A DNA stretch of 64,000 nucleotides from Verrucomicrobiaceae bacterium E54 (GTDB lineage: Bacteria > Verrucomicrobiota > Verrucomicrobiia > Verrucomicrobiales > Akkermansiaceae), in contig JAKZES010000003.1 in assembly GCA_022548915.1 (NCBI GenBank), positions 1 through 64,000 on the forward strand. Direction: 5' to 3'. Below the pieces are notes generated by a model. That model made no database searches. It saw nothing but the letters and a program-made list of their open reading frames with translations, and was not told the DNA's origin. A program made the translations under genes and the position numbers. This document shows, piece by piece, positions 1-64,000 of this stretch (position 1 is the stretch's first letter; every line of letters starts with the position of its first letter).

Positions 1-336
1 CTTGCGGGCGTGGACCCATTCCTCCATCGCCACGGTCAGCGAGAGGTCGAAGCGGGCGGCGAGTTGCTCGCAGTATCGGAGCAGTTCGATGTCCCGGCGG
101 GTTACCTCGTCACCGGTGGCGATGCCGTTGGTGAGTCGCACGGTGATCTGCTGGGCGACGACTTGGGCCTCGTCCGGGCAGGAGATGCTTCGCCTCCGTC
201 GCCGGCCGCCTTCCTTCCAGGCGAGGGTGTGTTCCGAGTATCCATCGGCCCGGGTCATCGTGTAGATCTTCACGGCGGCGGGGCCGGTTCCGATCTGGAT
301 CACGCTGCTGCGTTTCTTCCGTTTGCGCGGGTTCAT
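1..336 (-). CDS. N-terminal part of a tyrosine-recombinase/integrase-like protein (truncated by window edge)
   Basis: Minus-strand reading from ATG at 336: MNPRKRKKRSSVIQIGTGPAAVKIYTMTRADGYSEHTLAWKEGGRRRRRSISCPDEAQVVAQQITVRLTNGIATGDEVTRRDIELLRYCEQLAARFDLSLTVAMEEWVHARK, open to the edge. Resembles the N-terminal arm of Verrucomicrobia site-specific integrases; absent from the ORF track because it has no stop in the window. Confidence 0.45.
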   Translation of the reverse strand, partial: MNPRKRKKRSSVIQIGTGPAAVKIYTMTRADGYSEHTLAWKEGGRRRRRSISCPDEAQVVAQQITVRLTNGIATGDEVTRRDIELLRYCEQLAARFDLSLTVAMEEWVHARK

Positions 337-590
337 CGAACCCTTCGCCGGTGTCAACTTGTCGGAATTTTTGTCCGAAGGATTCGCCCTCGGCGGCTTC
401 GGATTCCTGCGAGTTGCTTGCCTGGAGCGGGTTACGGGATTGCTCCCACCCTCTCCGCCATCTACGGCTACAGCTACGAGGTCAATGGCGCGGGCAACCA
501 TCAGAGCGCCACCTCCGGCGACGCCTTTCCGCCCGCCCTCGACTGGGGCTGGAGTGGGGGCCCGAGGTTGATTTTCGATCAACCGGCCGA

Positions 591-1832
591 TCAGCCAAGC
601 GCCCGCTCGAAGGTCCAGTAGAGGCCGATGAGGGCGATCGTCGCCGAGGCGGTTTTCGAGAAGATCTTCATGCCCCGGGCGGCGCGCTCATCGGGTTCCC
701 GTCCGTCCTTCGCCGGAAGGACGGCGCGAAGGATGGCCACCATCACGAACCACACGGCGAAGGCGGCGAGCAGGACAGTCACCTGACCGGCCTCGACGCC
801 GAGGTTGAAGCCGACCAGCGGCTCGATGATCGCCCCCTTGGGGATTTCCAGCTCCTGCATGACCGAGGCGAAGCCCATCCCGTGCAACAGTCCGAGCGCG
901 AAGACGAAGGCGACCCGCCACGGCTTGAGTTCCTTGACCCACAGGTTCTCGATGCCGACGTAGGCGATGCTGAAGGCGATCATCGATTCGACGAACCTCG
1001 GGTTGATCGAGAAGACGCCGAGCACGACCATCGCGAGGGTGATCGAGTGGGCCAGCGTGAAGGCCAGGCTTTGCGAAAGCAGCGGGCGGAACTTCGGCAC
1101 CAGAAAGAAGAGCCCGAGGATGAACAGGATATGATCAACGCCCTTGGGCAGGATGTGCTCGAAGCCAGCGACGATCCAGGCATACAGGGACACCTCCCTG
1201 CTTTGCTCGATGCGGGCATCGGTCTGCACGGTCAGCAGCTCGACGGGTTCGTCCCGCGGGGCGAGGATCATCACGCGACGGAAGGGCTTTTTCCCCTCGC
1301 GGGGAATGATGACGTCGACCGTTAGAGGTTCCTCGCCGTCGTCGTTCCAGACCAGCGCGATCGAGCCCGAGGTGCCTGCGGGAAAGTCTCCGCTCAGGTC
1401 GGCGCGGATCACCGCGTTGTTCAGGGAGTTGGGTCCAAGTTGGGGGCGGCCCTTTCCGAACTCCGGCAACGACAGCTCGAACTCGAGAGGCTTGCCGTCC
1501 AGCGTGAGGACGAAGGCATCGTGGATGAAGACTTCCAGATGGTTTTGCATCGTCTCGAAGTCCTCTTGGCTGAGGGAGTCGAGCCACGCTTGGCCCGCGC
1601 GGTCGGGATCGCCGGGAGACCCCGGCGGCACCCGGGGGCCGTCTTCCGGATAGGTCGCCCAAGCCTCGATCCAAAGGCTGGAATTCCAGGTGCCGTCGGC
1701 CGCCTGGAACTCGGCCTTCACCTGGTCCAGGGGGTGGGCCGTGGCCTGGGAGAAGACCAGCAAGGGCGAGATCAGCCCGGCGAGGAATCCGCCCAGCGGA
1801 TGAACTCTCGAAATTCGTGATCGTCCGGTCAT
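591..1832 (-). CDS. HupE/UreJ-family membrane protein
   Basis: 413 aa; signal peptide, C-terminal multi-TM region with HILPKGVDHILFILGLFFL and LLHGMGFA motifs typical of HupE/UreJ_2. Confidence 0.85.
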   Translation of the reverse strand: MTGRSRISRVHPLGGFLAGLISPLLVFSQATAHPLDQVKAEFQAADGTWNSSLWIEAWATYPEDGPRVPPGSPGDPDRAGQAWLDSLSQEDFETMQNHLEVFIHDAFVLTLDGKPLEFELSLPEFGKGRPQLGPNSLNNAVIRADLSGDFPAGTSGSIALVWNDDGEEPLTVDVIIPREGKKPFRRVMILAPRDEPVELLTVQTDARIEQSREVSLYAWIVAGFEHILPKGVDHILFILGLFFLVPKFRPLLSQSLAFTLAHSITLAMVVLGVFSINPRFVESMIAFSIAYVGIENLWVKELKPWRVAFVFALGLLHGMGFASVMQELEIPKGAIIEPLVGFNLGVEAGQVTVLLAAFAVWFVMVAILRAVLPAKDGREPDERAARGMKIFSKTASATIALIGLYWTFERALG

Positions 1833-1968
1833 GTCGGGAGGAGACGCCGTCGTCCGCGGGATCCTTTCGCTTTGAGGGGTGGGTGGGTCGCGTGCCGGCT
1901 AGGGCCTCTGCGTCGTGGGGAGGGAGCCGCCGGTTCTCAGCCGGACGTCTCGTGCAAAGGTCCGCGTC

Positions 1969-3444
1969 TTACCACTTGTCGAAGCCCGGCTTGGCGTCCG
2001 GGTTCACCGAGGGAGGCAGGGCGTCGGTGTCCTTGCGGAAGGCTTCAAGTTTCGCCTGGAGCTCGGCGAGTTTCTCCGGGTGTTTGTCGGCGAGGTTCGT
2101 GCGTTCGCCCGGATCGTCGGCGAGGTGGTAGAGTTCCGGCGACTTCTTCCAGTAGAAATCGATCAGCTTCCAGTCGCCGTCGCGGATCGCGGAGGAGGGG
2201 ATGCCGCCCTGGTTGCCCCAGTGGGGGTAGTGCCAGAACAGGGGCGCGCGGTCGTGCCCGGCCTCCGGGTTCTTGAGCAACTTGGCGAAGCTGGTGCCGT
2301 CGACATGCTGTTCGGGCAGCGGGTCGAGCCCGCAGGCCTCGAGGATGGTCGGGTAGAAGTCGGTCGAGATCACCGGTGCGTCGCAGGTGGCACCCGCCTT
2401 GCCTTTCCCCGGCCAGCGGACGATCAGTGGCTCGCGGATGCCGCCCTCGTAGGTCCAGCCCTTGCCGGCGCGGAGGGGGAGATTGCTGGTGGGCGAGCCC
2501 TCGGAGGTCGAGAGGCCGCCGTTGTCGGAGAAGAAGAAGACCAGCGTGTCGTCGGCGACACCGTTTTTCTCCAGTGAGTCTAGTGCTTTGCCGACGGCGG
2601 CGTCCATCGCCTCGACCATGCCGGCGTAAATGGCGTGCTGCTGGACGGTGCGGTTCTTGCGCGGGTGTTCCGGTTCGAATTCCGCTTCGAGGCCGAGCTT
2701 CTTACGTTTGGCGTCGTACTTCGCGACCAGATCCTCCGGGGCCATCAGCGGCGTGTGCACCGAGTAGAAGGGGAGGTAGACGAAGAACTTCCCGTCCTTG
2801 TGGGTGGTGATGAACTTGTCGACTTCCTGTGCCAGTCGGTCGGGCAGGTGTTCGCCCTTCGGTCCGTTGGGCAGGTGCGGGTTGTCGTAGGGCGAGAAAT
2901 ACTTGTCGCCGGAGTAGGGCCCGCCGCCGCGGCCGCCGGCGATGTTGATGTCGAAGCCGTGGTCGGTGGGGAAGGACCCCTCGGGGCCGAGGTGCCATTT
3001 GCCGGCGTGCATCGTTGCGTAGCCGGCGGCCTTGAGCGCCTCGGCCAGGGTGGTGTGCGAGGCGTCGAGCTTCTCGATGTAGGGTGCGGGAAGCACCGGG
3101 CGCTTCTTGAAGTGCTTGAAGTTGCCGTCCTTCGCCGGATCGTAGTTCGCGGGCATCTCGAGGAAGCCGTTGGGGCCGCCGAAGTAGTCGGTGTTGCGCG
3201 TGCGGGCGGGATATTGGCCGGTAAGGACCGACGAGCGGGTGGGGGAACAGACCGGGCACGCCGCGTAGCCGTTGGTGAAGCGGACCGACTCCTTCGCCAG
3301 CGCATTCAGGCGCGGGGTGTCGTAGAAGGTTTCGGGGTTGTTGAAGCCAACGTCCATGTAGCCGAGGTCGTCGGCCATGATGAAGACGACGTTGGTCGCC
3401 GAGGCGGGAAGGACGAGCGCGGCGAGTGCGGCGAGAGCTTTCAT
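1969..3444 (-). CDS. Secreted sulfatase (arylsulfatase A-like)
   Basis: VVFIMADDLGYMDVGFN and the CSPTRSS formylglycine-type sulfatase motif; start trimmed to MKALAALAALVLPASA (ATG at 3444). Confidence 0.93.
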   Translation of the reverse strand: MKALAALAALVLPASATNVVFIMADDLGYMDVGFNNPETFYDTPRLNALAKESVRFTNGYAACPVCSPTRSSVLTGQYPARTRNTDYFGGPNGFLEMPANYDPAKDGNFKHFKKRPVLPAPYIEKLDASHTTLAEALKAAGYATMHAGKWHLGPEGSFPTDHGFDINIAGGRGGGPYSGDKYFSPYDNPHLPNGPKGEHLPDRLAQEVDKFITTHKDGKFFVYLPFYSVHTPLMAPEDLVAKYDAKRKKLGLEAEFEPEHPRKNRTVQQHAIYAGMVEAMDAAVGKALDSLEKNGVADDTLVFFFSDNGGLSTSEGSPTSNLPLRAGKGWTYEGGIREPLIVRWPGKGKAGATCDAPVISTDFYPTILEACGLDPLPEQHVDGTSFAKLLKNPEAGHDRAPLFWHYPHWGNQGGIPSSAIRDGDWKLIDFYWKKSPELYHLADDPGERTNLADKHPEKLAELQAKLEAFRKDTDALPPSVNPDAKPGFDKW

Positions 3445-3484
3445 GCCCCCACAACGCACCATTTGGCTGCTGACTTGCAAGCGA

Positions 3485-3560
3485 ATGTGGCCGGGGCTTC
3501 CAGCCCCGTTGCCATGATGGATGAAAGGATGGGCGACGGGCCTGGAAGGCCCGGCCACAT
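3485..3560. repeat. Imperfect inverted-repeat element (GGCCGGGGCTTCCAGCCCCG type)
   Basis: Arms 3485-3509 ATGTGGCCGGGGCTTCCAGCCCCGT and 3536-3560 ACGGGCCTGGAAGGCCCGGCCACAT; 23/25 complementary. Confidence 0.8.
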
Positions 3561-3585
3561 GATCGGGTCGGCCCGCTTGTACCAA

Positions 3586-3610
3586 TTAAAAGTCAGATCT
3601 GGACTTTTAA
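3586..3610. repeat. Perfect 9-bp inverted repeat TTAAAAGTC-AGATCTG-GACTTTTAA
   Basis: Read directly; lies at the truncation point of the transposase remnant. Confidence 0.85.
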
Positions 3611-4186
3611 GTTTTGCCCGAAGCGGGCTTCATCCATTACTCAGATCTTCGCCCGGGTCCCCTTCGCCAGGCCCAGTCCGTCAAGCTTCTCCCCGAGATC
3701 GCGGCGGAACGCCTCGGCTGCCGCGGGATCCTTCCTGGAGTGGCTGGGACGCGGCACCCTCAGCACTCCTCCGAGCTTTTTTGCCCAGTACCAAACCCTC
3801 TGGTAGGAAGTGTCGATCCCGTGGTGGCTCTTGAGCCATCGACGGGCGTCCTGAAGGGTCGTGAACTCGTGATTGGCCAGCTTCGCTTCGAACTCCTTCA
3901 TCACCTCCCCGCTGACTCCCTTGCGCCAGCCCACCGGACGTCCGCCAGGGTCGCGTTGCCAGATCGCATCAAGTCCACCTTCGCGCACCGCCTTGAGCAG
4001 TTCGAACACCTTCGAGCGCGACAACCCGCAAAGCTCGGCGATTTGCTGGCTGGTGTGCTCTCCACGCGATGCCAACTTGATGACAAGAAGCCTATCCTTT
4101 CGCCAACCGGGCTTCTCTCCTCGATGTTTCTCGTCAATGACCGCTGCTACTTCAGGGCAGCCGAGCTTCAGTGTTCGTCCAGCCAT
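3598..4186 (-). pseudogene. IS630-type transposase remnant (N-terminal HTH plus first DDE motif, nonsense-interrupted and truncated)
   Basis: TSQQIAELCGLSRSKVFELLKAVREGGLDAI HTH and YQRVWYWAKKLG; after ...GTRAKI a TGA (3643-3641), then in the same frame VMDEARFGQNLKVQI*, matching the IS630 '(W)xxDEARFG' first-Asp motif. Confidence 0.75.
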
Positions 4187-4266
4187 GACGAACCCTAGCA
4201 AATCCCCGAGAAATCCAGAAGTTATTTTGTCACGGTATCAATCATGGCAACAGCCATGGTGCATGG

Positions 4267-4336
4267 CACCCCTGCCGGGGTGCGGGCTCCTTGGATTTGC
4301 AACCGGGGGTGGCGCTCGTTCCTCGCTTACCCCCGG
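4267..4336. repeat. Double-hairpin intergenic element
   Basis: CACCCC-TGCC-GGGGTG (4267-4282) and CCGGGGGT...ACCCCCGG (4303-4310/4329-4336). Confidence 0.7.
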
Positions 4337-4354
4337 CTACCACCATTTGACGCC

Positions 4355-4556
4355 TCCGGCGTCAGCGCCTTGGCAACGGGCATGTGCCGGATCCGCGTCG
4401 AGGCCTTGGCAACGGGCATGTGCCGGCTCCGGCGTCGGCGCCTTGGCAACGGGCATGTGCCGAGTCCGGCGTCAGCGCTTTGGCAACGGGCATTTGACGC
4501 CTCTGGTGGGCGAGTTCTGGCAGCGGGCAATTGAGCCCTCCGGCGTCAGCGCTTTC
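4355..4556. repeat. Tandem repeat, about 37 bp x 5.5 (TCCGGCGTCAGCGCCTTGGCAACGGGCATGTGCCGGN)
   Basis: Units at 4355-4391, 4392-4427 (36 bp), 4428-4464, 4465-4501, 4502-4538 (degenerate), 4539-~4556 (partial). The last unit overlaps the rnr stop codon. Confidence 0.92.
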
Positions 4557-6921
4557 TCCGTCGCTGGTGGGTGAGCTTCTTCGGTCGCTTCCTGGCGGAC
4601 TTTTTCCCTGTGCGATTTCCGCCGGCGGGGCGCTTGTCACCGGAGTTGCGGTTTCCGGAGCGAGATGACGGCTTCCCGCCTCTGCCGCGGTTCCGGCTTC
4701 CGCCGCCGTCCGGCTCCACTTCACCCGCGAGGGCGAAGTCGACGAAGCGGCGTTCGTGGTCGATGTTTGAGACCACCATCTTGAGTCGCTGGCCAAGCTC
4801 GATCTTGCGGTTGCCGGGGCCGACGTAGCGTCCGGTGCTCGATTCAAAACGCCAGCGGCCGCCGGGAAGGTCCTCGCGCTTGATCACCCCGCGGGTGGAG
4901 ATGTCGGTCGCCTCGACCATCAGTCCCATCGAGCGGATCTCGGTGACGAGCCCGTTGAAGACGACCGGCTCCTCGGCGCTGGCGCACTGGTCGAGGTAGT
5001 CGAGGAGCTTGATCATCTTCGATTGACCCTCGGCGTCGGCGGAGGCGCGCTCGGTGTCGGAGATGTGGCGCGCGATCTCGGTGAGCTCGACCTGTTTCGG
5101 CGTGGCGTCCGTCTTCTTCGGCGGGTTGGTGAGGAAGGGCTGGAGCGCGCGGTGGACGATGAGGTCGGCGTAGCGGCGGATAGGCGAGGTGAAGTGGCAG
5201 TAGTCACCCTTCGACAGGCCGTAGTGACCGAGGGGATCCGGCGAGTAGGCGGCGCGCTTGAGCGACTTGAGAAGGCCGATCTTGATCGCGTGCTCGTCGG
5301 GGCGGCCGCGGGCGGCGTCGAGCAGTTGTTGGACGTGCTTCTTGTTGGTCAGGTCGCCGAACTGGTAACCGAAGGCCTTGGCCGTCTCTCCATACTCCTG
5401 CAGCTTGGAGAAGTCGGGGTCGTCGTGGACCCGGTAGATCGCGGGCTTGTTGCGGATCTTGAGGATGCGGGCCACCGACTCGTTGGCGGCGAGCATGCAT
5501 TCCTCGATCAGCTGGTGGCTTTCGGTGTGGATGACGTTTTCGATCCGTGCCGCGCGGCCGTCGTCGCCGAGGATCACGCGGATTTCGGGCATCTCGAGGT
5601 CGAGCGCGCCGCGGGCGAAGCGCCGCTTGCGCAAGGCGGCGGCCATCTTCCATGCCTCCTTCACCATGTCGGCGACGCCCTTGTGGGATCCTTCCGGAGC
5701 CCGGCCGCCGTCGAGGATGGCCTGGGCCTGTTCGTAGGAGAGCTTGGCCTGGGAATGGATCACCGCGTTGCAGAAGCGCGACTTGTAGACATTGCCGGAG
5801 TGATCAACCTCGAGGACGGCGCACTTGGTCAGGCGGTCGACATCCGGCTTGAGCGAGCACAGGCCGTTCGACAGCTCGACGGGCAGCATCGGGATGACGC
5901 GATCGACGAGATACGTCGAGTTGCCGCGTTCGATGGCCTCCTTGTCGAGTGAAGTACGAGGCTTCACGTAGTGAGAGACGTCGGCGATGTGGACGGCAAG
6001 CTTCCAGCCCTTCCCGGTGCGCTCGACCCAGATCGCGTCGTCGTGGTCCTTGGCGTCGGCGGGGTCGATCGTGATCACCAGGCGGTCGCGCCAGTCCTCG
6101 CGGAGCTTCACCTCGGCGGGGTCCACCTCGTCGGGGATGGCCCTTGCCTCCTCGAGAACCTCGTCGGGGAAGGACGTCTTGATGCCGTTCCGGTGGATGA
6201 TCGAGAGGATGTCGACGCCGGCGTCGCCGGGCCAGCCGAGGACTTCGATGATGCGCCCGTGGGGTGTCGTGTGCTGCCAGTTCTCGATGGCGACGACGAC
6301 CATCTGCCCCGGCCGGGCGGTGGTGTCGCCGATCAGTTCCACGTTGCCGTCGATCGCGGGATCGTCCGCGCGGACCCAGGCGTTGCGGCCCTTCCGCTGG
6401 TAGGTCCCGACGATCTTGCCGGAGCGGCGGTCGATGATCTTTTCGACCACCGCGCGCGGCTCCTCGTTGTCGGTCTCCGGACGGCCGTCGCCCTTGCGGT
6501 TGCGGCGGAACTGCTTGGGACTGACCGGGCGCTGCTTCAGGGAGACCTGCACCCGGTCGCCGTCCATCGCCTTGCCGGTGTCGCGCTGCGAGACGTAGAG
6601 GCGGGTGCCGGGCTCGAGGTCGTAGCCGTGGTCGATCTCCTCGAGGTCGATGGGGTTCGGGTAGAACCAGGCGTGGCCTTTCGGGGTGAACTTGATGGTG
6701 CCGCGCAGTTGGTCGTCGGGCTGCCGGGCGGCGGCGTAGCGGCCTTTCTTGCCGGCTTCGATTTCGCCGTCGGCTTCGAGCTTGTCGAGTTCCTTGCGGA
6801 GTTGTGCCCGCTGGTCGGAGGGAATCTCGAGCGTGCGGGCGAACTCGGACTTGTTGAGGGGGCGGTAGTCGCGTTGGCGCATCGTTTCGAGGATGCGCTC
6901 GCGCAGGTTCTTGCGGGGCAT
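4546..6921 (-). CDS. rnr: Ribonuclease R
   Basis: Winged-helix N-terminus (MPRKNLRERILETMRQRDYRPLNKSEFARTLEI), RNB motifs ITIDPADAKDHDDAI and SPIRRYADLIVHRAL, S1 domain, basic tail. Start trimmed to 6921. Confidence 0.96.
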   Translation of the reverse strand: MPRKNLRERILETMRQRDYRPLNKSEFARTLEIPSDQRAQLRKELDKLEADGEIEAGKKGRYAAARQPDDQLRGTIKFTPKGHAWFYPNPIDLEEIDHGYDLEPGTRLYVSQRDTGKAMDGDRVQVSLKQRPVSPKQFRRNRKGDGRPETDNEEPRAVVEKIIDRRSGKIVGTYQRKGRNAWVRADDPAIDGNVELIGDTTARPGQMVVVAIENWQHTTPHGRIIEVLGWPGDAGVDILSIIHRNGIKTSFPDEVLEEARAIPDEVDPAEVKLREDWRDRLVITIDPADAKDHDDAIWVERTGKGWKLAVHIADVSHYVKPRTSLDKEAIERGNSTYLVDRVIPMLPVELSNGLCSLKPDVDRLTKCAVLEVDHSGNVYKSRFCNAVIHSQAKLSYEQAQAILDGGRAPEGSHKGVADMVKEAWKMAAALRKRRFARGALDLEMPEIRVILGDDGRAARIENVIHTESHQLIEECMLAANESVARILKIRNKPAIYRVHDDPDFSKLQEYGETAKAFGYQFGDLTNKKHVQQLLDAARGRPDEHAIKIGLLKSLKRAAYSPDPLGHYGLSKGDYCHFTSPIRRYADLIVHRALQPFLTNPPKKTDATPKQVELTEIARHISDTERASADAEGQSKMIKLLDYLDQCASAEEPVVFNGLVTEIRSMGLMVEATDISTRGVIKREDLPGGRWRFESSTGRYVGPGNRKIELGQRLKMVVSNIDHERRFVDFALAGEVEPDGGGSRNRGRGGKPSSRSGNRNSGDKRPAGGNRTGKKSARKRPKKLTHQRRRKR

Positions 6922-7083
6922 GATGGTGAGAAAAGGGATGAGCTGGTGCCGGTGGCTGCCAGAGGCCGGAGAACGCCGGCTGCGGAGGGCGCGGGGATCG
7001 CGCGCGGTCGGCGTTCCAAGTGGCCGACGACGCGAAAGATGACCGGCTTTGCGCGGAAAGCAAGGCCGGAGATTTTCGGGAGC

Positions 7084-7175
7084 GCGCGATGCTGTCGCGC
7101 CTTGGACCGCTGGATTGGGAGCTGCCAGGAGTCTGGAGTGAGTGTTTGAACCCACGGTGCGCGACAGCGTCGCGC
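7084..7175. repeat. Long inverted repeat GCGCGAYGCTGTCGCGC
   Basis: 7084-7100 GCGCGATGCTGTCGCGC pairs with 7159-7175 GCGCGACAGCGTCGCGC (16/17). Confidence 0.8.
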
Positions 7176-7191
7176 GTTCCTGCTAGAGGGA

Positions 7192-9000
7192 TCAGCCTGC
7201 CTGGCCGAGGGTTTTGAGGCGGTCGAGGATCTCGACCGCGCGCTTGGCCTCCTCGGTCCGCCGGAATTCGAGTCGCTCGGCGGCTTCGGTGTTGAGTTGC
7301 TTCAGCTGACCGCGATCGAGCGCCATGCCTTCGGGGCCGATCTCGGGCCAGTCCCAGTCGTCGGTGCGGAAGCTGTGCAGCGGTTGCCAGGGCTTGCCGT
7401 CGACCTTGAGGTTGCCCGCCGCGCTGGTCGCCCAGGCGTAGCGGACGGCGGACGGCTCGGGCACCAAGGGGCTCCAGACGATCACCTTGGTGGCATCGAA
7501 GCTCTTGTTCGCGGTGTTCCAGATTCCGGCGTCCTTGGTCAGCGGCCAGGTGGCGTGGGCGCGGTAGAACTTCTGGTCGGGTCCGGCGATGGCGAAGCCT
7601 TCGATCACCGTCGACATGTCGTCGGGCATGACCTTCTTGTCGAAGGTGAGGACCATGCGATCAGCGTCGCGCTTGGTGGACACCAGCGAGGCCGAGTCCC
7701 AGCCGACCTTGAGATCATAGACCCGGTTCAGTGCCCAGCGGGCGGCTCGTTCGCCGTGGTCGCGCTTCTTGAAGGGATGGAGCCCGGGGATCTGGACGTC
7801 GTAGGCCGGGAGAAAGGCGGTGTTTTCCGGATCCCCCACATCGGCGAGTCCGAGGCGCTGGGCTTCGCGGATGAAGGCCGAGGGGGCGACGGTCCAGACC
7901 TCGAAGTTCTCCTCGGTCTGGGGAATGCCGCCGGCGCAGAAACCGATGACGCCCACCGGCAGTGCCGGGCTTTCGAAGTCCTCGCGCCAGCCTTCGACCA
8001 TCAACTGCATCAGCGCCCGGTACCGTTTCGGCCGGCAGCTGCTTCCCATCGCGTTGTTGTAGCCCTGGTGGAAGAGAACGCCCTTGATGCCGAGGCCCTT
8101 GAAGGCCCCGAACATGCCGTTGTAGCAGCTGGCGGCATCGGACGGACTCTTGCCGGGGATGTTCCACGAGCGGAGCTCCTCGACGGTCCCCCGTTTCGGC
8201 CACTTTTCTTCGGGCACTCCCTTGGATTTGGCGCGGTTGAGCTGGTTCTGCCACTGGCGCTCGACTTCGGCCTCCGCGTCGAATTCCGCGATCCGCTGAT
8301 CGAGGTGCTTCTTGTAGGCGGCGGCCACCGGGTGGTCGTCGAACTTGTGGGCCGGAACCAGCGACTCGATGGAGGCACCGCCGCGGGCGTTGTCGATGAT
8401 GCCGATGGGAATGCCGAGCGCCCGCTGAAGGCGCGAACCAAAGGCGTAGCCGATGGCGGAGAAGCTGCCCGCGGTTTCCGGGTCGGAGACCAACCAGCCT
8501 CCGCCGTCGATCTTGTCGGCCGGAATGTCGTCCTGGAGGGTCGATTGCTCGTTGGGGCTGATCCCGAGCCGGCGGAACAGCGGCAGGTTGGATTGGGCCC
8601 TTTCGAGATCGGACTGGATCGTTTTTTCGAGGCCCCACTTCATGTTGCTCTGGCCGTTCATCACCCACACGTCGCCGACGAGGATGTTGTCCATCTCGAT
8701 GGCTTCGTCGCCGGACCTGATGACCAGCTTGCGGGGTTCGATGTCGGCCTCCCGGGCCGGGAACTCGACTTTCCAGCGTCCGCCTTCGGCAATGCCTTCG
8801 GCCGACCCGGTTCCGAAAGTCACCGAGACCTTCGAGCCCGGCTTCGCCCAGCCCCAGATGGTGATCGGCTTGTCCCGCTGGAGGACCATGTTGCTGGAGA
8901 ACACGCCGTGGGCCTTGAGGGCCGTGGCTTCGGCATTCGCCGGCGTGAGGGTCACGGCCACGGCCACGAGCGCGGAGGCGAAAAAGGGACGAAGGGTCAT
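7192..9000 (-). CDS. Sialate O-acetylesterase-like secreted esterase
   Basis: Signal peptide, HGVFSSNMVLQRDKPITIWGWA and VWVMNGQSNMKWGL (SASA/SGNH motifs). Confidence 0.92.
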   Translation of the reverse strand: MTLRPFFASALVAVAVTLTPANAEATALKAHGVFSSNMVLQRDKPITIWGWAKPGSKVSVTFGTGSAEGIAEGGRWKVEFPAREADIEPRKLVIRSGDEAIEMDNILVGDVWVMNGQSNMKWGLEKTIQSDLERAQSNLPLFRRLGISPNEQSTLQDDIPADKIDGGGWLVSDPETAGSFSAIGYAFGSRLQRALGIPIGIIDNARGGASIESLVPAHKFDDHPVAAAYKKHLDQRIAEFDAEAEVERQWQNQLNRAKSKGVPEEKWPKRGTVEELRSWNIPGKSPSDAASCYNGMFGAFKGLGIKGVLFHQGYNNAMGSSCRPKRYRALMQLMVEGWREDFESPALPVGVIGFCAGGIPQTEENFEVWTVAPSAFIREAQRLGLADVGDPENTAFLPAYDVQIPGLHPFKKRDHGERAARWALNRVYDLKVGWDSASLVSTKRDADRMVLTFDKKVMPDDMSTVIEGFAIAGPDQKFYRAHATWPLTKDAGIWNTANKSFDATKVIVWSPLVPEPSAVRYAWATSAAGNLKVDGKPWQPLHSFRTDDWDWPEIGPEGMALDRGQLKQLNTEAAERLEFRRTEEAKRAVEILDRLKTLGQAG

Positions 9001-9082
9001 AGTTGGGATTACCCGAGCCCGCCCGCCCGCCTTTCATGACGGCGCGGTGTACTGGAATGCCGATTCGGAGATCGGCGGTCCG

Positions 9083-9793
9083 CTACAGACCACCAAAGCG
9101 CCGGTGGCGGGCCTGGTATTCCTCGACCGCGGCAAACAGGTCGGCCTGCTTGAAGTCCGGCCAGAACTTCTTGTAGATCACGATTTCCGAGTAGCTGATC
9201 TGCCACAGGAGGAAGTTCGACACGCGCAGCTCGCCCGAGGTCCGGATCAGCAGGTCGGGATCCGGAAGGTCGGCGGTGTAGAGGTGGGAAGCGACGAGTT
9301 CGGGGGTGACGTCGCCGGGCACGAGCCGGCCTTCAACGGCCTCGTGGACCATGGCGCGGGCGGCCTCGGTGATCTCCTCGCGCGATCCGTAGGACAGGGC
9401 GAGGACGAGGGTCATCGCGGTGTTGTCCGCGGTGCGGGCCATGGCATCGCGCAGCTTGTTGCGGGTCTTCTCGGGAAGGCGGTCGAGGTGGCCGATCGCC
9501 CGCAGCCGGACGTTCTGCTTCATCATCTCCTCGGCCTTCTGTTCGAGAAAGCGTTCGAGGAGGTTCATCAGGGCCGAGACTTCGTCGGCCGGACGGCTCC
9601 AGTTTTCCGAGGAAAAGGCATAGAGCGTGAGGTATTTCACGCCGAGCTGCTTGCACGCCTCGACGCATTCGCGGACCGACTCGGCACCCGCCCGGTGACC
9701 CTCGCGTCGGGGCAGGCCGCGTTCCTTGGCCCAGCGTCCGTTGCCGTCCATGATGACGGCGATGTGCTCGGGGACTGTGGGTTTGGGAGGCAT
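9083..9793 (-). CDS. uppS: Isoprenyl transferase (undecaprenyl diphosphate synthase)
   Basis: HIAVIMDGNGRWAKERGLPRREGHRAG ... YAFSSENWSRP ... DLLIRTSGELRVSNFLLWQISYSE. Confidence 0.96.
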   Translation of the reverse strand: MPPKPTVPEHIAVIMDGNGRWAKERGLPRREGHRAGAESVRECVEACKQLGVKYLTLYAFSSENWSRPADEVSALMNLLERFLEQKAEEMMKQNVRLRAIGHLDRLPEKTRNKLRDAMARTADNTAMTLVLALSYGSREEITEAARAMVHEAVEGRLVPGDVTPELVASHLYTADLPDPDLLIRTSGELRVSNFLLWQISYSEIVIYKKFWPDFKQADLFAAVEEYQARHRRFGGL

Positions 9794-9869
9794 CGGAGGC
9801 TGATGACAGCGCGCCCGGGTGAAGAAATGAAGAACGAACCGGGAAAATGCCGCGATTTCCGTCGAGGAC

Positions 9870-11147
9870 TCAGCCCGTGGCGACGACCAGCGTCTGCACC
9901 CGGTCGGGCCCGACCCCGACGAACTGGATCGGCGTGTCGCAGAGTTCGGACAGGCGGCGGAGGTAGCCTTTGGTGTTCTCCGGAAGATCGTCGTAGTGGG
10001 TGCAGCCGGTGGTGTCGCTCATCCAGCCGGGAACTTCCTCGTAGATCGGGGTGGCACGATCCCAGGCATGGCGGTCGGCCGGCGGCAGATCGTGGCGGGT
10101 GCCGTCGATGTCGTAGCCGACGCAGATCTTCAGCGTCTCGTACTGGTCGAGGCCGTCGACGTTGGTGACGGCCAGGCCGGTGGTGCCGTTGACCATGCAG
10201 CCGTGGCGGAGCAGCACGGCATCGAGCCAGCCGCAGCCGCGGGCGCGACCGGTGGTGGCGCCGAACTCGCGACCGAGATCGTGGAGGTAGTCCGAAAGGC
10301 CCTCGTCGGCCGACGGGAAGGGGCCGGCGCCGACGCGGGTCGTGTAGGCCTTGCAGACGCCGATCACCTGGTCGATCGAGGTGGGCGGCAGGCCGGTGCC
10401 GGTGCAGGCACCGCCGGCGGTGGTGTTCGAGGAGGTGACAAAGGGGAAGGTGCCGTAGTCGATGTCGAGAAGGCTTCCCTGGGCACCCTCGAAGAGGATG
10501 TTGTCGCCGGCCTTCCATGACTTGTGGAGGGAGGCGATGGTGTTTGTGACGTGCGGTCGGAGGCGGGCGAAGGCGGCGAGCACCTCGTCGGCCTGCTGCT
10601 CCGCGTCGAAGGTCGGAAGGTCGAACCTGGCGAGCACCTCGTTGGCCTCCGCCGTGCGGTGCGCGAGCATCTCGCGGAAGTAAGATTCATCCAGCAGGTC
10701 GGCGACGCGCAGGCCGTTGCGGTTGATCTTGTCGGCGTAGGCCGGGCCGATGCCGCGCTTGGTGGTGCCGATCTTGCGATCGCCGAGGGCGGCCTCGCGG
10801 GCGGCGTCGAGTTCCTTGTGCAGCGGCAGGACGACGTGGCAGCGGTCGGAGATGAGGAGTTTCTCCGGAGTGATGGCGATGCCCTGGCCCTCGAGTCGCT
10901 CGATCTCGGCGACCAGGCCGATCGGGTCGAGGACCACGCCGTTGCCGATCACGTTGGTCTTGCCGTCCCAGAGGATGCCCGAGGGCAGCAGGTGCAGGAC
11001 GTATTTGGTGCCCTTGGCGATGACCGTGTGGCCGGCGTTGTTGCCGCCCTGGCCGCGCACGACGACGTCGGCGGATTCGGTCAGGTAGTCGACGATCTTG
11101 CCTTTTCCTTCGTCTCCCCACTGGAGACCGGTGACGATGGTGTTCAT
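9870..11147 (-). CDS. purA: Adenylosuccinate synthase
   Basis: QWGDEGKGKIVDYL, GGNNAGHT, GTTKRGIGPAYADK, FEGAQGSLLDIDYGTFPFVTSSNT. Confidence 0.97.
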   Translation of the reverse strand: MNTIVTGLQWGDEGKGKIVDYLTESADVVVRGQGGNNAGHTVIAKGTKYVLHLLPSGILWDGKTNVIGNGVVLDPIGLVAEIERLEGQGIAITPEKLLISDRCHVVLPLHKELDAAREAALGDRKIGTTKRGIGPAYADKINRNGLRVADLLDESYFREMLAHRTAEANEVLARFDLPTFDAEQQADEVLAAFARLRPHVTNTIASLHKSWKAGDNILFEGAQGSLLDIDYGTFPFVTSSNTTAGGACTGTGLPPTSIDQVIGVCKAYTTRVGAGPFPSADEGLSDYLHDLGREFGATTGRARGCGWLDAVLLRHGCMVNGTTGLAVTNVDGLDQYETLKICVGYDIDGTRHDLPPADRHAWDRATPIYEEVPGWMSDTTGCTHYDDLPENTKGYLRRLSELCDTPIQFVGVGPDRVQTLVVATG

Positions 11148-11151
11148 GAAA

Positions 11152-11186
11152 AGTGATCGGTGATCAGTGATCGGTGATCAGTGCAG
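11152..11186. repeat. Heptamer iteration (AGTGATC/GGTGATC), 4 units plus partial
   Basis: AGTGATC GGTGATC AGTGATC GGTGATC AGTGCAG in the purA-carA spacer. Confidence 0.92.
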
Positions 11187-11199
11187 AGAGGCGATGAAC

Positions 11200-12339
11200 T
11201 TACTTCGACTGCTCGACCAGGTCGGCGAACTCGTCGAAGAAGTAGGTCGCGTCGTGCGGGCCGGGGGCGGCCTCGGGGTGGTACTGGACGCTGAAGACCG
11301 GGTAATCCTTGTGGCGGATGCCCTCGACGGTGTCGTCGTTGAGGTTGATGTGGGTGACCTCGACGCTGGTGTCGAAGGACTCCGGGTCGACGGCGAAGCC
11401 GTGGTTCTGGGAGGTGATGGAGATCTTGCCGGTGCGCAGGTCCTTGACCGGTTGGTTGGCGCCGCGGTGGCCGAACTTGAGCTTGAAGGTCTTGCCGCCG
11501 AAGACGTGGCCGAGGATCTGGTTGCCGAGGCAGATGCCCATCATCGGCTTTTTCCCGATCAGCTTCTTCACCTCCTCGTGGATGTAGCCCAGGGCGGCCG
11601 GATCGCCCGGGCCGTTGGAGAGGAAGATGCCGTCGGGGTTCTTGCCGAGAACGACGTCGGCCGGCGTCGTGGAGGGGACGACCTCGACCTCGAAGCCGAC
11701 CTGCCGCAGGCGGCGCAGGATGTTGTATTTGATGCCGAAGTCGTAGGCGACGATGCGGCTGCGGATCGGCGGGAGATCGGCCCAGTTGCCTTCCTGTCCG
11801 GTGACGGTGTTGGGCAGGGCGAAGCGGCGTGAATCATCCTCCCACGGGAAGGTTTCCGCGCAGGTGACCTCCTTGACCAGGTCGGCCCCCTCCATCGACG
11901 GCGAGGCCTTCGCGGCGGCGATTGCTTCCTCGGCGGTGAGTTCGGTGCTCAGGCACGCCCGCATCGCCCCCAGCGACCGGAGGTGCTTGGTGAGGGCCCG
12001 GGTATCGACGTGCTCGATGCCGAGGATGCCGTGTTCGGTGAAATACTCGGCCAGCGTCTGGCGCGACCGGTAGTTCGAGGCGATGGGGGAAAGCTCGCCG
12101 ATGACGAAGCCGCGGACGTGCGGGGAGGCGGACTCGGCGTCGTCCGGGTTCACGCCGTAGTTGCCGATCTGCGGGTAGGTCATCGTGACGATCTGGCCGC
12201 GGTAGGACGGATCGGTGATGACCTCCTGGTAGCCGGTCATCGAGGTGTTGAAGCAGATTTCACCGGTGCGGGTGCCGGTTGCGCCGAAGGCACGTCCTTC
12301 GAAAAGGCGGCCGTCTTCGAGAGCGAGAATGGCTTTCAT
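11200..12339 (-). CDS. carA: Carbamoyl-phosphate synthase small subunit
   Basis: ALEDGRLFEGRAFGATG, SYRGQIVTMTYPQIGNYG, GICLGNQIL glutaminase motif, FSVQYHPEAAPGPHD. Confidence 0.97.
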   Translation of the reverse strand: MKAILALEDGRLFEGRAFGATGTRTGEICFNTSMTGYQEVITDPSYRGQIVTMTYPQIGNYGVNPDDAESASPHVRGFVIGELSPIASNYRSRQTLAEYFTEHGILGIEHVDTRALTKHLRSLGAMRACLSTELTAEEAIAAAKASPSMEGADLVKEVTCAETFPWEDDSRRFALPNTVTGQEGNWADLPPIRSRIVAYDFGIKYNILRRLRQVGFEVEVVPSTTPADVVLGKNPDGIFLSNGPGDPAALGYIHEEVKKLIGKKPMMGICLGNQILGHVFGGKTFKLKFGHRGANQPVKDLRTGKISITSQNHGFAVDPESFDTSVEVTHINLNDDTVEGIRHKDYPVFSVQYHPEAAPGPHDATYFFDEFADLVEQSK

Positions 12340-12436
12340 GAGGCGGGGAATGGGGCGGTGGAAAGACCGTCTTCCCGACCGCGGCGGCGGAGCCTAGGGG
12401 CGGCGGAGGCGGCTTGTCGAATGCGGAATGGAACTC

Positions 12437-13270
12437 CTACTCCTGGATCTGGCGGCGCAGCTTGTGGGGGCGGGAAAGGTGGTCCTCGTAGGTCTGCTGC
12501 AGGCGCCGGGTGAAGTCCCGGGCGGACTCGTCGGCCTGAGGTTCGAGGGCGTCGCCGAGCTCGAAGCTGATCCGGATGGGAAAGTCCGGCCGCTTCCACA
12601 GCGGCCAGCCCTTTTCCATGAAGCGGGTGTTGCTGCGGACGAAGACGGGCAGCACGGGGACGCCGGCCCGGCGGGCGATCAGCGCGCAGCCGCCCTTGAG
12701 CGGGTTGATCCAGCGCCGGTCGCGGCGGGTGCGGGTGCCCTCGGGGAAAAGCAGCAACTGGCCGCCGCGGTCGAGGGCGTCGGCGGCGTCGCGCACCAAG
12801 CGTGACGAGCTGCCGTTCGGGATGTAGCCCGCGAGGCGGGCGCCACCGCCGAGGAAGGGATTGCGAAGGATGCTGTCCTTCATGATGCAGATCGGCTGCG
12901 GCAGGCAGGAAATGACGAAGACCGCATCCCACAGCGAGGTGTGGTTGGGCGCGATGATGACCGGGTCGCGGCGTTCACGGAGCGGCTTGAGCGAGTCGAG
13001 GTCGGCATGGACCAGGCCGGTGACCCGCAGGTAGCCGACAAAGATCCGGAACGCCCGGTTCAGCAGGGTGCGCCCGAGGCGCTCGGCCCGGCGCTTGGGA
13101 AGCAGCAGGCAGAGAGGCAGTGCGGCCACGGTGAAAAGCAGTCCGAAGACGCCCCAGTAGGCGACGCCTCCGAGGGCGGCGAGCGTTTCCAGGGGCCACC
13201 ACCACCAGCCGCGACCGGATACCGGGAGCGACGCCGAATCGCCGACGGCGGTTTCGGGAGGGGGTGACAC
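12437..13270 (-). CDS. Lysophospholipid acyltransferase (PlsC-like)
   Basis: APNHTSLWDAVF (NHxxxxD) and FPEGTRTR motifs. Confidence 0.9.
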   Translation of the reverse strand: MSPPPETAVGDSASLPVSGRGWWWWPLETLAALGGVAYWGVFGLLFTVAALPLCLLLPKRRAERLGRTLLNRAFRIFVGYLRVTGLVHADLDSLKPLRERRDPVIIAPNHTSLWDAVFVISCLPQPICIMKDSILRNPFLGGGARLAGYIPNGSSSRLVRDAADALDRGGQLLLFPEGTRTRRDRRWINPLKGGCALIARRAGVPVLPVFVRSNTRFMEKGWPLWKRPDFPIRISFELGDALEPQADESARDFTRRLQQTYEDHLSRPHKLRRQIQE

Positions 13271-13384
13271 GGCGCCAGACTAGCGGCCCGGCCGGGGGCG
13301 GGCCAAGGTTCAATTGAGGGGCGGGCTTCGTGCTTTTTCGGAAGCGCGCTTGCCAAGCGGGCGAGGAGTGACAGTGATTCGGCG

Positions 13385-13801
13385 ATGTCCGAGCTGGAAG
13401 CACTGCCCCACGGTCCCGAGTTCCGGTTCGTGGATGAACTTGTGGAGATCGATCCCGGGCGCTCGGCGCACGGCCGCTACCGGGTGCGGGGCGACGAGGC
13501 CTTTCTCGCCGGACATTTTCCCGGGCAGCCGCTGATGCCGGGCGTGATCCTGGTCGAGGCCATCGCCCAGCTCGGCGGGGTCGCGGCGCAGAGCGACCCG
13601 GAGCATGGCGCGATGGACGGCCTGCTCCTGACCGGCATCCGCGGGGCGAAAATCCTCGGCGCCGCCGAGCCGGGCCAGACGCTGGAAATCCGGGTCGAGG
13701 TCGAGGGACGGCTCGGCGGGATGATCCAGATCTCCGGAGAGATCGAGTCGGCGGGGCGGAAACTTGCCAGCGCCAAGGTGATGCTCAGCGGACAAGCGTG
13801 A
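13385..13801 (+). CDS. FabZ-like hotdog 3-hydroxyacyl-ACP dehydratase
   Basis: FLAGHFPGQPLMPGVILVEAIAQLGG motif, 138 aa. Confidence 0.9.
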   Translation: MSELEALPHGPEFRFVDELVEIDPGRSAHGRYRVRGDEAFLAGHFPGQPLMPGVILVEAIAQLGGVAAQSDPEHGAMDGLLLTGIRGAKILGAAEPGQTLEIRVEVEGRLGGMIQISGEIESAGRKLASAKVMLSGQA

Positions 13802-14790
13802 GTGCTCCGGGTCAACCCGCCGCCCGGCGGTTCTGGATCTACCCGGCGGTGCTCGCCGGAGTGTGGCTGGCGTGGGTCGTGGCCATGGCGATGGCCGATG
13901 CCTGGGGCCTGTTCCTCACGCGTTGGCCGATGGCCCTGACGATGGTGTTCGGCTCCTTCGTGGCGGGATCGACGCCGGCGGGCGGCGGCGCGGTGGCGTA
14001 TCCGGTTTTCACCAAGTTGCTGTCGATCCCGACCAAGGATGCCGCGCTTTTCGGACTGATGATCCAAGCCGTGGGGATGAACATGGCGGCGATCTTCATC
14101 CTGACCCGGGGGATCCGGGTGAACTTCCGGGTGATCCGCTGGACGTTGCTCGGCGCGATTCCCGGGGTGATGCTCGGGCTGGCGTTCATCGAGTTGCCCC
14201 GCAACGTCCCGAAGCTCGCGTTTTCCTCGCTGCTGCTGGTGTTCGCGATCACGCTCTACCGGTCGCACTGGAAACGCCGCCACCGTCCCGAGGCCGAGGT
14301 GGTGGCGTGGACGCGGCGGGACGCGATCCGCTTCGTCGTGGTGGGCGTGGTCGGTGGCCTGGTGGCATCCCAACTCGGAGCGGGTGCGGACATGCTGTGC
14401 TTCGTGCTGATGACGCTGGGCTACGGACTCGACGAGCGGGTGGCGGTGCCGACCTCGGTGGTGACCATGGGGGTGATTTCCCTGGTGGCCTTCATGTTCC
14501 GGCTGCTGCTGCCCGAACCGATCGGGGTGGTCTGGGAATACTGGGCGGTGGCGGCCCCGGTGGTGGCGGTGGGCGCGCCCTTCGGGGCGTGGGTGGCGTC
14601 GAAGGCGAAGGGCGGGGCGATTCTGGTGTTCGTGTTCTGCCTGGTGACCGTGGAGGTGGTGACGACCGCCATCCTGGTGCCGGTGGACGGACCGCGCGCC
14701 CTGATGTTGATCGGGGTGCTGGTGGTTTCGGTGGTGTGGTTCCGCCGGCTGCGGGCGCTGCGGTCGAGGCATCTATCCGACGGAGCGTAG
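13798..14790 (+). CDS. TSUP/TauE-SafE family permease
   Basis: 330 aa multi-TM, GSFVAGSTPAGGGAVAYPVF; GTG start overlapping the upstream stop. Confidence 0.85.
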   Translation: MSAPGQPAARRFWIYPAVLAGVWLAWVVAMAMADAWGLFLTRWPMALTMVFGSFVAGSTPAGGGAVAYPVFTKLLSIPTKDAALFGLMIQAVGMNMAAIFILTRGIRVNFRVIRWTLLGAIPGVMLGLAFIELPRNVPKLAFSSLLLVFAITLYRSHWKRRHRPEAEVVAWTRRDAIRFVVVGVVGGLVASQLGAGADMLCFVLMTLGYGLDERVAVPTSVVTMGVISLVAFMFRLLLPEPIGVVWEYWAVAAPVVAVGAPFGAWVASKAKGGAILVFVFCLVTVEVVTTAILVPVDGPRALMLIGVLVVSVVWFRRLRALRSRHLSDGA

Positions 14791-14834
14791 CGGGCCTTCC
14801 CCCGAATGATGCGGAAGACCTGCTGAAGCAGGAA

Positions 14835-16073
14835 CTACGAACGCCTGGAGGCGAAGCGCTTGCGCAGTTCCATGCGGGAAAGGTTCCATGCGGTGGGATC
14901 GGTGAACCACTGCCGCGGAGTCTCCCAGCCGGCCAGCTCCGCGGTGGCGGCGGAGCGGAGGGCGGCGAGATCGGTGTCCACTGGGACCAGGGCGGCGACC
15001 TCGTCGACCCGCTCGGGATCCTGGCTCGGGATGCCGAAGACCCGGATCCTGTTCACGAGCCCGGTGCCGAGAAGCACCGCCTCGACGCGGCCCGGGCCGA
15101 TCTTGCGACCCGCCACGTTGATGTGGCCGTCGGCGTGGCAGTCGAGGTGGAGGCGGCCGTTCTCCAGTCGCCCGACATCGGTGGTGAGAAACTTTCCGCC
15201 GCCGAGTTTCACGCCGTTTCGCGAGTGGTCGTAGCCGAGGGCGACCGAGTCGGACTCGATCAGGAAGCGTCCGTTCTCGTCGAGGGAGACCTTGACCCCG
15301 GGCAGCGGCTCGCCGAGGTCGGTGGCCTCCGTGCGCGGTTCCGGTGTCGGGTCCCATGAGATGCCCCCGCATTCGGAGGCGCCGTAGAAGTTGTGGAGCT
15401 TGAGCCCGTGCGCTTCCCACGCCGAGCGCTCGAGGTCGAGCGGCAGCGGGGCTCCCGCGGAAACGGCGAGGTGGATGGGGGCGTTTTCCAGGATCCCCGA
15501 GCGCAGCCAGGCCCGCCACATCGAGGGCACGGCCGGGACCACCATCGCCTCGTGCCCGGCCCACGCCGCGGCGACCACGGCCGGGAAGGGGACTTCGACC
15601 GTGCGCAGGGGAATGCCGTGGAGCAGCAGGGGCAGGACGACCGAGGAAAAGCCGTAGGAGTGGGCCAGCGAGATCGTGGCCAAATTGGGGATCTCGGGGG
15701 TCAGCCCCATCGCCCGGACGATCCGGTCCGCATCGGCGGCGATCTGCGAGGCGGTGAAGCGGACCGTGCGCGGCATGCCGTCGGTGCCCGGCGTCAGCTT
15801 GAGGTGGGCGACGCCTTCGGGAATGTCGGTCAGCGCCGGCAGGCGGGCCCCGGCGCGCTCGACCGGCAGCACCGGCACCCGGTCGCGCCAGCCGCGCAGG
15901 GTGGCGATTACAAGCTCGCGGGCGGAGCCGCTGGCGACCACCGGGCCGTCGGCTTCGGGGAGCTCGCCGAGCTGCTCATCGAGGTCGCGGAAACGGATCA
16001 CCTCGTCGCCATCAAAGATTGCGGGACGGTCGTGGGATCGCGCCAGGGTTTCCTTCCAACGGTTAAGCAGCAT
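14835..16073 (-). CDS. AMP-binding acyl/aryl-CoA(ACP) ligase-like protein
   Basis: HNFYGASECGGISWDP, GYD...FLTTDVGRLENGRLHLDCHADGHINVAGRKIGPGRVE; class I adenylate-forming fold. Start trimmed to 16073. Confidence 0.85.
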   Translation of the reverse strand: MLLNRWKETLARSHDRPAIFDGDEVIRFRDLDEQLGELPEADGPVVASGSARELVIATLRGWRDRVPVLPVERAGARLPALTDIPEGVAHLKLTPGTDGMPRTVRFTASQIAADADRIVRAMGLTPEIPNLATISLAHSYGFSSVVLPLLLHGIPLRTVEVPFPAVVAAAWAGHEAMVVPAVPSMWRAWLRSGILENAPIHLAVSAGAPLPLDLERSAWEAHGLKLHNFYGASECGGISWDPTPEPRTEATDLGEPLPGVKVSLDENGRFLIESDSVALGYDHSRNGVKLGGGKFLTTDVGRLENGRLHLDCHADGHINVAGRKIGPGRVEAVLLGTGLVNRIRVFGIPSQDPERVDEVAALVPVDTDLAALRSAATAELAGWETPRQWFTDPTAWNLSRMELRKRFASRRS

Positions 16074-16141
16074 TTGACAAGCTCGCTGGCCGTTGTCTTG
16101 CTGCGGCTTTCGCCCGACCGCCAGCCTGAATTCCAACGATT

Positions 16142-17377
16142 GTGGCTTACCGCGCCGATTCTCCCCGCCTTGAACACGCCCGACCGGTGGTCATCACCGG
16201 TGCCGGGATCGTGACCTCGATGGGGCTGGGCATGTCCGAGAATGCCGCCGGTTTCCGGGAAGGACGAACCGCCTTCCGCGAGGTCGATCTGTTCGACGTC
16301 TCGCAGCAGCGGACGAAATCCGCCGGCCAGGCGGTGCTGCCGGAAAAGCCGCCGGGTGTCGGCGCGCGGGCCTGGGAGCGGATGGATCGCGGGACCCGTT
16401 TCGCGCTCGTGGCGGCCCGCGAGGCGCTCGACGAGGCGGGCGTCTCCGGCGCGATGCCGGTCGTCATCGGCACCTCGGCCGGCGCGATGCCGATCGGCGA
16501 GGATTTTTACCGGCATGCGATCGCCGGCGAACGGCTGGGCCAGTTTCGAAGGGTCGAGTGCTATCAGCCGCAGGGTCAGCTGACCCGGATGATGGCGGAG
16601 CTCGGTGTGGCCGGCCCCTTGCGGATCATTTCCAACGCCTGCGCGTCGGGCGCCAATGCCATCGGCCATGCCTTCCAGATGATTCGGGAAGGAAAGGCCG
16701 ACCGGGTGTTGGCGGGCGGCTACGACGGTCTCGCGCAGTTGGTTTTCGCCGGCTTCGATTCCCTGCAGGCCCTGTCGCCCTCCGGCGTGCCGCGTCCCTT
16801 CGATGCCGCGCGGGACGGTCTGGCGATCGGCGAGGGGGCGGGATTCGTCGTGGTCGAAAGCCTCGAGGCCGCCCGCGAGCGGGGTGCCCGGATGCGGGCC
16901 AGCGTGCTCGGTTACGGGGCGGCGACCGATATCCACCACCTTACCCAGCCGCATCCCGAGGGCGATGCCGCCTTGCTGACGATGACCGAGGCGACGCGCA
17001 TGGCGGGGCTGGAGCCGGAGCAGATCGACTACATCAACTCCCACGGCACCGGCACGCCGCTCAACGATGTCGCCGAGGCCGGAGCGGTCCGCCGCTGGGC
17101 CGGGGACGCCGCGGGGAAGATCCGCCTGAGTTCCACCAAGTCATCCATCGGCCACCTTCTCGGCGGTGCCGGCGCGGTCGAGTCGGTGATCTGCCTGATG
17201 ACCCTCGAGGGCCAGTGGCTCCCCGGGAGCCTCGGCGTCCGGGAGGTCGATCCGGCGGTGACCTTCGATCTCGTCCGCGAACCCCGCGAGGTCGAGGTGC
17301 GGCATGCGCTGACGAACTCCTTCGGCTTCGGTGGAGCGAATGCGACCCTGATCTTTGGAAGGGAGGTCCCGGCATGA
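16142..17377 (+). CDS. Beta-ketoacyl-ACP synthase (FabF-like)
   Basis: Catalytic ISNACASGANAIG, NSHGTGTPLND, KSSIGHLLGGAGAVE; GTG start. Confidence 0.93.
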   Translation: MAYRADSPRLEHARPVVITGAGIVTSMGLGMSENAAGFREGRTAFREVDLFDVSQQRTKSAGQAVLPEKPPGVGARAWERMDRGTRFALVAAREALDEAGVSGAMPVVIGTSAGAMPIGEDFYRHAIAGERLGQFRRVECYQPQGQLTRMMAELGVAGPLRIISNACASGANAIGHAFQMIREGKADRVLAGGYDGLAQLVFAGFDSLQALSPSGVPRPFDAARDGLAIGEGAGFVVVESLEAARERGARMRASVLGYGAATDIHHLTQPHPEGDAALLTMTEATRMAGLEPEQIDYINSHGTGTPLNDVAEAGAVRRWAGDAAGKIRLSSTKSSIGHLLGGAGAVESVICLMTLEGQWLPGSLGVREVDPAVTFDLVREPREVEVRHALTNSFGFGGANATLIFGREVPA

Positions 17378-18396
17378 GCCGCATCACCGCCTCGGGAATT
17401 GGCGCGGTCTCGCCCGCGGGTTGGGGGCTCGAGCCCATGATGGCGGCGCTCGATGCGAACCAGCGTCCGGAGGTCGGTGAATTCGAGCGGACCACCACCG
17501 GCGGGGAAGTCGTCCGCACACCGGTGCTGCGGGTGCCGAAGTTGGAGGATCGGTCGAAACTGCCCCGCGACCCGCGACTCCGCCGCGCCAGCGCGGTGGG
17601 CAAGTTCGCTGCGGCGGCGATGTACGAGGCCCTGGGTGTCGAGCGTTTCGAGGCGGTGAAGGCCGGGGACCTGCGCCTCGGCGTGGTCTGCACGATGATG
17701 AACGGCTGCGTGAACTACTCGAACCGGTTCTACGGCGAGGTGCTGGAAGCCCCTGCCACCGCGAGCCCGATCCTCTTTCCCGAAACGGTTTACAACGCCC
17801 CCTCGAGCCACCTCTCGGCGGTGGCCCACAGCCACGCGCCCAATGACACGCTGGTCGGCGACGGGGCGGAGTTCTTCACCGGCCTCGAGCTGGCGGCCGA
17901 ATGGCTGGAGCGGGGCGACTGCGACCTGTGCGTGGTCGTTTCCCCGGAGGAGGCCGACTGGCTCAGCGCCGAGGCGATGGGCTACTACAGCTCCCGTATG
18001 TTGCCGGCGGAGGGGGCGGCGGCGGTCGTGCTTGAGAAGGATGGCGCAGGTCCACAGCTCATGGCGGTGCCGGATTCCGTGAACTACGCCGGCGAGTCCG
18101 ACCGGGTTGCGGCGTTCGCAAGACTCTGGCAGGAACTGGAAGCCGAAGATGACGGTGCGACCGTCTGGGCCGACGGCCGTGTCGGGGTCGGGCGCTTCGA
18201 CTTGCCGGAAAACTCGGTGTCCTGGAGTGGTCCGCGCTTTTCCCTGCGACGCGTGCTCGGCGAGTCGCTCGGGGCCTCCGCCGGCCTGCAGACCGTCGCC
18301 GCGCTGGCAAGGCTGAACCGCAGCGATGCCGGATCGGCGATCGTCACCTCGGTCGGCGGCAACGAAGCGGTCGGCGGCGCCCGCTGGAGCCGCTGA
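17374..18396 (+). CDS. Ketosynthase-like protein without catalytic residues (chain-length-factor-like)
   Basis: KS fold (MSRITASGIGAVSPAGWG..., LGESLGASAGLQTVAAL) but no NACxxG Cys (YNAPSSHLSA) and no HGTGT/GH. ATGA overlap with the upstream KS. Confidence 0.8.
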   Translation: MSRITASGIGAVSPAGWGLEPMMAALDANQRPEVGEFERTTTGGEVVRTPVLRVPKLEDRSKLPRDPRLRRASAVGKFAAAAMYEALGVERFEAVKAGDLRLGVVCTMMNGCVNYSNRFYGEVLEAPATASPILFPETVYNAPSSHLSAVAHSHAPNDTLVGDGAEFFTGLELAAEWLERGDCDLCVVVSPEEADWLSAEAMGYYSSRMLPAEGAAAVVLEKDGAGPQLMAVPDSVNYAGESDRVAAFARLWQELEAEDDGATVWADGRVGVGRFDLPENSVSWSGPRFSLRRVLGESLGASAGLQTVAALARLNRSDAGSAIVTSVGGNEAVGGARWSR

Positions 18397-18484
18397 AGGA
18401 CCGCGCGACGCTGACGCGCCCGACGGTTTGGGAGCGATCCGAAAGACAGGCAGGCGATCCCGGGGAATGCGGGAGGGTGCTTGA

Positions 18485-18568
18485 ATGAGAATCCATTGGC
18501 AGGCATCTTGTCACGCAGGGTTCCTTCGGAGTACCTTCCACCAAGCCGGCAGGGACTGGCCACCCTGA
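18485..18568 (+). pseudogene. Possible HicA toxin C-terminal remnant
   Basis: Short ORF MRIHWQASCHAGFLRSTFHQAGRDWPP*; 'GFLRSTFHQAG' resembles the HicA C-terminal 'GTLRSILRQAG' and directly precedes a hicB-like gene. Confidence 0.35.
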
Positions 18569-18573
18569 GATTC

Positions 18574-19005
18574 ATGAGACTTCCAGTCGTCATTCACAAA
18601 GACAAGGACTCCGATTACGGAGTCACGGTTCCCGATCTGCCGGGATGCTTTTCCGCTGGCGAGACGGCCGACGATGCCCTGAGCAATGCGGTTGAAGCGA
18701 TCGAATGCCACGTCGAGGGACTTCTGATCGACGGTGAGCCCATTCCCCGGGGACAGCCCATCGAGAACCACCGATCGAAACGCGAGTTTTCCGGGGGGAT
18801 CTGGGCCTTGGTCGATGTCGATCTGTCCAAGCTTTCCGGCAAGGCGAAGCGCGTCAACATCACCCTCCCCGAGAGGTTGCTGGTGCAGATCGATTCCTTT
18901 GCGTCGAAGACGGGTGATACCCGGTCGGATTTTCTCGCTCACGCCGCACTGGAGTATGTGAGCACCCATTCCGAACAAGAAGAGCGAAAAAGGCGCCGTT
19001 CCTGA
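18574..19005 (+). CDS. HicB-family antitoxin
   Basis: MRLPVVIHKDKDSDYGVTVPDLPGCFSAGETADDALSNAVEAIECHVEGLL plus C-terminal ribbon-helix-helix. Confidence 0.88.
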   Translation: MRLPVVIHKDKDSDYGVTVPDLPGCFSAGETADDALSNAVEAIECHVEGLLIDGEPIPRGQPIENHRSKREFSGGIWALVDVDLSKLSGKAKRVNITLPERLLVQIDSFASKTGDTRSDFLAHAALEYVSTHSEQEERKRRRS

Positions 19006-19104
19006 CATCTGCTCCGCGGCGAGCTCGAACCACCATGACCACCCAGTCCTCAAACTGTCGTCGAAGTCGCGTCCACGGCAGGTGTGGGAGGACGTTGACT
19101 CTGG

Positions 19105-19455
19105 GTGGAAGAGATTGAATTCATGCACGACGGACCGGACGAGAAAGACTGGAAGGCATTTCGCAAGTTGGCCCCGATTCTCCGGGAGCGATACCTTCGC
19201 GGTCGGATTGAGGAGTTGGCCACGATCCTGGCGGACGGGGAACGCTCTCCTGCCGAGAGGTTCTGGGATCTTGAGGAGCAGGTTGGGGAGATCGCCAAAG
19301 CGCTTCGAGCGTGCCTGGATGGGCACTCGCGCAGCAGGATGAGACAATTCATCATCCAGATGCTCGCCGTCGGCATGATGACGCGCGAAGACCTGGACGC
19401 ATTCAGCGAAGAACTTCGGGAGCGCATGATCGAATGGACAAAGCCGGAACCCTGA
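19105..19455 (+). CDS. Hypothetical protein
   Basis: 116 aa charged, protein-like composition; no recognised family. Confidence 0.45.
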   Translation: MEEIEFMHDGPDEKDWKAFRKLAPILRERYLRGRIEELATILADGERSPAERFWDLEEQVGEIAKALRACLDGHSRSRMRQFIIQMLAVGMMTREDLDAFSEELRERMIEWTKPEP

Positions 19456-19594
19456 CGCTCGACAAGTCGGCGACGAAGTCCTCTTGGAGCGGTCTTGTCG
19501 CACCCTGGTTTTGACGATTCAATCCGGGCAACGGGACAGTTTCGGCGCTTCGTGGGGTTGGGGTCGACTGTCTTCAAATGTTGGGCCAGAAATC

Positions 19595-20056
19595 ATGAAG
19601 TCAATCATCCTCGCATGGATCGCGGGTGCCACCGTGGCGAGCGCTGCCATCAATGCTGACGGCAAGGGGTTCTTTCCTGTGATGGTCCAGGTGATCGATC
19701 CTGATTCCAGAACCCCGATTCAAGGTGCCAAGGTGCGATTGGAGGGAGCCGGAACCTACGAAGAACTCGAGATCGATCCTGAGCGCCAAACGAAACTGCT
19801 TCCTGATTCCCTTGGTAAGCCGGTCGATACCAATGGTGAAGGCGTGGCAGTGGTCTTCTATTTTGGCGGATGGACCAGCACTACAACCGACGGGAAGTCG
19901 ACCTATTCTAGATCGCTTGCGGGCACCATCGTCGTTGAACACGAAGGGAAGGAGATCTTCCGCTCGACGCTGAAGGATTGGGCGAAGAAAAATGGTTTCC
20001 GAGCGAGTTCCAGTTCGGCACCATGGATCGTCGTCACGCCACCAAACGAAAAATAG
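19595..20056 (+). CDS. Hypothetical secreted protein
   Basis: Signal peptide MKSIILAWIAGATVASA, then a beta-rich domain (VQVIDPDSRTPIQGAKVRLEG). Confidence 0.6.
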   Translation: MKSIILAWIAGATVASAAINADGKGFFPVMVQVIDPDSRTPIQGAKVRLEGAGTYEELEIDPERQTKLLPDSLGKPVDTNGEGVAVVFYFGGWTSTTTDGKSTYSRSLAGTIVVEHEGKEIFRSTLKDWAKKNGFRASSSSAPWIVVTPPNEK

Positions 20057-20084
20057 TCCAAGCTCAATAAGATAGCGGAGGTGA

Positions 20085-20258
20085 CCCGCGCTAACAGCGG
20101 CCAAGTATTTTGCTGAGATCAAGGGCACGTCTGAGCAGATCGTCGTCACCGCTGGCTACTGTAGAGGTCCGCTATGGGGTGGCGGTCCCATTGTCGATGC
20201 AAAGAAGGTGAATGACACTTGGGTCTTTGACCCCTACGGTGCCCTCTGGAAGAATTGA
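20085..20258 (+). pseudogene. C-terminal gene fragment without start codon
   Basis: Open frame PALTAAKYFAEIKGTSEQIVVTAGYCRGPLWGGGPIVDAKKVNDTWVFDPYGALWKN*, preceded in frame by TGA; no start codon in this segment. Confidence 0.45.
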
Positions 20259-20427
20259 ATTTCCCCTCGAAGAGATTTACCCAGGTTCAAGCACCGAGTG
20301 CACCCGACGGGCCTCCCGGCTTTAATAGTGAAGTGCAAGCTTGGGGCTCATGGGAAGAGTTCGATGGCGCTGCGAGGTGCTTGGTTTCATGCTTTCGACC
20401 GAGGTTCGTCCGGACTACGTTTGCCCG

Positions 20428-21534
20428 ATGAACGTCCTGCTCTGTTGGCTTTTGGCGGCATCCTCGGTCATTGCCGTGACGGTGGACGACGATGCTTCGC
20501 TGCGCGGGGCGCTTGCGGCGGCGAAGCCGGGGGATGAAATCGTGGTGAAGGCGGGCAGCTACCGCGGGGGGATTCAGGTCCGCGATCGGGCTGGCACGGC
20601 GGACCGCCCGATCGTCCTGCGGGCGGAGGGCGAGGTGTGGTTGCGCGGGGGCGGCTCGACCGCGATCCAGTTTTCGGCCTGCCCGCACTGGAAGGTGAAG
20701 GGGTTGCGGGCCGAGGGGTATCCGGGGAACGGATTCAACTTCGACGACGCGGGGCGGCTTGACCAAGCCGTGAAGGGCGTGGTGATCGAAGACCTGGTGG
20801 TCCTCCGCACCGGGCCGCGGGGGAACCACGACGGCATCAAGATGTCGGGGCTGGTCGACTTCGAGGTGAAGGGCTGCCGGATCGAAGGCTGGGGTGGCTC
20901 GGCGATCGACATGGTCGGCTGCCGCGATGGAAAGGTGACCGGCTGCATCATCCGCGGACTCGAAGGGCACGACTCCATGTCCGGCATCCAGATGAAGGGG
21001 GGCACGCGGGGCATCACGGTTTTCCGGACGCGGTTCGAGGATGCCGGCCTGCGGGCCATCAATCTCGGCGGAAGCACGGGAAAGCCGTACTTCCGGCCCG
21101 AGGTGACCCGCTTCGAGGCGAGCGACATCACGGTCGCCCACAACGTGTTCGTCGGCGGACAGTGTGCGGTGGCCTTCGTCACGGCTGACCAGGGCGCGGT
21201 GCGGCACAACTTGATCCTGCGGCCGGAGAAGTGGGCGTTCCGGATTCTCCAGGAGCAGCCGGTGCCGGAATTCGGTGCCTGCCGCAACGGGCGGATCGAA
21301 CGGAACATCATCGTTTTTCCGGAGGACAACCGCGTGGCGGTGAACGTGGGGCCCAACACGGAGGCCGGGAGCTTTGCGTTCCGGGAGAATGCATGGTTCC
21401 ACGAGGGCGGGCGGCATCGTCCGCAGCTTCCCTCCGCCGAGCAGGGCGGGGTTTACGGAACGGATCCCAAGCTGGACGGGGAAAGGGTCACCGCCCGTGC
21501 GCTTGCCGGCTTCGGTCCGCAGTCGGGTTCGTGA
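20428..21534 (+). CDS. Secreted right-handed parallel beta-helix protein
   Basis: Signal peptide then repeated beta-helix rungs; start MNVLLCWLLAASSVIA at 20428. Confidence 0.82.
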   Translation: MNVLLCWLLAASSVIAVTVDDDASLRGALAAAKPGDEIVVKAGSYRGGIQVRDRAGTADRPIVLRAEGEVWLRGGGSTAIQFSACPHWKVKGLRAEGYPGNGFNFDDAGRLDQAVKGVVIEDLVVLRTGPRGNHDGIKMSGLVDFEVKGCRIEGWGGSAIDMVGCRDGKVTGCIIRGLEGHDSMSGIQMKGGTRGITVFRTRFEDAGLRAINLGGSTGKPYFRPEVTRFEASDITVAHNVFVGGQCAVAFVTADQGAVRHNLILRPEKWAFRILQEQPVPEFGACRNGRIERNIIVFPEDNRVAVNVGPNTEAGSFAFRENAWFHEGGRHRPQLPSAEQGGVYGTDPKLDGERVTARALAGFGPQSGS

Positions 21535-21584
21535 AGGATCGACTCCGTTCTTGGCAGGGCGGTGGGGTTCCGTAGCTTGCGGGG

Positions 21585-22658
21585 GTGCCGACGAGTTCCC
21601 AAGGCGACGTCTTCAAGGTCCTCCTCTACGTGGTGGGGACCCTGGTCCTCGGGGCGGCGATCGCCCCGTGGATCTACAACATCGGCATGGGCCTCGCCGA
21701 GGTGACCGCCGAGAAGGAGACCAACGGCTTCGTCGAATGGATCGGACGGGCGGCGGAGCGATCCAAGGACAACTTCGGGCGCTTCTTCGACCGCGCGGTC
21801 CTGCTGTCGGCCCTGGTGCTGCTGTTTCCGCTCTTGGCCTGGCTCAAGCTCGGCCGCGGTGGCGAGCGCTACCGGGACACGCCCTGGTCGCTGCGACTTC
21901 CGGATTCGGTGGTGAGCGGCCGGGGTCAGCCCCTGCGCCGGAATCCCCATGGCGGCGCGGAGATGATTTTTGGGTTCGTGTTGTCGGGAGGGATCCTGAT
22001 GATTTCCGGCTGGATCCTGGTGAAGGCCGGCTTCTTCCTGTGGCGCGATGCGGCGGAGTCGACCCAGGGTGTCCCCAACCCCATCGTCTCGGAGATCGAC
22101 TGGGGGGGCGCCCTGCGGAAAGGACTGATCACCGCGCTGGTGGTGTCGATCCTCGAGGAGGTGCTTTTCCGGGGGGTTCTGTTGGGCATCTTCCTGCGGG
22201 CGATGCGCCCGGCGATGGCGATCGTCACGCTGTCGTTCCTGTTCGCCTTCGTCCATTTCCTCGAGCCTCCGGCGGGGGCGGCGGTGGCCGATCCCGAGGC
22301 CGGGAATGCCGGCTTCGAGCTGCTGGGTCAGATTCTTTCCCGCTTCGCCGATCCGCTCTCGATGGTCGGCAGCTTCTCCATCCTGGTTGCCGTCGGCGTG
22401 GTGCTGGGCGTGGCGCGCTACCGGACGGCTTCATTGTGGCTGCCGATCGGCCTGCACGCGGGCTGGGTTCTGGCGCTCACCGTCTTCAAGGCGGCCACCT
22501 GGCCGGTCTTCGAGCTGCCCGATGCCGCGCGCTGGTTTGTCGGCATGACGCTGCTGGAGGGTGTGCTGCCGCTGGTCATGGTGATCCTGACCGGCCTGGT
22601 CGTCGCCTTGATGACCCGCCGGAGCCTGCCGGACGAGATCGATGAGGCGGGTCCTTAG
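21585..22658 (+). CDS. CPBP-family intramembrane metalloprotease
   Basis: SILEEVLFRGVLLG and FAFVHFLEP motifs; GTG start. Confidence 0.88.
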   Translation: MPTSSQGDVFKVLLYVVGTLVLGAAIAPWIYNIGMGLAEVTAEKETNGFVEWIGRAAERSKDNFGRFFDRAVLLSALVLLFPLLAWLKLGRGGERYRDTPWSLRLPDSVVSGRGQPLRRNPHGGAEMIFGFVLSGGILMISGWILVKAGFFLWRDAAESTQGVPNPIVSEIDWGGALRKGLITALVVSILEEVLFRGVLLGIFLRAMRPAMAIVTLSFLFAFVHFLEPPAGAAVADPEAGNAGFELLGQILSRFADPLSMVGSFSILVAVGVVLGVARYRTASLWLPIGLHAGWVLALTVFKAATWPVFELPDAARWFVGMTLLEGVLPLVMVILTGLVVALMTRRSLPDEIDEAGP

Positions 22659-23370
22659 AGGCATCTTCGGCCGGGCCCTCGATCTGGTCTATCCCGGCAT
22701 CTGCCACCTGTGCGGCGAAGGGGTGCCGGGCGGGCGTTGCCTGTGTCGGGCATGCGGCGACGAGTTGCCCCGGCTGCGCGCCCCACATTGCCGGATCTGC
22801 GGGCAGGGGTTTGACGGGCGGATCGAGGCCGAGTTCGCGTGCCCGAACTGCCGCGACCAGAGCTTCGCCTTCGAGTTTGCGCGGCCCGCCCTGTTCCGTT
22901 CGGACGGTGCCATGACGCTGGTGCATGATTTGAAATACGGACGTCGGCTGGAACTGGCGCGCGAGTTGGCGGACCTGACCGTTTCCGCCTTTTCCGATCC
23001 GCGCCTGGCCGAGGCCCACGAGCAGGGCTGGCCGCTGGTCCCGGTGCCGCTGCACCGGCGGCGGCATCATTGGCGGCAGTTCAATCAGTCCCGCGAGATC
23101 GCCCGCCCGCTGGGCCGGCGGCTCGGCATGCCCGTGCTCGATCTGCTGCGGCGGATCCGGCCCACCGAGACCCAGACGCGCCTCAGCCGCAGCCAGCGCC
23201 AGAAGAACCTGCGCGGGGCGTTTGCCGTCCGCAGAGGGACGGTCGGCGGCGCGGGCGCGGTGCTGGTCGACGACGTCTTCACCACCGGCTCGACCGCCCA
23301 CGAATGTGCCCGGGTGTTGAGAAAAGCGGGCTTTCAAAAGGTGATTGTCGTGACCGTGATGCGCGGGTAG
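22642..23370 (+). CDS. comF: ComF-family phosphoribosyltransferase
   Basis: CHLCGEGVPGGRCLCRACGDELP zinc ribbon, VLVDDVFTTGSTAHECARVL PRPP loop. Confidence 0.93.
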   Translation: MRRVLRGIFGRALDLVYPGICHLCGEGVPGGRCLCRACGDELPRLRAPHCRICGQGFDGRIEAEFACPNCRDQSFAFEFARPALFRSDGAMTLVHDLKYGRRLELARELADLTVSAFSDPRLAEAHEQGWPLVPVPLHRRRHHWRQFNQSREIARPLGRRLGMPVLDLLRRIRPTETQTRLSRSQRQKNLRGAFAVRRGTVGGAGAVLVDDVFTTGSTAHECARVLRKAGFQKVIVVTVMRG

Positions 23371-23422
23371 CCTCGGGGCCATCCCGGTCGGGGCATTCTG
23401 CTCCCCGCCTCCAAGCACCATC

Positions 23423-24250
23423 ATGGGAATTTTCGACAAGCCCAAGCTCCGGAAGAACAAGGCCAAGGACACGATGCCGGAAGGATTGTGGACCAAGTGT
23501 CCCGACTGCTCCGCGATGCTCCACCAGCTTGAGCTGCGCCAGCACCTCCAGACCTGTCACCACTGCGGCCATCATTTCCTGATGGATTCGCACGACCGGA
23601 TCGCGCTGGTCGCCGATCCGCAGAGTTTCGAGGAAACCGAGACCGAGCTGATCTCCGCCAACCCGCTGGGTTTCCAGAACTATTCGGAAAAGACCGCGGG
23701 GCTGCGTGAGAAGACCGGCCTCCGGGATGCCGTCGTGACCGGACGCCTCACCGTCGGCGGCAAGCCGGTGATGATCGCGGTGATGGATTTCAAGTTCTTC
23801 GCCGGATCGATGGGATCGGTGGTCGGTGAGAAGATCACGCGGGCCATTGAGATGGCGATCAAGGAGAAGCGCGGGATGATCATCGTCTCCGCCTCGTCGG
23901 GCGCGCGCATGCAGGAGGGCATGCTGTCGCTGATGCAGATGGCCAAGACCTGCGGCGCGCTGGCGCGCCTGGGAGAGGCCGGGCTGCCCTACATTTCCAT
24001 CCTCACGCATCCGACCACCGGCGGCGTCACCGCTTCCTTCGCGACCATCGGCGACGTGAACCTCGCCGAGCCGAAGTGCATGATCGGCTTTGCCGGACCG
24101 CGGGTGGTGAAGGAAACGACCCACCAGAACCTGCCGCCCGGTTTCCAGACGGCCGAGTTCATGCTCGATCACGGCCTGATCGACTCGATCGTGCCGCGCA
24201 CCAAGCTGCGCGAGAAGCTGACCACGCTCCTCGCCTACATGATGGCGTGA
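23423..24250 (+). CDS. accD: Acetyl-CoA carboxylase carboxyltransferase subunit beta
   Basis: LWTKCPDCSAMLHQLELRQHLQTCHHCGHHF zinc finger; SASSGARMQEGMLSLMQMAK; LTHPTTGGVTASFA. Confidence 0.97.
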   Translation: MGIFDKPKLRKNKAKDTMPEGLWTKCPDCSAMLHQLELRQHLQTCHHCGHHFLMDSHDRIALVADPQSFEETETELISANPLGFQNYSEKTAGLREKTGLRDAVVTGRLTVGGKPVMIAVMDFKFFAGSMGSVVGEKITRAIEMAIKEKRGMIIVSASSGARMQEGMLSLMQMAKTCGALARLGEAGLPYISILTHPTTGGVTASFATIGDVNLAEPKCMIGFAGPRVVKETTHQNLPPGFQTAEFMLDHGLIDSIVPRTKLREKLTTLLAYMMA

Positions 24251-24269
24251 GATTCCGTCGCGGCCGGTC

Positions 24270-25478
24270 ATGAACTACCGCGAGTCCATCGACTGGCTGT
24301 TTTCAACCCAGCTCTTCGGGATCAAGCTCGGGCTCGACGGTCCGCGGCGCCTCCTCAAGGAGTTCCTCGCCTATCCCGGGCACCGGACGCGGGTCCTTCA
24401 CGTCGCCGGGACCAACGGCAAGGGTAGTACTTGCGCCATGGCCGAGTCGGTCGCCCGGGCCGGCGGCACGCGCACCGGGCTTTTCACCTCGCCGCACCTG
24501 ATCGACTTCCGCGAGCGGATCCGCGTCTCGGGCGTCGAAATCCCCGAGGAGGAATGTGCCGCCCTGCTGACCGAGTTGAGGGGGATCTGCGAACGCCTCG
24601 ACCCGCATCCGACCTTCTTCGAGATCACGCTGGCCGCGGCGATGCGCTGGTTCCGGGAAAGGGAGTGCGAGCTGATCATCCTCGAAACCGGCATGGGCGG
24701 CCGCCTCGATGCGACCACGGCCGTGCCGGCGGATGTCTGCGCGATCACGCCGATCGGCATGGACCACATGCAGTGGCTGGGGGACACCCTGGAAAAGATC
24801 GCCTTCGAGAAGGCGGGGATCCTGGTGGAAGGGAAGCCGGCGATCTCCGCGCCCCAGCATGATGGAGCGCGCCGCGTGTTGGAGTTGGAGGCGAACGAGC
24901 GGCGGACGCCACTGAGTTTCGTGCCCGTCCCGCTCCGCGGTTATCCGATCGGGCTTCCGGGGGAGCACCAGGCCTGGAACGCGGCGCTGGCGCTCGAATG
25001 CCTGCACGCGCTGGGCTATCCGCTCGACTACGAGACGGTGAGACACGGCCTGGAAACGGTCCGCTGGCCCGGCCGTTTCGAGATTCTGGAATGCGACGAC
25101 GGGAAGGTGGTGCTCGACGGCGCGCACAATCCCGAGGGGGCGGAGGCGCTGGTCCGGACCTGGAAGGAGCGATTCGGAGAGCGCAAGGCGGCGCTGATTT
25201 TCAGTGCGGTCGAATCGAAGGATGTCGCCGGAATCGCGCGCCATCTGGACGGGATTGCTTCCGAGGTTCATCTTTGTCCGATCGACTCGCCACGCGCCCT
25301 TCCGGCCGAGGCGCTGGTGGGGCACTTTTCCCAGGCCTGCCTGCACGAGGATTTTGCCAAGGCGTTCTCGGCGGCGAAGGCGAGCGGGGCACCGGTGCTG
25401 ATCGCCGGTTCGCTGTTCCTGGTCGGGGAGGCCAAGGAGCACCTCGAGGGAGCCCGCCGCGACCGGAGCGCCCAGTGA
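24270..25478 (+). CDS. folC: Bifunctional folylpolyglutamate/dihydrofolate synthase
   Basis: HVAGTNGKGSTCAMAESVARAGG, LFTSPHLIDFRERIR, ETGMGGRLDATT, VLDGAHNPEGAEAL. Confidence 0.96.
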   Translation: MNYRESIDWLFSTQLFGIKLGLDGPRRLLKEFLAYPGHRTRVLHVAGTNGKGSTCAMAESVARAGGTRTGLFTSPHLIDFRERIRVSGVEIPEEECAALLTELRGICERLDPHPTFFEITLAAAMRWFRERECELIILETGMGGRLDATTAVPADVCAITPIGMDHMQWLGDTLEKIAFEKAGILVEGKPAISAPQHDGARRVLELEANERRTPLSFVPVPLRGYPIGLPGEHQAWNAALALECLHALGYPLDYETVRHGLETVRWPGRFEILECDDGKVVLDGAHNPEGAEALVRTWKERFGERKAALIFSAVESKDVAGIARHLDGIASEVHLCPIDSPRALPAEALVGHFSQACLHEDFAKAFSAAKASGAPVLIAGSLFLVGEAKEHLEGARRDRSAQ

Positions 25479-25533
25479 AGGAGTTGGATTTGGGTCTTGT
25501 TCCCCGACGGCGGCGAACCGGAGAGTCGAGGCG

Positions 25534-26646
25534 ATGAAACGCGGCGGATGGGTGGTGGTTTTCCTGGTGATGCTGGGAGTTGCCGTGCTGATGGTCCGGC
25601 GGGGTCCGTCGGATGCCGGGCGGGTGGAAGGCGGGGAGCCGGTGCCTTCGGCGGCCCGGCAGGAGAGCGTCGCAGGGCCGGTCGCCCCGGTGATCGACGA
25701 TGCCTTTCGAAGCCTCGATGCGGCCAGGGGGGGCGCCGATGTCCGGCGGATTCTCGCGAGGCTTGAATCGGACCTGTTCGCCATGCCGCCTGCCGAAGCC
25801 TCCCGGGCGATGGTCGATTTTCTGGCGGACGATTCGCGCAATTTCCGGACCGGCCTGTCCTTCACGCTGCGCCCGGATGGGAGCCTGAAGACGGCGCCGG
25901 CCTTGCGCGTGGCCCTGCTCGACTGGCTGGGCCGGATCGATCCAGCGCAGGCCGCGAAGCTGGCGGAGACCGTCCTGGCGGAATCGAACGACCCGGACGA
26001 GTGGGCGGTCTGCCTGAGAAACAAGGCGCTCGGGGATCCGGGACCGGAAACCCGCGACGATCTGGAGCGAAAGGCGATCGAACTCGTGCGGAATCCCGAG
26101 TGGCGCACGAAACCGACCGCCGGGTATCTGGAGGCCTTCGACGTGCTGGTCCACACGCGGGCGACCTCCGCCGTGCCGCTTCTGTCCGAACTGGTGTCCG
26201 ACCGCAGCGAGGCCGGTCGTGCCACGGCCCATGCCGCATTCCTCACGCTCGACCGGCTGGTCCGTTTGGCGCCGGAGGAGACCCTCGGCTGGCTTGCCGG
26301 CGATGCCGCGGTGGCGGCGTCGCGACCGGTGATGCTTGCCCAGCTCATGGCGCGGGCCGACCTGCGGGACGCCGCGCAGCGGAAGGTGGTCGAGGACTAC
26401 CTGCTCGATCCGGCACGGAGTGCCGCCGGGCTCGATGCCTTCGCGGCGATTTTTCCAAACTCGAACTACCCGGTTTCCGACAACCTGCTGACCAGGGTGG
26501 AGATCCCTTCGGGCGCGGAGATGGACGCGCGGGACCGGGCGGCGCGCGAGGTCATCGACGCCTGGCGGCGCGAGGAACGGTTCGGCGCGCTCGGGGACCG
26601 GTTGGGCGCGATCCGTGAGCGCCTCGACGGGTATCTGGATCCGTGA
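25534..26646 (+). CDS. Hypothetical membrane-anchored/secreted protein
   Basis: N-terminal TM (WVVVFLVMLGVAVLMV), helical-repeat composition. Confidence 0.6.
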   Translation: MKRGGWVVVFLVMLGVAVLMVRRGPSDAGRVEGGEPVPSAARQESVAGPVAPVIDDAFRSLDAARGGADVRRILARLESDLFAMPPAEASRAMVDFLADDSRNFRTGLSFTLRPDGSLKTAPALRVALLDWLGRIDPAQAAKLAETVLAESNDPDEWAVCLRNKALGDPGPETRDDLERKAIELVRNPEWRTKPTAGYLEAFDVLVHTRATSAVPLLSELVSDRSEAGRATAHAAFLTLDRLVRLAPEETLGWLAGDAAVAASRPVMLAQLMARADLRDAAQRKVVEDYLLDPARSAAGLDAFAAIFPNSNYPVSDNLLTRVEIPSGAEMDARDRAAREVIDAWRREERFGALGDRLGAIRERLDGYLDP

Positions 26647-26650
26647 CCGC

Positions 26651-26875
26651 TCAGTGCCGCCCGGCTTCCTCGATGTACCACTTCTCGACCTTCTCGCGGG
26701 CCCAGGGGGTCTTGCGGAGGAAGGTGAGGCTGGAATTGATGCTGGGATTGTTCTGGAAGCAGCGGACCGGGATCCGGTCGGCCATCGCCTGCCAGCCGTG
26801 GCGCTCGTGCAGCTCGGTGACGATGGCTTTCAGCGTGATCCCGTGAAGGGGATCATTGGGGTGGGCATCACTCAT
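26651..26875 (-). CDS. VF530-family DNA-binding protein
   Basis: 74 aa: DPLHGITLKAIVTELHERHGWQAMADRIPVRCFQNNPSINSSLTFLRKTPWAREKVEKWY. Confidence 0.88.
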   Translation of the reverse strand: MSDAHPNDPLHGITLKAIVTELHERHGWQAMADRIPVRCFQNNPSINSSLTFLRKTPWAREKVEKWYIEEAGRH

Positions 26876-27179
26876 CGGTCGCGCTTTCCGGGCCGGGTTT
26901 CTTCGTTCGATATCCCGGCTTGGCGAGGATCTCGATGTAGATGGCGGGCCATTCCTTGCGGGAGGCGTTGTCGATGAGCGCGATGAGCTCCGCGACGTGG
27001 GCCTCGGTGGCGGACTCCGGTTCGGTGCCGACCCGGCAGGCGAAGTCGCAGAAGTCGACGTCCTCGGGAAGCGGTTTGCGGCGCTCGCGTTTGATATACT
27101 TGCGGACGTCGTTCTTGATCGCGGCCACCACCCGCGGAGGCTTGATGCCGGGGACTTCGAGGGGAAAGGACTTCTTCAT
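26868..27179 (-). CDS. Small conserved protein, DUF6172-like
   Basis: MKKSFPLEVPGIKPPRVVAAIKNDVRKYIKRERRKPLPEDVDFCDFACRVG. Confidence 0.65.
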   Translation of the reverse strand: MKKSFPLEVPGIKPPRVVAAIKNDVRKYIKRERRKPLPEDVDFCDFACRVGTEPESATEAHVAELIALIDNASRKEWPAIYIEILAKPGYRTKKPGPESATDE

Positions 27180-27228
27180 GGCGTGCCTTGTCGCAGGGTC
27201 ATGGCGTTTGTCGAGCCGGGGTGTCGGC

Positions 27229-27915
27229 TCAGTCCCGTTTCTCGGCGAGGTAGATCCGGTGTTCCCGGCGCTTGGCGCGCGGGTGCTTGGCGACCTCCAG
27301 TTCCTCGACGGCGAATCCGCTGCGCCGGAGGTCGCGCAGCAAGCCGGCCTCGACGCCGGCGGACCAGAAGGCGACGCGGCCTCCGGGGCTGAGGGCGCGC
27401 TTGATCACCTGCAGCCCTTCCCGTCCGTAGATGCGGGCGTTGCGCGGCTGGAGCAGGGAGGAGGGGCCGTCGTCGACATCGAGCAGGATGGCGTCGTAGC
27501 GCGGGCCCTTCTTGCCGGCGGCCGCGACGATCCGGTCGTAGACGTCGGCCTCGACGATGCGCGTCCGCGGGTCGGCGAGGATGTCATCGTTGCAGCCGTC
27601 GAGGCATCTGCGGTTCCACTCGATGACCTCGGGCAGCAGCTCGGCGACCTCGACGAGCGCCTTTTCGCCCGTGATTTCCAACGATCGCCGGAGGCTGAAG
27701 CCGAGCCCGAGCCCGCCGATGAGGACCCGGGGGTGGCGCCGCTTGTCGCGGAAGTCGCAGCCACCGTCGGCCAGCAGCAACTCGGAGTGGGTGAGCGTGG
27801 TGCTCATGACCTGGCGGTCATTCATGTAGAGGTAGAATTCGCCGTCGTGGCCGACGAGGCGGAACACGGCACCATCGGGCGCAGTGGTCTGGGCGATGTT
27901 GGTGGTGGGTTTCAT
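27229..27915 (-). CDS. Spermidine synthase-like methyltransferase-fold protein
   Basis: RVLIGGLGLGFSLRRSLE and DAILLDVDDGPSSLL motifs. Confidence 0.85.
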   Translation of the reverse strand: MKPTTNIAQTTAPDGAVFRLVGHDGEFYLYMNDRQVMSTTLTHSELLLADGGCDFRDKRRHPRVLIGGLGLGFSLRRSLEITGEKALVEVAELLPEVIEWNRRCLDGCNDDILADPRTRIVEADVYDRIVAAAGKKGPRYDAILLDVDDGPSSLLQPRNARIYGREGLQVIKRALSPGGRVAFWSAGVEAGLLRDLRRSGFAVEELEVAKHPRAKRREHRIYLAEKRD

Positions 27916-27959
27916 GGGGGCGGGCCTCGCGGGATTGGTGACTGTGGATTCAGAGATGG

Positions 27960-28088
27960 GAACCGCAGATTTCGCAGATTACGCGGAAAATCAATGAGGT
28001 GGATCGAACCGGATGAGCTCTCTTCAAGTGACTCCTGCCGTATTTCCAGCTCTTTCGAAATCCGCTTAATCTGCGTAATCAGCGGTTC
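27960..28088. repeat. Inverted pair of 9-bp iterations (CGCAGATTA)
   Basis: 27960-27987 GAACCGCAGATTTCGCAGATTACGCGGA pairs with 28061-28088 (reverse complement GAACCGCTGATTACGCAGATTAAGCGGA), 25/28. Confidence 0.9.
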
Positions 28089-28126
28089 ATCGTTCCCGTT
28101 TCAGGGTCACGACTGCCCGGGATTGA

Positions 28127-29845
28127 TCACAGCCGTTGCCCTTGCTTCTCGAGCCGCTCCCTGAGCTTGGCGTAAGGGACATCCTGTACCGGCTGATCCG
28201 CGTCAATCGCCATTGCGGCGGCAGTGCCGGCACTCTGTCCGAGGATCATGAAGACCGGCTCCATCCGGATCGAACCGAAGGCGACGTGGGAGGCGGAAAG
28301 GCCGACCGGCACCAGCAGGTTCGTGCACTCCTCCCGTTTCGGGACGATGGAGCGGTAGGCGACGGGGTACGGGCCGTTCTTGCAGGGGTGTCCGAAGCCG
28401 CCCTCGTTGCGGACGGTCGTGTGGCCATTCTCCTCGACCACGACCCGCTGGCAGAAGTGGGAGTCCATGGCATAGGAGGCGAGGCCGACCGAGTCCTCGG
28501 CGATGCGCGTCCGCTCGCAGTCGGCCTGGGTCATGACGTAGTCGGAAACCATGCGCCGCCCCTCGCGGACGTAGAGCTGGTGAGGCCAGTGACCGGTCTC
28601 CTTGAATTCCTCCGGATCGAGTCCGAACTTCCGCACGCGCTCCTGCAGCTTGTCGGGAACCTGCGGATCGTGGGCGAGGAAATACAGCAGCCCGAGTTGG
28701 TAGCTGACGTGGTCCTGGAAGATCTTTTCGCGGAGCTGATAGAGCGCGCGCATGGGCATCGGCAGGCCGCGGCGCGGCTCCGGCAACTTTGAGAAATTGA
28801 CCGGCTCGTAGGTTCCGTCCGGCCAGTGGTGGGCACCATCGACGTGATCCGTCGAGAAGCTTCCGGCGTTGTTCGAGTCGCCATTTCGCATCTGCACCGG
28901 GCCATCGGTCATCGGGCGCGTGGTGTAGTTCAGTGTCCACGTCGGCCGCGGCTCGATGTTCAGGAAGCGCGCAAGCAGGGCGTAGCGGCCCGGGTCGTAT
29001 CCCTGCGGCTTGGGAAAGGGCACCTTGCCCGGCTTGTTGGAGAGATACATGCGGAAGTTGTAGGCCTGGATCCGGTAGTCGCCCTGACCCGGCTTGCCGG
29101 CAGGATCCGAGGCAATCCCCGGCAACAGGCCGGACTCCGGGTCACCGGGATGGACGTAGGGGCTGATCGGCAGCCCGCAGAATTGATAGACGCCCTTCCA
29201 CGATACCTGCTGCCACTGTCCGGCGAGCGATTCGCCGTAGGCACTGCGCGGTTCCCGGCCGACCTGATAGGAAACGCCCGCCGCCGCCATCAGGTCGCCC
29301 TCGTAGGTGCCGTCGATGAACATCCTTGCGCGGATGGTCTCGCCGCCTTCCATCTTCATCGAGACGATCCGGCCGTCCTTGGTTTCCACCGACTCCAGCG
29401 GTGCATTCAGGATCACTTCCACCCCGGCTTCTTCGAGCATCCTGCGGAAGGCCTCCTCGGCCGCCGACGGGCTGAAGTCTTTGATCTTGCCAATGCCCTG
29501 GTAGAACTCGTTGGCCAATCCGCCGATCGACTTCCGGTCGCCGATGTCGGTGGCGGTCAGCCCTCCCGAGGTCAGGCCGCCGACATGGCCATTGAATGAG
29601 ACCAGCACCGCTTTGCGACCCATGCGAGCGGCTTGAATCGCCGCCGTGACACCGGCAGGGGTGCCGCCGTAAGCCGCCACGTCGCATTCCACGGTCCGTG
29701 CTTCCCGAGGCTGCGGTGGACGATAGTAGAAGAGGCCGTTCAGGTGCTGATCCGCCCCGGTCGCCGAGGTGACGGCCGAAAGCGCAAGGATCGCGAAACG
29801 GTGAAGCCAGGCGCGGCAGGGGTTGTGTGATGGGAAGTGTTTCAT
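28127..29845 (-). CDS. Secreted FAD-dependent oxidoreductase
   Basis: VECDVAAYGGTPAGVTAAIQAARMGRKAVLV; GHVGGLTSGGLTATD; MFIDGTYEGDLMAAAGVSYQVGRE. Start trimmed to 29845. Confidence 0.88.
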   Translation of the reverse strand: MKHFPSHNPCRAWLHRFAILALSAVTSATGADQHLNGLFYYRPPQPREARTVECDVAAYGGTPAGVTAAIQAARMGRKAVLVSFNGHVGGLTSGGLTATDIGDRKSIGGLANEFYQGIGKIKDFSPSAAEEAFRRMLEEAGVEVILNAPLESVETKDGRIVSMKMEGGETIRARMFIDGTYEGDLMAAAGVSYQVGREPRSAYGESLAGQWQQVSWKGVYQFCGLPISPYVHPGDPESGLLPGIASDPAGKPGQGDYRIQAYNFRMYLSNKPGKVPFPKPQGYDPGRYALLARFLNIEPRPTWTLNYTTRPMTDGPVQMRNGDSNNAGSFSTDHVDGAHHWPDGTYEPVNFSKLPEPRRGLPMPMRALYQLREKIFQDHVSYQLGLLYFLAHDPQVPDKLQERVRKFGLDPEEFKETGHWPHQLYVREGRRMVSDYVMTQADCERTRIAEDSVGLASYAMDSHFCQRVVVEENGHTTVRNEGGFGHPCKNGPYPVAYRSIVPKREECTNLLVPVGLSASHVAFGSIRMEPVFMILGQSAGTAAAMAIDADQPVQDVPYAKLRERLEKQGQRL

Positions 29846-30954
29846 CGGCGGACGTAGCGGAAACCGGGGAGGGCCTGGACGAGGCGTTTCATTTCGAGCT
29901 TGAGGAGGGTGGCGGTGACGGTCGGGGCGGGGAGGCCGGTGACGTCGATCAGGCGGTCGACGCCGGATTCGTTGTCGCCGAGGGCGTCGAGGACGGTTTG
30001 TTCCTCGGGGGGAAGTTCGGGGGTGTCGGGTGGCCCGACTGAATCCGATGCGGAAGATGCGGACCGAAGTCCGCGCTCCAATCCGAGGCCGCCGAGGTCG
30101 TCGAGGATGTCGCCGGCGTCGGTGACCAGAGTGGCGCCGTCGCGGATGAGGCGGTGGCAACCGGCGGAGGTGGGCTTGTCGATGGGACCGGGAACGGCGT
30201 AGACGGGTCGTCCATACTCGGCGGCGAGATTGGCGGTGATGAGCGAGCCGGACCAGGCGGGCGACTCGGTGACGAGCAGGGCGCGCGACCAGGCGGCGAC
30301 GATGCGGTTGCGCTGGGGAAAGGTCTGCTTGTCCGGCGCGGTGTGGAGCGGGAACTCGGAAACCACCGCGCCGTGGCCGTCGGCGATCATCTCGGCGAGG
30401 CCGAGGTTTTCGGCGGGGAAGATCTTGGCCAGGCCGGAGCCGATCACGGCGACGGTGCGACCGTCCCGGGCCGCGAGCGCCGCTTCGTGGGCGGTGGTGT
30501 CGATGCCCCGGGCAAGTCCGGAGAGGATGGTGTGTCCGGCATCGGCGAGCTGGAAGGAGAGCTTCTTGGTACTGTTTTTCCCGTAGATGGTGGCGCGGCG
30601 GGTGCCGACCACGCCGATGGCATGGCGGTCGCGCGGCAGGACCTCACCCCAGACGTAGAGCAGCACCGGGGCATCGTAGGCCTCGCGCAGCGCGGGCGGG
30701 AAGGCCTCGTCGTCGGGGGTGAGCAGGGACAGTCCGCGCTCCCGCACCTCGCGCAGCTCGGTGGCGGGATCGGTGTGGCTTTCCCACGAGCGCAGGACCT
30801 CGGCGGTTTCGGGGCCGATGCCATCGACGCGGGTGAGCCGGTCCTTCGGTGCGTTGAGGATGGCCTCGGCCGACCCGAAGGCGTCGAGCAGGCGCCGGAT
30901 CCGGACCGGCCCGATCTTCGGCAGGGCATTGAGGGCGACGAGGTGCTCGAGCAT
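29842..30954 (-). CDS. dprA: DNA-processing protein DprA
   Basis: AIGVVGTRRATIYGKNSTKKLSFQLADAGHTILSGLARGIDTTAHEAAL; FPQRNRIVAAWS. Confidence 0.96.
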   Translation of the reverse strand: MLEHLVALNALPKIGPVRIRRLLDAFGSAEAILNAPKDRLTRVDGIGPETAEVLRSWESHTDPATELREVRERGLSLLTPDDEAFPPALREAYDAPVLLYVWGEVLPRDRHAIGVVGTRRATIYGKNSTKKLSFQLADAGHTILSGLARGIDTTAHEAALAARDGRTVAVIGSGLAKIFPAENLGLAEMIADGHGAVVSEFPLHTAPDKQTFPQRNRIVAAWSRALLVTESPAWSGSLITANLAAEYGRPVYAVPGPIDKPTSAGCHRLIRDGATLVTDAGDILDDLGGLGLERGLRSASSASDSVGPPDTPELPPEEQTVLDALGDNESGVDRLIDVTGLPAPTVTATLLKLEMKRLVQALPGFRYVRR

Positions 30955-30974
30955 GGGGTGGAAGAAGGTTGAAC

Positions 30975-30998
30975 CGCAAAGTCGCCAAGACGCAAAGG
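30975..30998. repeat. Octamer iteration CGCAAAGT/CGCCAAGA/CGCAAAGG
   Basis: Three 8-bp units in the dprA leader. Confidence 0.85.
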
Positions 30999-31011
30999 CT
31001 CGGGTTGTGAA

Positions 31012-31046
31012 ATTTGGAACTTGGAACTTCGACTTTGGAACTTCGG
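31012..31046. repeat. Heptamer iteration ATTTGGA/ACTTGGA/ACTTCGA/CTTTGGA/ACTTCGG
   Basis: Five degenerate 7-bp units ending 1 nt before the DUF2851 stop codon (31048). Confidence 0.88.
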
Positions 31047-31047
31047 G

Positions 31048-32412
31048 TCAGCACCACTGCGAGAGCTGTTCCGGGAAGGGACAGTCGTGGCAGTCGGTGA
31101 GGTCTTCGAGACAGAAGTCGTGGTAGATCTGGAGCAGGGCCTGGTGGTGGGCGGCCTTCTTCAGCCACGGCGCGGCCTGGGCCTCGGAGCCGAACAGGCG
31201 GATGGCGCCGCGGCGGACCTTGTCATTGGGGGTGGCGGCCGGCAGTCGGAGGAAGGCCTCCCAGTCGAACCGCGGATCCTCGTGCAGGGCGAGGGGCGCG
31301 AGGTGATTGACGAGCAGTTCGGTGGCGCGTGACTTGCCGAAGAGGGCGACGGGCCTGGCGGAGGGTGCGGAAGAAAGGGTGTGGCGGTGGATCCAGAAGG
31401 GGTCTTCGAGATCGCCGAGGAAGCGGAGCACGGCTTTCGGCGAAAAGGGGCGGCCGAGGGCGTGGCGGCGGTAGGCGGGCCAGGCCCGGACCAGGGCGGC
31501 GAGGGCGGCGACCCGGCGGTGGGGATGGTTGGCGGGGCGCTGGCCGCCGAGCTGCCAGGGGATGGCGTGATCGGTTTCCCAGCGGGCCCGGTGTTTCCAC
31601 CAGGTGTCCCACAGCGACCGCAGCTGGTCGCGGGTGTCGGCGGGGGCCTTCTCGTGGAGGTCGGGCGCGAGAAACCCGGCGACCCCGAAGAGCAGCGCGG
31701 CGGCGGCCCCGGGGTCCTCGCGCAGCGCGGCGAGTGGCAACCGCTGGGCGAGCAGCCGCATCGCCAGCGCATTGGGCCGGTAGCCGAGGGTCTCGGCGGT
31801 GGCCTGGAAAAGGGCGGCGTCGCGACCGTGGGCGTCGGCCGTTTGGAGGAGGCGGGAGCTCTTGAGTCCGGCCCGGTATTCCGCCGCCTCGCGCAGGAGT
31901 GACGCGACCGCACCCTCCGGCATTTCGGCGAGGGGATGAAGGCAGCGTCCCGGCCGGGCGATGGCCACTTCGCGGGCCGGGCGCTGGAGCACCTCCTCGA
32001 GCTGGTCGGGGGCGATCGTGACCCGCGGCACCGCGCGGTGCTCGGCGGTGCGGGTGAAGGTGGCGGCTTCGGGCGAGCGGAAGACGACGTGGAGCACGAC
32101 CTGGTTGAAGGCGGGATCGGCCCCGTGGCCGTGGGCCTCCCAGTCGGTGGCGTGGCAGTCGAGTTCGATGGCGCCCGCGCGGGCCTCGCCGTCGATGGCC
32201 ACCGAGGCATGGAGGAAGTCCGGGCCGGCGGTGCGGTTCCACTCGCCGAATTGTACGATCTTCACCGTAGCTCCATCGGCATCCACGAATTCCCGGCCGA
32301 AGGCGCCGGCGAACCACAGGGCCTGGAGCTCGAGTTCGGAGGGGAGATCGGGGGCGGGGGACTCGGCGACCGCGGCGAGGATCGATTCCCGTAGTTGCGC
32401 GTAGCGGGTCAT
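31048..32412 (-). CDS. DUF2851-family protein
   Basis: ELQALWFAGAFGREFVDADGATVKIVQFGEWNRTAGPDFLHASVAIDG ... GAIELDCHATDWEAHGH. Start trimmed to 32412. Confidence 0.85.
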   Translation of the reverse strand: MTRYAQLRESILAAVAESPAPDLPSELELQALWFAGAFGREFVDADGATVKIVQFGEWNRTAGPDFLHASVAIDGEARAGAIELDCHATDWEAHGHGADPAFNQVVLHVVFRSPEAATFTRTAEHRAVPRVTIAPDQLEEVLQRPAREVAIARPGRCLHPLAEMPEGAVASLLREAAEYRAGLKSSRLLQTADAHGRDAALFQATAETLGYRPNALAMRLLAQRLPLAALREDPGAAAALLFGVAGFLAPDLHEKAPADTRDQLRSLWDTWWKHRARWETDHAIPWQLGGQRPANHPHRRVAALAALVRAWPAYRRHALGRPFSPKAVLRFLGDLEDPFWIHRHTLSSAPSARPVALFGKSRATELLVNHLAPLALHEDPRFDWEAFLRLPAATPNDKVRRGAIRLFGSEAQAAPWLKKAAHHQALLQIYHDFCLEDLTDCHDCPFPEQLSQWC

Positions 32413-33968
32413 CGGTTCTCGGGGGCCTGGGCGGGTGGTGGTGGCGGTGGATCGATGATGTTGAGCCAGGCGAGGGCCGCCTTGGCTTCCGGCAGCGAGG
32501 CGAAGGTGGTCGAAGCGGTGCGCAGCTGGCGAATGGCGGCCTCCTTGCGTCCGGCCTCGCGGTCGATGCGGGCGATGTGGAGATCCATGCGAAGCTTGCC
32601 GGCGGGATCCGTGAAGCGCGGCAGCGCATCGCGGAAGATCGAGGCGGCGCGGTCGCCACGACCGATGAGGTGAAGGTGGAGGCCGACCGCTTCGAGCAGG
32701 CGCGGATCGTTCATCCGCGTCGAGGCGGCGCGCAGCTGCGCCTCGCGCTCGGTGTCGTCGGACGGCCAACGGAGCTGGGCGATGCGCAGCGCGCGGAAGA
32801 GCCGGTCGGCGTCGGCCTTGCGGCCGGACCCGTCGATGCGCACAAAGGGCCGGTAGAGGGGGTCGCCGAGCACCACCGCCTGCCAGGATACGGCGGGGGC
32901 GGCCATGTACGCGGCTTCGACGAGCGTGTGGCCGTCGAGCAGGCGGTCGGTGAGGATGTCGAGGTGGTGGGTCAGGTGGAGGAAGGGTTCGTAGACGTTG
33001 CCGACCGTGGCGGCGGCACCCCTGGCGAGCAGGGGCGCGCACCAGGTCTTGTTCGGATCCCGGAGGGTGGCCGCACTGAAGGAGTGGAGATGGACCGCCA
33101 CCGCCCCGCGCTTGAACTTGAACCCCGGTTTGACGAACGGGCCGCTGACGTTCCAGTCGTACCAGCCGAGGTAGTAGGCGGTGTCATCGAGCGGGAAGTT
33201 GACCGGCAGGGTTTCGTTGAAACGGTCGACCAGTGTCGGGATGCCTTGGCCGTCGAGGGTGGTCGCCGCGGTGCGCATCCAGCCGTCGCCTTGGGCGATC
33301 TTGTTGGCGAGGTCGACCACGGCGAAGCCCCACAGGCCGGTCTTCTCGACCTCGACGGCATCCTCGATCATGCGCTCGCAGACCGCGAAGCTGTGGGCAT
33401 CGATCCGGCCGACCAGGAGAATCGGCGGCTCGGCCTCGGCGACCGGCGCGTCGCTTTTGAAATAGGGATTGTTGAGCGGGCCTTCGAGGGGGAGCCCCTC
33501 GTTTTCGAGCATCGCAAGTTCGGAATCCACCGCGGCGCTTGCGGTGGCCATCATCTGCTGCTGGGTGGGCGGGGCGCCGTTCTCGTTCTTGGGGAAGGCG
33601 TGCTTGATCCGGCTCGGCACCCCGCGCATGCAGACGAGAATGCGGATCTTGGTGCTTTGGAGGGCCGGGTTGCCCTTGGGATCCCGCACCCGGCGCCACC
33701 AGCGGCGTTCGTCGAAGATCCCGGCGAGCGGTTCCCGCAGCAGGGAGTCGTACTCGTCGCGGCTGATCTCCTCCTTGTCGGGCAGGGGGAGGCCGATGAG
33801 GTTTTCGGCGGGGATGTCGCGCTTCTCGGCGTAGAGCCGGGCGAGCTTTTCGGATCCCTCGACCCCGCTGTTGTAGATCACGGCGACGGTGGCGGGCCGC
33901 GGCGGCTCCGGCGGTTCCGCGCGCAGGGCGACGGAGAGGACCAGGATCAGAAGCGGAACGGGGAACAT
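32409..33968 (-). CDS. TIGR03790-like secreted protein
   Basis: ATVAVIYNSGVEGSEKLARLYAEKRDIPAENLIGLPLPDKEEISRDEYDSLLREPL. Confidence 0.8.
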   Translation of the reverse strand: MFPVPLLILVLSVALRAEPPEPPRPATVAVIYNSGVEGSEKLARLYAEKRDIPAENLIGLPLPDKEEISRDEYDSLLREPLAGIFDERRWWRRVRDPKGNPALQSTKIRILVCMRGVPSRIKHAFPKNENGAPPTQQQMMATASAAVDSELAMLENEGLPLEGPLNNPYFKSDAPVAEAEPPILLVGRIDAHSFAVCERMIEDAVEVEKTGLWGFAVVDLANKIAQGDGWMRTAATTLDGQGIPTLVDRFNETLPVNFPLDDTAYYLGWYDWNVSGPFVKPGFKFKRGAVAVHLHSFSAATLRDPNKTWCAPLLARGAAATVGNVYEPFLHLTHHLDILTDRLLDGHTLVEAAYMAAPAVSWQAVVLGDPLYRPFVRIDGSGRKADADRLFRALRIAQLRWPSDDTEREAQLRAASTRMNDPRLLEAVGLHLHLIGRGDRAASIFRDALPRFTDPAGKLRMDLHIARIDREAGRKEAAIRQLRTASTTFASLPEAKAALAWLNIIDPPPPPPAQAPENR

Positions 33969-34004
33969 GAGACGATGGGAAGATTTCCCGCGCCGGGATG
34001 GAAC

Positions 34005-34793
34005 CTAAAAAGCGGGCAGCTTCAATCCATCGTGCGCGACATGGACCTGGGGCGGAAGGCCGGCCGCCAGCGCGGCGTGGTCGTTTTCGTGGCCGAGATG
34101 GGTCAGCCACGCCTGACCGGGTTCGATTTCCCCGATCATGGCCATGGCCTCGGCGAGCGACAGGTGGGTCGGGTGCGGATCGGGCCGCAGTGAGTCGAGG
34201 ATGAGAATGTCGACGTTCCGCAGCAGCTCGCGGGTGGTGGTCGGGATCTCCTTCACGTCGGGGATGTAGGCGATCGGCGGGTAGCCCGGGTGGTCGAAGA
34301 GAAAGCCGTGGGTCTCGATGTTGCCATGGACGACCGGCAGCGGGGTGATCTTCAGGCTGCCGATCCCGAAGGGGCCGTCGAGCAGCACCGGGGCGGGCTT
34401 GACGTAGCCCTTGTAGACGTTGTCCGGCGAAAAGGCCCACGGGTACATCTGACCGAGGATGTCGAGGGTCTGGCGGTTGCCGTGAAGCGGCAGCGGGTCG
34501 TCGCGCCGCCAGCAGAAGGCCCGCAACTCATCGAAGCCGGCGACATGATCGACGTGGGCGTGGGTGTAGAGCACGGCATCGACGCGGGTCAGCTTCTCAC
34601 GCAGTGCCTGCTCGCGGAGGTCGGGTCCCGAGTCGACCAGCAGGCTGTGCCCGCCGGCCTCGAGATGGATCGAGGCCCGGGTGCGGCGGTTCCGGGGGTC
34701 GCCGGAGGTGCAGACCGCGCAGTCACAGCCGATCACCGGCACGCCGACCGAGGTGCCGGTGCCGAGAAAGGTGAGGTGGAAGGAGCCCGCCAT
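34005..34793 (-). CDS. MBL-fold phosphodiesterase (PhnP-like)
   Basis: FLGTGTSVGVPVIGCDCAVC; LYTHAHVDHVAGFDELR; TSLRPDPHPTHLS-type tail. Start trimmed to 34793. Confidence 0.88.
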   Translation of the reverse strand: MAGSFHLTFLGTGTSVGVPVIGCDCAVCTSGDPRNRRTRASIHLEAGGHSLLVDSGPDLREQALREKLTRVDAVLYTHAHVDHVAGFDELRAFCWRRDDPLPLHGNRQTLDILGQMYPWAFSPDNVYKGYVKPAPVLLDGPFGIGSLKITPLPVVHGNIETHGFLFDHPGYPPIAYIPDVKEIPTTTRELLRNVDILILDSLRPDPHPTHLSLAEAMAMIGEIEPGQAWLTHLGHENDHAALAAGLPPQVHVAHDGLKLPAF

Positions 34794-34827
34794 GCGCGGG
34801 GACAGGCTGTCACAGCCATGGAGAACT

Positions 34828-34925
34828 GCCAAGTGCCCCGGCGGCCCGGGGTGGCTACCGTCGTTGCTCCAAAGGATTGGAGTTCATGGGACCCGCTGCC
34901 GGGGGTGCGGTGGCGGGCACTTGGC
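34828..34925. repeat. MITE-like inverted-repeat element
   Basis: GCCAAGTGCCC (34828-34838) and GGGCACTTGGC (34915-34925) are perfect 11-bp inverted ends around a GC-rich, internally structured core. Confidence 0.75.
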
Positions 34926-35028
34926 CTGGTTCTCAACCAGCCTTGAATTTCAGGATCTTCAGACTTGTTGATGCGAGTCGCACCATGGAGTGTTCGGAGC
35001 CCCCAGGAACCGCTTAATCACCAGAACC

Positions 35029-36216
35029 ATGCGTCCACTTCCATTCCTGAGTGCCTTGCTCGCGACCTCGGCATCCGCCATTCAAATTCAAGTCGACTAC
35101 ACCTACGACACCGACGGCTACTTCGATATTCCCGAGCGACGACAAGCGCTTGAGGCCGCTGCTCAGTTCTATAGTGACTTGCTGAGCGATAATCTGTTGC
35201 GGGTGGATCCTTCGGAGTTCCCCGGTGGCAGTTGGACCGTATTTGTCAGCAATCCCCAAACCGGAGCCACCGAGAGTTTGCCCAATCCGGTAGTCCCGGA
35301 AGATATCCTCATCGTCTTCGCCGGAGCCCGTGAACTGGGTGGCACCGTCCGAGGTCAGGGGGGAACGTCCGGATACAGTGGATTTGGATCGGCTGCCGCG
35401 TGGTTCTCGAGGATCCGTGCCCGGGGAAATCCGGGGGCGGATGTCAACGACGACAGCCTGGCAACCGATTTCGCACCCTCCTTCGGCTTCGTGACGTTCG
35501 ACATCACGACGGACTTCAATTTCTCATCGACCCCCCATCCCACGAAGACCGACTTCATTCCGGTGGCCCTGCACGAGTTCGCGCATGTGCTTGGTATCGG
35601 AACGGCCGCGTCGTGGGACAACCTCATCAACTCGAACACCTTCACCGGCCCGGCCGTCGTGCAGTCGGCAGGTAGCGCGCCCGCCGTGCAAACCGGTGGA
35701 GGTCACTTTGATCAGAGCGTTTCGAACAAACCCGCCTACGGCTCTTTTGGTACGCCCCATGGATCTTCCGGCGCGGTCATGATGCGGCCCAGCCTGACCG
35801 GCAGCAGCGGCGGACTCACGGTGGCGACCGACCTCGATCTGGCGGGCTTGCTGGACATTGGCTGGGAAGTCAGCCCTCCAGCCATCGTCGAGATCGTGAA
35901 TCTCGGGCCCTCGGCGACCGAGCTTGAGTGGCCGTCTTCCAGCTTCCTCGACTACGTCGTCGAAAAGGACACCGATCTCGACTTCTCGAATGCCAGCCAG
36001 TTCTCGTTCAGTGGTGACGGGTTCGTGAAATCATGGACCGATCCCGCACCCCCCGCCGGGAAGGCATTTTACCGCCTGGTGAGTGAGCCATTCGGTCCTG
36101 CCGCCGTCCCGGCTGCACCATCTGCGCCTCTCCGCACAGAGCAAGTGAACGAAGGACTCATGACAGTCTACGTCGCCCCGCGCTGGGTCGAAGGCTGCGG
36201 ATGCTCCGATCACTGA
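35029..36216 (+). CDS. Secreted zinc metalloprotease (NF038122-like)
   Basis: Signal peptide; VALHEFAHVLGIG (HExxHxxG); PPAGKAFYRLV C-terminal module. Confidence 0.82.
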   Translation: MRPLPFLSALLATSASAIQIQVDYTYDTDGYFDIPERRQALEAAAQFYSDLLSDNLLRVDPSEFPGGSWTVFVSNPQTGATESLPNPVVPEDILIVFAGARELGGTVRGQGGTSGYSGFGSAAAWFSRIRARGNPGADVNDDSLATDFAPSFGFVTFDITTDFNFSSTPHPTKTDFIPVALHEFAHVLGIGTAASWDNLINSNTFTGPAVVQSAGSAPAVQTGGGHFDQSVSNKPAYGSFGTPHGSSGAVMMRPSLTGSSGGLTVATDLDLAGLLDIGWEVSPPAIVEIVNLGPSATELEWPSSSFLDYVVEKDTDLDFSNASQFSFSGDGFVKSWTDPAPPAGKAFYRLVSEPFGPAAVPAAPSAPLRTEQVNEGLMTVYVAPRWVEGCGCSDH

Positions 36217-36353
36217 GGACAAGAACGCACAGCCTCGCTTTGCGTTTCCCGGAGCCCGACCTGCCCGTTGAGTCGATGGATCCGGTCGGGGATGTCGAGT
36301 TGCCCGGTGGGCCGGGCGGCCGTTTCATGCGCCTGCGGGTGATCCGGCCGTGA
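36201..36353 (+). pseudogene. Short ORF/gene fragment with a secreted-protein C-terminal-type sequence
   Basis: MLRSLRTRTHSLALRFPEPDLPVESMDPVGDVELPGGPGGRFMRLRVIRP*; 'RFMRLRVIRP' resembles 'FYRLRV'-type C-termini. Confidence 0.35.
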
Positions 36354-36441
36354 GGATTTCCCGGATTTGCCTCAACGCCGGGGATGCCGGCCGTGATTCG
36401 CGGTTGTAAGTTGGGTGCGGACCTGCTTTCTCCGGGGCGGC

Positions 36442-38316
36442 ATGGCCGAACGAAAAACGCTGGAAGAACGGGAGCAGATGACGGATCTGGAGCGCCTGCG
36501 GCATTCGTGTGCCCATGTGATGGCGACCGCGATCCTGCGGATCTGGCCGGACGCGCAGTTCGCCTACGGTCCTCCGGTGGAGAACGGCTTCTACTACGAC
36601 CTCGACATGGAGCACCGGATCACGCCGGACGACTTCGAGAAGATCGAGCAGGAGATGCGCAAGGTGGCGAAGGAAAACCAGCGCTTCGAGAGGATCGTGA
36701 TTTCCCGCGACGAGGCGAAGGCGATGGCCGAAAGCGGCCGCCTGGGTGGTTTGTCCGAGCGCCCCGGAAATGCCAGTCGCTTCAAGCTCGACCTGATCGA
36801 CAAGATTCCCGAAGGCGAGGAGATCTCCTGTTACCAGAACGGCGAATTCATCGACCTCTGTGCCGGCCCGCACGTCGGCTCGACGGCCAAGACGAAGCAC
36901 GCGAAGCTGATGGCGGTGTCGTCGTCCTTCTACATGGGCGACAAGGACAAGGGGCAGCTGCAGCGGGTCTATGGCACGGCCTTCCCGACGAAGGACGAAC
37001 TCATGACGCACCTCGAGCGGCTCGAGGAGGCGAAGAAGCGCGACCACCGCAAGCTCGGGCGCGAGATGGGCCTGTTCCACATCGACGAGGCGGTCGGCCA
37101 GGGACTCATTTTGTGGAAACCGAAGGGCGGGCTGGTGCGCCGGCAGCTGCAGGACTTCATCACCGAGGAGCTCGACAAGCAGGGCTACTCGCAGGTCTTC
37201 ACGCCGCACATCGGCAAGCTCGACCTCTACCGCACCAGCGGTCACTTCCCCTACTACCAGGAGAGCCAGTATGCGCCGATCCCCGAGCGCGACACCCTCG
37301 AGAAGCTGGCCGACGAGAACGCGAGCTGCGACCAGTTGATCAACGGCCTCGAGGAGGGGCAGTACGAAGGCTACCTGCTCAAGCCGATGAACTGTCCGCA
37401 CCACATCAAGATCTTCGACAGCGAGCACCGCTCGTACCGGGATCTGCCGGTGCGCCTGGCCGAGTTCGGCACGGTTTACCGCTGGGAGCAGAGCGGCGAG
37501 CTGGGCGGCATGACGCGGGTCCGCGGCTTCACCCAGGACGACGCCCACATTTTCTGCACGCCGGACCAGGTGGCCGGGGAGATCGAGGGCTGCCTCGGGC
37601 TCGTGAAGAAGGTCCTGACGACCCTCGGCATGGACGACTACACCGTGCGGCTGTCGCTGCGCGATCCGGACAGCGACAAGTACGTCGGCTCGCCCGAGAA
37701 CTGGGACAAGGCCGAGGCCGCGCTGCGCGAGGCGGTGCGGGGGATGGGCGTGGACTACACCGAGGAACTCGGCGAGGCCGCCTTCTACGGACCGAAGATC
37801 GACTTCGTGGTGAAGGACGTGATCGGCCGCTCGTGGCAGCTTGGCACGGTGCAGGTCGACTACAACCTGCCCGAGCGTTTCGGGCTGGAATACGTCGGGG
37901 CCGACAACACGACCCACCGCCCGGTAATGATCCACCGCGCGCCCTTCGGCTCGCTGGAGCGCTTCACCGGCCTGCTGATCGAGCACTTCGCCGGCAAGTT
38001 TCCGACCTGGCTGGCGCCCGAACAGGTGCGGGTGCTGCCGATTTCCGAGAAGTTCCTCGAGGCGGCCGAGGAGACGACCGCCCGGCTCGCCGATGCCGGG
38101 GTGCGGGTCTCGCTCGACCGCGGAGGTGACAAAGTCGGTGCCAAGATTCGTCTTGCCCGGCTCGACCGGGTTCCGTATATGATCGTCCTAGGCGCCCGAG
38201 AGGTCGAGCAGGGGACGGTTTCCGTCCGCCACCGCGACAAAGACGACCTTGGTGCCCAATCACTTGATGCTTTCATTGGAACGATACGCGAGGAAATCCA
38301 GAACCGGTCACTTTGA
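36442..38316 (+). CDS. thrS: Threonyl-tRNA synthetase (no TGS domain)
   Basis: Editing domain RHSCAHVMATAIL and DLCAGPHVGS; catalytic YLLKPMNCPHHIKIF, TRVRGFTQDDAHIFC. Start could also be GTG at 36415; in-frame TGA at 36394 excludes an upstream TGS. Confidence 0.96.
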   Translation: MAERKTLEEREQMTDLERLRHSCAHVMATAILRIWPDAQFAYGPPVENGFYYDLDMEHRITPDDFEKIEQEMRKVAKENQRFERIVISRDEAKAMAESGRLGGLSERPGNASRFKLDLIDKIPEGEEISCYQNGEFIDLCAGPHVGSTAKTKHAKLMAVSSSFYMGDKDKGQLQRVYGTAFPTKDELMTHLERLEEAKKRDHRKLGREMGLFHIDEAVGQGLILWKPKGGLVRRQLQDFITEELDKQGYSQVFTPHIGKLDLYRTSGHFPYYQESQYAPIPERDTLEKLADENASCDQLINGLEEGQYEGYLLKPMNCPHHIKIFDSEHRSYRDLPVRLAEFGTVYRWEQSGELGGMTRVRGFTQDDAHIFCTPDQVAGEIEGCLGLVKKVLTTLGMDDYTVRLSLRDPDSDKYVGSPENWDKAEAALREAVRGMGVDYTEELGEAAFYGPKIDFVVKDVIGRSWQLGTVQVDYNLPERFGLEYVGADNTTHRPVMIHRAPFGSLERFTGLLIEHFAGKFPTWLAPEQVRVLPISEKFLEAAEETTARLADAGVRVSLDRGGDKVGAKIRLARLDRVPYMIVLGAREVEQGTVSVRHRDKDDLGAQSLDAFIGTIREEIQNRSL

Positions 38317-38448
38317 GGACCGGCTCCTACGCTGATGCATCCCTCATGACGGGACTCCTGCATTCACGTTCCACCACCCTCTTCGCGGGGAGCCACCGGC
38401 TGTGTCCGGTTCTCGCCGCGTCGCACTGAACCAACACCGACCAGAGCC

Positions 38449-39168
38449 ATCGCTAAGAAAAAGAAGAAATTCAAACGGACACCGCGTGACACGACCCGTG
38501 TCAACGAGCGCATCCGTGCCCCCAGAGTCCGTGTCGTCCTCCCCGACGGCCGTCAACTCGGAGTCATGAGCGCCAGGGAAGCCTTGGAGAAGGCGAAGCT
38601 GGTCGGGCTCGATCTGGTCGAAATCGCCTCCAAGGCCGATCCGCCGGTCTGCCGCATCATCGATTACGGCAAGTACAAGTACGAGCAGGCGAAACTCAAG
38701 AAGCAGGAGAAGAGCGCCAAGAACGCGACCCGGATGAAGGAGATCAAGTTCCGCGTCCGCACCGAGCAGCACGACTACAACATCAAGCTGCACCGCATCG
38801 AGAACTTCCTCGAAGAGGGGCACAAGATCCGCGTGGTGCTCCAGTTCCGCGGCCGGGAGAACGCCCACCGCGAGCTGGGTTTCGATAAGCTCGAAAGGAT
38901 CATCGCGGACCTCAAGACGATGGCCAATGTCGACCAACCACCGAGGTTGAGCGGCCGTGCGCTGGGGATGACGCTTTCGCCGCTGCCCAAGGCCCAGCAG
39001 AAGCGCAAGTTCCAGATGTTCCACGGCGAGTTGATCGACGAGGACGACTTCATCGACGAGGACGAGGAAGAGGAAGATGTGGAGGTGATGTCGGAGCCGG
39101 CCTCCGACGAGGACGATTCCGCCGACGGGGAGTCGGCCGACGAAACGGCCGACGAGGCCAAGGTGTGA
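38449..39168 (+). CDS. infC: Translation initiation factor IF-3, proposed ATC start
   Basis: ATC-GCT-AAG... gives (M)AKKKKKFKRTPRDTTRVNERIRAPRVRVVLPDGRQLGVMSAREALEKAKLVGLDLVEIASKADPPVCRIIDYGKYKYEQ. The ORF track starts only at internal ATG 38566. Long acidic C-tail. Confidence 0.92.
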   Translation: MAKKKKKFKRTPRDTTRVNERIRAPRVRVVLPDGRQLGVMSAREALEKAKLVGLDLVEIASKADPPVCRIIDYGKYKYEQAKLKKQEKSAKNATRMKEIKFRVRTEQHDYNIKLHRIENFLEEGHKIRVVLQFRGRENAHRELGFDKLERIIADLKTMANVDQPPRLSGRALGMTLSPLPKAQQKRKFQMFHGELIDEDDFIDEDEEEEDVEVMSEPASDEDDSADGESADETADEAKV

Positions 39169-39845
39169 GCGCTCCGGCGAGACTCTGGCTTTTCGACATC
39201 GACGGCACCCTGGTGGACACCGGCGGTGCCGGGATGCGGGCGTTGAAGGATGCGGCGCACGAGTGCTTCGGCGCGGAAGGCCCGGAACTCGATCTCGCGG
39301 GCAGCACCGACTCGGGAATCGTGGCGGACATGTTCCGGCACTTCGGGCAGGAACCCGACGAGGCGGGAATCGAATCGTTTTACGCGCTCTATCTCGAACA
39401 TCTCGAACGCCACCTCGGAGGGGGGCGGTTTCCGGGGCGGGTGCTGGCCGGTGCGTTGGAGATGCTCGAAGTGGTTGCCGGCAGGGAGGACATCACGGTG
39501 GGCCTCCTGACCGGCAATATCGAGTCCGGTGCCCGGGCCAAGATGCGGCACTACGGGCTCGATCATCACTTTGGTTTCGGCGCGTACGGCTGCGATCACC
39601 CCGACCGCAATCGGCTCGGGCCGGTCGCTCTTGAGCGGGCCGCGGCTCATGCCGGGCGGACGTTCACTCCCGAGGAGACCCTGATCATCGGCGACACGCC
39701 CAAGGACATCGCCTGTGCCCGCGCTCTCGGTGCCCGCTGCCTCGCCGTCGCCACCGGTTCCATCCCGGCGGATGGATTGCAGGAGGCCGATCACGTGCTC
39801 GCTTCCCTGGAGGAGCGAGAGGTGTGGGAGAAGTTTCTAAGTTAG
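39165..39845 (+). CDS. HAD-family hydrolase (phosphoglycolate phosphatase-like)
   Basis: LFDIDGTLVDTGGAGMRAL; LLTGNIESGARAKM; IIGDTPKDIACARALGA; GTG start. Confidence 0.92.
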   Translation: MSAPARLWLFDIDGTLVDTGGAGMRALKDAAHECFGAEGPELDLAGSTDSGIVADMFRHFGQEPDEAGIESFYALYLEHLERHLGGGRFPGRVLAGALEMLEVVAGREDITVGLLTGNIESGARAKMRHYGLDHHFGFGAYGCDHPDRNRLGPVALERAAAHAGRTFTPEETLIIGDTPKDIACARALGARCLAVATGSIPADGLQEADHVLASLEEREVWEKFLS

Positions 39846-39865
39846 GTGTGGAAGGGGTTTGAAGG

Positions 39866-40120
39866 CTACGACAACAAATGATCGTATTCGGCGTGGGTTC
39901 CGATGAAAAACCAGATCACCACATCCCCCTCCATGATTCCAAGGGCACGATAGCCCCCTGTCACTCTCGCTGACCAGAAGTCACCCACTTTCTTGAACCG
40001 CACCGATGGATGGTGGGGGTCTTCGAGCCAAAGTGAAAATTGCTTGTCCGCAGCTCGCTGGATCCTTGAGGGAAGCCTCTGATAACCCTCCCAAAAGCTG
40101 GCGACGGCTCTACTCTGCAT
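39866..40120 (-). CDS. RelE/ParE-like toxin
   Basis: 84 aa: SFWEGYQRLPSRIQRAADKQFSLWLEDPHHPSVRFKKVGDFWSARVTGGYRALGIMEGDVVIWFFIGTHAEYDHLL. Confidence 0.82.
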   Translation of the reverse strand: MQSRAVASFWEGYQRLPSRIQRAADKQFSLWLEDPHHPSVRFKKVGDFWSARVTGGYRALGIMEGDVVIWFFIGTHAEYDHLLS

Positions 40121-40325
40121 CCGACGGAAAACTCTTCGACTTCCCCGCGCGATATTCGCTGAGGGCCTCCTCTGCGACCTTGTTCAGACGACCCGCCTCC
40201 ACATCGTCCTCAAGCTGCTGATCCCACTGCGCATCGATTCGACGCTGAAGCCATTCACCCAGTGCGAAAACCTGGTCTTTGGGCAAGCGGTCGATTGCCT
40301 CTTCGATCTCTTGAAGCGTTCCCAT
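40110..40325 (-). CDS. Cognate antitoxin-like protein (addiction-module type)
   Basis: 71 aa immediately upstream of and overlapping the toxin ORF: QEIEEAIDRLPKDQVFALGEWLQRRIDAQWDQQLEDDVEAGRLNKVAEEALSEYRAGKSKSFP. Confidence 0.75.
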   Translation of the reverse strand: MGTLQEIEEAIDRLPKDQVFALGEWLQRRIDAQWDQQLEDDVEAGRLNKVAEEALSEYRAGKSKSFPSDAE

Positions 40326-40356
40326 GCTGTGATTTTAGGTGTACCTGCGATGGCTC

Positions 40357-41664
40357 TCAAGCCCCGCTTTCGGAGCGCGCGTTGAGGGGTCGGCATGCGG
40401 GTGTCTTTTCAGCCTGTGCTTCAAGCCTGAAACCACCTGAACCATCGCCGATCATGGAAAGCTCGCGGAACACCTCATCGAGGCGCTCCCGCGAGTGGCC
40501 TCGGTGGTAGGTTGCGAACTCAGGATCGAGTTTGGCGCCGTCGGGCCCGTCGCCGTTGAGCGCGCCGCGGATGGCTTCCACCGCGGCTTCGGGATCGCCC
40601 TCGGGAAAGGTGCGGCCGATCTGGAAGCGCTCGACGCGGTCGCCGACGCACTGGCCGGCGGTCGCGACGAGCGGGATGCGGAAGGCGGCGGCCTTGGTGA
40701 GGGCGTTGCTGCTTCCTTCAAAGCCCTCGTAGGCGGCCCAGACGAGGTCGAAGGTCGAGAAGATCGAGTTGTAGGGCGCGCCGTCCTGGATCCGGTCGCC
40801 ACTGGTGTCGAAGTGGATGTGGTCGATTTCGCCCGCCGCGATGCGTTTCTCGAGATCATCGAGAAAGGCGAGATCCTCGGGAGAGAAGGTTCCCCGAGGA
40901 TAGGGGCCGGTGGCGACGAAATACCATGGTTCTCGTAATTCACCGGCGCGCAGCGCGGCCTTGAGCATGGTGACGAGGCCCTTGCGCTTCTCCATGCTGA
41001 TCAGCCCGATGATCTTCCGGTCGCCGGCCTTTTCCCGGAGGGCTCGGGCAGCCGGGGTCGGCGTGTCGGGAAGCGTCTCGTCGGTCATGTCGGGGAAGGC
41101 GATCGCCGGATGGCCGGAGATCTCCTCGAGGGTGTCGTTGAAGCGCTCGTCGAGCGTGCACACCGCACGGCAGTCGGGGCTGCGCAGGAGCCGGTCGCCC
41201 TTGGCCGCGCGGCGGAGCGGGTCGCCGGGGAACTCGAGGTGCCCGTTCCGGAAGTAGAGACCGCTCCACGGTCGGCCAAGGGTCATGCCGGGAAGCAGCG
41301 GGAAGGGCGAGAAGCGAAGGTAGCAGTCGAGGTAGCAGAAGAAGACGAGATCCGCGGTCCAGCCGGTGTCGCGCTCCGCACGGTCGAGGATTTCGGCGGT
41401 GGCGCGCCAGCGCAGGGGCGTGCTCAGGGGGTCGTGGTCGCGGTTGCGGTTGATGACTCCGTGATTGCGGTGGATGAAGGGGAAGCCGGCGATGCGGTCG
41501 CTTGGTGCCTCGTCGAGGGCCTCGAGGATCTCGTCGGGCTTCTGGCACAGCAACAGGACGCGGGCACCCATGCGCAGCAGCGAGGCGCTGAATTCCCGGA
41601 GGTAGGTCGGGTGGTGCCCGGCCCAGCGGGTGTCGACGAGTGCAACAGTGGGGGGTGGATTCAT
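40357..41664 (-). CDS. Glycosyltransferase
   Basis: GT-B-like: DTRWAGHHPTYLREFSASLLRMGARVLLLCQKPDEI ... GFEGSSNALTKAAAFRIPLVAT. Confidence 0.72.
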   Translation of the reverse strand: MNPPPTVALVDTRWAGHHPTYLREFSASLLRMGARVLLLCQKPDEILEALDEAPSDRIAGFPFIHRNHGVINRNRDHDPLSTPLRWRATAEILDRAERDTGWTADLVFFCYLDCYLRFSPFPLLPGMTLGRPWSGLYFRNGHLEFPGDPLRRAAKGDRLLRSPDCRAVCTLDERFNDTLEEISGHPAIAFPDMTDETLPDTPTPAARALREKAGDRKIIGLISMEKRKGLVTMLKAALRAGELREPWYFVATGPYPRGTFSPEDLAFLDDLEKRIAAGEIDHIHFDTSGDRIQDGAPYNSIFSTFDLVWAAYEGFEGSSNALTKAAAFRIPLVATAGQCVGDRVERFQIGRTFPEGDPEAAVEAIRGALNGDGPDGAKLDPEFATYHRGHSRERLDEVFRELSMIGDGSGGFRLEAQAEKTPACRPLNARSESGA

Positions 41665-43031
41665 CGGTGCGGGTCGGTGCGGGCAAGGAAGGAAACCCGG
41701 ATGTGGAAGGCCTGGGGCAGCCCGGCCATGATTCCGAAGGTCATGCCGGCGAGTCGTTCGTAGAAGGGATTGGAGGTCGCCGATTCACTCAGGAAACAGA
41801 GCGTGGCGACAAAGGGCAGGAAGGCGAGCCAGATGTCGGGTCCGGGCAGGGCGGCGTTGGACTTCGCCGAGCGCAGGCTTTGGATCGCGGTATTGGAGAA
41901 GAGGGCCAGGTGGCCCAGCAGGCCGATGACGCCGCCGGCAAAGAGCGCGTAGGTCCAGGTCGAGTGTCCGGCGAACCAGACGTCGCTGCCGAGGTCGGCA
42001 TTCTTGGGGTAAACGAGTTGGAGCTCCGGGATGTAGGCCATGTTCCAGGTATAGGACGCGCCAACGCCCATGCCATGGACGTAGCGGTTCGGTTCCTCAC
42101 CGAGGATCCGCACGATGTCTTCGGCCTCCGCGCGGCGGGTGAGCCACGAGACGTCCGTGGCCAGGTTGCGGTCGCCGGCGTGGTGGAAGAGGCGTTCGCC
42201 CCAGCGCTCGATGAGGGCGGGCCAGACGGCGGCGGCGATGACGAGTCCGGCCACGGCGAGCCCTGCGACGGCACCGACCGGCAGCAAACGCTTCGGAAGT
42301 TCGCTCCAGCGGAAGATCTTCCAGTGGCAGCCGAGCGCGAAGCAGAACGAGGTGGCGACGGCCGAGGCCATCACCGGGAAGATCAGGGCGCGGGTGACGG
42401 TGATGAGGATCCCGGTGAGCAAGGCGGCGGAGCCGAGGACGAGCGTCCAGTGGAAGCGCGACCGGAGCAGCAGGGCGCAGCCGATCCAGGCCGCCATCCA
42501 GTTGGTCGAAGGGCTGAGGACCTCGACGCGAACGGTCTCCAGCGAGATTTCCTTGAACAGGAAGCCGTGAAGGATGCGCCAGAAGATGTTGATCACCGCG
42601 GCGGCGAAAACCGGGGCCACGATGCGGGACGGACGGAGTCCGGCGCAGGCGGCGATGTGGGCGTTGATCATGCCGGCCAGGCACAGGCCGAAGGGCAGGC
42701 CGGTGCGGATCGAGCGCGTCGGATCGACGCCTTGAAGCAGCGCGCCGCCCGCCATGAAGGCCAGCACGCCACCCCACAGCGTGATCATCCAGACGCCGGG
42801 CCTGACCAGCAGGTGCCGCCAGCCGAAGTAGAGGATGCCGAGCGTGGCGAGCACGCAGGTGCCGAGGAACAGCAACTGGTCGAGACCGGTGCCGCCGCCG
42901 GCCTGGCGGTCCACCGACGCCCGGTAGTCGAAAGCGAAGGACAGCATGAACGCCCACAGCAATCGCTCGACCCACACCGCCTCGGGGGCGCGGGGAATTC
43001 GAAGCGGGTCGGTGGCGTCGTCGAGGAGCAT
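41661..43031 (-). CDS. O-antigen ligase/polymerase-like multi-TM protein
   Basis: 456 aa with about 10 TM segments in a glycosyltransferase cluster. Confidence 0.68.
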   Translation of the reverse strand: MLLDDATDPLRIPRAPEAVWVERLLWAFMLSFAFDYRASVDRQAGGGTGLDQLLFLGTCVLATLGILYFGWRHLLVRPGVWMITLWGGVLAFMAGGALLQGVDPTRSIRTGLPFGLCLAGMINAHIAACAGLRPSRIVAPVFAAAVINIFWRILHGFLFKEISLETVRVEVLSPSTNWMAAWIGCALLLRSRFHWTLVLGSAALLTGILITVTRALIFPVMASAVATSFCFALGCHWKIFRWSELPKRLLPVGAVAGLAVAGLVIAAAVWPALIERWGERLFHHAGDRNLATDVSWLTRRAEAEDIVRILGEEPNRYVHGMGVGASYTWNMAYIPELQLVYPKNADLGSDVWFAGHSTWTYALFAGGVIGLLGHLALFSNTAIQSLRSAKSNAALPGPDIWLAFLPFVATLCFLSESATSNPFYERLAGMTFGIMAGLPQAFHIRVSFLARTDPHR

Positions 43032-43032
43032 G

Positions 43033-43114
43033 TCGGTGTTTCGGTGCTTCAGTATTTCGGTGTTTCAGTTCTTCGGCCCGGCATCGATGACTGAAACATC
43101 GAAACACGGAAACA
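43033..43114. repeat. Inverted pair of octamer iterations (TGTTTCRG family)
   Basis: TCGGTGTT TCGGTGCT TCAGTATT TCGGTGTT TCAGTTCT TCGG (43033-43076) and CTGAAACA TCGAAACA CGGAAACA (43091-43114); fills the spacer between genes at 43031 and 43120. Confidence 0.92.
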
Positions 43115-43119
43115 CTGCC

Positions 43120-44163
43120 TCACCGCTTCTGCCACGCCTCGACGATCTGGCGGATCGTCTCCTCGAGGCTGACGGTGATGTCCCACCCGGGGTAGTGGGC
43201 GCGCATCTTGTCGAGATTGGAGATGTAGCAGATGTGGTCGCCGATGCGGTTGCCCTCCTGATAGGCGAACTGCTGCTCCCTGCCGGAGAACTTTTCGGCG
43301 ATCTTGAAGGCCTCGAGGATGGAGCACGAGTTGTGGCGTCCGCCGCCGATGTTGTAGACCTCGGCGACCCGCGGTGCCTTGATGAATTCCTCGATGAAGC
43401 GCGCGACGTCGTGCGAGTGGATGTTGTCGCGCACCTGCTTGCCCTTGTAGCCGAAGATCTTGTACTCGCGGCCCTCGAGGTTGCATTTCACGAGGAAACT
43501 CAGGAAGCCGTGCAACTCGACGCCCGAGTGGTTCGGACCGGTCAGGCAGCCGCCGCGCAGGCAGCAGGTCGGCATCTCGAAGTAGCGTCCGTACTCCTGG
43601 ACCATCACGTCGGCCGCCACCTTCGACGCGCCGAAGAGCGAGTGCTTCGACTGGTCGATGGGAAATTCCTCGGTGATGCCGTCGGCGTAGGCCGGATCGT
43701 CGTAATCCCAGCGCGTTTCGAGTTCCTTGAGCGCGATCGTGTTGGGCCGGTCGCCGTAGACCTTGTTGGTCGACATGTGGACGAAGGGCGAGGTCGGGCA
43801 GGCCTGGCGGGTCGCCTCGAGCAGGTTGAGCGTGCCGACGGCGTTGGTGTCGAAGTCGTCGAAGGGAATCGCCGCGGCCCGGTCGTGCGACGGCTGGGCG
43901 GCGGTGTGGACGATGGCGTCGGGCTTCACCTCGGCGAGCAGCTTGAGCACGCCGTCGCGGTCGCGGATGTCGAATTCGTGGTGGACGAAGCCGGGCAGGT
44001 CGCGCTGCAGCCGGTCCTGATTCCAGCGGGTGTCGCCCTGCGGACCGAAGAAGACGGCGCGCTGGTTGTTGTCGACGCCATGGATCTCCCAGCCGAGGGC
44101 GGAGAAATGGATGCACACTTCGGAGCCGATGAGGCCGGAGGAGCCGGTGACGAGAAGCTTCAT
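43120..44163 (-). CDS. NAD-dependent epimerase/dehydratase (extended SDR, CDP-paratose 2-epimerase-like)
   Basis: [68 protein letters not shown]. Confidence 0.88.
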
Positions 44164-44166
44164 GGT

Positions 44167-44206
44167 AAATGCTGAAATTCTGAAATGCTGAGAAACTGAA
44201 AGAAGA
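44167..44206. repeat. Octamer iteration AAATGCTG/AAATTCTG/AAATGCTG/AGAAACTG/AAAGAAGA
   Basis: Five 8-bp units covering the whole spacer 44164-44206. Confidence 0.92.
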
Positions 44207-45370
44207 TCATGGAGTCAGAAGGCGGGCGAGGGCCTTGCCGCGGTCGGACCAGTGGAAGGCGCCACGGCATTTCTCCAGGGCATTGGCGGCGGCCTGGTTG
44301 AGGAACTCGAGGTCGTCGATGCGATCGGCGATCAGCTCCGCGAGTTCGGAGGTGGATCCGGCGGCGAGGCAGTCGCGTCCGGGATTCAGGGGCAGGCCGC
44401 TAAGGGCCGGTCCGATCGATGCGAGGGGCAGGCCACGGAAAATGTAGTCGAGGGCCTTGAGCTTGAAGCCGCCCCCGAGCGCCTCGGGGATCAGGCCGAT
44501 CCGGGCGTCGCCCAGATGGGGATCCATGCTGCGGACGTTGGGGAAGAACGAAACCTGCGGGAATTCCTCGCTGAGCTTGGCGAAGTAGGCCGGGTCGCAT
44601 TTCCCGACGACGTGGAAGGCGATGTTGGCCTTCTCGAAGGGTTCGGCGGATTCGGTGAGAAAGGCCTCGAGGTTCCGGCGCTTGGCCAGCCATTCGAAGG
44701 TGCCCGCCAGCACCACGCGGCGCGGGGTTCGCTCGACCAGCGGGGGCAGGGATTCGGGGATCCGGCGCGAGTATCCGGGCGAGATGATCTTGATCCGCTT
44801 CTCCGGAAACTCGCGCTTGTAGATCGAGGCGTCGCGCGGGGTGATGGCGCTGATGGCGTCGGCGCGTTCGGCGAGGCGGTCTTCGAGTCGGGCGTATTTC
44901 ATCGCGTCCTTGGTCAGCGCCCAGCGGAAAAGCGGGGACCCCTCGCCGGACTCGGCGACCTCGGCGCGCACGCTCGCCTCGTGGTTGTGGGAAATGTAAA
45001 TCACCCGCATCTCGCGCGGGATCAGGTCGAGCGCCCAGGCATTGGCGGCCTGATCGATGACCACGCAGTCGAAGTCCTCTTGCAGCAGGTCCCACAGCGC
45101 CTCGCGCATCTCGCGGCCACCGAGGCGGTGGGCATCGCTGGGGAGCTTCGAGAGCAGGCACAGCAGCGACTTCTTTGGCACGCCGACCGGCAGTTCGCAG
45201 TGAATGCCCGGCAGCGTCTCCCCCGCATTGTGTGGCGCCCGGTGGGCCAGCACGGTGATCCGGCACTCATCGGTCGCGGCCAGCGCCTGCAGCAACCCGA
45301 TCGTGTAGATCAGGTCGCCGCTGTCGGCCGGACGCGGGTCCTGGCGGGTGATCCACAGGCAGCGTTTCAT
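44207..45370 (-). CDS. Glycosyltransferase family 1/4-like
   Basis: [31 protein letters not shown] ... [22 protein letters not shown]; start trimmed to 45370. Confidence 0.85.
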
Positions 45371-46563
45371 CCGGTGAGAATGCGTTCGAAGGTGTCGGCC
45401 TTGGCCTCGATGGGAAAGGTCTGCTCGGCGTAGCTGCGGGCGTTGGCAGCGAGGCTCGCCCGCAGCGCCTGGGACTCGCGGAGGTTGCGCCCGGCGGCGA
45501 GAAAGCCGTCGAGATCGCCCGGGGTGACGGTGAGGCCGGCCCCGTGGTCGAGGGTGATCCGGGCCGCGAGATTGGCTGGAGGCACGGCGAGCAGCAGCGG
45601 CCGGGCGGCGCACAGGTAGCTGAGCGTCTTCGACGGCACCGAAAAAGTGCCGGCCTCCTCCTCGAGCAGCCCGACCAGCACGTCGCCGGTGGCGAGCACC
45701 GACGGCAGATCGGCGAAGGGTTGGTAGGGAAGGACGAGAAGATTCTTGAGCCCGGCCTTCGCCGACTCGGTCTTGAGCCATTCGGCCCCGATGCCTTCCG
45801 AGATCACGACCACGCGCACCTCGGAGTCGTCGCGGTGGCGACGGGCGAGCTCGAGCAGCATCGAGGGATCGTGCTTCATCCCGAGCGTGCCGGAGTAGAG
45901 GAAGACGAAGCGGTTGTGGAGTCCGTGACGCACCGCCCACTCGTTGGACTTGTCCTGCTCGGGAAGTTCCTCGATCACCGCCCAGTTTGGCACGACTTCG
46001 ACGCGATCCGGATCGATGCCGAACTCCTTCTCGAGAATGGGCGTGAAGTCCTCGGTGATGGTGACGATGCGCTCGCTCTGGGCGAACTGCCGCGAGTCGA
46101 GATGGCGGTACCACTTGCCGACCAGCGATCCGGCGACCGGGATCTTCTTCCGCAGCAGGCGATCAACCGCGAGGCTGTAGAAGTCCTGAACCCAGTAGAA
46201 GAAGCGTCCGCCGACGCCGGTGGTGGCGAAGGCGATCGGGTCCTGGGTCTCGGTGGGCGTGTTGCCGGAGAGCACGGCATCCGGCTTCCACTCGCGGATG
46301 AAGCCGGCGGCGGCCCGACCACAGCGGACCTCCATGTTGCGTCGGCGCAGGAAGGAATACTTGTAGCGCGGGTAGTCCGGATCCATCGGGATCTCCTGGA
46401 AACGGAGCGTCGGGGAATCCCCTTCGCGGTGCCGGAGGTCGCCGCGGGGCGTCTGCAGGGTCGAGGCAAAGGCATGCACGACCTCGTGACCGCGCTTGGC
46501 CAGAGCGCGGCTCAGGGATGTCGGGAACGCATGTCCCGCATAATCGTGGACGACAATTTTCAT
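45367..46563 (-). CDS. Glycosyltransferase family 4-like
   Basis: MKIVVHDYAGHAFPTSLSRALAKRGHEVVH ... FVFLYSGTLGMKHDPSMLLELARRH; start trimmed to 46563. Confidence 0.88.
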   Translation of the reverse strand: MKIVVHDYAGHAFPTSLSRALAKRGHEVVHAFASTLQTPRGDLRHREGDSPTLRFQEIPMDPDYPRYKYSFLRRRNMEVRCGRAAAGFIREWKPDAVLSGNTPTETQDPIAFATTGVGGRFFYWVQDFYSLAVDRLLRKKIPVAGSLVGKWYRHLDSRQFAQSERIVTITEDFTPILEKEFGIDPDRVEVVPNWAVIEELPEQDKSNEWAVRHGLHNRFVFLYSGTLGMKHDPSMLLELARRHRDDSEVRVVVISEGIGAEWLKTESAKAGLKNLLVLPYQPFADLPSVLATGDVLVGLLEEEAGTFSVPSKTLSYLCAARPLLLAVPPANLAARITLDHGAGLTVTPGDLDGFLAAGRNLRESQALRASLAANARSYAEQTFPIEAKADTFERILTG

Positions 46564-46848
46564 GAAGGGGGAACAGGCCGAAGCCGGTTGAATCCTAAGG
46601 GTTTCGGAAGCTTCCGGCAATCCCGCCCCGGCACGCGATCGCGTAGGAAAACGGGGAATTCTGCATTTTATTTCGATTGCGAGCGGCTTGGCCCGACCAC
46701 TGCTGCATGGAATCCGTCGCGACACAGGCGGTCCGGCCGGCACCAGCGGGGTTTCATGGGTTTTTCTCCGCGTGTGCCTGGTCGGACCGCCGCCTTTTTT
46801 ACCGGAAGCTTCTGGCCATCGTGCGGTCCCGTGCTGAGCGTGGCCCCC

Positions 46849-48195
46849 ATGAGCGAGCAGAAGCACGATGCGATGGTGGTGGGATCCGGAACCTCGGCCT
46901 ATTTTGCGGCAAGTGGATTGAAGGAAGGCGGACTCGACGTTGCGATCATCGATGAGCGCCCCTACGGCGGGACCTGTGCCCTGCGGGGCTGCCAGCCGAA
47001 GAAGTATCTGGTGTGCAATGCCGAGGCGGTGGCGATGGCGCAGCATCTGGTCGGGCGCGGCATCGTCGAAGCCCCGCGCACCGACTGGAAGGCGCTGCAG
47101 GCCCTGAAGAACGAGTTTCTGGAAGGGCGGCCGGAGGGTGAGGTCGAGGACTGGCGGAAGGAGGGGGTCGCCACCTACCACGACCGGGCCCGCTTTTGCG
47201 GCGAGCGGTCGCTGCAGGTTGGTGACCGGGTGCTGACTGCCGACCACATCATCCTGGCGACCGGGGCCACGCCCCGCTGTGCGGGTTATCCCGGGGCGGA
47301 ACTTTCGGGGATCAGCGACGACTTCCTGGAACTGCCGGAACTGCCCGAGCGCCTGGTCTTCGTCGGCGGCGGCTACATTTCCTTCGAGTTCGCGCACGTC
47401 GCCGCCCGGGCCGGGGCGAAGGAGGTGACCATCCTCCAGCGCTCGGACCGGGTGCTGAAGGGCTTCGATGCCGATATGGTCGAGGTGGTGGTGAAAGCCA
47501 GCGAGGATGCGGGAATCCGGGTGATCCTCAACGAGTCGCCGGAGCAGCTCGAGAAGTCGGGCGATGTCTTTCTTTTGACCGGAAAATCGGGGACCCGCTA
47601 CGAAGCGGACCTCGTGATCGAGGCGACCGGCCGGGTGCCGAACCTCAGCGTGGTGGAAGGGGGTGAGGGAGACGTCGAACACCACGAGGGCGGAATCGTG
47701 GTCGATGGATCGTTGCGAAGCGTCTCAAATCCGGCGGTGCATGCGATCGGGGATTGCGTGGCCGGTTCGCCCATGCTGGCACCGGTGGCCGATGCCCAGG
47801 GCAAGCTGGTTGCGCGGAATATCCTCAGCGGCAGCGACGAGGAGTTCGACGCCTCGGTGATCCCGAGCGCCGCCTTCACCACTCCCAGCATCGGGTCGGT
47901 CGGTCTGACCGAAGAGCAGGCGAAGGAGCAGGGGCTGGACGTTCGGGTCAATCGGGGCAGCACCACCGGCTGGCCCTCGGCGAAGCGCATCGGCGAGAAG
48001 CACGGCGGCTACAAGGTGATCATCGAGAACGGCAGTGAGCGCATCGTCGGCGCCCACCTCGCCCGCCACAACGCTGCCGAAGCGATCAACGTGCTGGCGC
48101 TGGCCATGAAGCACGGCATCACCGCGCCGCAGCTCAAGGACTTCATGTGGGCCTACCCGACCATCGTCTCGGACCTGAAATACATGGTGGGGTAG
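46849..48195 (+). CDS. Pyridine nucleotide-disulfide oxidoreductase (mercuric/glutathione reductase-like)
   Basis: GGTCALRGCQPKKYLV redox motif, ILATGATPR, LVFVGGGYISFEFAHVAARAG; start trimmed to ATG 46849. Confidence 0.92.
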   Translation: MSEQKHDAMVVGSGTSAYFAASGLKEGGLDVAIIDERPYGGTCALRGCQPKKYLVCNAEAVAMAQHLVGRGIVEAPRTDWKALQALKNEFLEGRPEGEVEDWRKEGVATYHDRARFCGERSLQVGDRVLTADHIILATGATPRCAGYPGAELSGISDDFLELPELPERLVFVGGGYISFEFAHVAARAGAKEVTILQRSDRVLKGFDADMVEVVVKASEDAGIRVILNESPEQLEKSGDVFLLTGKSGTRYEADLVIEATGRVPNLSVVEGGEGDVEHHEGGIVVDGSLRSVSNPAVHAIGDCVAGSPMLAPVADAQGKLVARNILSGSDEEFDASVIPSAAFTTPSIGSVGLTEEQAKEQGLDVRVNRGSTTGWPSAKRIGEKHGGYKVIIENGSERIVGAHLARHNAAEAINVLALAMKHGITAPQLKDFMWAYPTIVSDLKYMVG

Positions 48196-48201
48196 GCGCG
48201 G

Positions 48202-48222
48202 GGGGACAGGAGACAGGAGACG
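48202..48222. repeat. Heptamer iteration GGGGACA/GGAGACA/GGAGACG
   Basis: Three 7-bp units just after the oxidoreductase stop codon. Confidence 0.75.
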
Positions 48223-48244
48223 GGTTTCCCACCGATCATGGCTG

Positions 48245-48646
48245 TCACGAATCTGCGTTTTCCAGCATCCTCAGAAAATCCGCCGGCGAGATGGCCGGCA
48301 CGGGAGAATTGCGGTAGTCGGGCAGGTTGCGGGTGACGATCCAATCGGCTTTCCATGCCACGGCGGCGGCGGCTTGGAAGGCATCTTCCACGTCGGACAT
48401 CGGCAGGCCAAGAGCGAGACGGGCGTGGTCAGATCCGACGCTGGCGACGTCCACCAGCTTCAGCAGATTGTTGAGGAAAGCTCTGCCACCTTTGAGCAAG
48501 TAGGAGCAATTCGTCAGCGAGTGCCAGGCGACGGCGGCCTCGCCACTCGCCTGCGCCCATTCGAGGACGGCAGTGCTGTGATCGACATGCGGTTCGCGGG
48601 CGAGGGCGACATCCAACAAGACATCCGTATCGAGAAGCACCTTCAT
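48245..48646 (-). CDS. PIN-domain toxin (VapC-like)
   Basis: MKVLLDTDVLLDVALAREP ... GLPMSDVEDAFQAAAAVAWKADWIVTRNLPDYRNSPVPAISPADFL. Confidence 0.9.
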   Translation of the reverse strand: MKVLLDTDVLLDVALAREPHVDHSTAVLEWAQASGEAAVAWHSLTNCSYLLKGGRAFLNNLLKLVDVASVGSDHARLALGLPMSDVEDAFQAAAAVAWKADWIVTRNLPDYRNSPVPAISPADFLRMLENADS

Positions 48647-48879
48647 CAGCGAAGGTGTTTTGCCTTCAGCGCATCATAAAGTGGATCGGAGCCCGGTTCA
48701 GCATCCCTGAGACTCGCACTTCCTCTCATGCTGGCGACGAGATCCTTCCCGATGGGCGCGGTTTCCGCTTCGAGCAAGGACTCGATCAATCCGGAAACGG
48801 TGGTGTGCCTCTTATTGGCCGTCCGCTTGGCAAGGCGGTGGACCTCCGGGTCGAGCGTGATGGTCACCCGTGTCTTCAT
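48646..48879 (-). CDS. Antitoxin (ribbon-helix-helix type) paired with the PIN toxin
   Basis: MKTRVTITLDPEVHRLAKRTANKRHTTVSGLIESLLEAE; 1-nt overlap with the toxin gene. Confidence 0.85.
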   Translation of the reverse strand: MKTRVTITLDPEVHRLAKRTANKRHTTVSGLIESLLEAETAPIGKDLVASMRGSASLRDAEPGSDPLYDALKAKHLR

Positions 48880-48880
48880 G

Positions 48881-48910
48881 AGTATGCACTTAATTCAGAT
48901 GATGCATACT
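48881..48910 (-). promoter_or_regulatory. Predicted operator/promoter of the vapBC-like operon
   Basis: AGTATGCA (48881-48888)...TGCATACT (48903-48910) perfect 8-bp inverted repeat beginning 2 nt upstream of the antitoxin ATG; minus-strand TTGACA overlaps its distal edge. Confidence 0.6.
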
Positions 48911-49157
48911 GTCAAGTGAGGGCGACCGATAGTGTCCCGCGCGGAGTCGGACATCCAAACCTTCGACACGGCGGAAGTGGCCTCCCATCGCAGGGGTGAA
49001 ATTCAGTGCCTCACCCGGTGAGGTCATCCCCATCGTGCGGCGCTTGCCGAGCTTTTGTGAGGGGATCTTTTCCGCGCGCCCGCGGAAGGACGGTTGAGGG
49101 TGTTTCGTAGTTGTCCGAGCGGAGATCATTCACGCCCATCCCGCCTCCAAATGACCC

Positions 49158-52043
49158 ATGAAGGTCCCGAACTTCCTGAAATCCACCTTGATGGCGGTGG
49201 GGGTCTGTCCGGTCGTCGCCACCGCGGCCGGACCGGAGACCCTGCCGCTTGCCGGTGAGTGGCGCTTCCAACTCGACCCCGATCAGGCGGGCGTGGCCGG
49301 GAAATGGCATGCCAGGCCGCTCACCGACACGATCCGCCTGCCCGGCACCACCGACGAGAACGAGAAGGGAATCCTCACCAACGAGCGTCCGGTGGACCGC
49401 CTCGCCCGCGTCTGGCGCTGGAAGGGGGCGGCCTGGTATCAGCGCGACATCGTCATCCCCGAATCGTGGGCGGGAAAGCGGATCACCCTTTTCCTCGAGC
49501 GCACCAAGCACAGCCGGCTGTGGGTGAACGACCGCTTCATTTCATGGCGCGACTCACTCAGTGCGCCGCACACCTTCGACATCACGACGGCGGCCCCGCC
49601 GGGACGGCACACGCTGACCCTGCTCATCGACAACTCCAAGCTCCCGCCGGTGGGTCCGTCCCACGCGGTCGACGAGCGAACGCAGACCAACTGGAACGGG
49701 ATCGTCGGCCGCATCGAGCTGCGTGCCACCGATCCGGTGTGGATCGAGGACGTGCAGGTTTTTCCCGACGCCGCTAGCCGCGAGGCTCGCGTGGTGACCG
49801 CCTTCGGCAACATCACCGGGAAAACCGCCGCCGGATCTCTGAAACTCCGCTGCCGAAGCCGCAACGTGAAGGAGCCGGACGATTTCGCTCCGCAGTCGAT
49901 CGAGGTGGAGATCCCCCCCGAGGGATCCACGCTTGAGTGGACCTATCGACCCGGCGGTGGCGTGCCGCTGTGGGACGAGTTCCATCCCGCCCTGCTCGAA
50001 CTCGACCTGCATCTCACGACCCGCGCCGGGGAAGCGCGGTGCTCCGACCGGCGGTCCGTGACTCTCGGGATGCGCGATTTCACCCGCGAGGGCAACCGGC
50101 TGGTGATCAATGGTCGTCCGGTGTTCCTGCGCGGGCGGGTCGATTGCGCCAACTACCCGCTCACCGGCTACGCCCCGATGGACCGCGAGTCGTGGCGGCG
50201 CATCCTGCGTATCCAGAAGGACTGGGGTCTCAACCACGTCCGGTTTCATTCGTGGTGTCCACCCGCGGCCGCCTTCGAGGTGGCCGATGAGCTGGGCCTC
50301 TATCTGCAGGTCGAGCTGCCGAACAAGCGCAGTGCCTTCAAGGCGCCGGACGACGAAAACGCGGCGGTCCACAACTACGACTTCCTCGACGTCAATTCGA
50401 GCGAGGATGAGGTTGGCCTCTTCGACTACGGCAAGCGCGAGGGGGAGGCGATCTTCCGCCACTTCGGCAACAGCCCGTCATTCACGATGTTCACGCTCGG
50501 CAACGAGCTGGGCATGAATGACGGCATGGCCGAATTGGTTGCACATTTCCAACAGGTCAACCCGCGGGCGCTGCATGCGCAGGGGTCGAACAACAGGCAC
50601 TGGGATCCGGCCCTGCCGGAAGGCGACGACTTCTGGGTCATGGCCAAGCTCGGGAAGATGGACCGGCCCGTGCGCGGCGCCTTTCACATCCACCGCAACC
50701 CGCCCGGTCACGTCGAGAACGCATCGCCCTCGACGCTCGTCGACTACCGCGACTCGATCGCCGGGGTGCCGGTGCCGGTGATCGCCCACGAAACCGGGGC
50801 CTACCAGGTGTCCCCGGATTTCCGCGAGATCGACAAGTTCACCGGAGTGCTCCGGGCGCGGAATTATGAGGTCTTTCGCGACCGGCTCAAGGCCGCCGGG
50901 ATGCTCGACCAGGCGGAGGATTTCGTGAAGGCCTCGGGCGCGCTGGCCGCGATCTGTTATCGCGAGGAGATCGAGGCGGCCCTGCGCACTCCGGAGTTCG
51001 GGGGGTTCCAGCTTCTGGACATCATGGATTTCCCCGGCCAGGGCACCGCGCCGGTCGGCATGCTCGATGTCTTCATGGACAGCAAGGGCATCATCGGACC
51101 GGAGAAGTGGCGCGAGTTCTGCAGCGAGACCGTGCCGCTGCTGCGGATGGAGAAATACACCTGGACGGAGGACGAGACTTTCACCGCGAAGGTTCAGGTG
51201 GCGCACTACGGCCCGGCGGATCTCGTGGACGCGACGGTGTCCGCGACGCTGCTCGGGATTCCCGGCGGCCCGGTCGAGTTCGACCTTCCCAAGACCACCC
51301 TCCGCACCGGAAAGGTCAACGAGATCGGTCCGATCTCGCTGCCCCTGGACGCCGTCGATCTGGAGGCACCGAAGGATGTGCTCCTCATTCTGAAGGTCGA
51401 GGGAACTCCGTATCGCAACCGCTACCGACTTTGGATCTATCCGGCCGAGATCGAAACCACGGTGCCGGACGGTGTGAGGGGCTTCCGCCGTTTCAGCGAC
51501 GATGCGACCCGGGTCCATCTGGAAGGCGGCGGACGCGTGCTGCTTTTCCCCGAACTGACCAAGCTTCCGCACAGCGTTCCGGGCGCGTTCATGACCGACT
51601 ACTGGTCACCGATGTTTGCGCAGGGCGACCGCAAGCGCGGTGAAGCCACGCCTCCCGGCACGCTGGGCCTGCTTTTCCATCCCTCCTCGCCACCCGGCGG
51701 AGCGGCCCTGGGACATTTTCCCACCGAGGCGCACAGCAACTGGCAATGGTGGCACCTGGTGAAAAACGCGCGCCCCATCATCCTCGACGACACTCCCGAT
51801 GACTTCCGCCCGAGCGTGCAGGCGATCGACAATTTTGCCCGTAATCACAAGCTCGGGGTGATTTTTGAAACCCGCGTCGGCCGGGGCTCGATGCTGGTCT
51901 GTGCCATCGACCTGCCCGCCCTTCAGGACAAGCCGGAGGCCCGCCAGCTTCTCCACAGCCTGCTGCGCTATGTCGGCTCGGAGCAGTTTGCTCCCTCGAA
52001 TGAGATCGACCGCGCGATTCTCGAGAAGCTTTTCCCGGAGTGA
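49158..52043 (+). CDS. Glycoside hydrolase family 2-like protein
   Basis: 961 aa; GH2 sandwich (SRLWVNDRFISWRDSLSAPHTFDIT), HVRFHSWCPPAAAFEVADELGLYLQVELP, TLGNELGMN acid/base motif. Confidence 0.9.
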   Translation: MKVPNFLKSTLMAVGVCPVVATAAGPETLPLAGEWRFQLDPDQAGVAGKWHARPLTDTIRLPGTTDENEKGILTNERPVDRLARVWRWKGAAWYQRDIVIPESWAGKRITLFLERTKHSRLWVNDRFISWRDSLSAPHTFDITTAAPPGRHTLTLLIDNSKLPPVGPSHAVDERTQTNWNGIVGRIELRATDPVWIEDVQVFPDAASREARVVTAFGNITGKTAAGSLKLRCRSRNVKEPDDFAPQSIEVEIPPEGSTLEWTYRPGGGVPLWDEFHPALLELDLHLTTRAGEARCSDRRSVTLGMRDFTREGNRLVINGRPVFLRGRVDCANYPLTGYAPMDRESWRRILRIQKDWGLNHVRFHSWCPPAAAFEVADELGLYLQVELPNKRSAFKAPDDENAAVHNYDFLDVNSSEDEVGLFDYGKREGEAIFRHFGNSPSFTMFTLGNELGMNDGMAELVAHFQQVNPRALHAQGSNNRHWDPALPEGDDFWVMAKLGKMDRPVRGAFHIHRNPPGHVENASPSTLVDYRDSIAGVPVPVIAHETGAYQVSPDFREIDKFTGVLRARNYEVFRDRLKAAGMLDQAEDFVKASGALAAICYREEIEAALRTPEFGGFQLLDIMDFPGQGTAPVGMLDVFMDSKGIIGPEKWREFCSETVPLLRMEKYTWTEDETFTAKVQVAHYGPADLVDATVSATLLGIPGGPVEFDLPKTTLRTGKVNEIGPISLPLDAVDLEAPKDVLLILKVEGTPYRNRYRLWIYPAEIETTVPDGVRGFRRFSDDATRVHLEGGGRVLLFPELTKLPHSVPGAFMTDYWSPMFAQGDRKRGEATPPGTLGLLFHPSSPPGGAALGHFPTEAHSNWQWWHLVKNARPIILDDTPDDFRPSVQAIDNFARNHKLGVIFETRVGRGSMLVCAIDLPALQDKPEARQLLHSLLRYVGSEQFAPSNEIDRAILEKLFPE

Positions 52044-52146
52044 TCCGAGCTGAAATCGACGATCGGCTGAATCGAGACGCACGGGCATTTGGTGGACCTC
52101 CACGCATGGGTTTTCGTCTCAGGACGTAAAGTGAGTCTCATATTGA

Positions 52147-52212
52147 AACTTTTAAAGTTGACAAATACGGAAACACTTACTCATTTTCATGGATAAATCA
52201 TTGATATGAAAA
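52147..52212 (+). promoter_or_regulatory. AT-rich promoter/operator region of the Phd/PIN module
   Basis: AACTTT-T-AAAGTT palindrome (52147-52159) overlapping a TTGACA; TTTTCAT (52184-52190)/ATGAAAA (52206-52212) inverted repeat spanning the start codon. Confidence 0.45.
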
Positions 52213-52436
52213 CGATTACGGTCCGGGAGATGAAGGCGCGATGGGCTGAGGTGGAGGCCCAGGTGCGCGAAGGGGAGACTTTTGAGGTTCTCAATCGGGG
52301 CCGGCCTGCGGCACGCATTGTGCCGGCGATTCCACGCAAGGTGCTGCGCTGGGAAGATCATCTGGCCACCGCGATTCCGGCCTCGGGCCGATCCGCGGAA
52401 GAAACGGTGCGGGCTGACCGCGACCATCGCTGGTAG
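52206..52436 (+). CDS. Phd/YefM-type antitoxin
   Basis: MKTITVREMKARWAEVEAQVREGETFEVLNRGRPAARIVP. Confidence 0.85.
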   Translation: MKTITVREMKARWAEVEAQVREGETFEVLNRGRPAARIVPAIPRKVLRWEDHLATAIPASGRSAEETVRADRDHRW

Positions 52437-52444
52437 GCACGGGT

Positions 52445-52885
52445 ATGATCTATTTGGACACCAGTGCTTTTCTGAAACTCTACCTCCGAGAGTCGGGATC
52501 TCAGGAAGTTCAGGATTTTGTCGCTGCCCAGGACGATCCCTTGCCGGTCTGGGACATTTTGGAGGGAGAGCTTACCAATGCGCTCCGTCTCAAGGCCTTC
52601 TGGAAGGAGATCACCGAGGAGCAGGCGGAGGACCAGATCGTGCGTTATCGCCAGCGGAAACAGCAGGGTTTCTACCATGTTCCGGAGATCGACCGGAGGG
52701 CGCTGATGGACGCTTTCCAGATTCTGAGCCGGGAGACGCCGCGTCTGGGTTGCCGGACCCTCGACATCCTTCATGTGGCGTGTGCCAATCTGCTCAAGCC
52801 GGAGGCCTTCATCACCTTTAATGACCGTCAGCGCTCCCTGGCCGACCATGTCGGTCTCCAGGTGCCCGCCATTCTCAAGCCCTGA
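52445..52885 (+). CDS. PIN-domain toxin (VapC-like)
   Basis: MIYLDTSAFLKLYLRESGSQEV ... LGCRTLDILHVACANLLKPEAFITFNDRQRSLADHVGLQV. Confidence 0.92.
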   Translation: MIYLDTSAFLKLYLRESGSQEVQDFVAAQDDPLPVWDILEGELTNALRLKAFWKEITEEQAEDQIVRYRQRKQQGFYHVPEIDRRALMDAFQILSRETPRLGCRTLDILHVACANLLKPEAFITFNDRQRSLADHVGLQVPAILKP

Positions 52886-52933
52886 CCCCGGCGTCAGATT
52901 GACCAAACCTCGAATGCGCATCGTGCTGCGGTA

Positions 52934-53176
52934 ATGAGAATCACGATTGAGATAGATGATGCGCTTCTTCGTGCTTTGCGGGAGGAGGCAGGCCGAAAGG
53001 GCAAGTTGATCAAGCGTTTGGTGGAAGAGACCTTGCAGAAGGGATTGAGCGTTTCGATGTGGGGTGAGCGGGAGCTGATCGATATTGAGCCTTCACCGGT
53101 CGGGGTGCGTGTTCCCTATCGGGCGATGAGCATGAATAGGCTCCATGACGATCTTGAGGCGAGGGATCCGACATGA
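52934..53176 (+). CDS. Orphan VapB-like antitoxin
   Basis: MRITIEIDDALLRALREEAGRKGKLIKRLVEETLQKGL; only a 16-codon ORF (MSRPALSWTNPLAATG*) follows. Confidence 0.65.
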   Translation: MRITIEIDDALLRALREEAGRKGKLIKRLVEETLQKGLSVSMWGERELIDIEPSPVGVRVPYRAMSMNRLHDDLEARDPT

Positions 53177-53238
53177 GCAGGCCCGCGCTCAGCTGGACGA
53201 ATCCGCTGGCTGCCACGGGGTAATCGCCGATCCATCCA

Positions 53239-55569
53239 TCAGGGTTGAGGAGTGAAGTCGTCCGGCTTCAGCGTCACGGACTTGCCGGGAGGGGTGCTCA
53301 CCATGGTGCCCCGGTCGCCGGAAACGACCTTCACTTTCTCCAGGGCGTTCTTGCCAGGGTGGAGGGTGGCCTCGACCAGTTGGCCAGCCTTCCATCGGAT
53401 ATCGACGGTGAAATCACCGCGGGCGCGGAGGCCGGTGACGTGGCCCTCGGGCCAGCGGTCGGCGGGCAGGGCGGGGAGCAGCTTGATCTCGTCGTTGTGG
53501 CTGTGCAGCAGCATCTCGGCGACCGCCGCGGTGGCGCCGAAGTTGCCGTCGATCTGGAAGGGCGGATGGTTGTCCCAGAGGTTGTCCTTGGTCGAACGGA
53601 CGAGGATGGCGTGGAGGTTCTCGTAGGCCTTCGCGCCGTCGGAGAGGCGGGCGAAGATGCCGATTGTCCAGGCGCGGCTCCAGCCAGTGGCGGCGCCGCC
53701 CTTCCGGAGGCGGGTCTCGATCGACTTCAGCACGGCGGCGCGCATCGCCGGGTCGTCGTCGAGGTCGATCTGATTGCCGGGGTAGGCACCGAGGATGTGG
53801 GAGATGTGGCGGTGGCCGGGTTCATTCTCCTCGAAGGGCAGGCGCCACTCCATCAGCCGTCCATCTTCGCCGATCTGCGGCTTGAAGACCTTGGGCAGGG
53901 TGGCGGCGATGTGTTTCACGAAGGGATCATCCTGTTTCCCGAGCACCTCGGCGGCCTCGAGGTAGTCACTGAAGACCTGACGGATCATGAACTGGTCGAA
54001 GCTGGTGCCGGCGGACAGCGCGGCCGGGATCTTCTTGCCGTCCTCGTTGGTGTAGAGAAACAAGTTCTCCGGTGAGCTCGACGGGCGCGACATGAGTTGT
54101 CCTTCCCCGGGTCCGGGGATCAGCCACGAGTCGGCGAAGCGCACCGAGTCGGTGAGGATGTCCCAGTTTTGCTCGAGAAACTTCGGGTCGCGGTTGAAGC
54201 GGTAGTGCTCGAGCAGGTGCAGCGTGAGCCACTGGCCGTTGAGAAACTGCCCGGACCATTTGGCCTTGGTTGACATCGCCTTGGCGTAGCCCCAGATGTC
54301 GGTGGCGTGACCCATGCACCAGCCCTTCATGCCCATGAGTGAGGCCATTTCGCGCCCCCTCGGCTGAAAGTGCCGGACGAGGTCGAAGAACGGTCCGTGC
54401 ATCTCGGCGAGGTGCATGGTCTCCGCCGGCCAGTAGTTCATCTGAAGGTTGATGTTCAGGTGGTAGTCGGACTTCCACGGCGGGTTGAGGTGCGGATTCC
54501 AGAGGCCCTGCAGGTTGGCCGGAAAACAGCCGGGCCGCGACGAGGCGACCAGCAGGTAGCGGCCGAACTGGACGTAGGTTTCGACCAGGTCCGGATCGTC
54601 GTGCTCGCCCTGCTTGATGCGGGCGAGCCGCTCGCGGGTGGGCAGCTTGAGGATGGCGGGGTCGGTGTCACCGAGTTGCAGGTCGACGCGGTCGAAATAC
54701 CCGGCATGTGAGGCGATGGCCGCCTCGCGGACGGCTGCGGGCTCCTTGTCCTGCACCTTGTCGAGGTCGGTGAGTGTCTTCTCCTGCCAGCCATCGGCGA
54801 GGTTTTTGCCGGGCTCGTCGCGGTCGAAATCGGTGGCGGCGCTCAGGTAGAGCGTCACCGTCGTCGTCGGGCCGATCTTCAGGACGCCGTCTTTGGTCTC
54901 GATCTTGTCGGCCGTGATCGCGCGCACGCGGCTGGTGAACTTCGTGCCCAGCGGGCCGGAGGCCGCGCCGTGGAGGACAAGATCGCCGTCCGCGGTGGTG
55001 GCGTTTTCCATCGAGACCCTCAGCGAGATGGGTTTCCGCGCCTTGATGTTGACGGCAATCATGTCGTCGGGAGCGCTGGCGAGCACCTCCTGGGTGATCT
55101 CGTTGCCGTCGCTCAAGGTATGGATGCTGGTGGCGACCCCCGTGCGAAGGTCGAGGTTGCGCCGGGTCTCCCCGAGGTCGGCGGCGTCGTAGTTCAACTC
55201 CAGCCAGCCCACGAGCTGATAGGCATTGGGCCGACCACCATCGAGCACTTCTTTTTCGAAGACCCGGTCGGCGGCGTGGTAGTCGCCCTTCGCTTCGAGT
55301 TCGCGGATGGTTTCGAGGTGCTTCGGCGTGTTCTCGCCCATTTTCATCTCACCCTTGTTCTCCCAGATCGTCTCTTCGTTGATCAGGATCCTCTCGGCCG
55401 GGAAGCCGCCTTGCGGCATCGCGCCGATGCGGCCGTTGCCGACCGGATAGGAAACGTCCCATTCGGTGGCGGGTTGATTGTCCCAGATCGTCAGCGGCCG
55501 GAGGCCGGGATCGGCGGCCATCAGTGTGGTGGAACAGGCGAGGCCAAGGAGGAAGTGCGACGGTTTCAT
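53239..55569 (-). CDS. Glycoside hydrolase family 95-like (alpha-L-fucosidase family)
   Basis: LTIWDNQPATEWDVSYPVGNGRIGAMPQGGFPAERILINEETIW; GLWNPHLNPPWKSDYHLNINLQMNYWPAE; FQIDGNFGATAAVAEMLLHSHN. Start trimmed to 55569. Confidence 0.94.
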   Translation of the reverse strand: MKPSHFLLGLACSTTLMAADPGLRPLTIWDNQPATEWDVSYPVGNGRIGAMPQGGFPAERILINEETIWENKGEMKMGENTPKHLETIRELEAKGDYHAADRVFEKEVLDGGRPNAYQLVGWLELNYDAADLGETRRNLDLRTGVATSIHTLSDGNEITQEVLASAPDDMIAVNIKARKPISLRVSMENATTADGDLVLHGAASGPLGTKFTSRVRAITADKIETKDGVLKIGPTTTVTLYLSAATDFDRDEPGKNLADGWQEKTLTDLDKVQDKEPAAVREAAIASHAGYFDRVDLQLGDTDPAILKLPTRERLARIKQGEHDDPDLVETYVQFGRYLLVASSRPGCFPANLQGLWNPHLNPPWKSDYHLNINLQMNYWPAETMHLAEMHGPFFDLVRHFQPRGREMASLMGMKGWCMGHATDIWGYAKAMSTKAKWSGQFLNGQWLTLHLLEHYRFNRDPKFLEQNWDILTDSVRFADSWLIPGPGEGQLMSRPSSSPENLFLYTNEDGKKIPAALSAGTSFDQFMIRQVFSDYLEAAEVLGKQDDPFVKHIAATLPKVFKPQIGEDGRLMEWRLPFEENEPGHRHISHILGAYPGNQIDLDDDPAMRAAVLKSIETRLRKGGAATGWSRAWTIGIFARLSDGAKAYENLHAILVRSTKDNLWDNHPPFQIDGNFGATAAVAEMLLHSHNDEIKLLPALPADRWPEGHVTGLRARGDFTVDIRWKAGQLVEATLHPGKNALEKVKVVSGDRGTMVSTPPGKSVTLKPDDFTPQP

Positions 55570-55665
55570 GGCTGTTGGGACTACTGAGCGCCACCGGCCT
55601 TCCTTGCGGACGCATTGCGTCATTGGATAACCCGCCCGGGCGGGAGACGCTTTCATGCCCCCGGC

Positions 55666-56637
55666 TCAACCGCCCGCAGGATCCAGCCTGAGCGGATGGC
55701 TGCGCTTGGCGGGGTCCCGCTTGAAGATCTTGCCGACACTCACCCGCACGGCTTCTCCCTCGGCGCGGATGGTGGCGCAGTCCGGACCCGCCTGGGTGCC
55801 GCGGTCGGGATAGTGGGCGCTGGCCCCGGTCACGGCGGCCGGCCTGCCGTTGACTTGCGGCCAGCCGAAGGTGACTTCCACTTTTGGGATCGGAGATCTC
55901 GGCAGCGGCTGGGTGGCGTAGACCTCGACGAAGGCGGAGTGCTTGGCCCAGTAGGTGAAGTCGCGGCCCTCGAAGCGCAGCTTGCCGATCGGGTGCCACT
56001 CGCCCGCCGGCGACTGGATGCGGCATTCGAACCAGGTGGCTGGTTGACCTTCGACCTCAACGGTCTCCGCCTTCCGGATCTGATAGATCCACGTCCCCTT
56101 GCTCCACTTCAAGGGCCGCCGCACGCTGGCAAACTCGCCCTCGTAGCCGGCGCTTTCCACCAGGCAATCGGGACCGGCCACCCGGACGTGGTCGAGGCCG
56201 ATCGGCGTCTTCTTGTCACTCGACCAGCGGGAAAAGATCCCTCCGTGTTCGCGGTGCACCCGCTCCCGCGACTCGGGGTCGGCCCAGCCGTTGATGTTGG
56301 TCTGGATGCCACCGTAGAACATCAGGCCGTTGATCTCCGCCACCCCGACCGGGGCGATGTAGAGGTTGTAGTCGGCCGGCACGTCACGATCGATCGTGAC
56401 GTCCACGCTGAGGGACTCGAAGTCCTTCACCGGTTCCTTGAACGTCCACCAGATGTTGGCGAGGTGCCAGGGATAGCGGGGGAGTTCCACCCCGGCCTCC
56501 TTCGCCATCTCGACCGGAGACGGTTGCGAGCAGGGATCGGTGGTGGGGACCTCCTCGGCCAGGGCGAAGACCGGTACCACGAGAGCCGACAGCACCCTGC
56601 AGAGGGGCGGGAATGATCGCAGTGTGAAGGCAGGCAT
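55666..56637 (-). CDS. Secreted protein, possibly DUF3472-like
   Basis: Signal peptide; YNLYIAPVGVAEINGLMFYGGIQTNINGW; start trimmed to MPAFTLRSFPPL at 56637. Confidence 0.55.
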   Translation of the reverse strand: MPAFTLRSFPPLCRVLSALVVPVFALAEEVPTTDPCSQPSPVEMAKEAGVELPRYPWHLANIWWTFKEPVKDFESLSVDVTIDRDVPADYNLYIAPVGVAEINGLMFYGGIQTNINGWADPESRERVHREHGGIFSRWSSDKKTPIGLDHVRVAGPDCLVESAGYEGEFASVRRPLKWSKGTWIYQIRKAETVEVEGQPATWFECRIQSPAGEWHPIGKLRFEGRDFTYWAKHSAFVEVYATQPLPRSPIPKVEVTFGWPQVNGRPAAVTGASAHYPDRGTQAGPDCATIRAEGEAVRVSVGKIFKRDPAKRSHPLRLDPAGG

Positions 56638-56662
56638 GCGGGCTGGGGGAGGTTGGGACGGT

Positions 56663-57367
56663 CTACAGCTCCTCGACCTCGATGTTGCGGAAGTGGATTT
56701 CGCTGCCTTCGGATTGCAGGCCGATCGGGCCGGAGACGATGTCGAGGCTGTGTGCTTCGTTGATCGGTTGGCCATTCAACGACACCCTGATGGTGTCACC
56801 CTGGACGATGATCTCGTAGCGGTTCCATTCGCCGGGCGGATTTTCGGCCATCTTGGTCTTTTCGACGCCCCTGAAGTCGCCGAGGTCCTCGTGGTCCTCG
56901 ACGGTCTTGATGCGCTCTTCCGGGCCGTCGACCTTGGCTCCACGGAAGGCCCAGATGTCGCCGGCGGATTCGTGCATGAGCTGGGCCTCGACGCACTTCG
57001 GCATGAAGCCGATCGGTTCGCCCGCGATGCGCAGCAGCACGCCGCTGTTGGTTGGTTCCGCCGCCCAGCGCCACTCGAGGGTCAGCTTGAAGTCCTGGAA
57101 CGAATCGTCGGTCACGAGGTAACCGAGCGGCTCGCCCTTGCAGACGATGGCGCCGTCCTTGACCGACCAGACGTCTTCGATTTTGAGCGTGTCGTCGACC
57201 AGCACGTGCGACCATCCGTCGAGCGTCTCGCCGTCGAAGAGGGAAATGGTTTCCGCTGGCACCGGGGTCTCCGCGACGGTGGGCGGCTCGTGCTTTTCGC
57301 AGCCGACCAGCGCCAGCGCCAGCGTCAGCGTTCCGATCAGCGAAGGGGAAGGGGAAGGAGTCGTCAT
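56663..57367 (-). CDS. DUF1080 (3-keto-disaccharide hydrolase-like) lipoprotein
   Basis: Lipobox ALALVGC; ISLFDGETLDGWSHV ... FQDFKLTLEWRW ... NSGVLLRI. Confidence 0.9.
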   Translation of the reverse strand: MTTPSPSPSLIGTLTLALALVGCEKHEPPTVAETPVPAETISLFDGETLDGWSHVLVDDTLKIEDVWSVKDGAIVCKGEPLGYLVTDDSFQDFKLTLEWRWAAEPTNSGVLLRIAGEPIGFMPKCVEAQLMHESAGDIWAFRGAKVDGPEERIKTVEDHEDLGDFRGVEKTKMAENPPGEWNRYEIIVQGDTIRVSLNGQPINEAHSLDIVSGPIGLQSEGSEIHFRNIEVEEL

Positions 57368-57551
57368 GTCCCGTGGAGTCCACACGGGCCGGGACCGTCA
57401 GGCAAGCCCGGCCTCCGCGGATCATCCGGGTGTCATCGCCCGACGGGCCGGTGAATCGAAGCCCGAGGGAATGCGCAGGCATCGATCGCAGGTGCCTGCC
57501 GCCTCCTTTTGCCTTTCCTGAAATTCTTCAACGCGCCAGCTTTGCCGCCGT

Positions 57552-58364
57552 ATGAAACGAGCATACCGCGATGTTGTGATGGCAACCGTCGTCGGCACCT
57601 TTCTCGTCCACGGTGCTCCCGCCGGGGCGGCGGAGATGGTGGCCAACGAGGACGGGGTGTATGGCTACGAGGACACCCCGATGCTGCCATGGATCAACTA
57701 CCGGGTGCACGACAACCGGAGGCCGAAGCCACGGCACGTCGAGGCGAAACCGAGCACCACGCCTGCTCCGGCCGATGCCGTGGTCCTCTTCGGCGGCACC
57801 GGCATGGACCAGTGGCAGGTGGCCGAGGGCTGGCAGGTGGCCGACGGGGCCCTGGTGGCCGGCAAGAGGGCGATGCGGACCAGGCAGTCCTTCGGCGACT
57901 GCCAGATCCACCTCGAGTTCATGGTGCCGGATGTCGAGTCCCCCAATTTTTCGGATCGCGGCAACAACGGTGTCGGCCTGATGGGCCTCTACGAGATCCA
58001 GATTTTCGACTCGCACCCGATGCACGAGAAGAAGCTCTACGCCGACGGGCAGTGCGCGGCGATCTATGGCGAGACTCCTCCCTTGGTGAACGCCTGCCGC
58101 CGGCCCGGCGAATGGCAGAGCTTCGACATCGTCTTCATCGCCCCCGTCTTCGAGGGCGACAAGCTGGTCTCGCCGGCCTACGTCACGGTTCATCACAACG
58201 GTGTGCTCGTTCACCACCACGAGCCGATCCGCGGGCCGGTCCGCTGGCGCGGCATCGCGCCCTACAAGCCTCACCCGCCAAAGCTGCCGCTCGTCCTGAT
58301 GAGCCACGGCAGCGAGGTCAGGTTCCGCAACATCTGGGTGCGCGATCTCGACCCGCAGCCGTGA
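57552..58364 (+). CDS. Secreted DUF1080-domain protein
   Basis: AVVLFGGTGMDQWQVAEGWQVADGALVAGKRAMRTRQSFGDCQIHLEFMVP ... NNGVGLMGLYEIQIFDS. Confidence 0.9.
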   Translation: MKRAYRDVVMATVVGTFLVHGAPAGAAEMVANEDGVYGYEDTPMLPWINYRVHDNRRPKPRHVEAKPSTTPAPADAVVLFGGTGMDQWQVAEGWQVADGALVAGKRAMRTRQSFGDCQIHLEFMVPDVESPNFSDRGNNGVGLMGLYEIQIFDSHPMHEKKLYADGQCAAIYGETPPLVNACRRPGEWQSFDIVFIAPVFEGDKLVSPAYVTVHHNGVLVHHHEPIRGPVRWRGIAPYKPHPPKLPLVLMSHGSEVRFRNIWVRDLDPQP

Positions 58365-58427
58365 AAGCCGGCCCCCGGGAGCCGATTTCCCTCCCGTCCC
58401 GGCACGCCATTCGCTAGTCGGTGGTGG

Positions 58428-59636
58428 ATGTCGCTTCTGGGAATGCTGCTGTTGCTCGGTCTCGCGTACGCGCTTTCCCGCGGACGGCGGTCGATCCGGT
58501 GGCGCACGGTCGGCCTGGCCTTCGCGCTGCAACTGCTGATCGGGTTGCTGGTCTTCCGGGTCCCGTGGGGCAAGGATGCGCTCGACTGGCTCTCGGCCCA
58601 CGTGGCGGCGGTGATCGCCGCCGGGGACGACGGCATCGCGTTCTTGTTCGGGCCACTGGTGGAGGTCGATTCGATCGGCTTCGTCTTCGCCTTCAAGGTG
58701 CTGCCGGTGATCATCTTCTTCTCCTCGCTGATCGCCGTGCTCTACCACCTGAAGATCATGCAGTGGGTGATCCTCGTCCTCGGCGGCGGCTTGAGGAAAC
58801 TGCTAGGCACCAGCCGCGCCGAGTCGCTGTCGGCAGCGGCGAACATCTTCGTCGGCCAGACCGAGGCGCCGCTGGTGGTGAAGCCCTACGTCGCGCGCAT
58901 GACCCGCTCAGAGCTTTTCGCGGTGATGTGCGGCGGCCTGGCCAGCGTGGCGGGATCGGTGCTGGCCGGCTACGCCAGCATGGGGGTCGAGCTGAAATAC
59001 CTGCTCGCCGCGTCCTTCATGGCCGCACCGGGTGGACTGCTTTTCGCCAAGATCCTGATGCCCGAGACCGAGAAGCCTGAGGAGGTCACGCTCGACTGGG
59101 ACGAGGGTGACGACAAGCCGGTCAATGTGCTGGACGCCGCCGCGCTCGGCGCCGCCACCGGCCTCAAGCTGGCGCTGAATGTCGGTGCGATGCTCCTCGC
59201 CTTCATCGGGCTGATCGCGCTGATCAATCTGATGCTGGGCGGGATCGGTGCGTGGTTCGACCGGCCCGATTTGAGTCTCGAGTTGATCCTCGGCTCGATC
59301 TTCGCGCCGGTCGCCTGGTCATTGGGCATGCCGTGGGGCGACAGCGTGTCGGGCGGGAGTCTCATCGGCCAGAAGCTGATTCTCAACGAGTTCGTCGCCT
59401 ACGGCCAGTTCCGCGAGATGGGCGAGATGTTCAGCGAGCGCAGCAAGGCGATCGTCACGGTCGCCCTCTGCGGCTTTGCCAACCTTTCCTCGATCGCCAT
59501 CCTGCTCGGCGGCCTCGGAGGCATGGCGCCCACTCGCCGCCAGGAGATCGCCCGCTTCGGCCTGCTGGCCGTCGCTGCCGGGACCTTCTCGAACCTGATG
59601 AGCGCCGCGATTGCCGGGCTGTTCTGGACGGGATAG
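58428..59636 (+). CDS. NupC-type concentrative nucleoside transporter (CNT)
   Basis: [90 protein letters not shown]. Confidence 0.94.
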
Positions 59637-59697
59637 GGTAGGCCAAATCCCGGAAGCGGAGGAACGCCTCGGGAACTCAGTGAAAGGAGGTCATGCG

Positions 59698-60336
59698 ATG
59701 AAGAGTCACAAGCGAATCCAAGGGTGTCTCGGCAAGAGGATGGGTCTGGTTTCAACCGCTGCCATGATGATGGCGGCCGGGACGATGCCGGCGGAAGACA
59801 TCGCCTATCCTGTGGCGAAAGTGAGTTTCAAGGACTTCGAGGGCCTCGTCGCGGAGGCGGGGAAGCATCGTGCGGACCGGTTGGTGGATCTCGACACCTT
59901 TCTGAAGATGAGCAGGGAGCCGGGCGTCATCATTCTGGACACCCGCTCGCAATTCCGTTTCGACCGCATTCACGTGAAGGGGGCGAAGCACCTGAACTTC
60001 TCCGATTTCACCCAGGCCAATCTGGCGGAGGTGATTCCCACCTTCGAGACGACCGTCCTGATCTACTGCAACAACAACTTCGAGGGCAACCAGACCGACT
60101 TCGCCTCCAAGATCGCCCTGCCGAGGCCGAAGGGCCGCGTGACCCCGGCCGAGCAGTTCTCCGTTCAGGAAAGGCCGATCATGATGGCGCTGAACATCCC
60201 CACCTATGTGAATCTCTACGGTTACGGCTATCGCAAGGTTTACGAGTTGCACGAACTGGTCGACGTCAAGGATCCGCGGATCATTTTCGAGGGATCGATT
60301 GTCGACAAGCCGGACAAGCCCGGCGTCGGGAAGTGA
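59698..60336 (+). CDS. Secreted rhodanese-like protein
   Basis: Signal peptide; GVIILDTRSQFRFDRIHVKGAKHLNFSDF ... VLIYCNNNFEGN with Cys. Confidence 0.85.
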   Translation: MKSHKRIQGCLGKRMGLVSTAAMMMAAGTMPAEDIAYPVAKVSFKDFEGLVAEAGKHRADRLVDLDTFLKMSREPGVIILDTRSQFRFDRIHVKGAKHLNFSDFTQANLAEVIPTFETTVLIYCNNNFEGNQTDFASKIALPRPKGRVTPAEQFSVQERPIMMALNIPTYVNLYGYGYRKVYELHELVDVKDPRIIFEGSIVDKPDKPGVGK

Positions 60337-60382
60337 CCCCTGCTTCCGCAGGGATCCATGAAGCCACCAACCCCGAGACAGC

Positions 60383-61171
60383 ATGTCGCCACTCAAGGGA
60401 CAAGTCGCCTTGGTCACGGGCGGAAGCCGCAGCGTCGGCCGGGGAATCGCGCTCGGTCTGGGTGAGGCCGGAGCGACCGTTTACATCACCGGTCGATCGG
60501 TGAGCGGAAAACTCGCAGCAGAGGTCGACGCTCTCGGTGGGCGGGGAGTGGCGGTCCCCTGTGATCACGAGGATGACGATCAGGTGAGGGCGGTGTTCGG
60601 CCGGATCGAGAAGGAGGAGGGTCGTCTGGACTTGCTGGTCAACAATGCCTGGGGCGGCTACCGGCGCCTCAGGAATCGCAAGGCCAATCCCGGTTTCAAG
60701 TGGAAGGATCCATTCTGGAAGCAGCCGGTGGACTTGTGGGACGACATGCACACCGTGGGAGTGCGGTCGAATTACGTGGCCAGCGTGTTTGCCGCGCGGA
60801 TGATGCAGAGTCAGGGAAGCGGGTTGATCGTCAGCATCTCGTTCTACGCCGGGCGCCGTTACTACGACAACGTCCCCTACGGTGTGTCGAAGGCGGCGAC
60901 GGATCGCCTGGCCCGGGACATGGCGGTGGAGCTGGAGCCGCACCGGGTGGCGTCGGTTTCCCTCTATCCGGGTCACGTGATCGACACCAAGAAGGCACCC
61001 AAGCCGAAGCGGGAATCGGCGCAGTTCGTGGGAAGGGCCGTCGCCGCCCTGGCGGCGGACCCGAAGGTCATGGAAAGAACCGGGCAAGTCCTGGTCGTGG
61101 CCGAGTTGGCCAAGGAATACGGCTTCACCGACACCGACGGCACCCAGCCGGAACCCTATGACAAGTTGTAG
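60383..61171 (+). CDS. SDR-family oxidoreductase
   Basis: GQVALVTGGSRSVGRGIALGLGEAGATVYITGRS; YGVSKAATDRLARDMAVEL. Confidence 0.92.
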   Translation: MSPLKGQVALVTGGSRSVGRGIALGLGEAGATVYITGRSVSGKLAAEVDALGGRGVAVPCDHEDDDQVRAVFGRIEKEEGRLDLLVNNAWGGYRRLRNRKANPGFKWKDPFWKQPVDLWDDMHTVGVRSNYVASVFAARMMQSQGSGLIVSISFYAGRRYYDNVPYGVSKAATDRLARDMAVELEPHRVASVSLYPGHVIDTKKAPKPKRESAQFVGRAVAALAADPKVMERTGQVLVVAELAKEYGFTDTDGTQPEPYDKL

Positions 61172-61184
61172 TCGAAGGGCCCGA

Positions 61185-61292
61185 GCCAACGTCCTCGATG
61201 CCACCGCGCTGGTGCCGGCACCGGCCTCAAGCTGGCGGCACCTTCTCCAACCTGATGAACGCTTCCGGAGCTCCGTGAAAGGAGCCGCTTCC
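61185..61292 (+). pseudogene. Degenerate, internally deleted copy of the CNT transporter 3' end and its downstream spacer
   Basis: Contains ACCGGCCTCAAGCTGGCG (identical in CNT near 59157-59174), ACCTTCTCCAACCTGATGAACGC (vs ACCTTCTCGAACCTGATGAGCGC) and TCCGTGAAAGGAG (vs TCAGTGAAAGGAG after CNT), in the same order. Confidence 0.7.
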
Positions 61293-61360
61293 CGGGCTGG
61301 ATGCAGTGGATAGGGGATCCTCGCTTGATTGTGAATACATGGCGGTGGATACCTCCCGCC

Positions 61361-61582
61361 ATGAAGACGCGCGTATTCCGAAGCGGCAATTCCTTGGCGG
61401 TCCGGTTGCCGAAAGAGATGGCTTTGCCTTGTGGCCCGGTTTCGATCCGACGCGAGGGCTCGAGGATTGTCATCGAGGAAATGAACGAGGGAGGCTGGCC
61501 GGAGGGCTTCTTTGACGGCATTCGGATCAAGCGAAAGAGCTTCGGCCGCGAGGTGCCCGAGTTTCACGAGAAGAAGCTGTGA
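61361..61582 (+). CDS. VapB/AbrB-type antitoxin
   Basis: MKTRVFRSGNSLAVRLPKEMALPCGPVSIRREGSRIVIEE. Confidence 0.9.
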   Translation: MKTRVFRSGNSLAVRLPKEMALPCGPVSIRREGSRIVIEEMNEGGWPEGFFDGIRIKRKSFGREVPEFHEKKL

Positions 61583-61812
61583 AGCGCCGGCTCGACACGA
61601 ACGCCTGCATCGACGTCCTGCCATTTGATGACGAGTGCGCGAAAGTCGCGGGAGGGATCAATGCGGCGCTGCTGAACGATGGCACCCCGGTTGGCATTAC
61701 CGACGTCTGGATTGCGGCGACCGGGTTGCGGCACGGTTGGACCGTGGTGACGAGCAATCGACGGGATTTCGAGCGGATCAAGGGTTTGGAGCTGGAGAAC
61801 TGGCGGATTTGA
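61579..61812 (+). pseudogene. VapC PIN toxin with internal deletion
   Basis: MKRRLDTNACIDVL joined directly to PFDDECAKVAGGINAALLNDGTPVGITDVWIAATGLRHGWTVVTSNRRDFERIKGLELENWRI; 77 aa versus about 130 expected. Confidence 0.75.
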
Positions 61813-61853
61813 TTGTTCACCACTGTGGCAGCTTGTGCATTGATCCGGGGTGG

Positions 61854-62468
61854 ATGCATCTGGCTTTCATCGGCGGGGGTGGTGCGGGCGGTGTTCTCGT
61901 GTTGATCGGGCTTCTGATCCTGTTGCTCCTCAGTCTGCTTCTCGTCGCGGTTGGGGTCACGTTTGCCTGCATGAAGAAGCCGAAATTGTCGGCGGTATCC
62001 TTCTGTGTTGCCCTGGGGATCGGTGGCTACCTTTACTCGTTCTACTCTGAGGTCGCCAAACGGGCTGAACTAGGTGCCAGCCGGAAAACCGATTTCGAGG
62101 TCGAGATGCAACTCTGCGGGCCAGGTGGCTACGCGGTCTTGGTCGATGGAGAGCCTTTCGACGGGGAACGTGTCATGCTGGACGGCACCATTCGTTTTTC
62201 CATCAACTTCGATGAGGTGAGGTCGCTTTCAGGGGAGTGTTCCTCGTTTGACTCGATTCATGATGGCGGAGAATTCGAATCGCTCCATCTTTTCGGTCTC
62301 AAGATAGCAGCAGAAGAGCGGGCATCGTTTCTCGCCAGTTTCGAGTCAGCACCTCAGGGTGCAGACCGATCCGGGTGGACCGAGGATTACTGGGTCGCTT
62401 TTCGGACGCACCATCCGGCGAGAGAATCGCTCGAGTGCCGCAGGAGGGTTGCACGAGGATACGACTGA
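61854..62468 (+). CDS. Hypothetical membrane protein
   Basis: Two N-terminal TM segments, then a soluble domain; start trimmed to 61854. Confidence 0.6.
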   Translation: MHLAFIGGGGAGGVLVLIGLLILLLLSLLLVAVGVTFACMKKPKLSAVSFCVALGIGGYLYSFYSEVAKRAELGASRKTDFEVEMQLCGPGGYAVLVDGEPFDGERVMLDGTIRFSINFDEVRSLSGECSSFDSIHDGGEFESLHLFGLKIAAEERASFLASFESAPQGADRSGWTEDYWVAFRTHHPARESLECRRRVARGYD

Positions 62469-62631
62469 GGTGCTGGTAAGAGAGGCATGTGGAAACTCCC
62501 CATTGTCAACGGGTTGTGCCGGGTTAAAGGTCCGTGAACCTTGAATTCCGTAAACCACGGCGGCGTTCGCGGCATTTCTTAGCGTGGGCGTGTTGCCGGA
62601 TGGGTGAGGTGCCTCGCAAACCCTTCAATCC

Positions 62632-64000
62632 ATGAATCCTCGAAACTCTCTCAGGCGGGTGGCTCCCTTGCTGCTCGTTCTCGGTGTGCTGAACTCGACT
62701 CGGTTGGCCGCTGCGCCGTCGGATCAGGTCTGGCACATCCCCTTTGCGCAGCAGGTGCCCGAGAACAATGGGGGAACTTCGAATTTCTTCCAGATGCGGA
62801 CTCCCTACGTGGAGATCGATCCGGCGGGAACGTTCACGGTGTATCAGGGCTTCTTCAAGAATGGGGGAGTCAATGGGGATCAGAACGGTGGTCAAGTGTA
62901 CTACCGCAACGCCAGCACGGCCGGAGCCTGGCAGTCGTTGCCGCTCGGGTTCCACGCCAACGAGGGCGGAAACCAGTTCTGGAAGGCCACCGTCGATCTG
63001 GGGCCGGGGGGGCTCGATGCCGGGGACGACGACGTGATCGAATACTACATTCTGGTCACCTTCACCGGCGGGAGCCCTTCCGACACGTACATTCATGGTG
63101 GTGATCTCGATCCAGGCTTCGGCAACCAGTTGGTGACCGACATCGAGTCGGGCGCGCAGGCCAGCCCGTATTCGTTCCGCAACCGGCCGGCCTGGATCTT
63201 CCATGCGGACAATCGGGTAATCAATGGCGACGACGTCGAGTTCTGGTCCAAGGTCGGCTACATCGGCGACGTCAACGACCCCTCCACCCGCTGGGCCAAT
63301 GCAGGGAGCGTCTATTTCACGACCGACGGTACCGATCCGGACGGCTCGCTCGGTTCGCCCGCGGGTACCTCGCAGGCCGTTGCGTTCACCTACAACGGGC
63401 CCGAGCAGAACGAAATCGACCAAGGCAGCGTGACCGGTGGCCGCGGCATGTGGTGGCGCGCCACCGCCACGGATCTCCTCCAGGGATTGCCGCTCGGTGC
63501 CACCATTCGCTACAAGGTCGGCTTCTGGAACACCGACACCAACGAGGAAAAGTTCGCCGATCACAACGCAGGTACCAACGACCAGATCTTCTCCTTCACC
63601 AACGGCTCCGTCGGCGACCCGGCTCTCACCGTTTCGACGGCCACCACCGGCACGCTGAATGGCGACTACACCACCTCGAAACTCTATGTCGATGAGATCG
63701 CCGGAGATTCCATTCCCGTCACCGTCGTCTTCGAGCCGGGCGAGCCGAACATCACGCCCGGCAGCGTGGAGGTGGTCACGAACCTGAACCAGCGCCACCG
63801 CACCGACACCGACAAGAACGCCAACGGCATTTCCGACGGTCAGGAATACAACCAGACCGAGGCGATCATCGGGCCATCCACCGACGATACCTATTACTAC
63901 CAGGCTCATGCCATGAACACAACCGGCACGCCGGGTCAGTACTCAGCGGTCATCCAGGCGACCAAGACCGGCGCCTACCGGCTGACGGCTCGGTGGAAGG
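62632..64000 (+). CDS. Large secreted protein, N-terminal part (truncated by window edge)
   Basis: ATG at 62632; signal peptide MNPRNSLRRVAPLLLVLGVLNSTRLAAA, then multiple beta domains; open to 64000, so absent from the ORF track. Confidence 0.8.
   Translation, partial: MNPRNSLRRVAPLLLVLGVLNSTRLAAAPSDQVWHIPFAQQVPENNGGTSNFFQMRTPYVEIDPAGTFTVYQGFFKNGGVNGDQNGGQVYYRNASTAGAWQSLPLGFHANEGGNQFWKATVDLGPGGLDAGDDDVIEYYILVTFTGGSPSDTYIHGGDLDPGFGNQLVTDIESGAQASPYSFRNRPAWIFHADNRVINGDDVEFWSKVGYIGDVNDPSTRWANAGSVYFTTDGTDPDGSLGSPAGTSQAVAFTYNGPEQNEIDQGSVTGGRGMWWRATATDLLQGLPLGATIRYKVGFWNTDTNEEKFADHNAGTNDQIFSFTNGSVGDPALTVSTATTGTLNGDYTTSKLYVDEIAGDSIPVTVVFEPGEPNITPGSVEVVTNLNQRHRTDTDKNANGISDGQEYNQTEAIIGPSTDDTYYYQAHAMNTTGTPGQYSAVIQATKTGAYRLTARWK

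Follow-up and report, generated by a model that had tools for sequence, protein, structure and literature searches.

The spacer at positions 43032-43119 of the window (the whole 64,000-nt stretch of contig JAKZES010000003.1 of Verrucomicrobiaceae bacterium E54 that was analysed) is probably a local, degenerate member of the dispersed simple sequence repeats with units of 5-11 nt (STRR/LSSR), expanded by slippage and in this case arranged as a quasi-palindrome that is predicted to form a hairpin in the operon mRNA. The principal evidence consists of the period-8 structure of the spacer itself, the numerous other 7-8-nt arrays in the spacers of the same genome, and the comparison of orthologous spacers, which in related genomes contain a different number of units, different words or no repeats.

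Structure of the octamer tract and the flanking genes

The spacer is 88 nt long and consists almost wholly of octamers: five units of the TTCRGTRY type are followed by three in the opposite orientation. The left arm (43033-43072; TCGGTGTT TCGGTGCT TCAGTATT TCGGTGTT TCAGTTCT) is delineated by the sequence, by the period-8 array that TRF calls at 43033-43066, and by the corresponding arm in G014, the closest relative having the same epimerase/membrane-protein gene pair (the genome under study is denoted G000). The right arm (43091-43114), identified from the sequence, an inverted-repeat search and G014, comprises the reverse-complement octamers CTGAAACA TCGAAACA CGGAAACA; the arms are separated by a non-repeat centre of 18 nt (43073-43090), which would be the loop of the hairpin according to the G014 alignment and the fold. 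No strand is assigned to these three parts. A period-8 score equal to or higher than that of the spacer was obtained for 0.015% of Markov-shuffled 88-mers (P ~1.5e-4), or for 0.1% when any period from 4 to 12 was allowed, and the inverted-repeat search of the spacer delineates arms of 36 nt with 78% complementarity. The octamer tract with its five-then-three inverted layout, first reported in a preliminary description of this DNA, is therefore real and has the coordinates given there. Its boundaries (43033-43114) are also confirmed: the start codon of the minus-strand open reading frame 41661-43031 ends at 43031, 2 nt from the tract, and the stop codon of the minus-strand epimerase gene begins at 43120, 5 nt from its other end.

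The upstream gene (43120-44163, minus strand) encodes an NAD-dependent epimerase/dehydratase (PF01370, E 1.6e-40), in agreement with its original naming. The product of the downstream gene (41661-43031, minus strand; open reading frame, hydropathy and BLASTP) is a 456-aa membrane protein with 8 TM-like segments. The name 'polymerase' previously attached to this protein is plausible given its size, the TM-like segments and the glycosyltransferase neighbours, yet a search of the Pfam and NCBIfam models gave zero matches. The identity to the G014 orthologues is 96% for the epimerase and 86% for the membrane protein at the amino acid level.

Orthologous spacers in related genomes

The orthologous spacer of G014 also contains a double array, in which the left arm is identical at 37 of 40 positions without gaps, the right arm has four octamers (three in G000), and the centre has diverged. 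Thus, the number of units varies between related genomes and pairing between the arms is predicted in both; a spacer fixed in unit number and free of predicted pairing, which would have refuted the preliminary description, is not what is observed. Four-fold degenerate sites are 78% identical between the two genomes in the epimerase gene and 58% identical in the membrane-protein gene, so the left arm is conserved no less than the sequences on either side.

Several other spacers differ between the relatives in their repeat content. The spacer immediately preceding the start codon of the epimerase gene (44164-44206, minus strand) contains a second octamer array (TTTCAGNN x4; sequence, TRF and G014 gene calls) and is 43 nt long, whereas in G014 the respective genes overlap by 4 nt. 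The spacer 30955-31047, with a TTGGAAC heptamer array at 31014-31043 (no strand assigned; TRF and orthologous-spacer comparison), spans 93 nt in this genome versus 19 nt in the same syntenic block of G014. The gap between a Smr-domain-like gene and a cobalamin adenosyltransferase-like gene (both named by eye) harbours octamers in G000 and a GTGACNN heptamer array in G001, and neither octamers nor heptamers were found in the same gap of G014, G002, G013 and G010. These filled and empty spacers, together with the differing words, indicate that arrays are gained or lost at gene boundaries while the genes themselves stay undamaged.

Short tandem arrays across the genome

Across the 5.9 Mb genome, the word TTCRGTNNTTCRGT is matched 18 times, at 8 places, compared with 0 matches for the reversed control. 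All 18 fall on the plus strand of the respective contig; contigs are expected to be oriented arbitrarily, but with 8 places this is probably due to chance. The statistics of the spacers were collected from ~524 kb of the genome (~63 kb intergenic and 461 kb coding), on contigs picked partly for octamer arrays, so that the densities are not genome averages: in this sample, the ~63 kb of intergenic DNA contain 33 paired TTCRG units where the control gives 3, and a further 15 lie in the 461 kb of coding DNA. The intergenic pairs are spaced predominantly by 8 nt (31 pairs) or 16 nt (19 pairs), with few at other distances. The intergenic scan identified 15 strong arrays of period 6-12, 9 of them with period 7, and none in the Markov controls.

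Other words arrayed in the spacers of this genome include GTGATCR, GATCRGT, TTCCAAG, CACTTCT, GGCGGGA and CGGGAAG. Within the window, a heptamer array of GTGATCRGTGATC occupies positions 11153-11183 of the spacer 11148-11199 (no strand assigned; TRF and intergenic scan), and the same word is found again on contig C77. At L202:5957-6044 (G000:C196:25957-26044), the unit switches from CACTTCT to CACCGAT midway through the array, with the 7-nt period kept. The long spacer 4010-4545 of the window contains a tandem repeat of a different kind, with a 37-nt unit in 3.8 copies (4344-4503; CTCCGGCGTCAGCGCCTTGGCAACGGGCATGTGCCGG).

A locus of like design is present on another contig: a sugar-transferase gene (PF02397) and a Wzy_C gene (PF04932) are separated there by a spacer with nine octamers and an inverted arm, and the hairpin predicted upstream of the Wzy_C gene has a z-score of -5.2. 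The corresponding Wzy_C spacer of G014 contains no octamers, and those of G001 and G002 differ as well. The location of two octamer hairpins directly upstream of polymerase-type genes is suggestive (n=2). Octamers also occur in-frame within a dTDP-glucose 4,6-dehydratase-like gene (L203:12542-13639, minus strand; G000:C77:27542-28639), in a variable loop (LTEAPKHRSAETS). The loop is similar in length in the relatives, which indicates replacement rather than clean insertion.

The predicted hairpin

The fold of positions 43025-43125 on the minus strand has an energy of -41.9 kcal/mol, compared with -24.1 +/- 3.3 for shuffled sequences (z -5.5; 0 of 200 as good), in line with the long imperfect hairpin that had been postulated; the z-score is -4.5 for the plus strand of the same region, -4.3 for the spacer with the two flanking codons alone (-33.5 kcal/mol) and -4.6 for the orthologous spacer of G014. 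The hairpin as such is a sound prediction of the folding model in both genomes, but the pairing of its repeat arms is automatic because the same octamer is present in both orientations, a qualification that applies to the original proposal. Along the intra-operonic spacer (43032-43119, minus strand), RNA folding and the scan for terminator patterns suggest a long imperfect mRNA hairpin, with neither a U-tract nor a terminator pattern after either arm.

Comparison of the two available sequences, from this genome and G014, identified compensatory changes in 0 of 20 pairs. An Rfam search of the spacer gave nothing at the gathering score, the sub-threshold match to mir-2024 (22.7 vs 69 bits) being a chance one. 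No enrichment of a Shine-Dalgarno-like pattern was detected in this genome, so masking of the ribosome-binding site would lack a clear target. Together, the lack of a U-tract, of compensatory changes in this one pair of orthologues and of Shine-Dalgarno enrichment leaves both termination and ribosome-binding site masking without support. Given how well the left arm is conserved, the predicted hairpin could still have a regulatory role, acting on the stability of the mRNA or on translation of the membrane protein.

Distribution of the octamer in other genomes

A scan of species-level genomes for three-unit arrays identified at least 116 stretches in Verrucomicrobia, Planctomycetota, Bacteroidota, Proteobacteria and others, a collection that was picked by matching and has no control word for comparison. 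Whole-genome counts reach 169 matches in a planctomycete and 105 in a second one, while the reversed word has none in either. In the Phycisphaerales genome of locus L115 (G074), the reversed control word, GTGACTTNGTGACTT, is itself abundant (140 matches), so other words have expanded in other genomes. An even draw of 388 genomes from the phylum of the window contained the two-unit word TTTCRGTGTTTCRGTG in 5 genomes, once each in 4 of these, about as often as the reversed control. The octamer is accordingly not special across the phylum as a whole, and its enrichment is genome-specific: a few genomes carry many copies of the repeat and most carry none. Phages are not a credible vector, given that a three-unit array is present in only 8 of 2.9 million viral contigs.

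The octamer arrays classified in other genomes are mostly intergenic (82 of 88), and their gene neighbourhoods (58 co-directional, 14 convergent and 10 divergent) follow the background mix of orientations (421/65/64). The arms usually follow the order TTTCRGTG, then CACYGAAA: among 101 array loci, at least two inverted units are located within 150 bp on the right of 21 and on the left of 3, although loci sharing a genome are not independent, which inflates the count and makes the strength of the bias uncertain. Two Bacteroidales loci (L147 and L173) have two identical three-unit inverted arms separated by ~100-120 bp whose centre is AT-rich and palindromic, and thus resemble a small element. 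Within their arms, several Akkermansiaceae loci have the stem GTAAGAG..GAAAG / CTTTC..CTTAC in common.

Origin of the tract and alternative explanations

Three properties expected of STRR/LSSR repeats are observed for this tract, namely a tandem unit of 5-11 nt beyond chance (period 8, TRF), many, mainly intergenic copies in the genome (18 matches at 8 places; 33 intergenic vs 15 coding pairs), and variation in unit number or presence among relatives (3 vs 4 units; filled vs empty spacers). Under the scenario that we consider probable, 7-8-nt arrays in spacers throughout the genome arise, grow, shrink and are replaced, with replication slippage as the likely engine of change: slippage on short words gives rise to changes in unit number, to filled and empty spacers and to several unit classes per genome. 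Two arrays of the same octamer in opposite orientations would then form a quasi-palindrome; template switching at the hairpin may create it or keep its two arms matched. The message running from the epimerase to the putative polymerase, which are likely co-transcribed, should carry the long hairpin because the spacer lies within a series of polysaccharide genes that share one direction, with the repeat tract ending 2-3 nt before the start codon. Two features of the left arm would argue against unchecked slippage: its identity of 37/40 exceeds that of the four-fold sites in the putative polymerase gene (58%) and, somewhat, in the epimerase gene (78%), and the order of its variant units is preserved in G014. 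Furthermore, slippage alone is no explanation for the preferred polarity of the inverted arms in other genomes.

The conservation of the left arm beyond four-fold sites is also what would be expected if the hairpin were a selected RNA element that controls the membrane-protein gene, either at its start region, through masking or spacing, or by protection of the upstream message, with the number of units tuning the output. Prediction of the hairpin in both species, the end of the array 2-3 nt before the start codon and the second array of like design upstream of the Wzy_C gene in the same genome are compatible with such control. Nevertheless, we consider it rather unlikely: there are zero compensatory changes between G000 and G014, the Wzy_C spacer is without octamers in G014 and differs in G001 and G002, the lack of Shine-Dalgarno-like enrichment leaves no clear target for masking, and the arrays elsewhere occur in every gene orientation.

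The fixed polarity of the arms in other genomes (21 arrays with at least two inverted units to their right, as against 3 with such units to their left), the identical three-unit arms around ~100-120 bp in the two Bacteroidales loci and the stem within the arms of several Akkermansiaceae loci could point to the insertion into spacers of a small element, mobile or MITE-like, whose ends are octamer arrays. Such an origin is improbable given that this spacer and the other arrays of the genome show neither a shared core nor a target duplication, that arm length and unit are variable, that many arrays are single and lack a second arm, and that the polarity count is inflated by non-independent copies within genomes. 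There is similarly little chance that TTTCRGTG/CACYGAAA is a distinct self-propagating hairpin repeat of Verrucomicrobiota, Planctomycetota, Bacteroidota and others, spread or copied through some as yet undescribed template-directed process, not through independent slippage, and serving as an adjustable hairpin before polymerase genes in polysaccharide operons.

A long stable stem in an operon spacer could be an intrinsic transcription terminator or attenuator, but this appears very improbable because a T-tract follows neither arm and no terminator pattern is present in the spacer, so that the required combination of stem and U-tract does not occur at 43032-43119; moreover, convergent gene pairs do not hold a disproportionate share of the arrays elsewhere. 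Finally, iterons, that is, iterated sites for a DNA-binding protein, would fit the recurrence of the same octamer with its conserved core CRGTG and period 8 at many loci, but can be practically dismissed because octamers are also found inside coding sequence, in variable loops, have no common position relative to promoters, and belong to a unit class that differs between species at one spacer.

Relationship to known repeat families

REP/BIME are palindromic intergenic repeats, in which the REP units are palindromes of 20-40 nt moved by a transposase-like protein. Like these repeats, the tract would place a hairpin in a spacer of co-transcribed genes but, unlike them, it consists of arrays of an 8-nt word. 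Short tandemly repeated repetitive sequences (STRR) of heterocystous cyanobacteria comprise several heptamer classes dispersed through the spacers of one genome; unlike the octamers described here, these heptamers are of other sequence, and inverted arms are not a defining feature there. The term STRR is used in PMC5088731.

The long simple sequence repeats of prokaryotes studied by Mrazek and co-workers, as summarised in PMC4679880, have units of 5-11 nt, with heptamers being the commonest unit in most of the genomes surveyed. The present repeats are similar in having a unit of 7-8 nt, a non-coding location and slippage as the proposed origin, whereas the inverted quasi-palindrome is an addition to what that summary characterises as direct tandem repeats. 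In marine Beggiatoaceae, TAACTGA heptamers form dispersed, mostly intergenic direct repeats that recur in scattered distant lineages (MacGregor 2015, PMC4679880). As in that case, a single short word is involved, often beside other heptamer arrays, and the spacers of relatives are shorter and repeat-free; the TAACTGA repeat, however, is a rigid heptamer that is nearly always direct (one indirect case was reported), in contrast to the degenerate octamer with an inverted second arm described here. The G-quadruplex-forming heptameric repeats that are enriched in Xanthomonas and Nostoc (PMC4692102) are likewise dispersed, with a genome-specific enrichment, but those are G-rich quadruplex formers, whereas the octamer pairs as a duplex hairpin. 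The TAACTGA, STRR and G-rich heptamers, the nearest counterparts of the tract, are all dispersed and predominantly direct. A literature search with the literal octamer strings retrieved only papers on tick pathogens, none of them on bacterial repeats as judged by titles and abstracts.

Orthologous spacers that can be read as filled, empty or differently worded make the birth and turnover of 7-8-nt repeats traceable, and, if the hairpin matters, the number of units would provide a simple way to adjust a surface-polysaccharide operon. The same octamer, with a preferred polarity of the arms, recurs in scattered genomes of distant phyla. In the preliminary description, the repeat layout and the predicted hairpin were correctly perceived, while the many 7-8-nt arrays across the genome and the known class of repeats lay beyond its view. 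Compared with the systems discussed above, the tract is best filed as a variant within a known class of bacterial simple sequence repeats, with the inverted arrangement of the octamers as the added feature.
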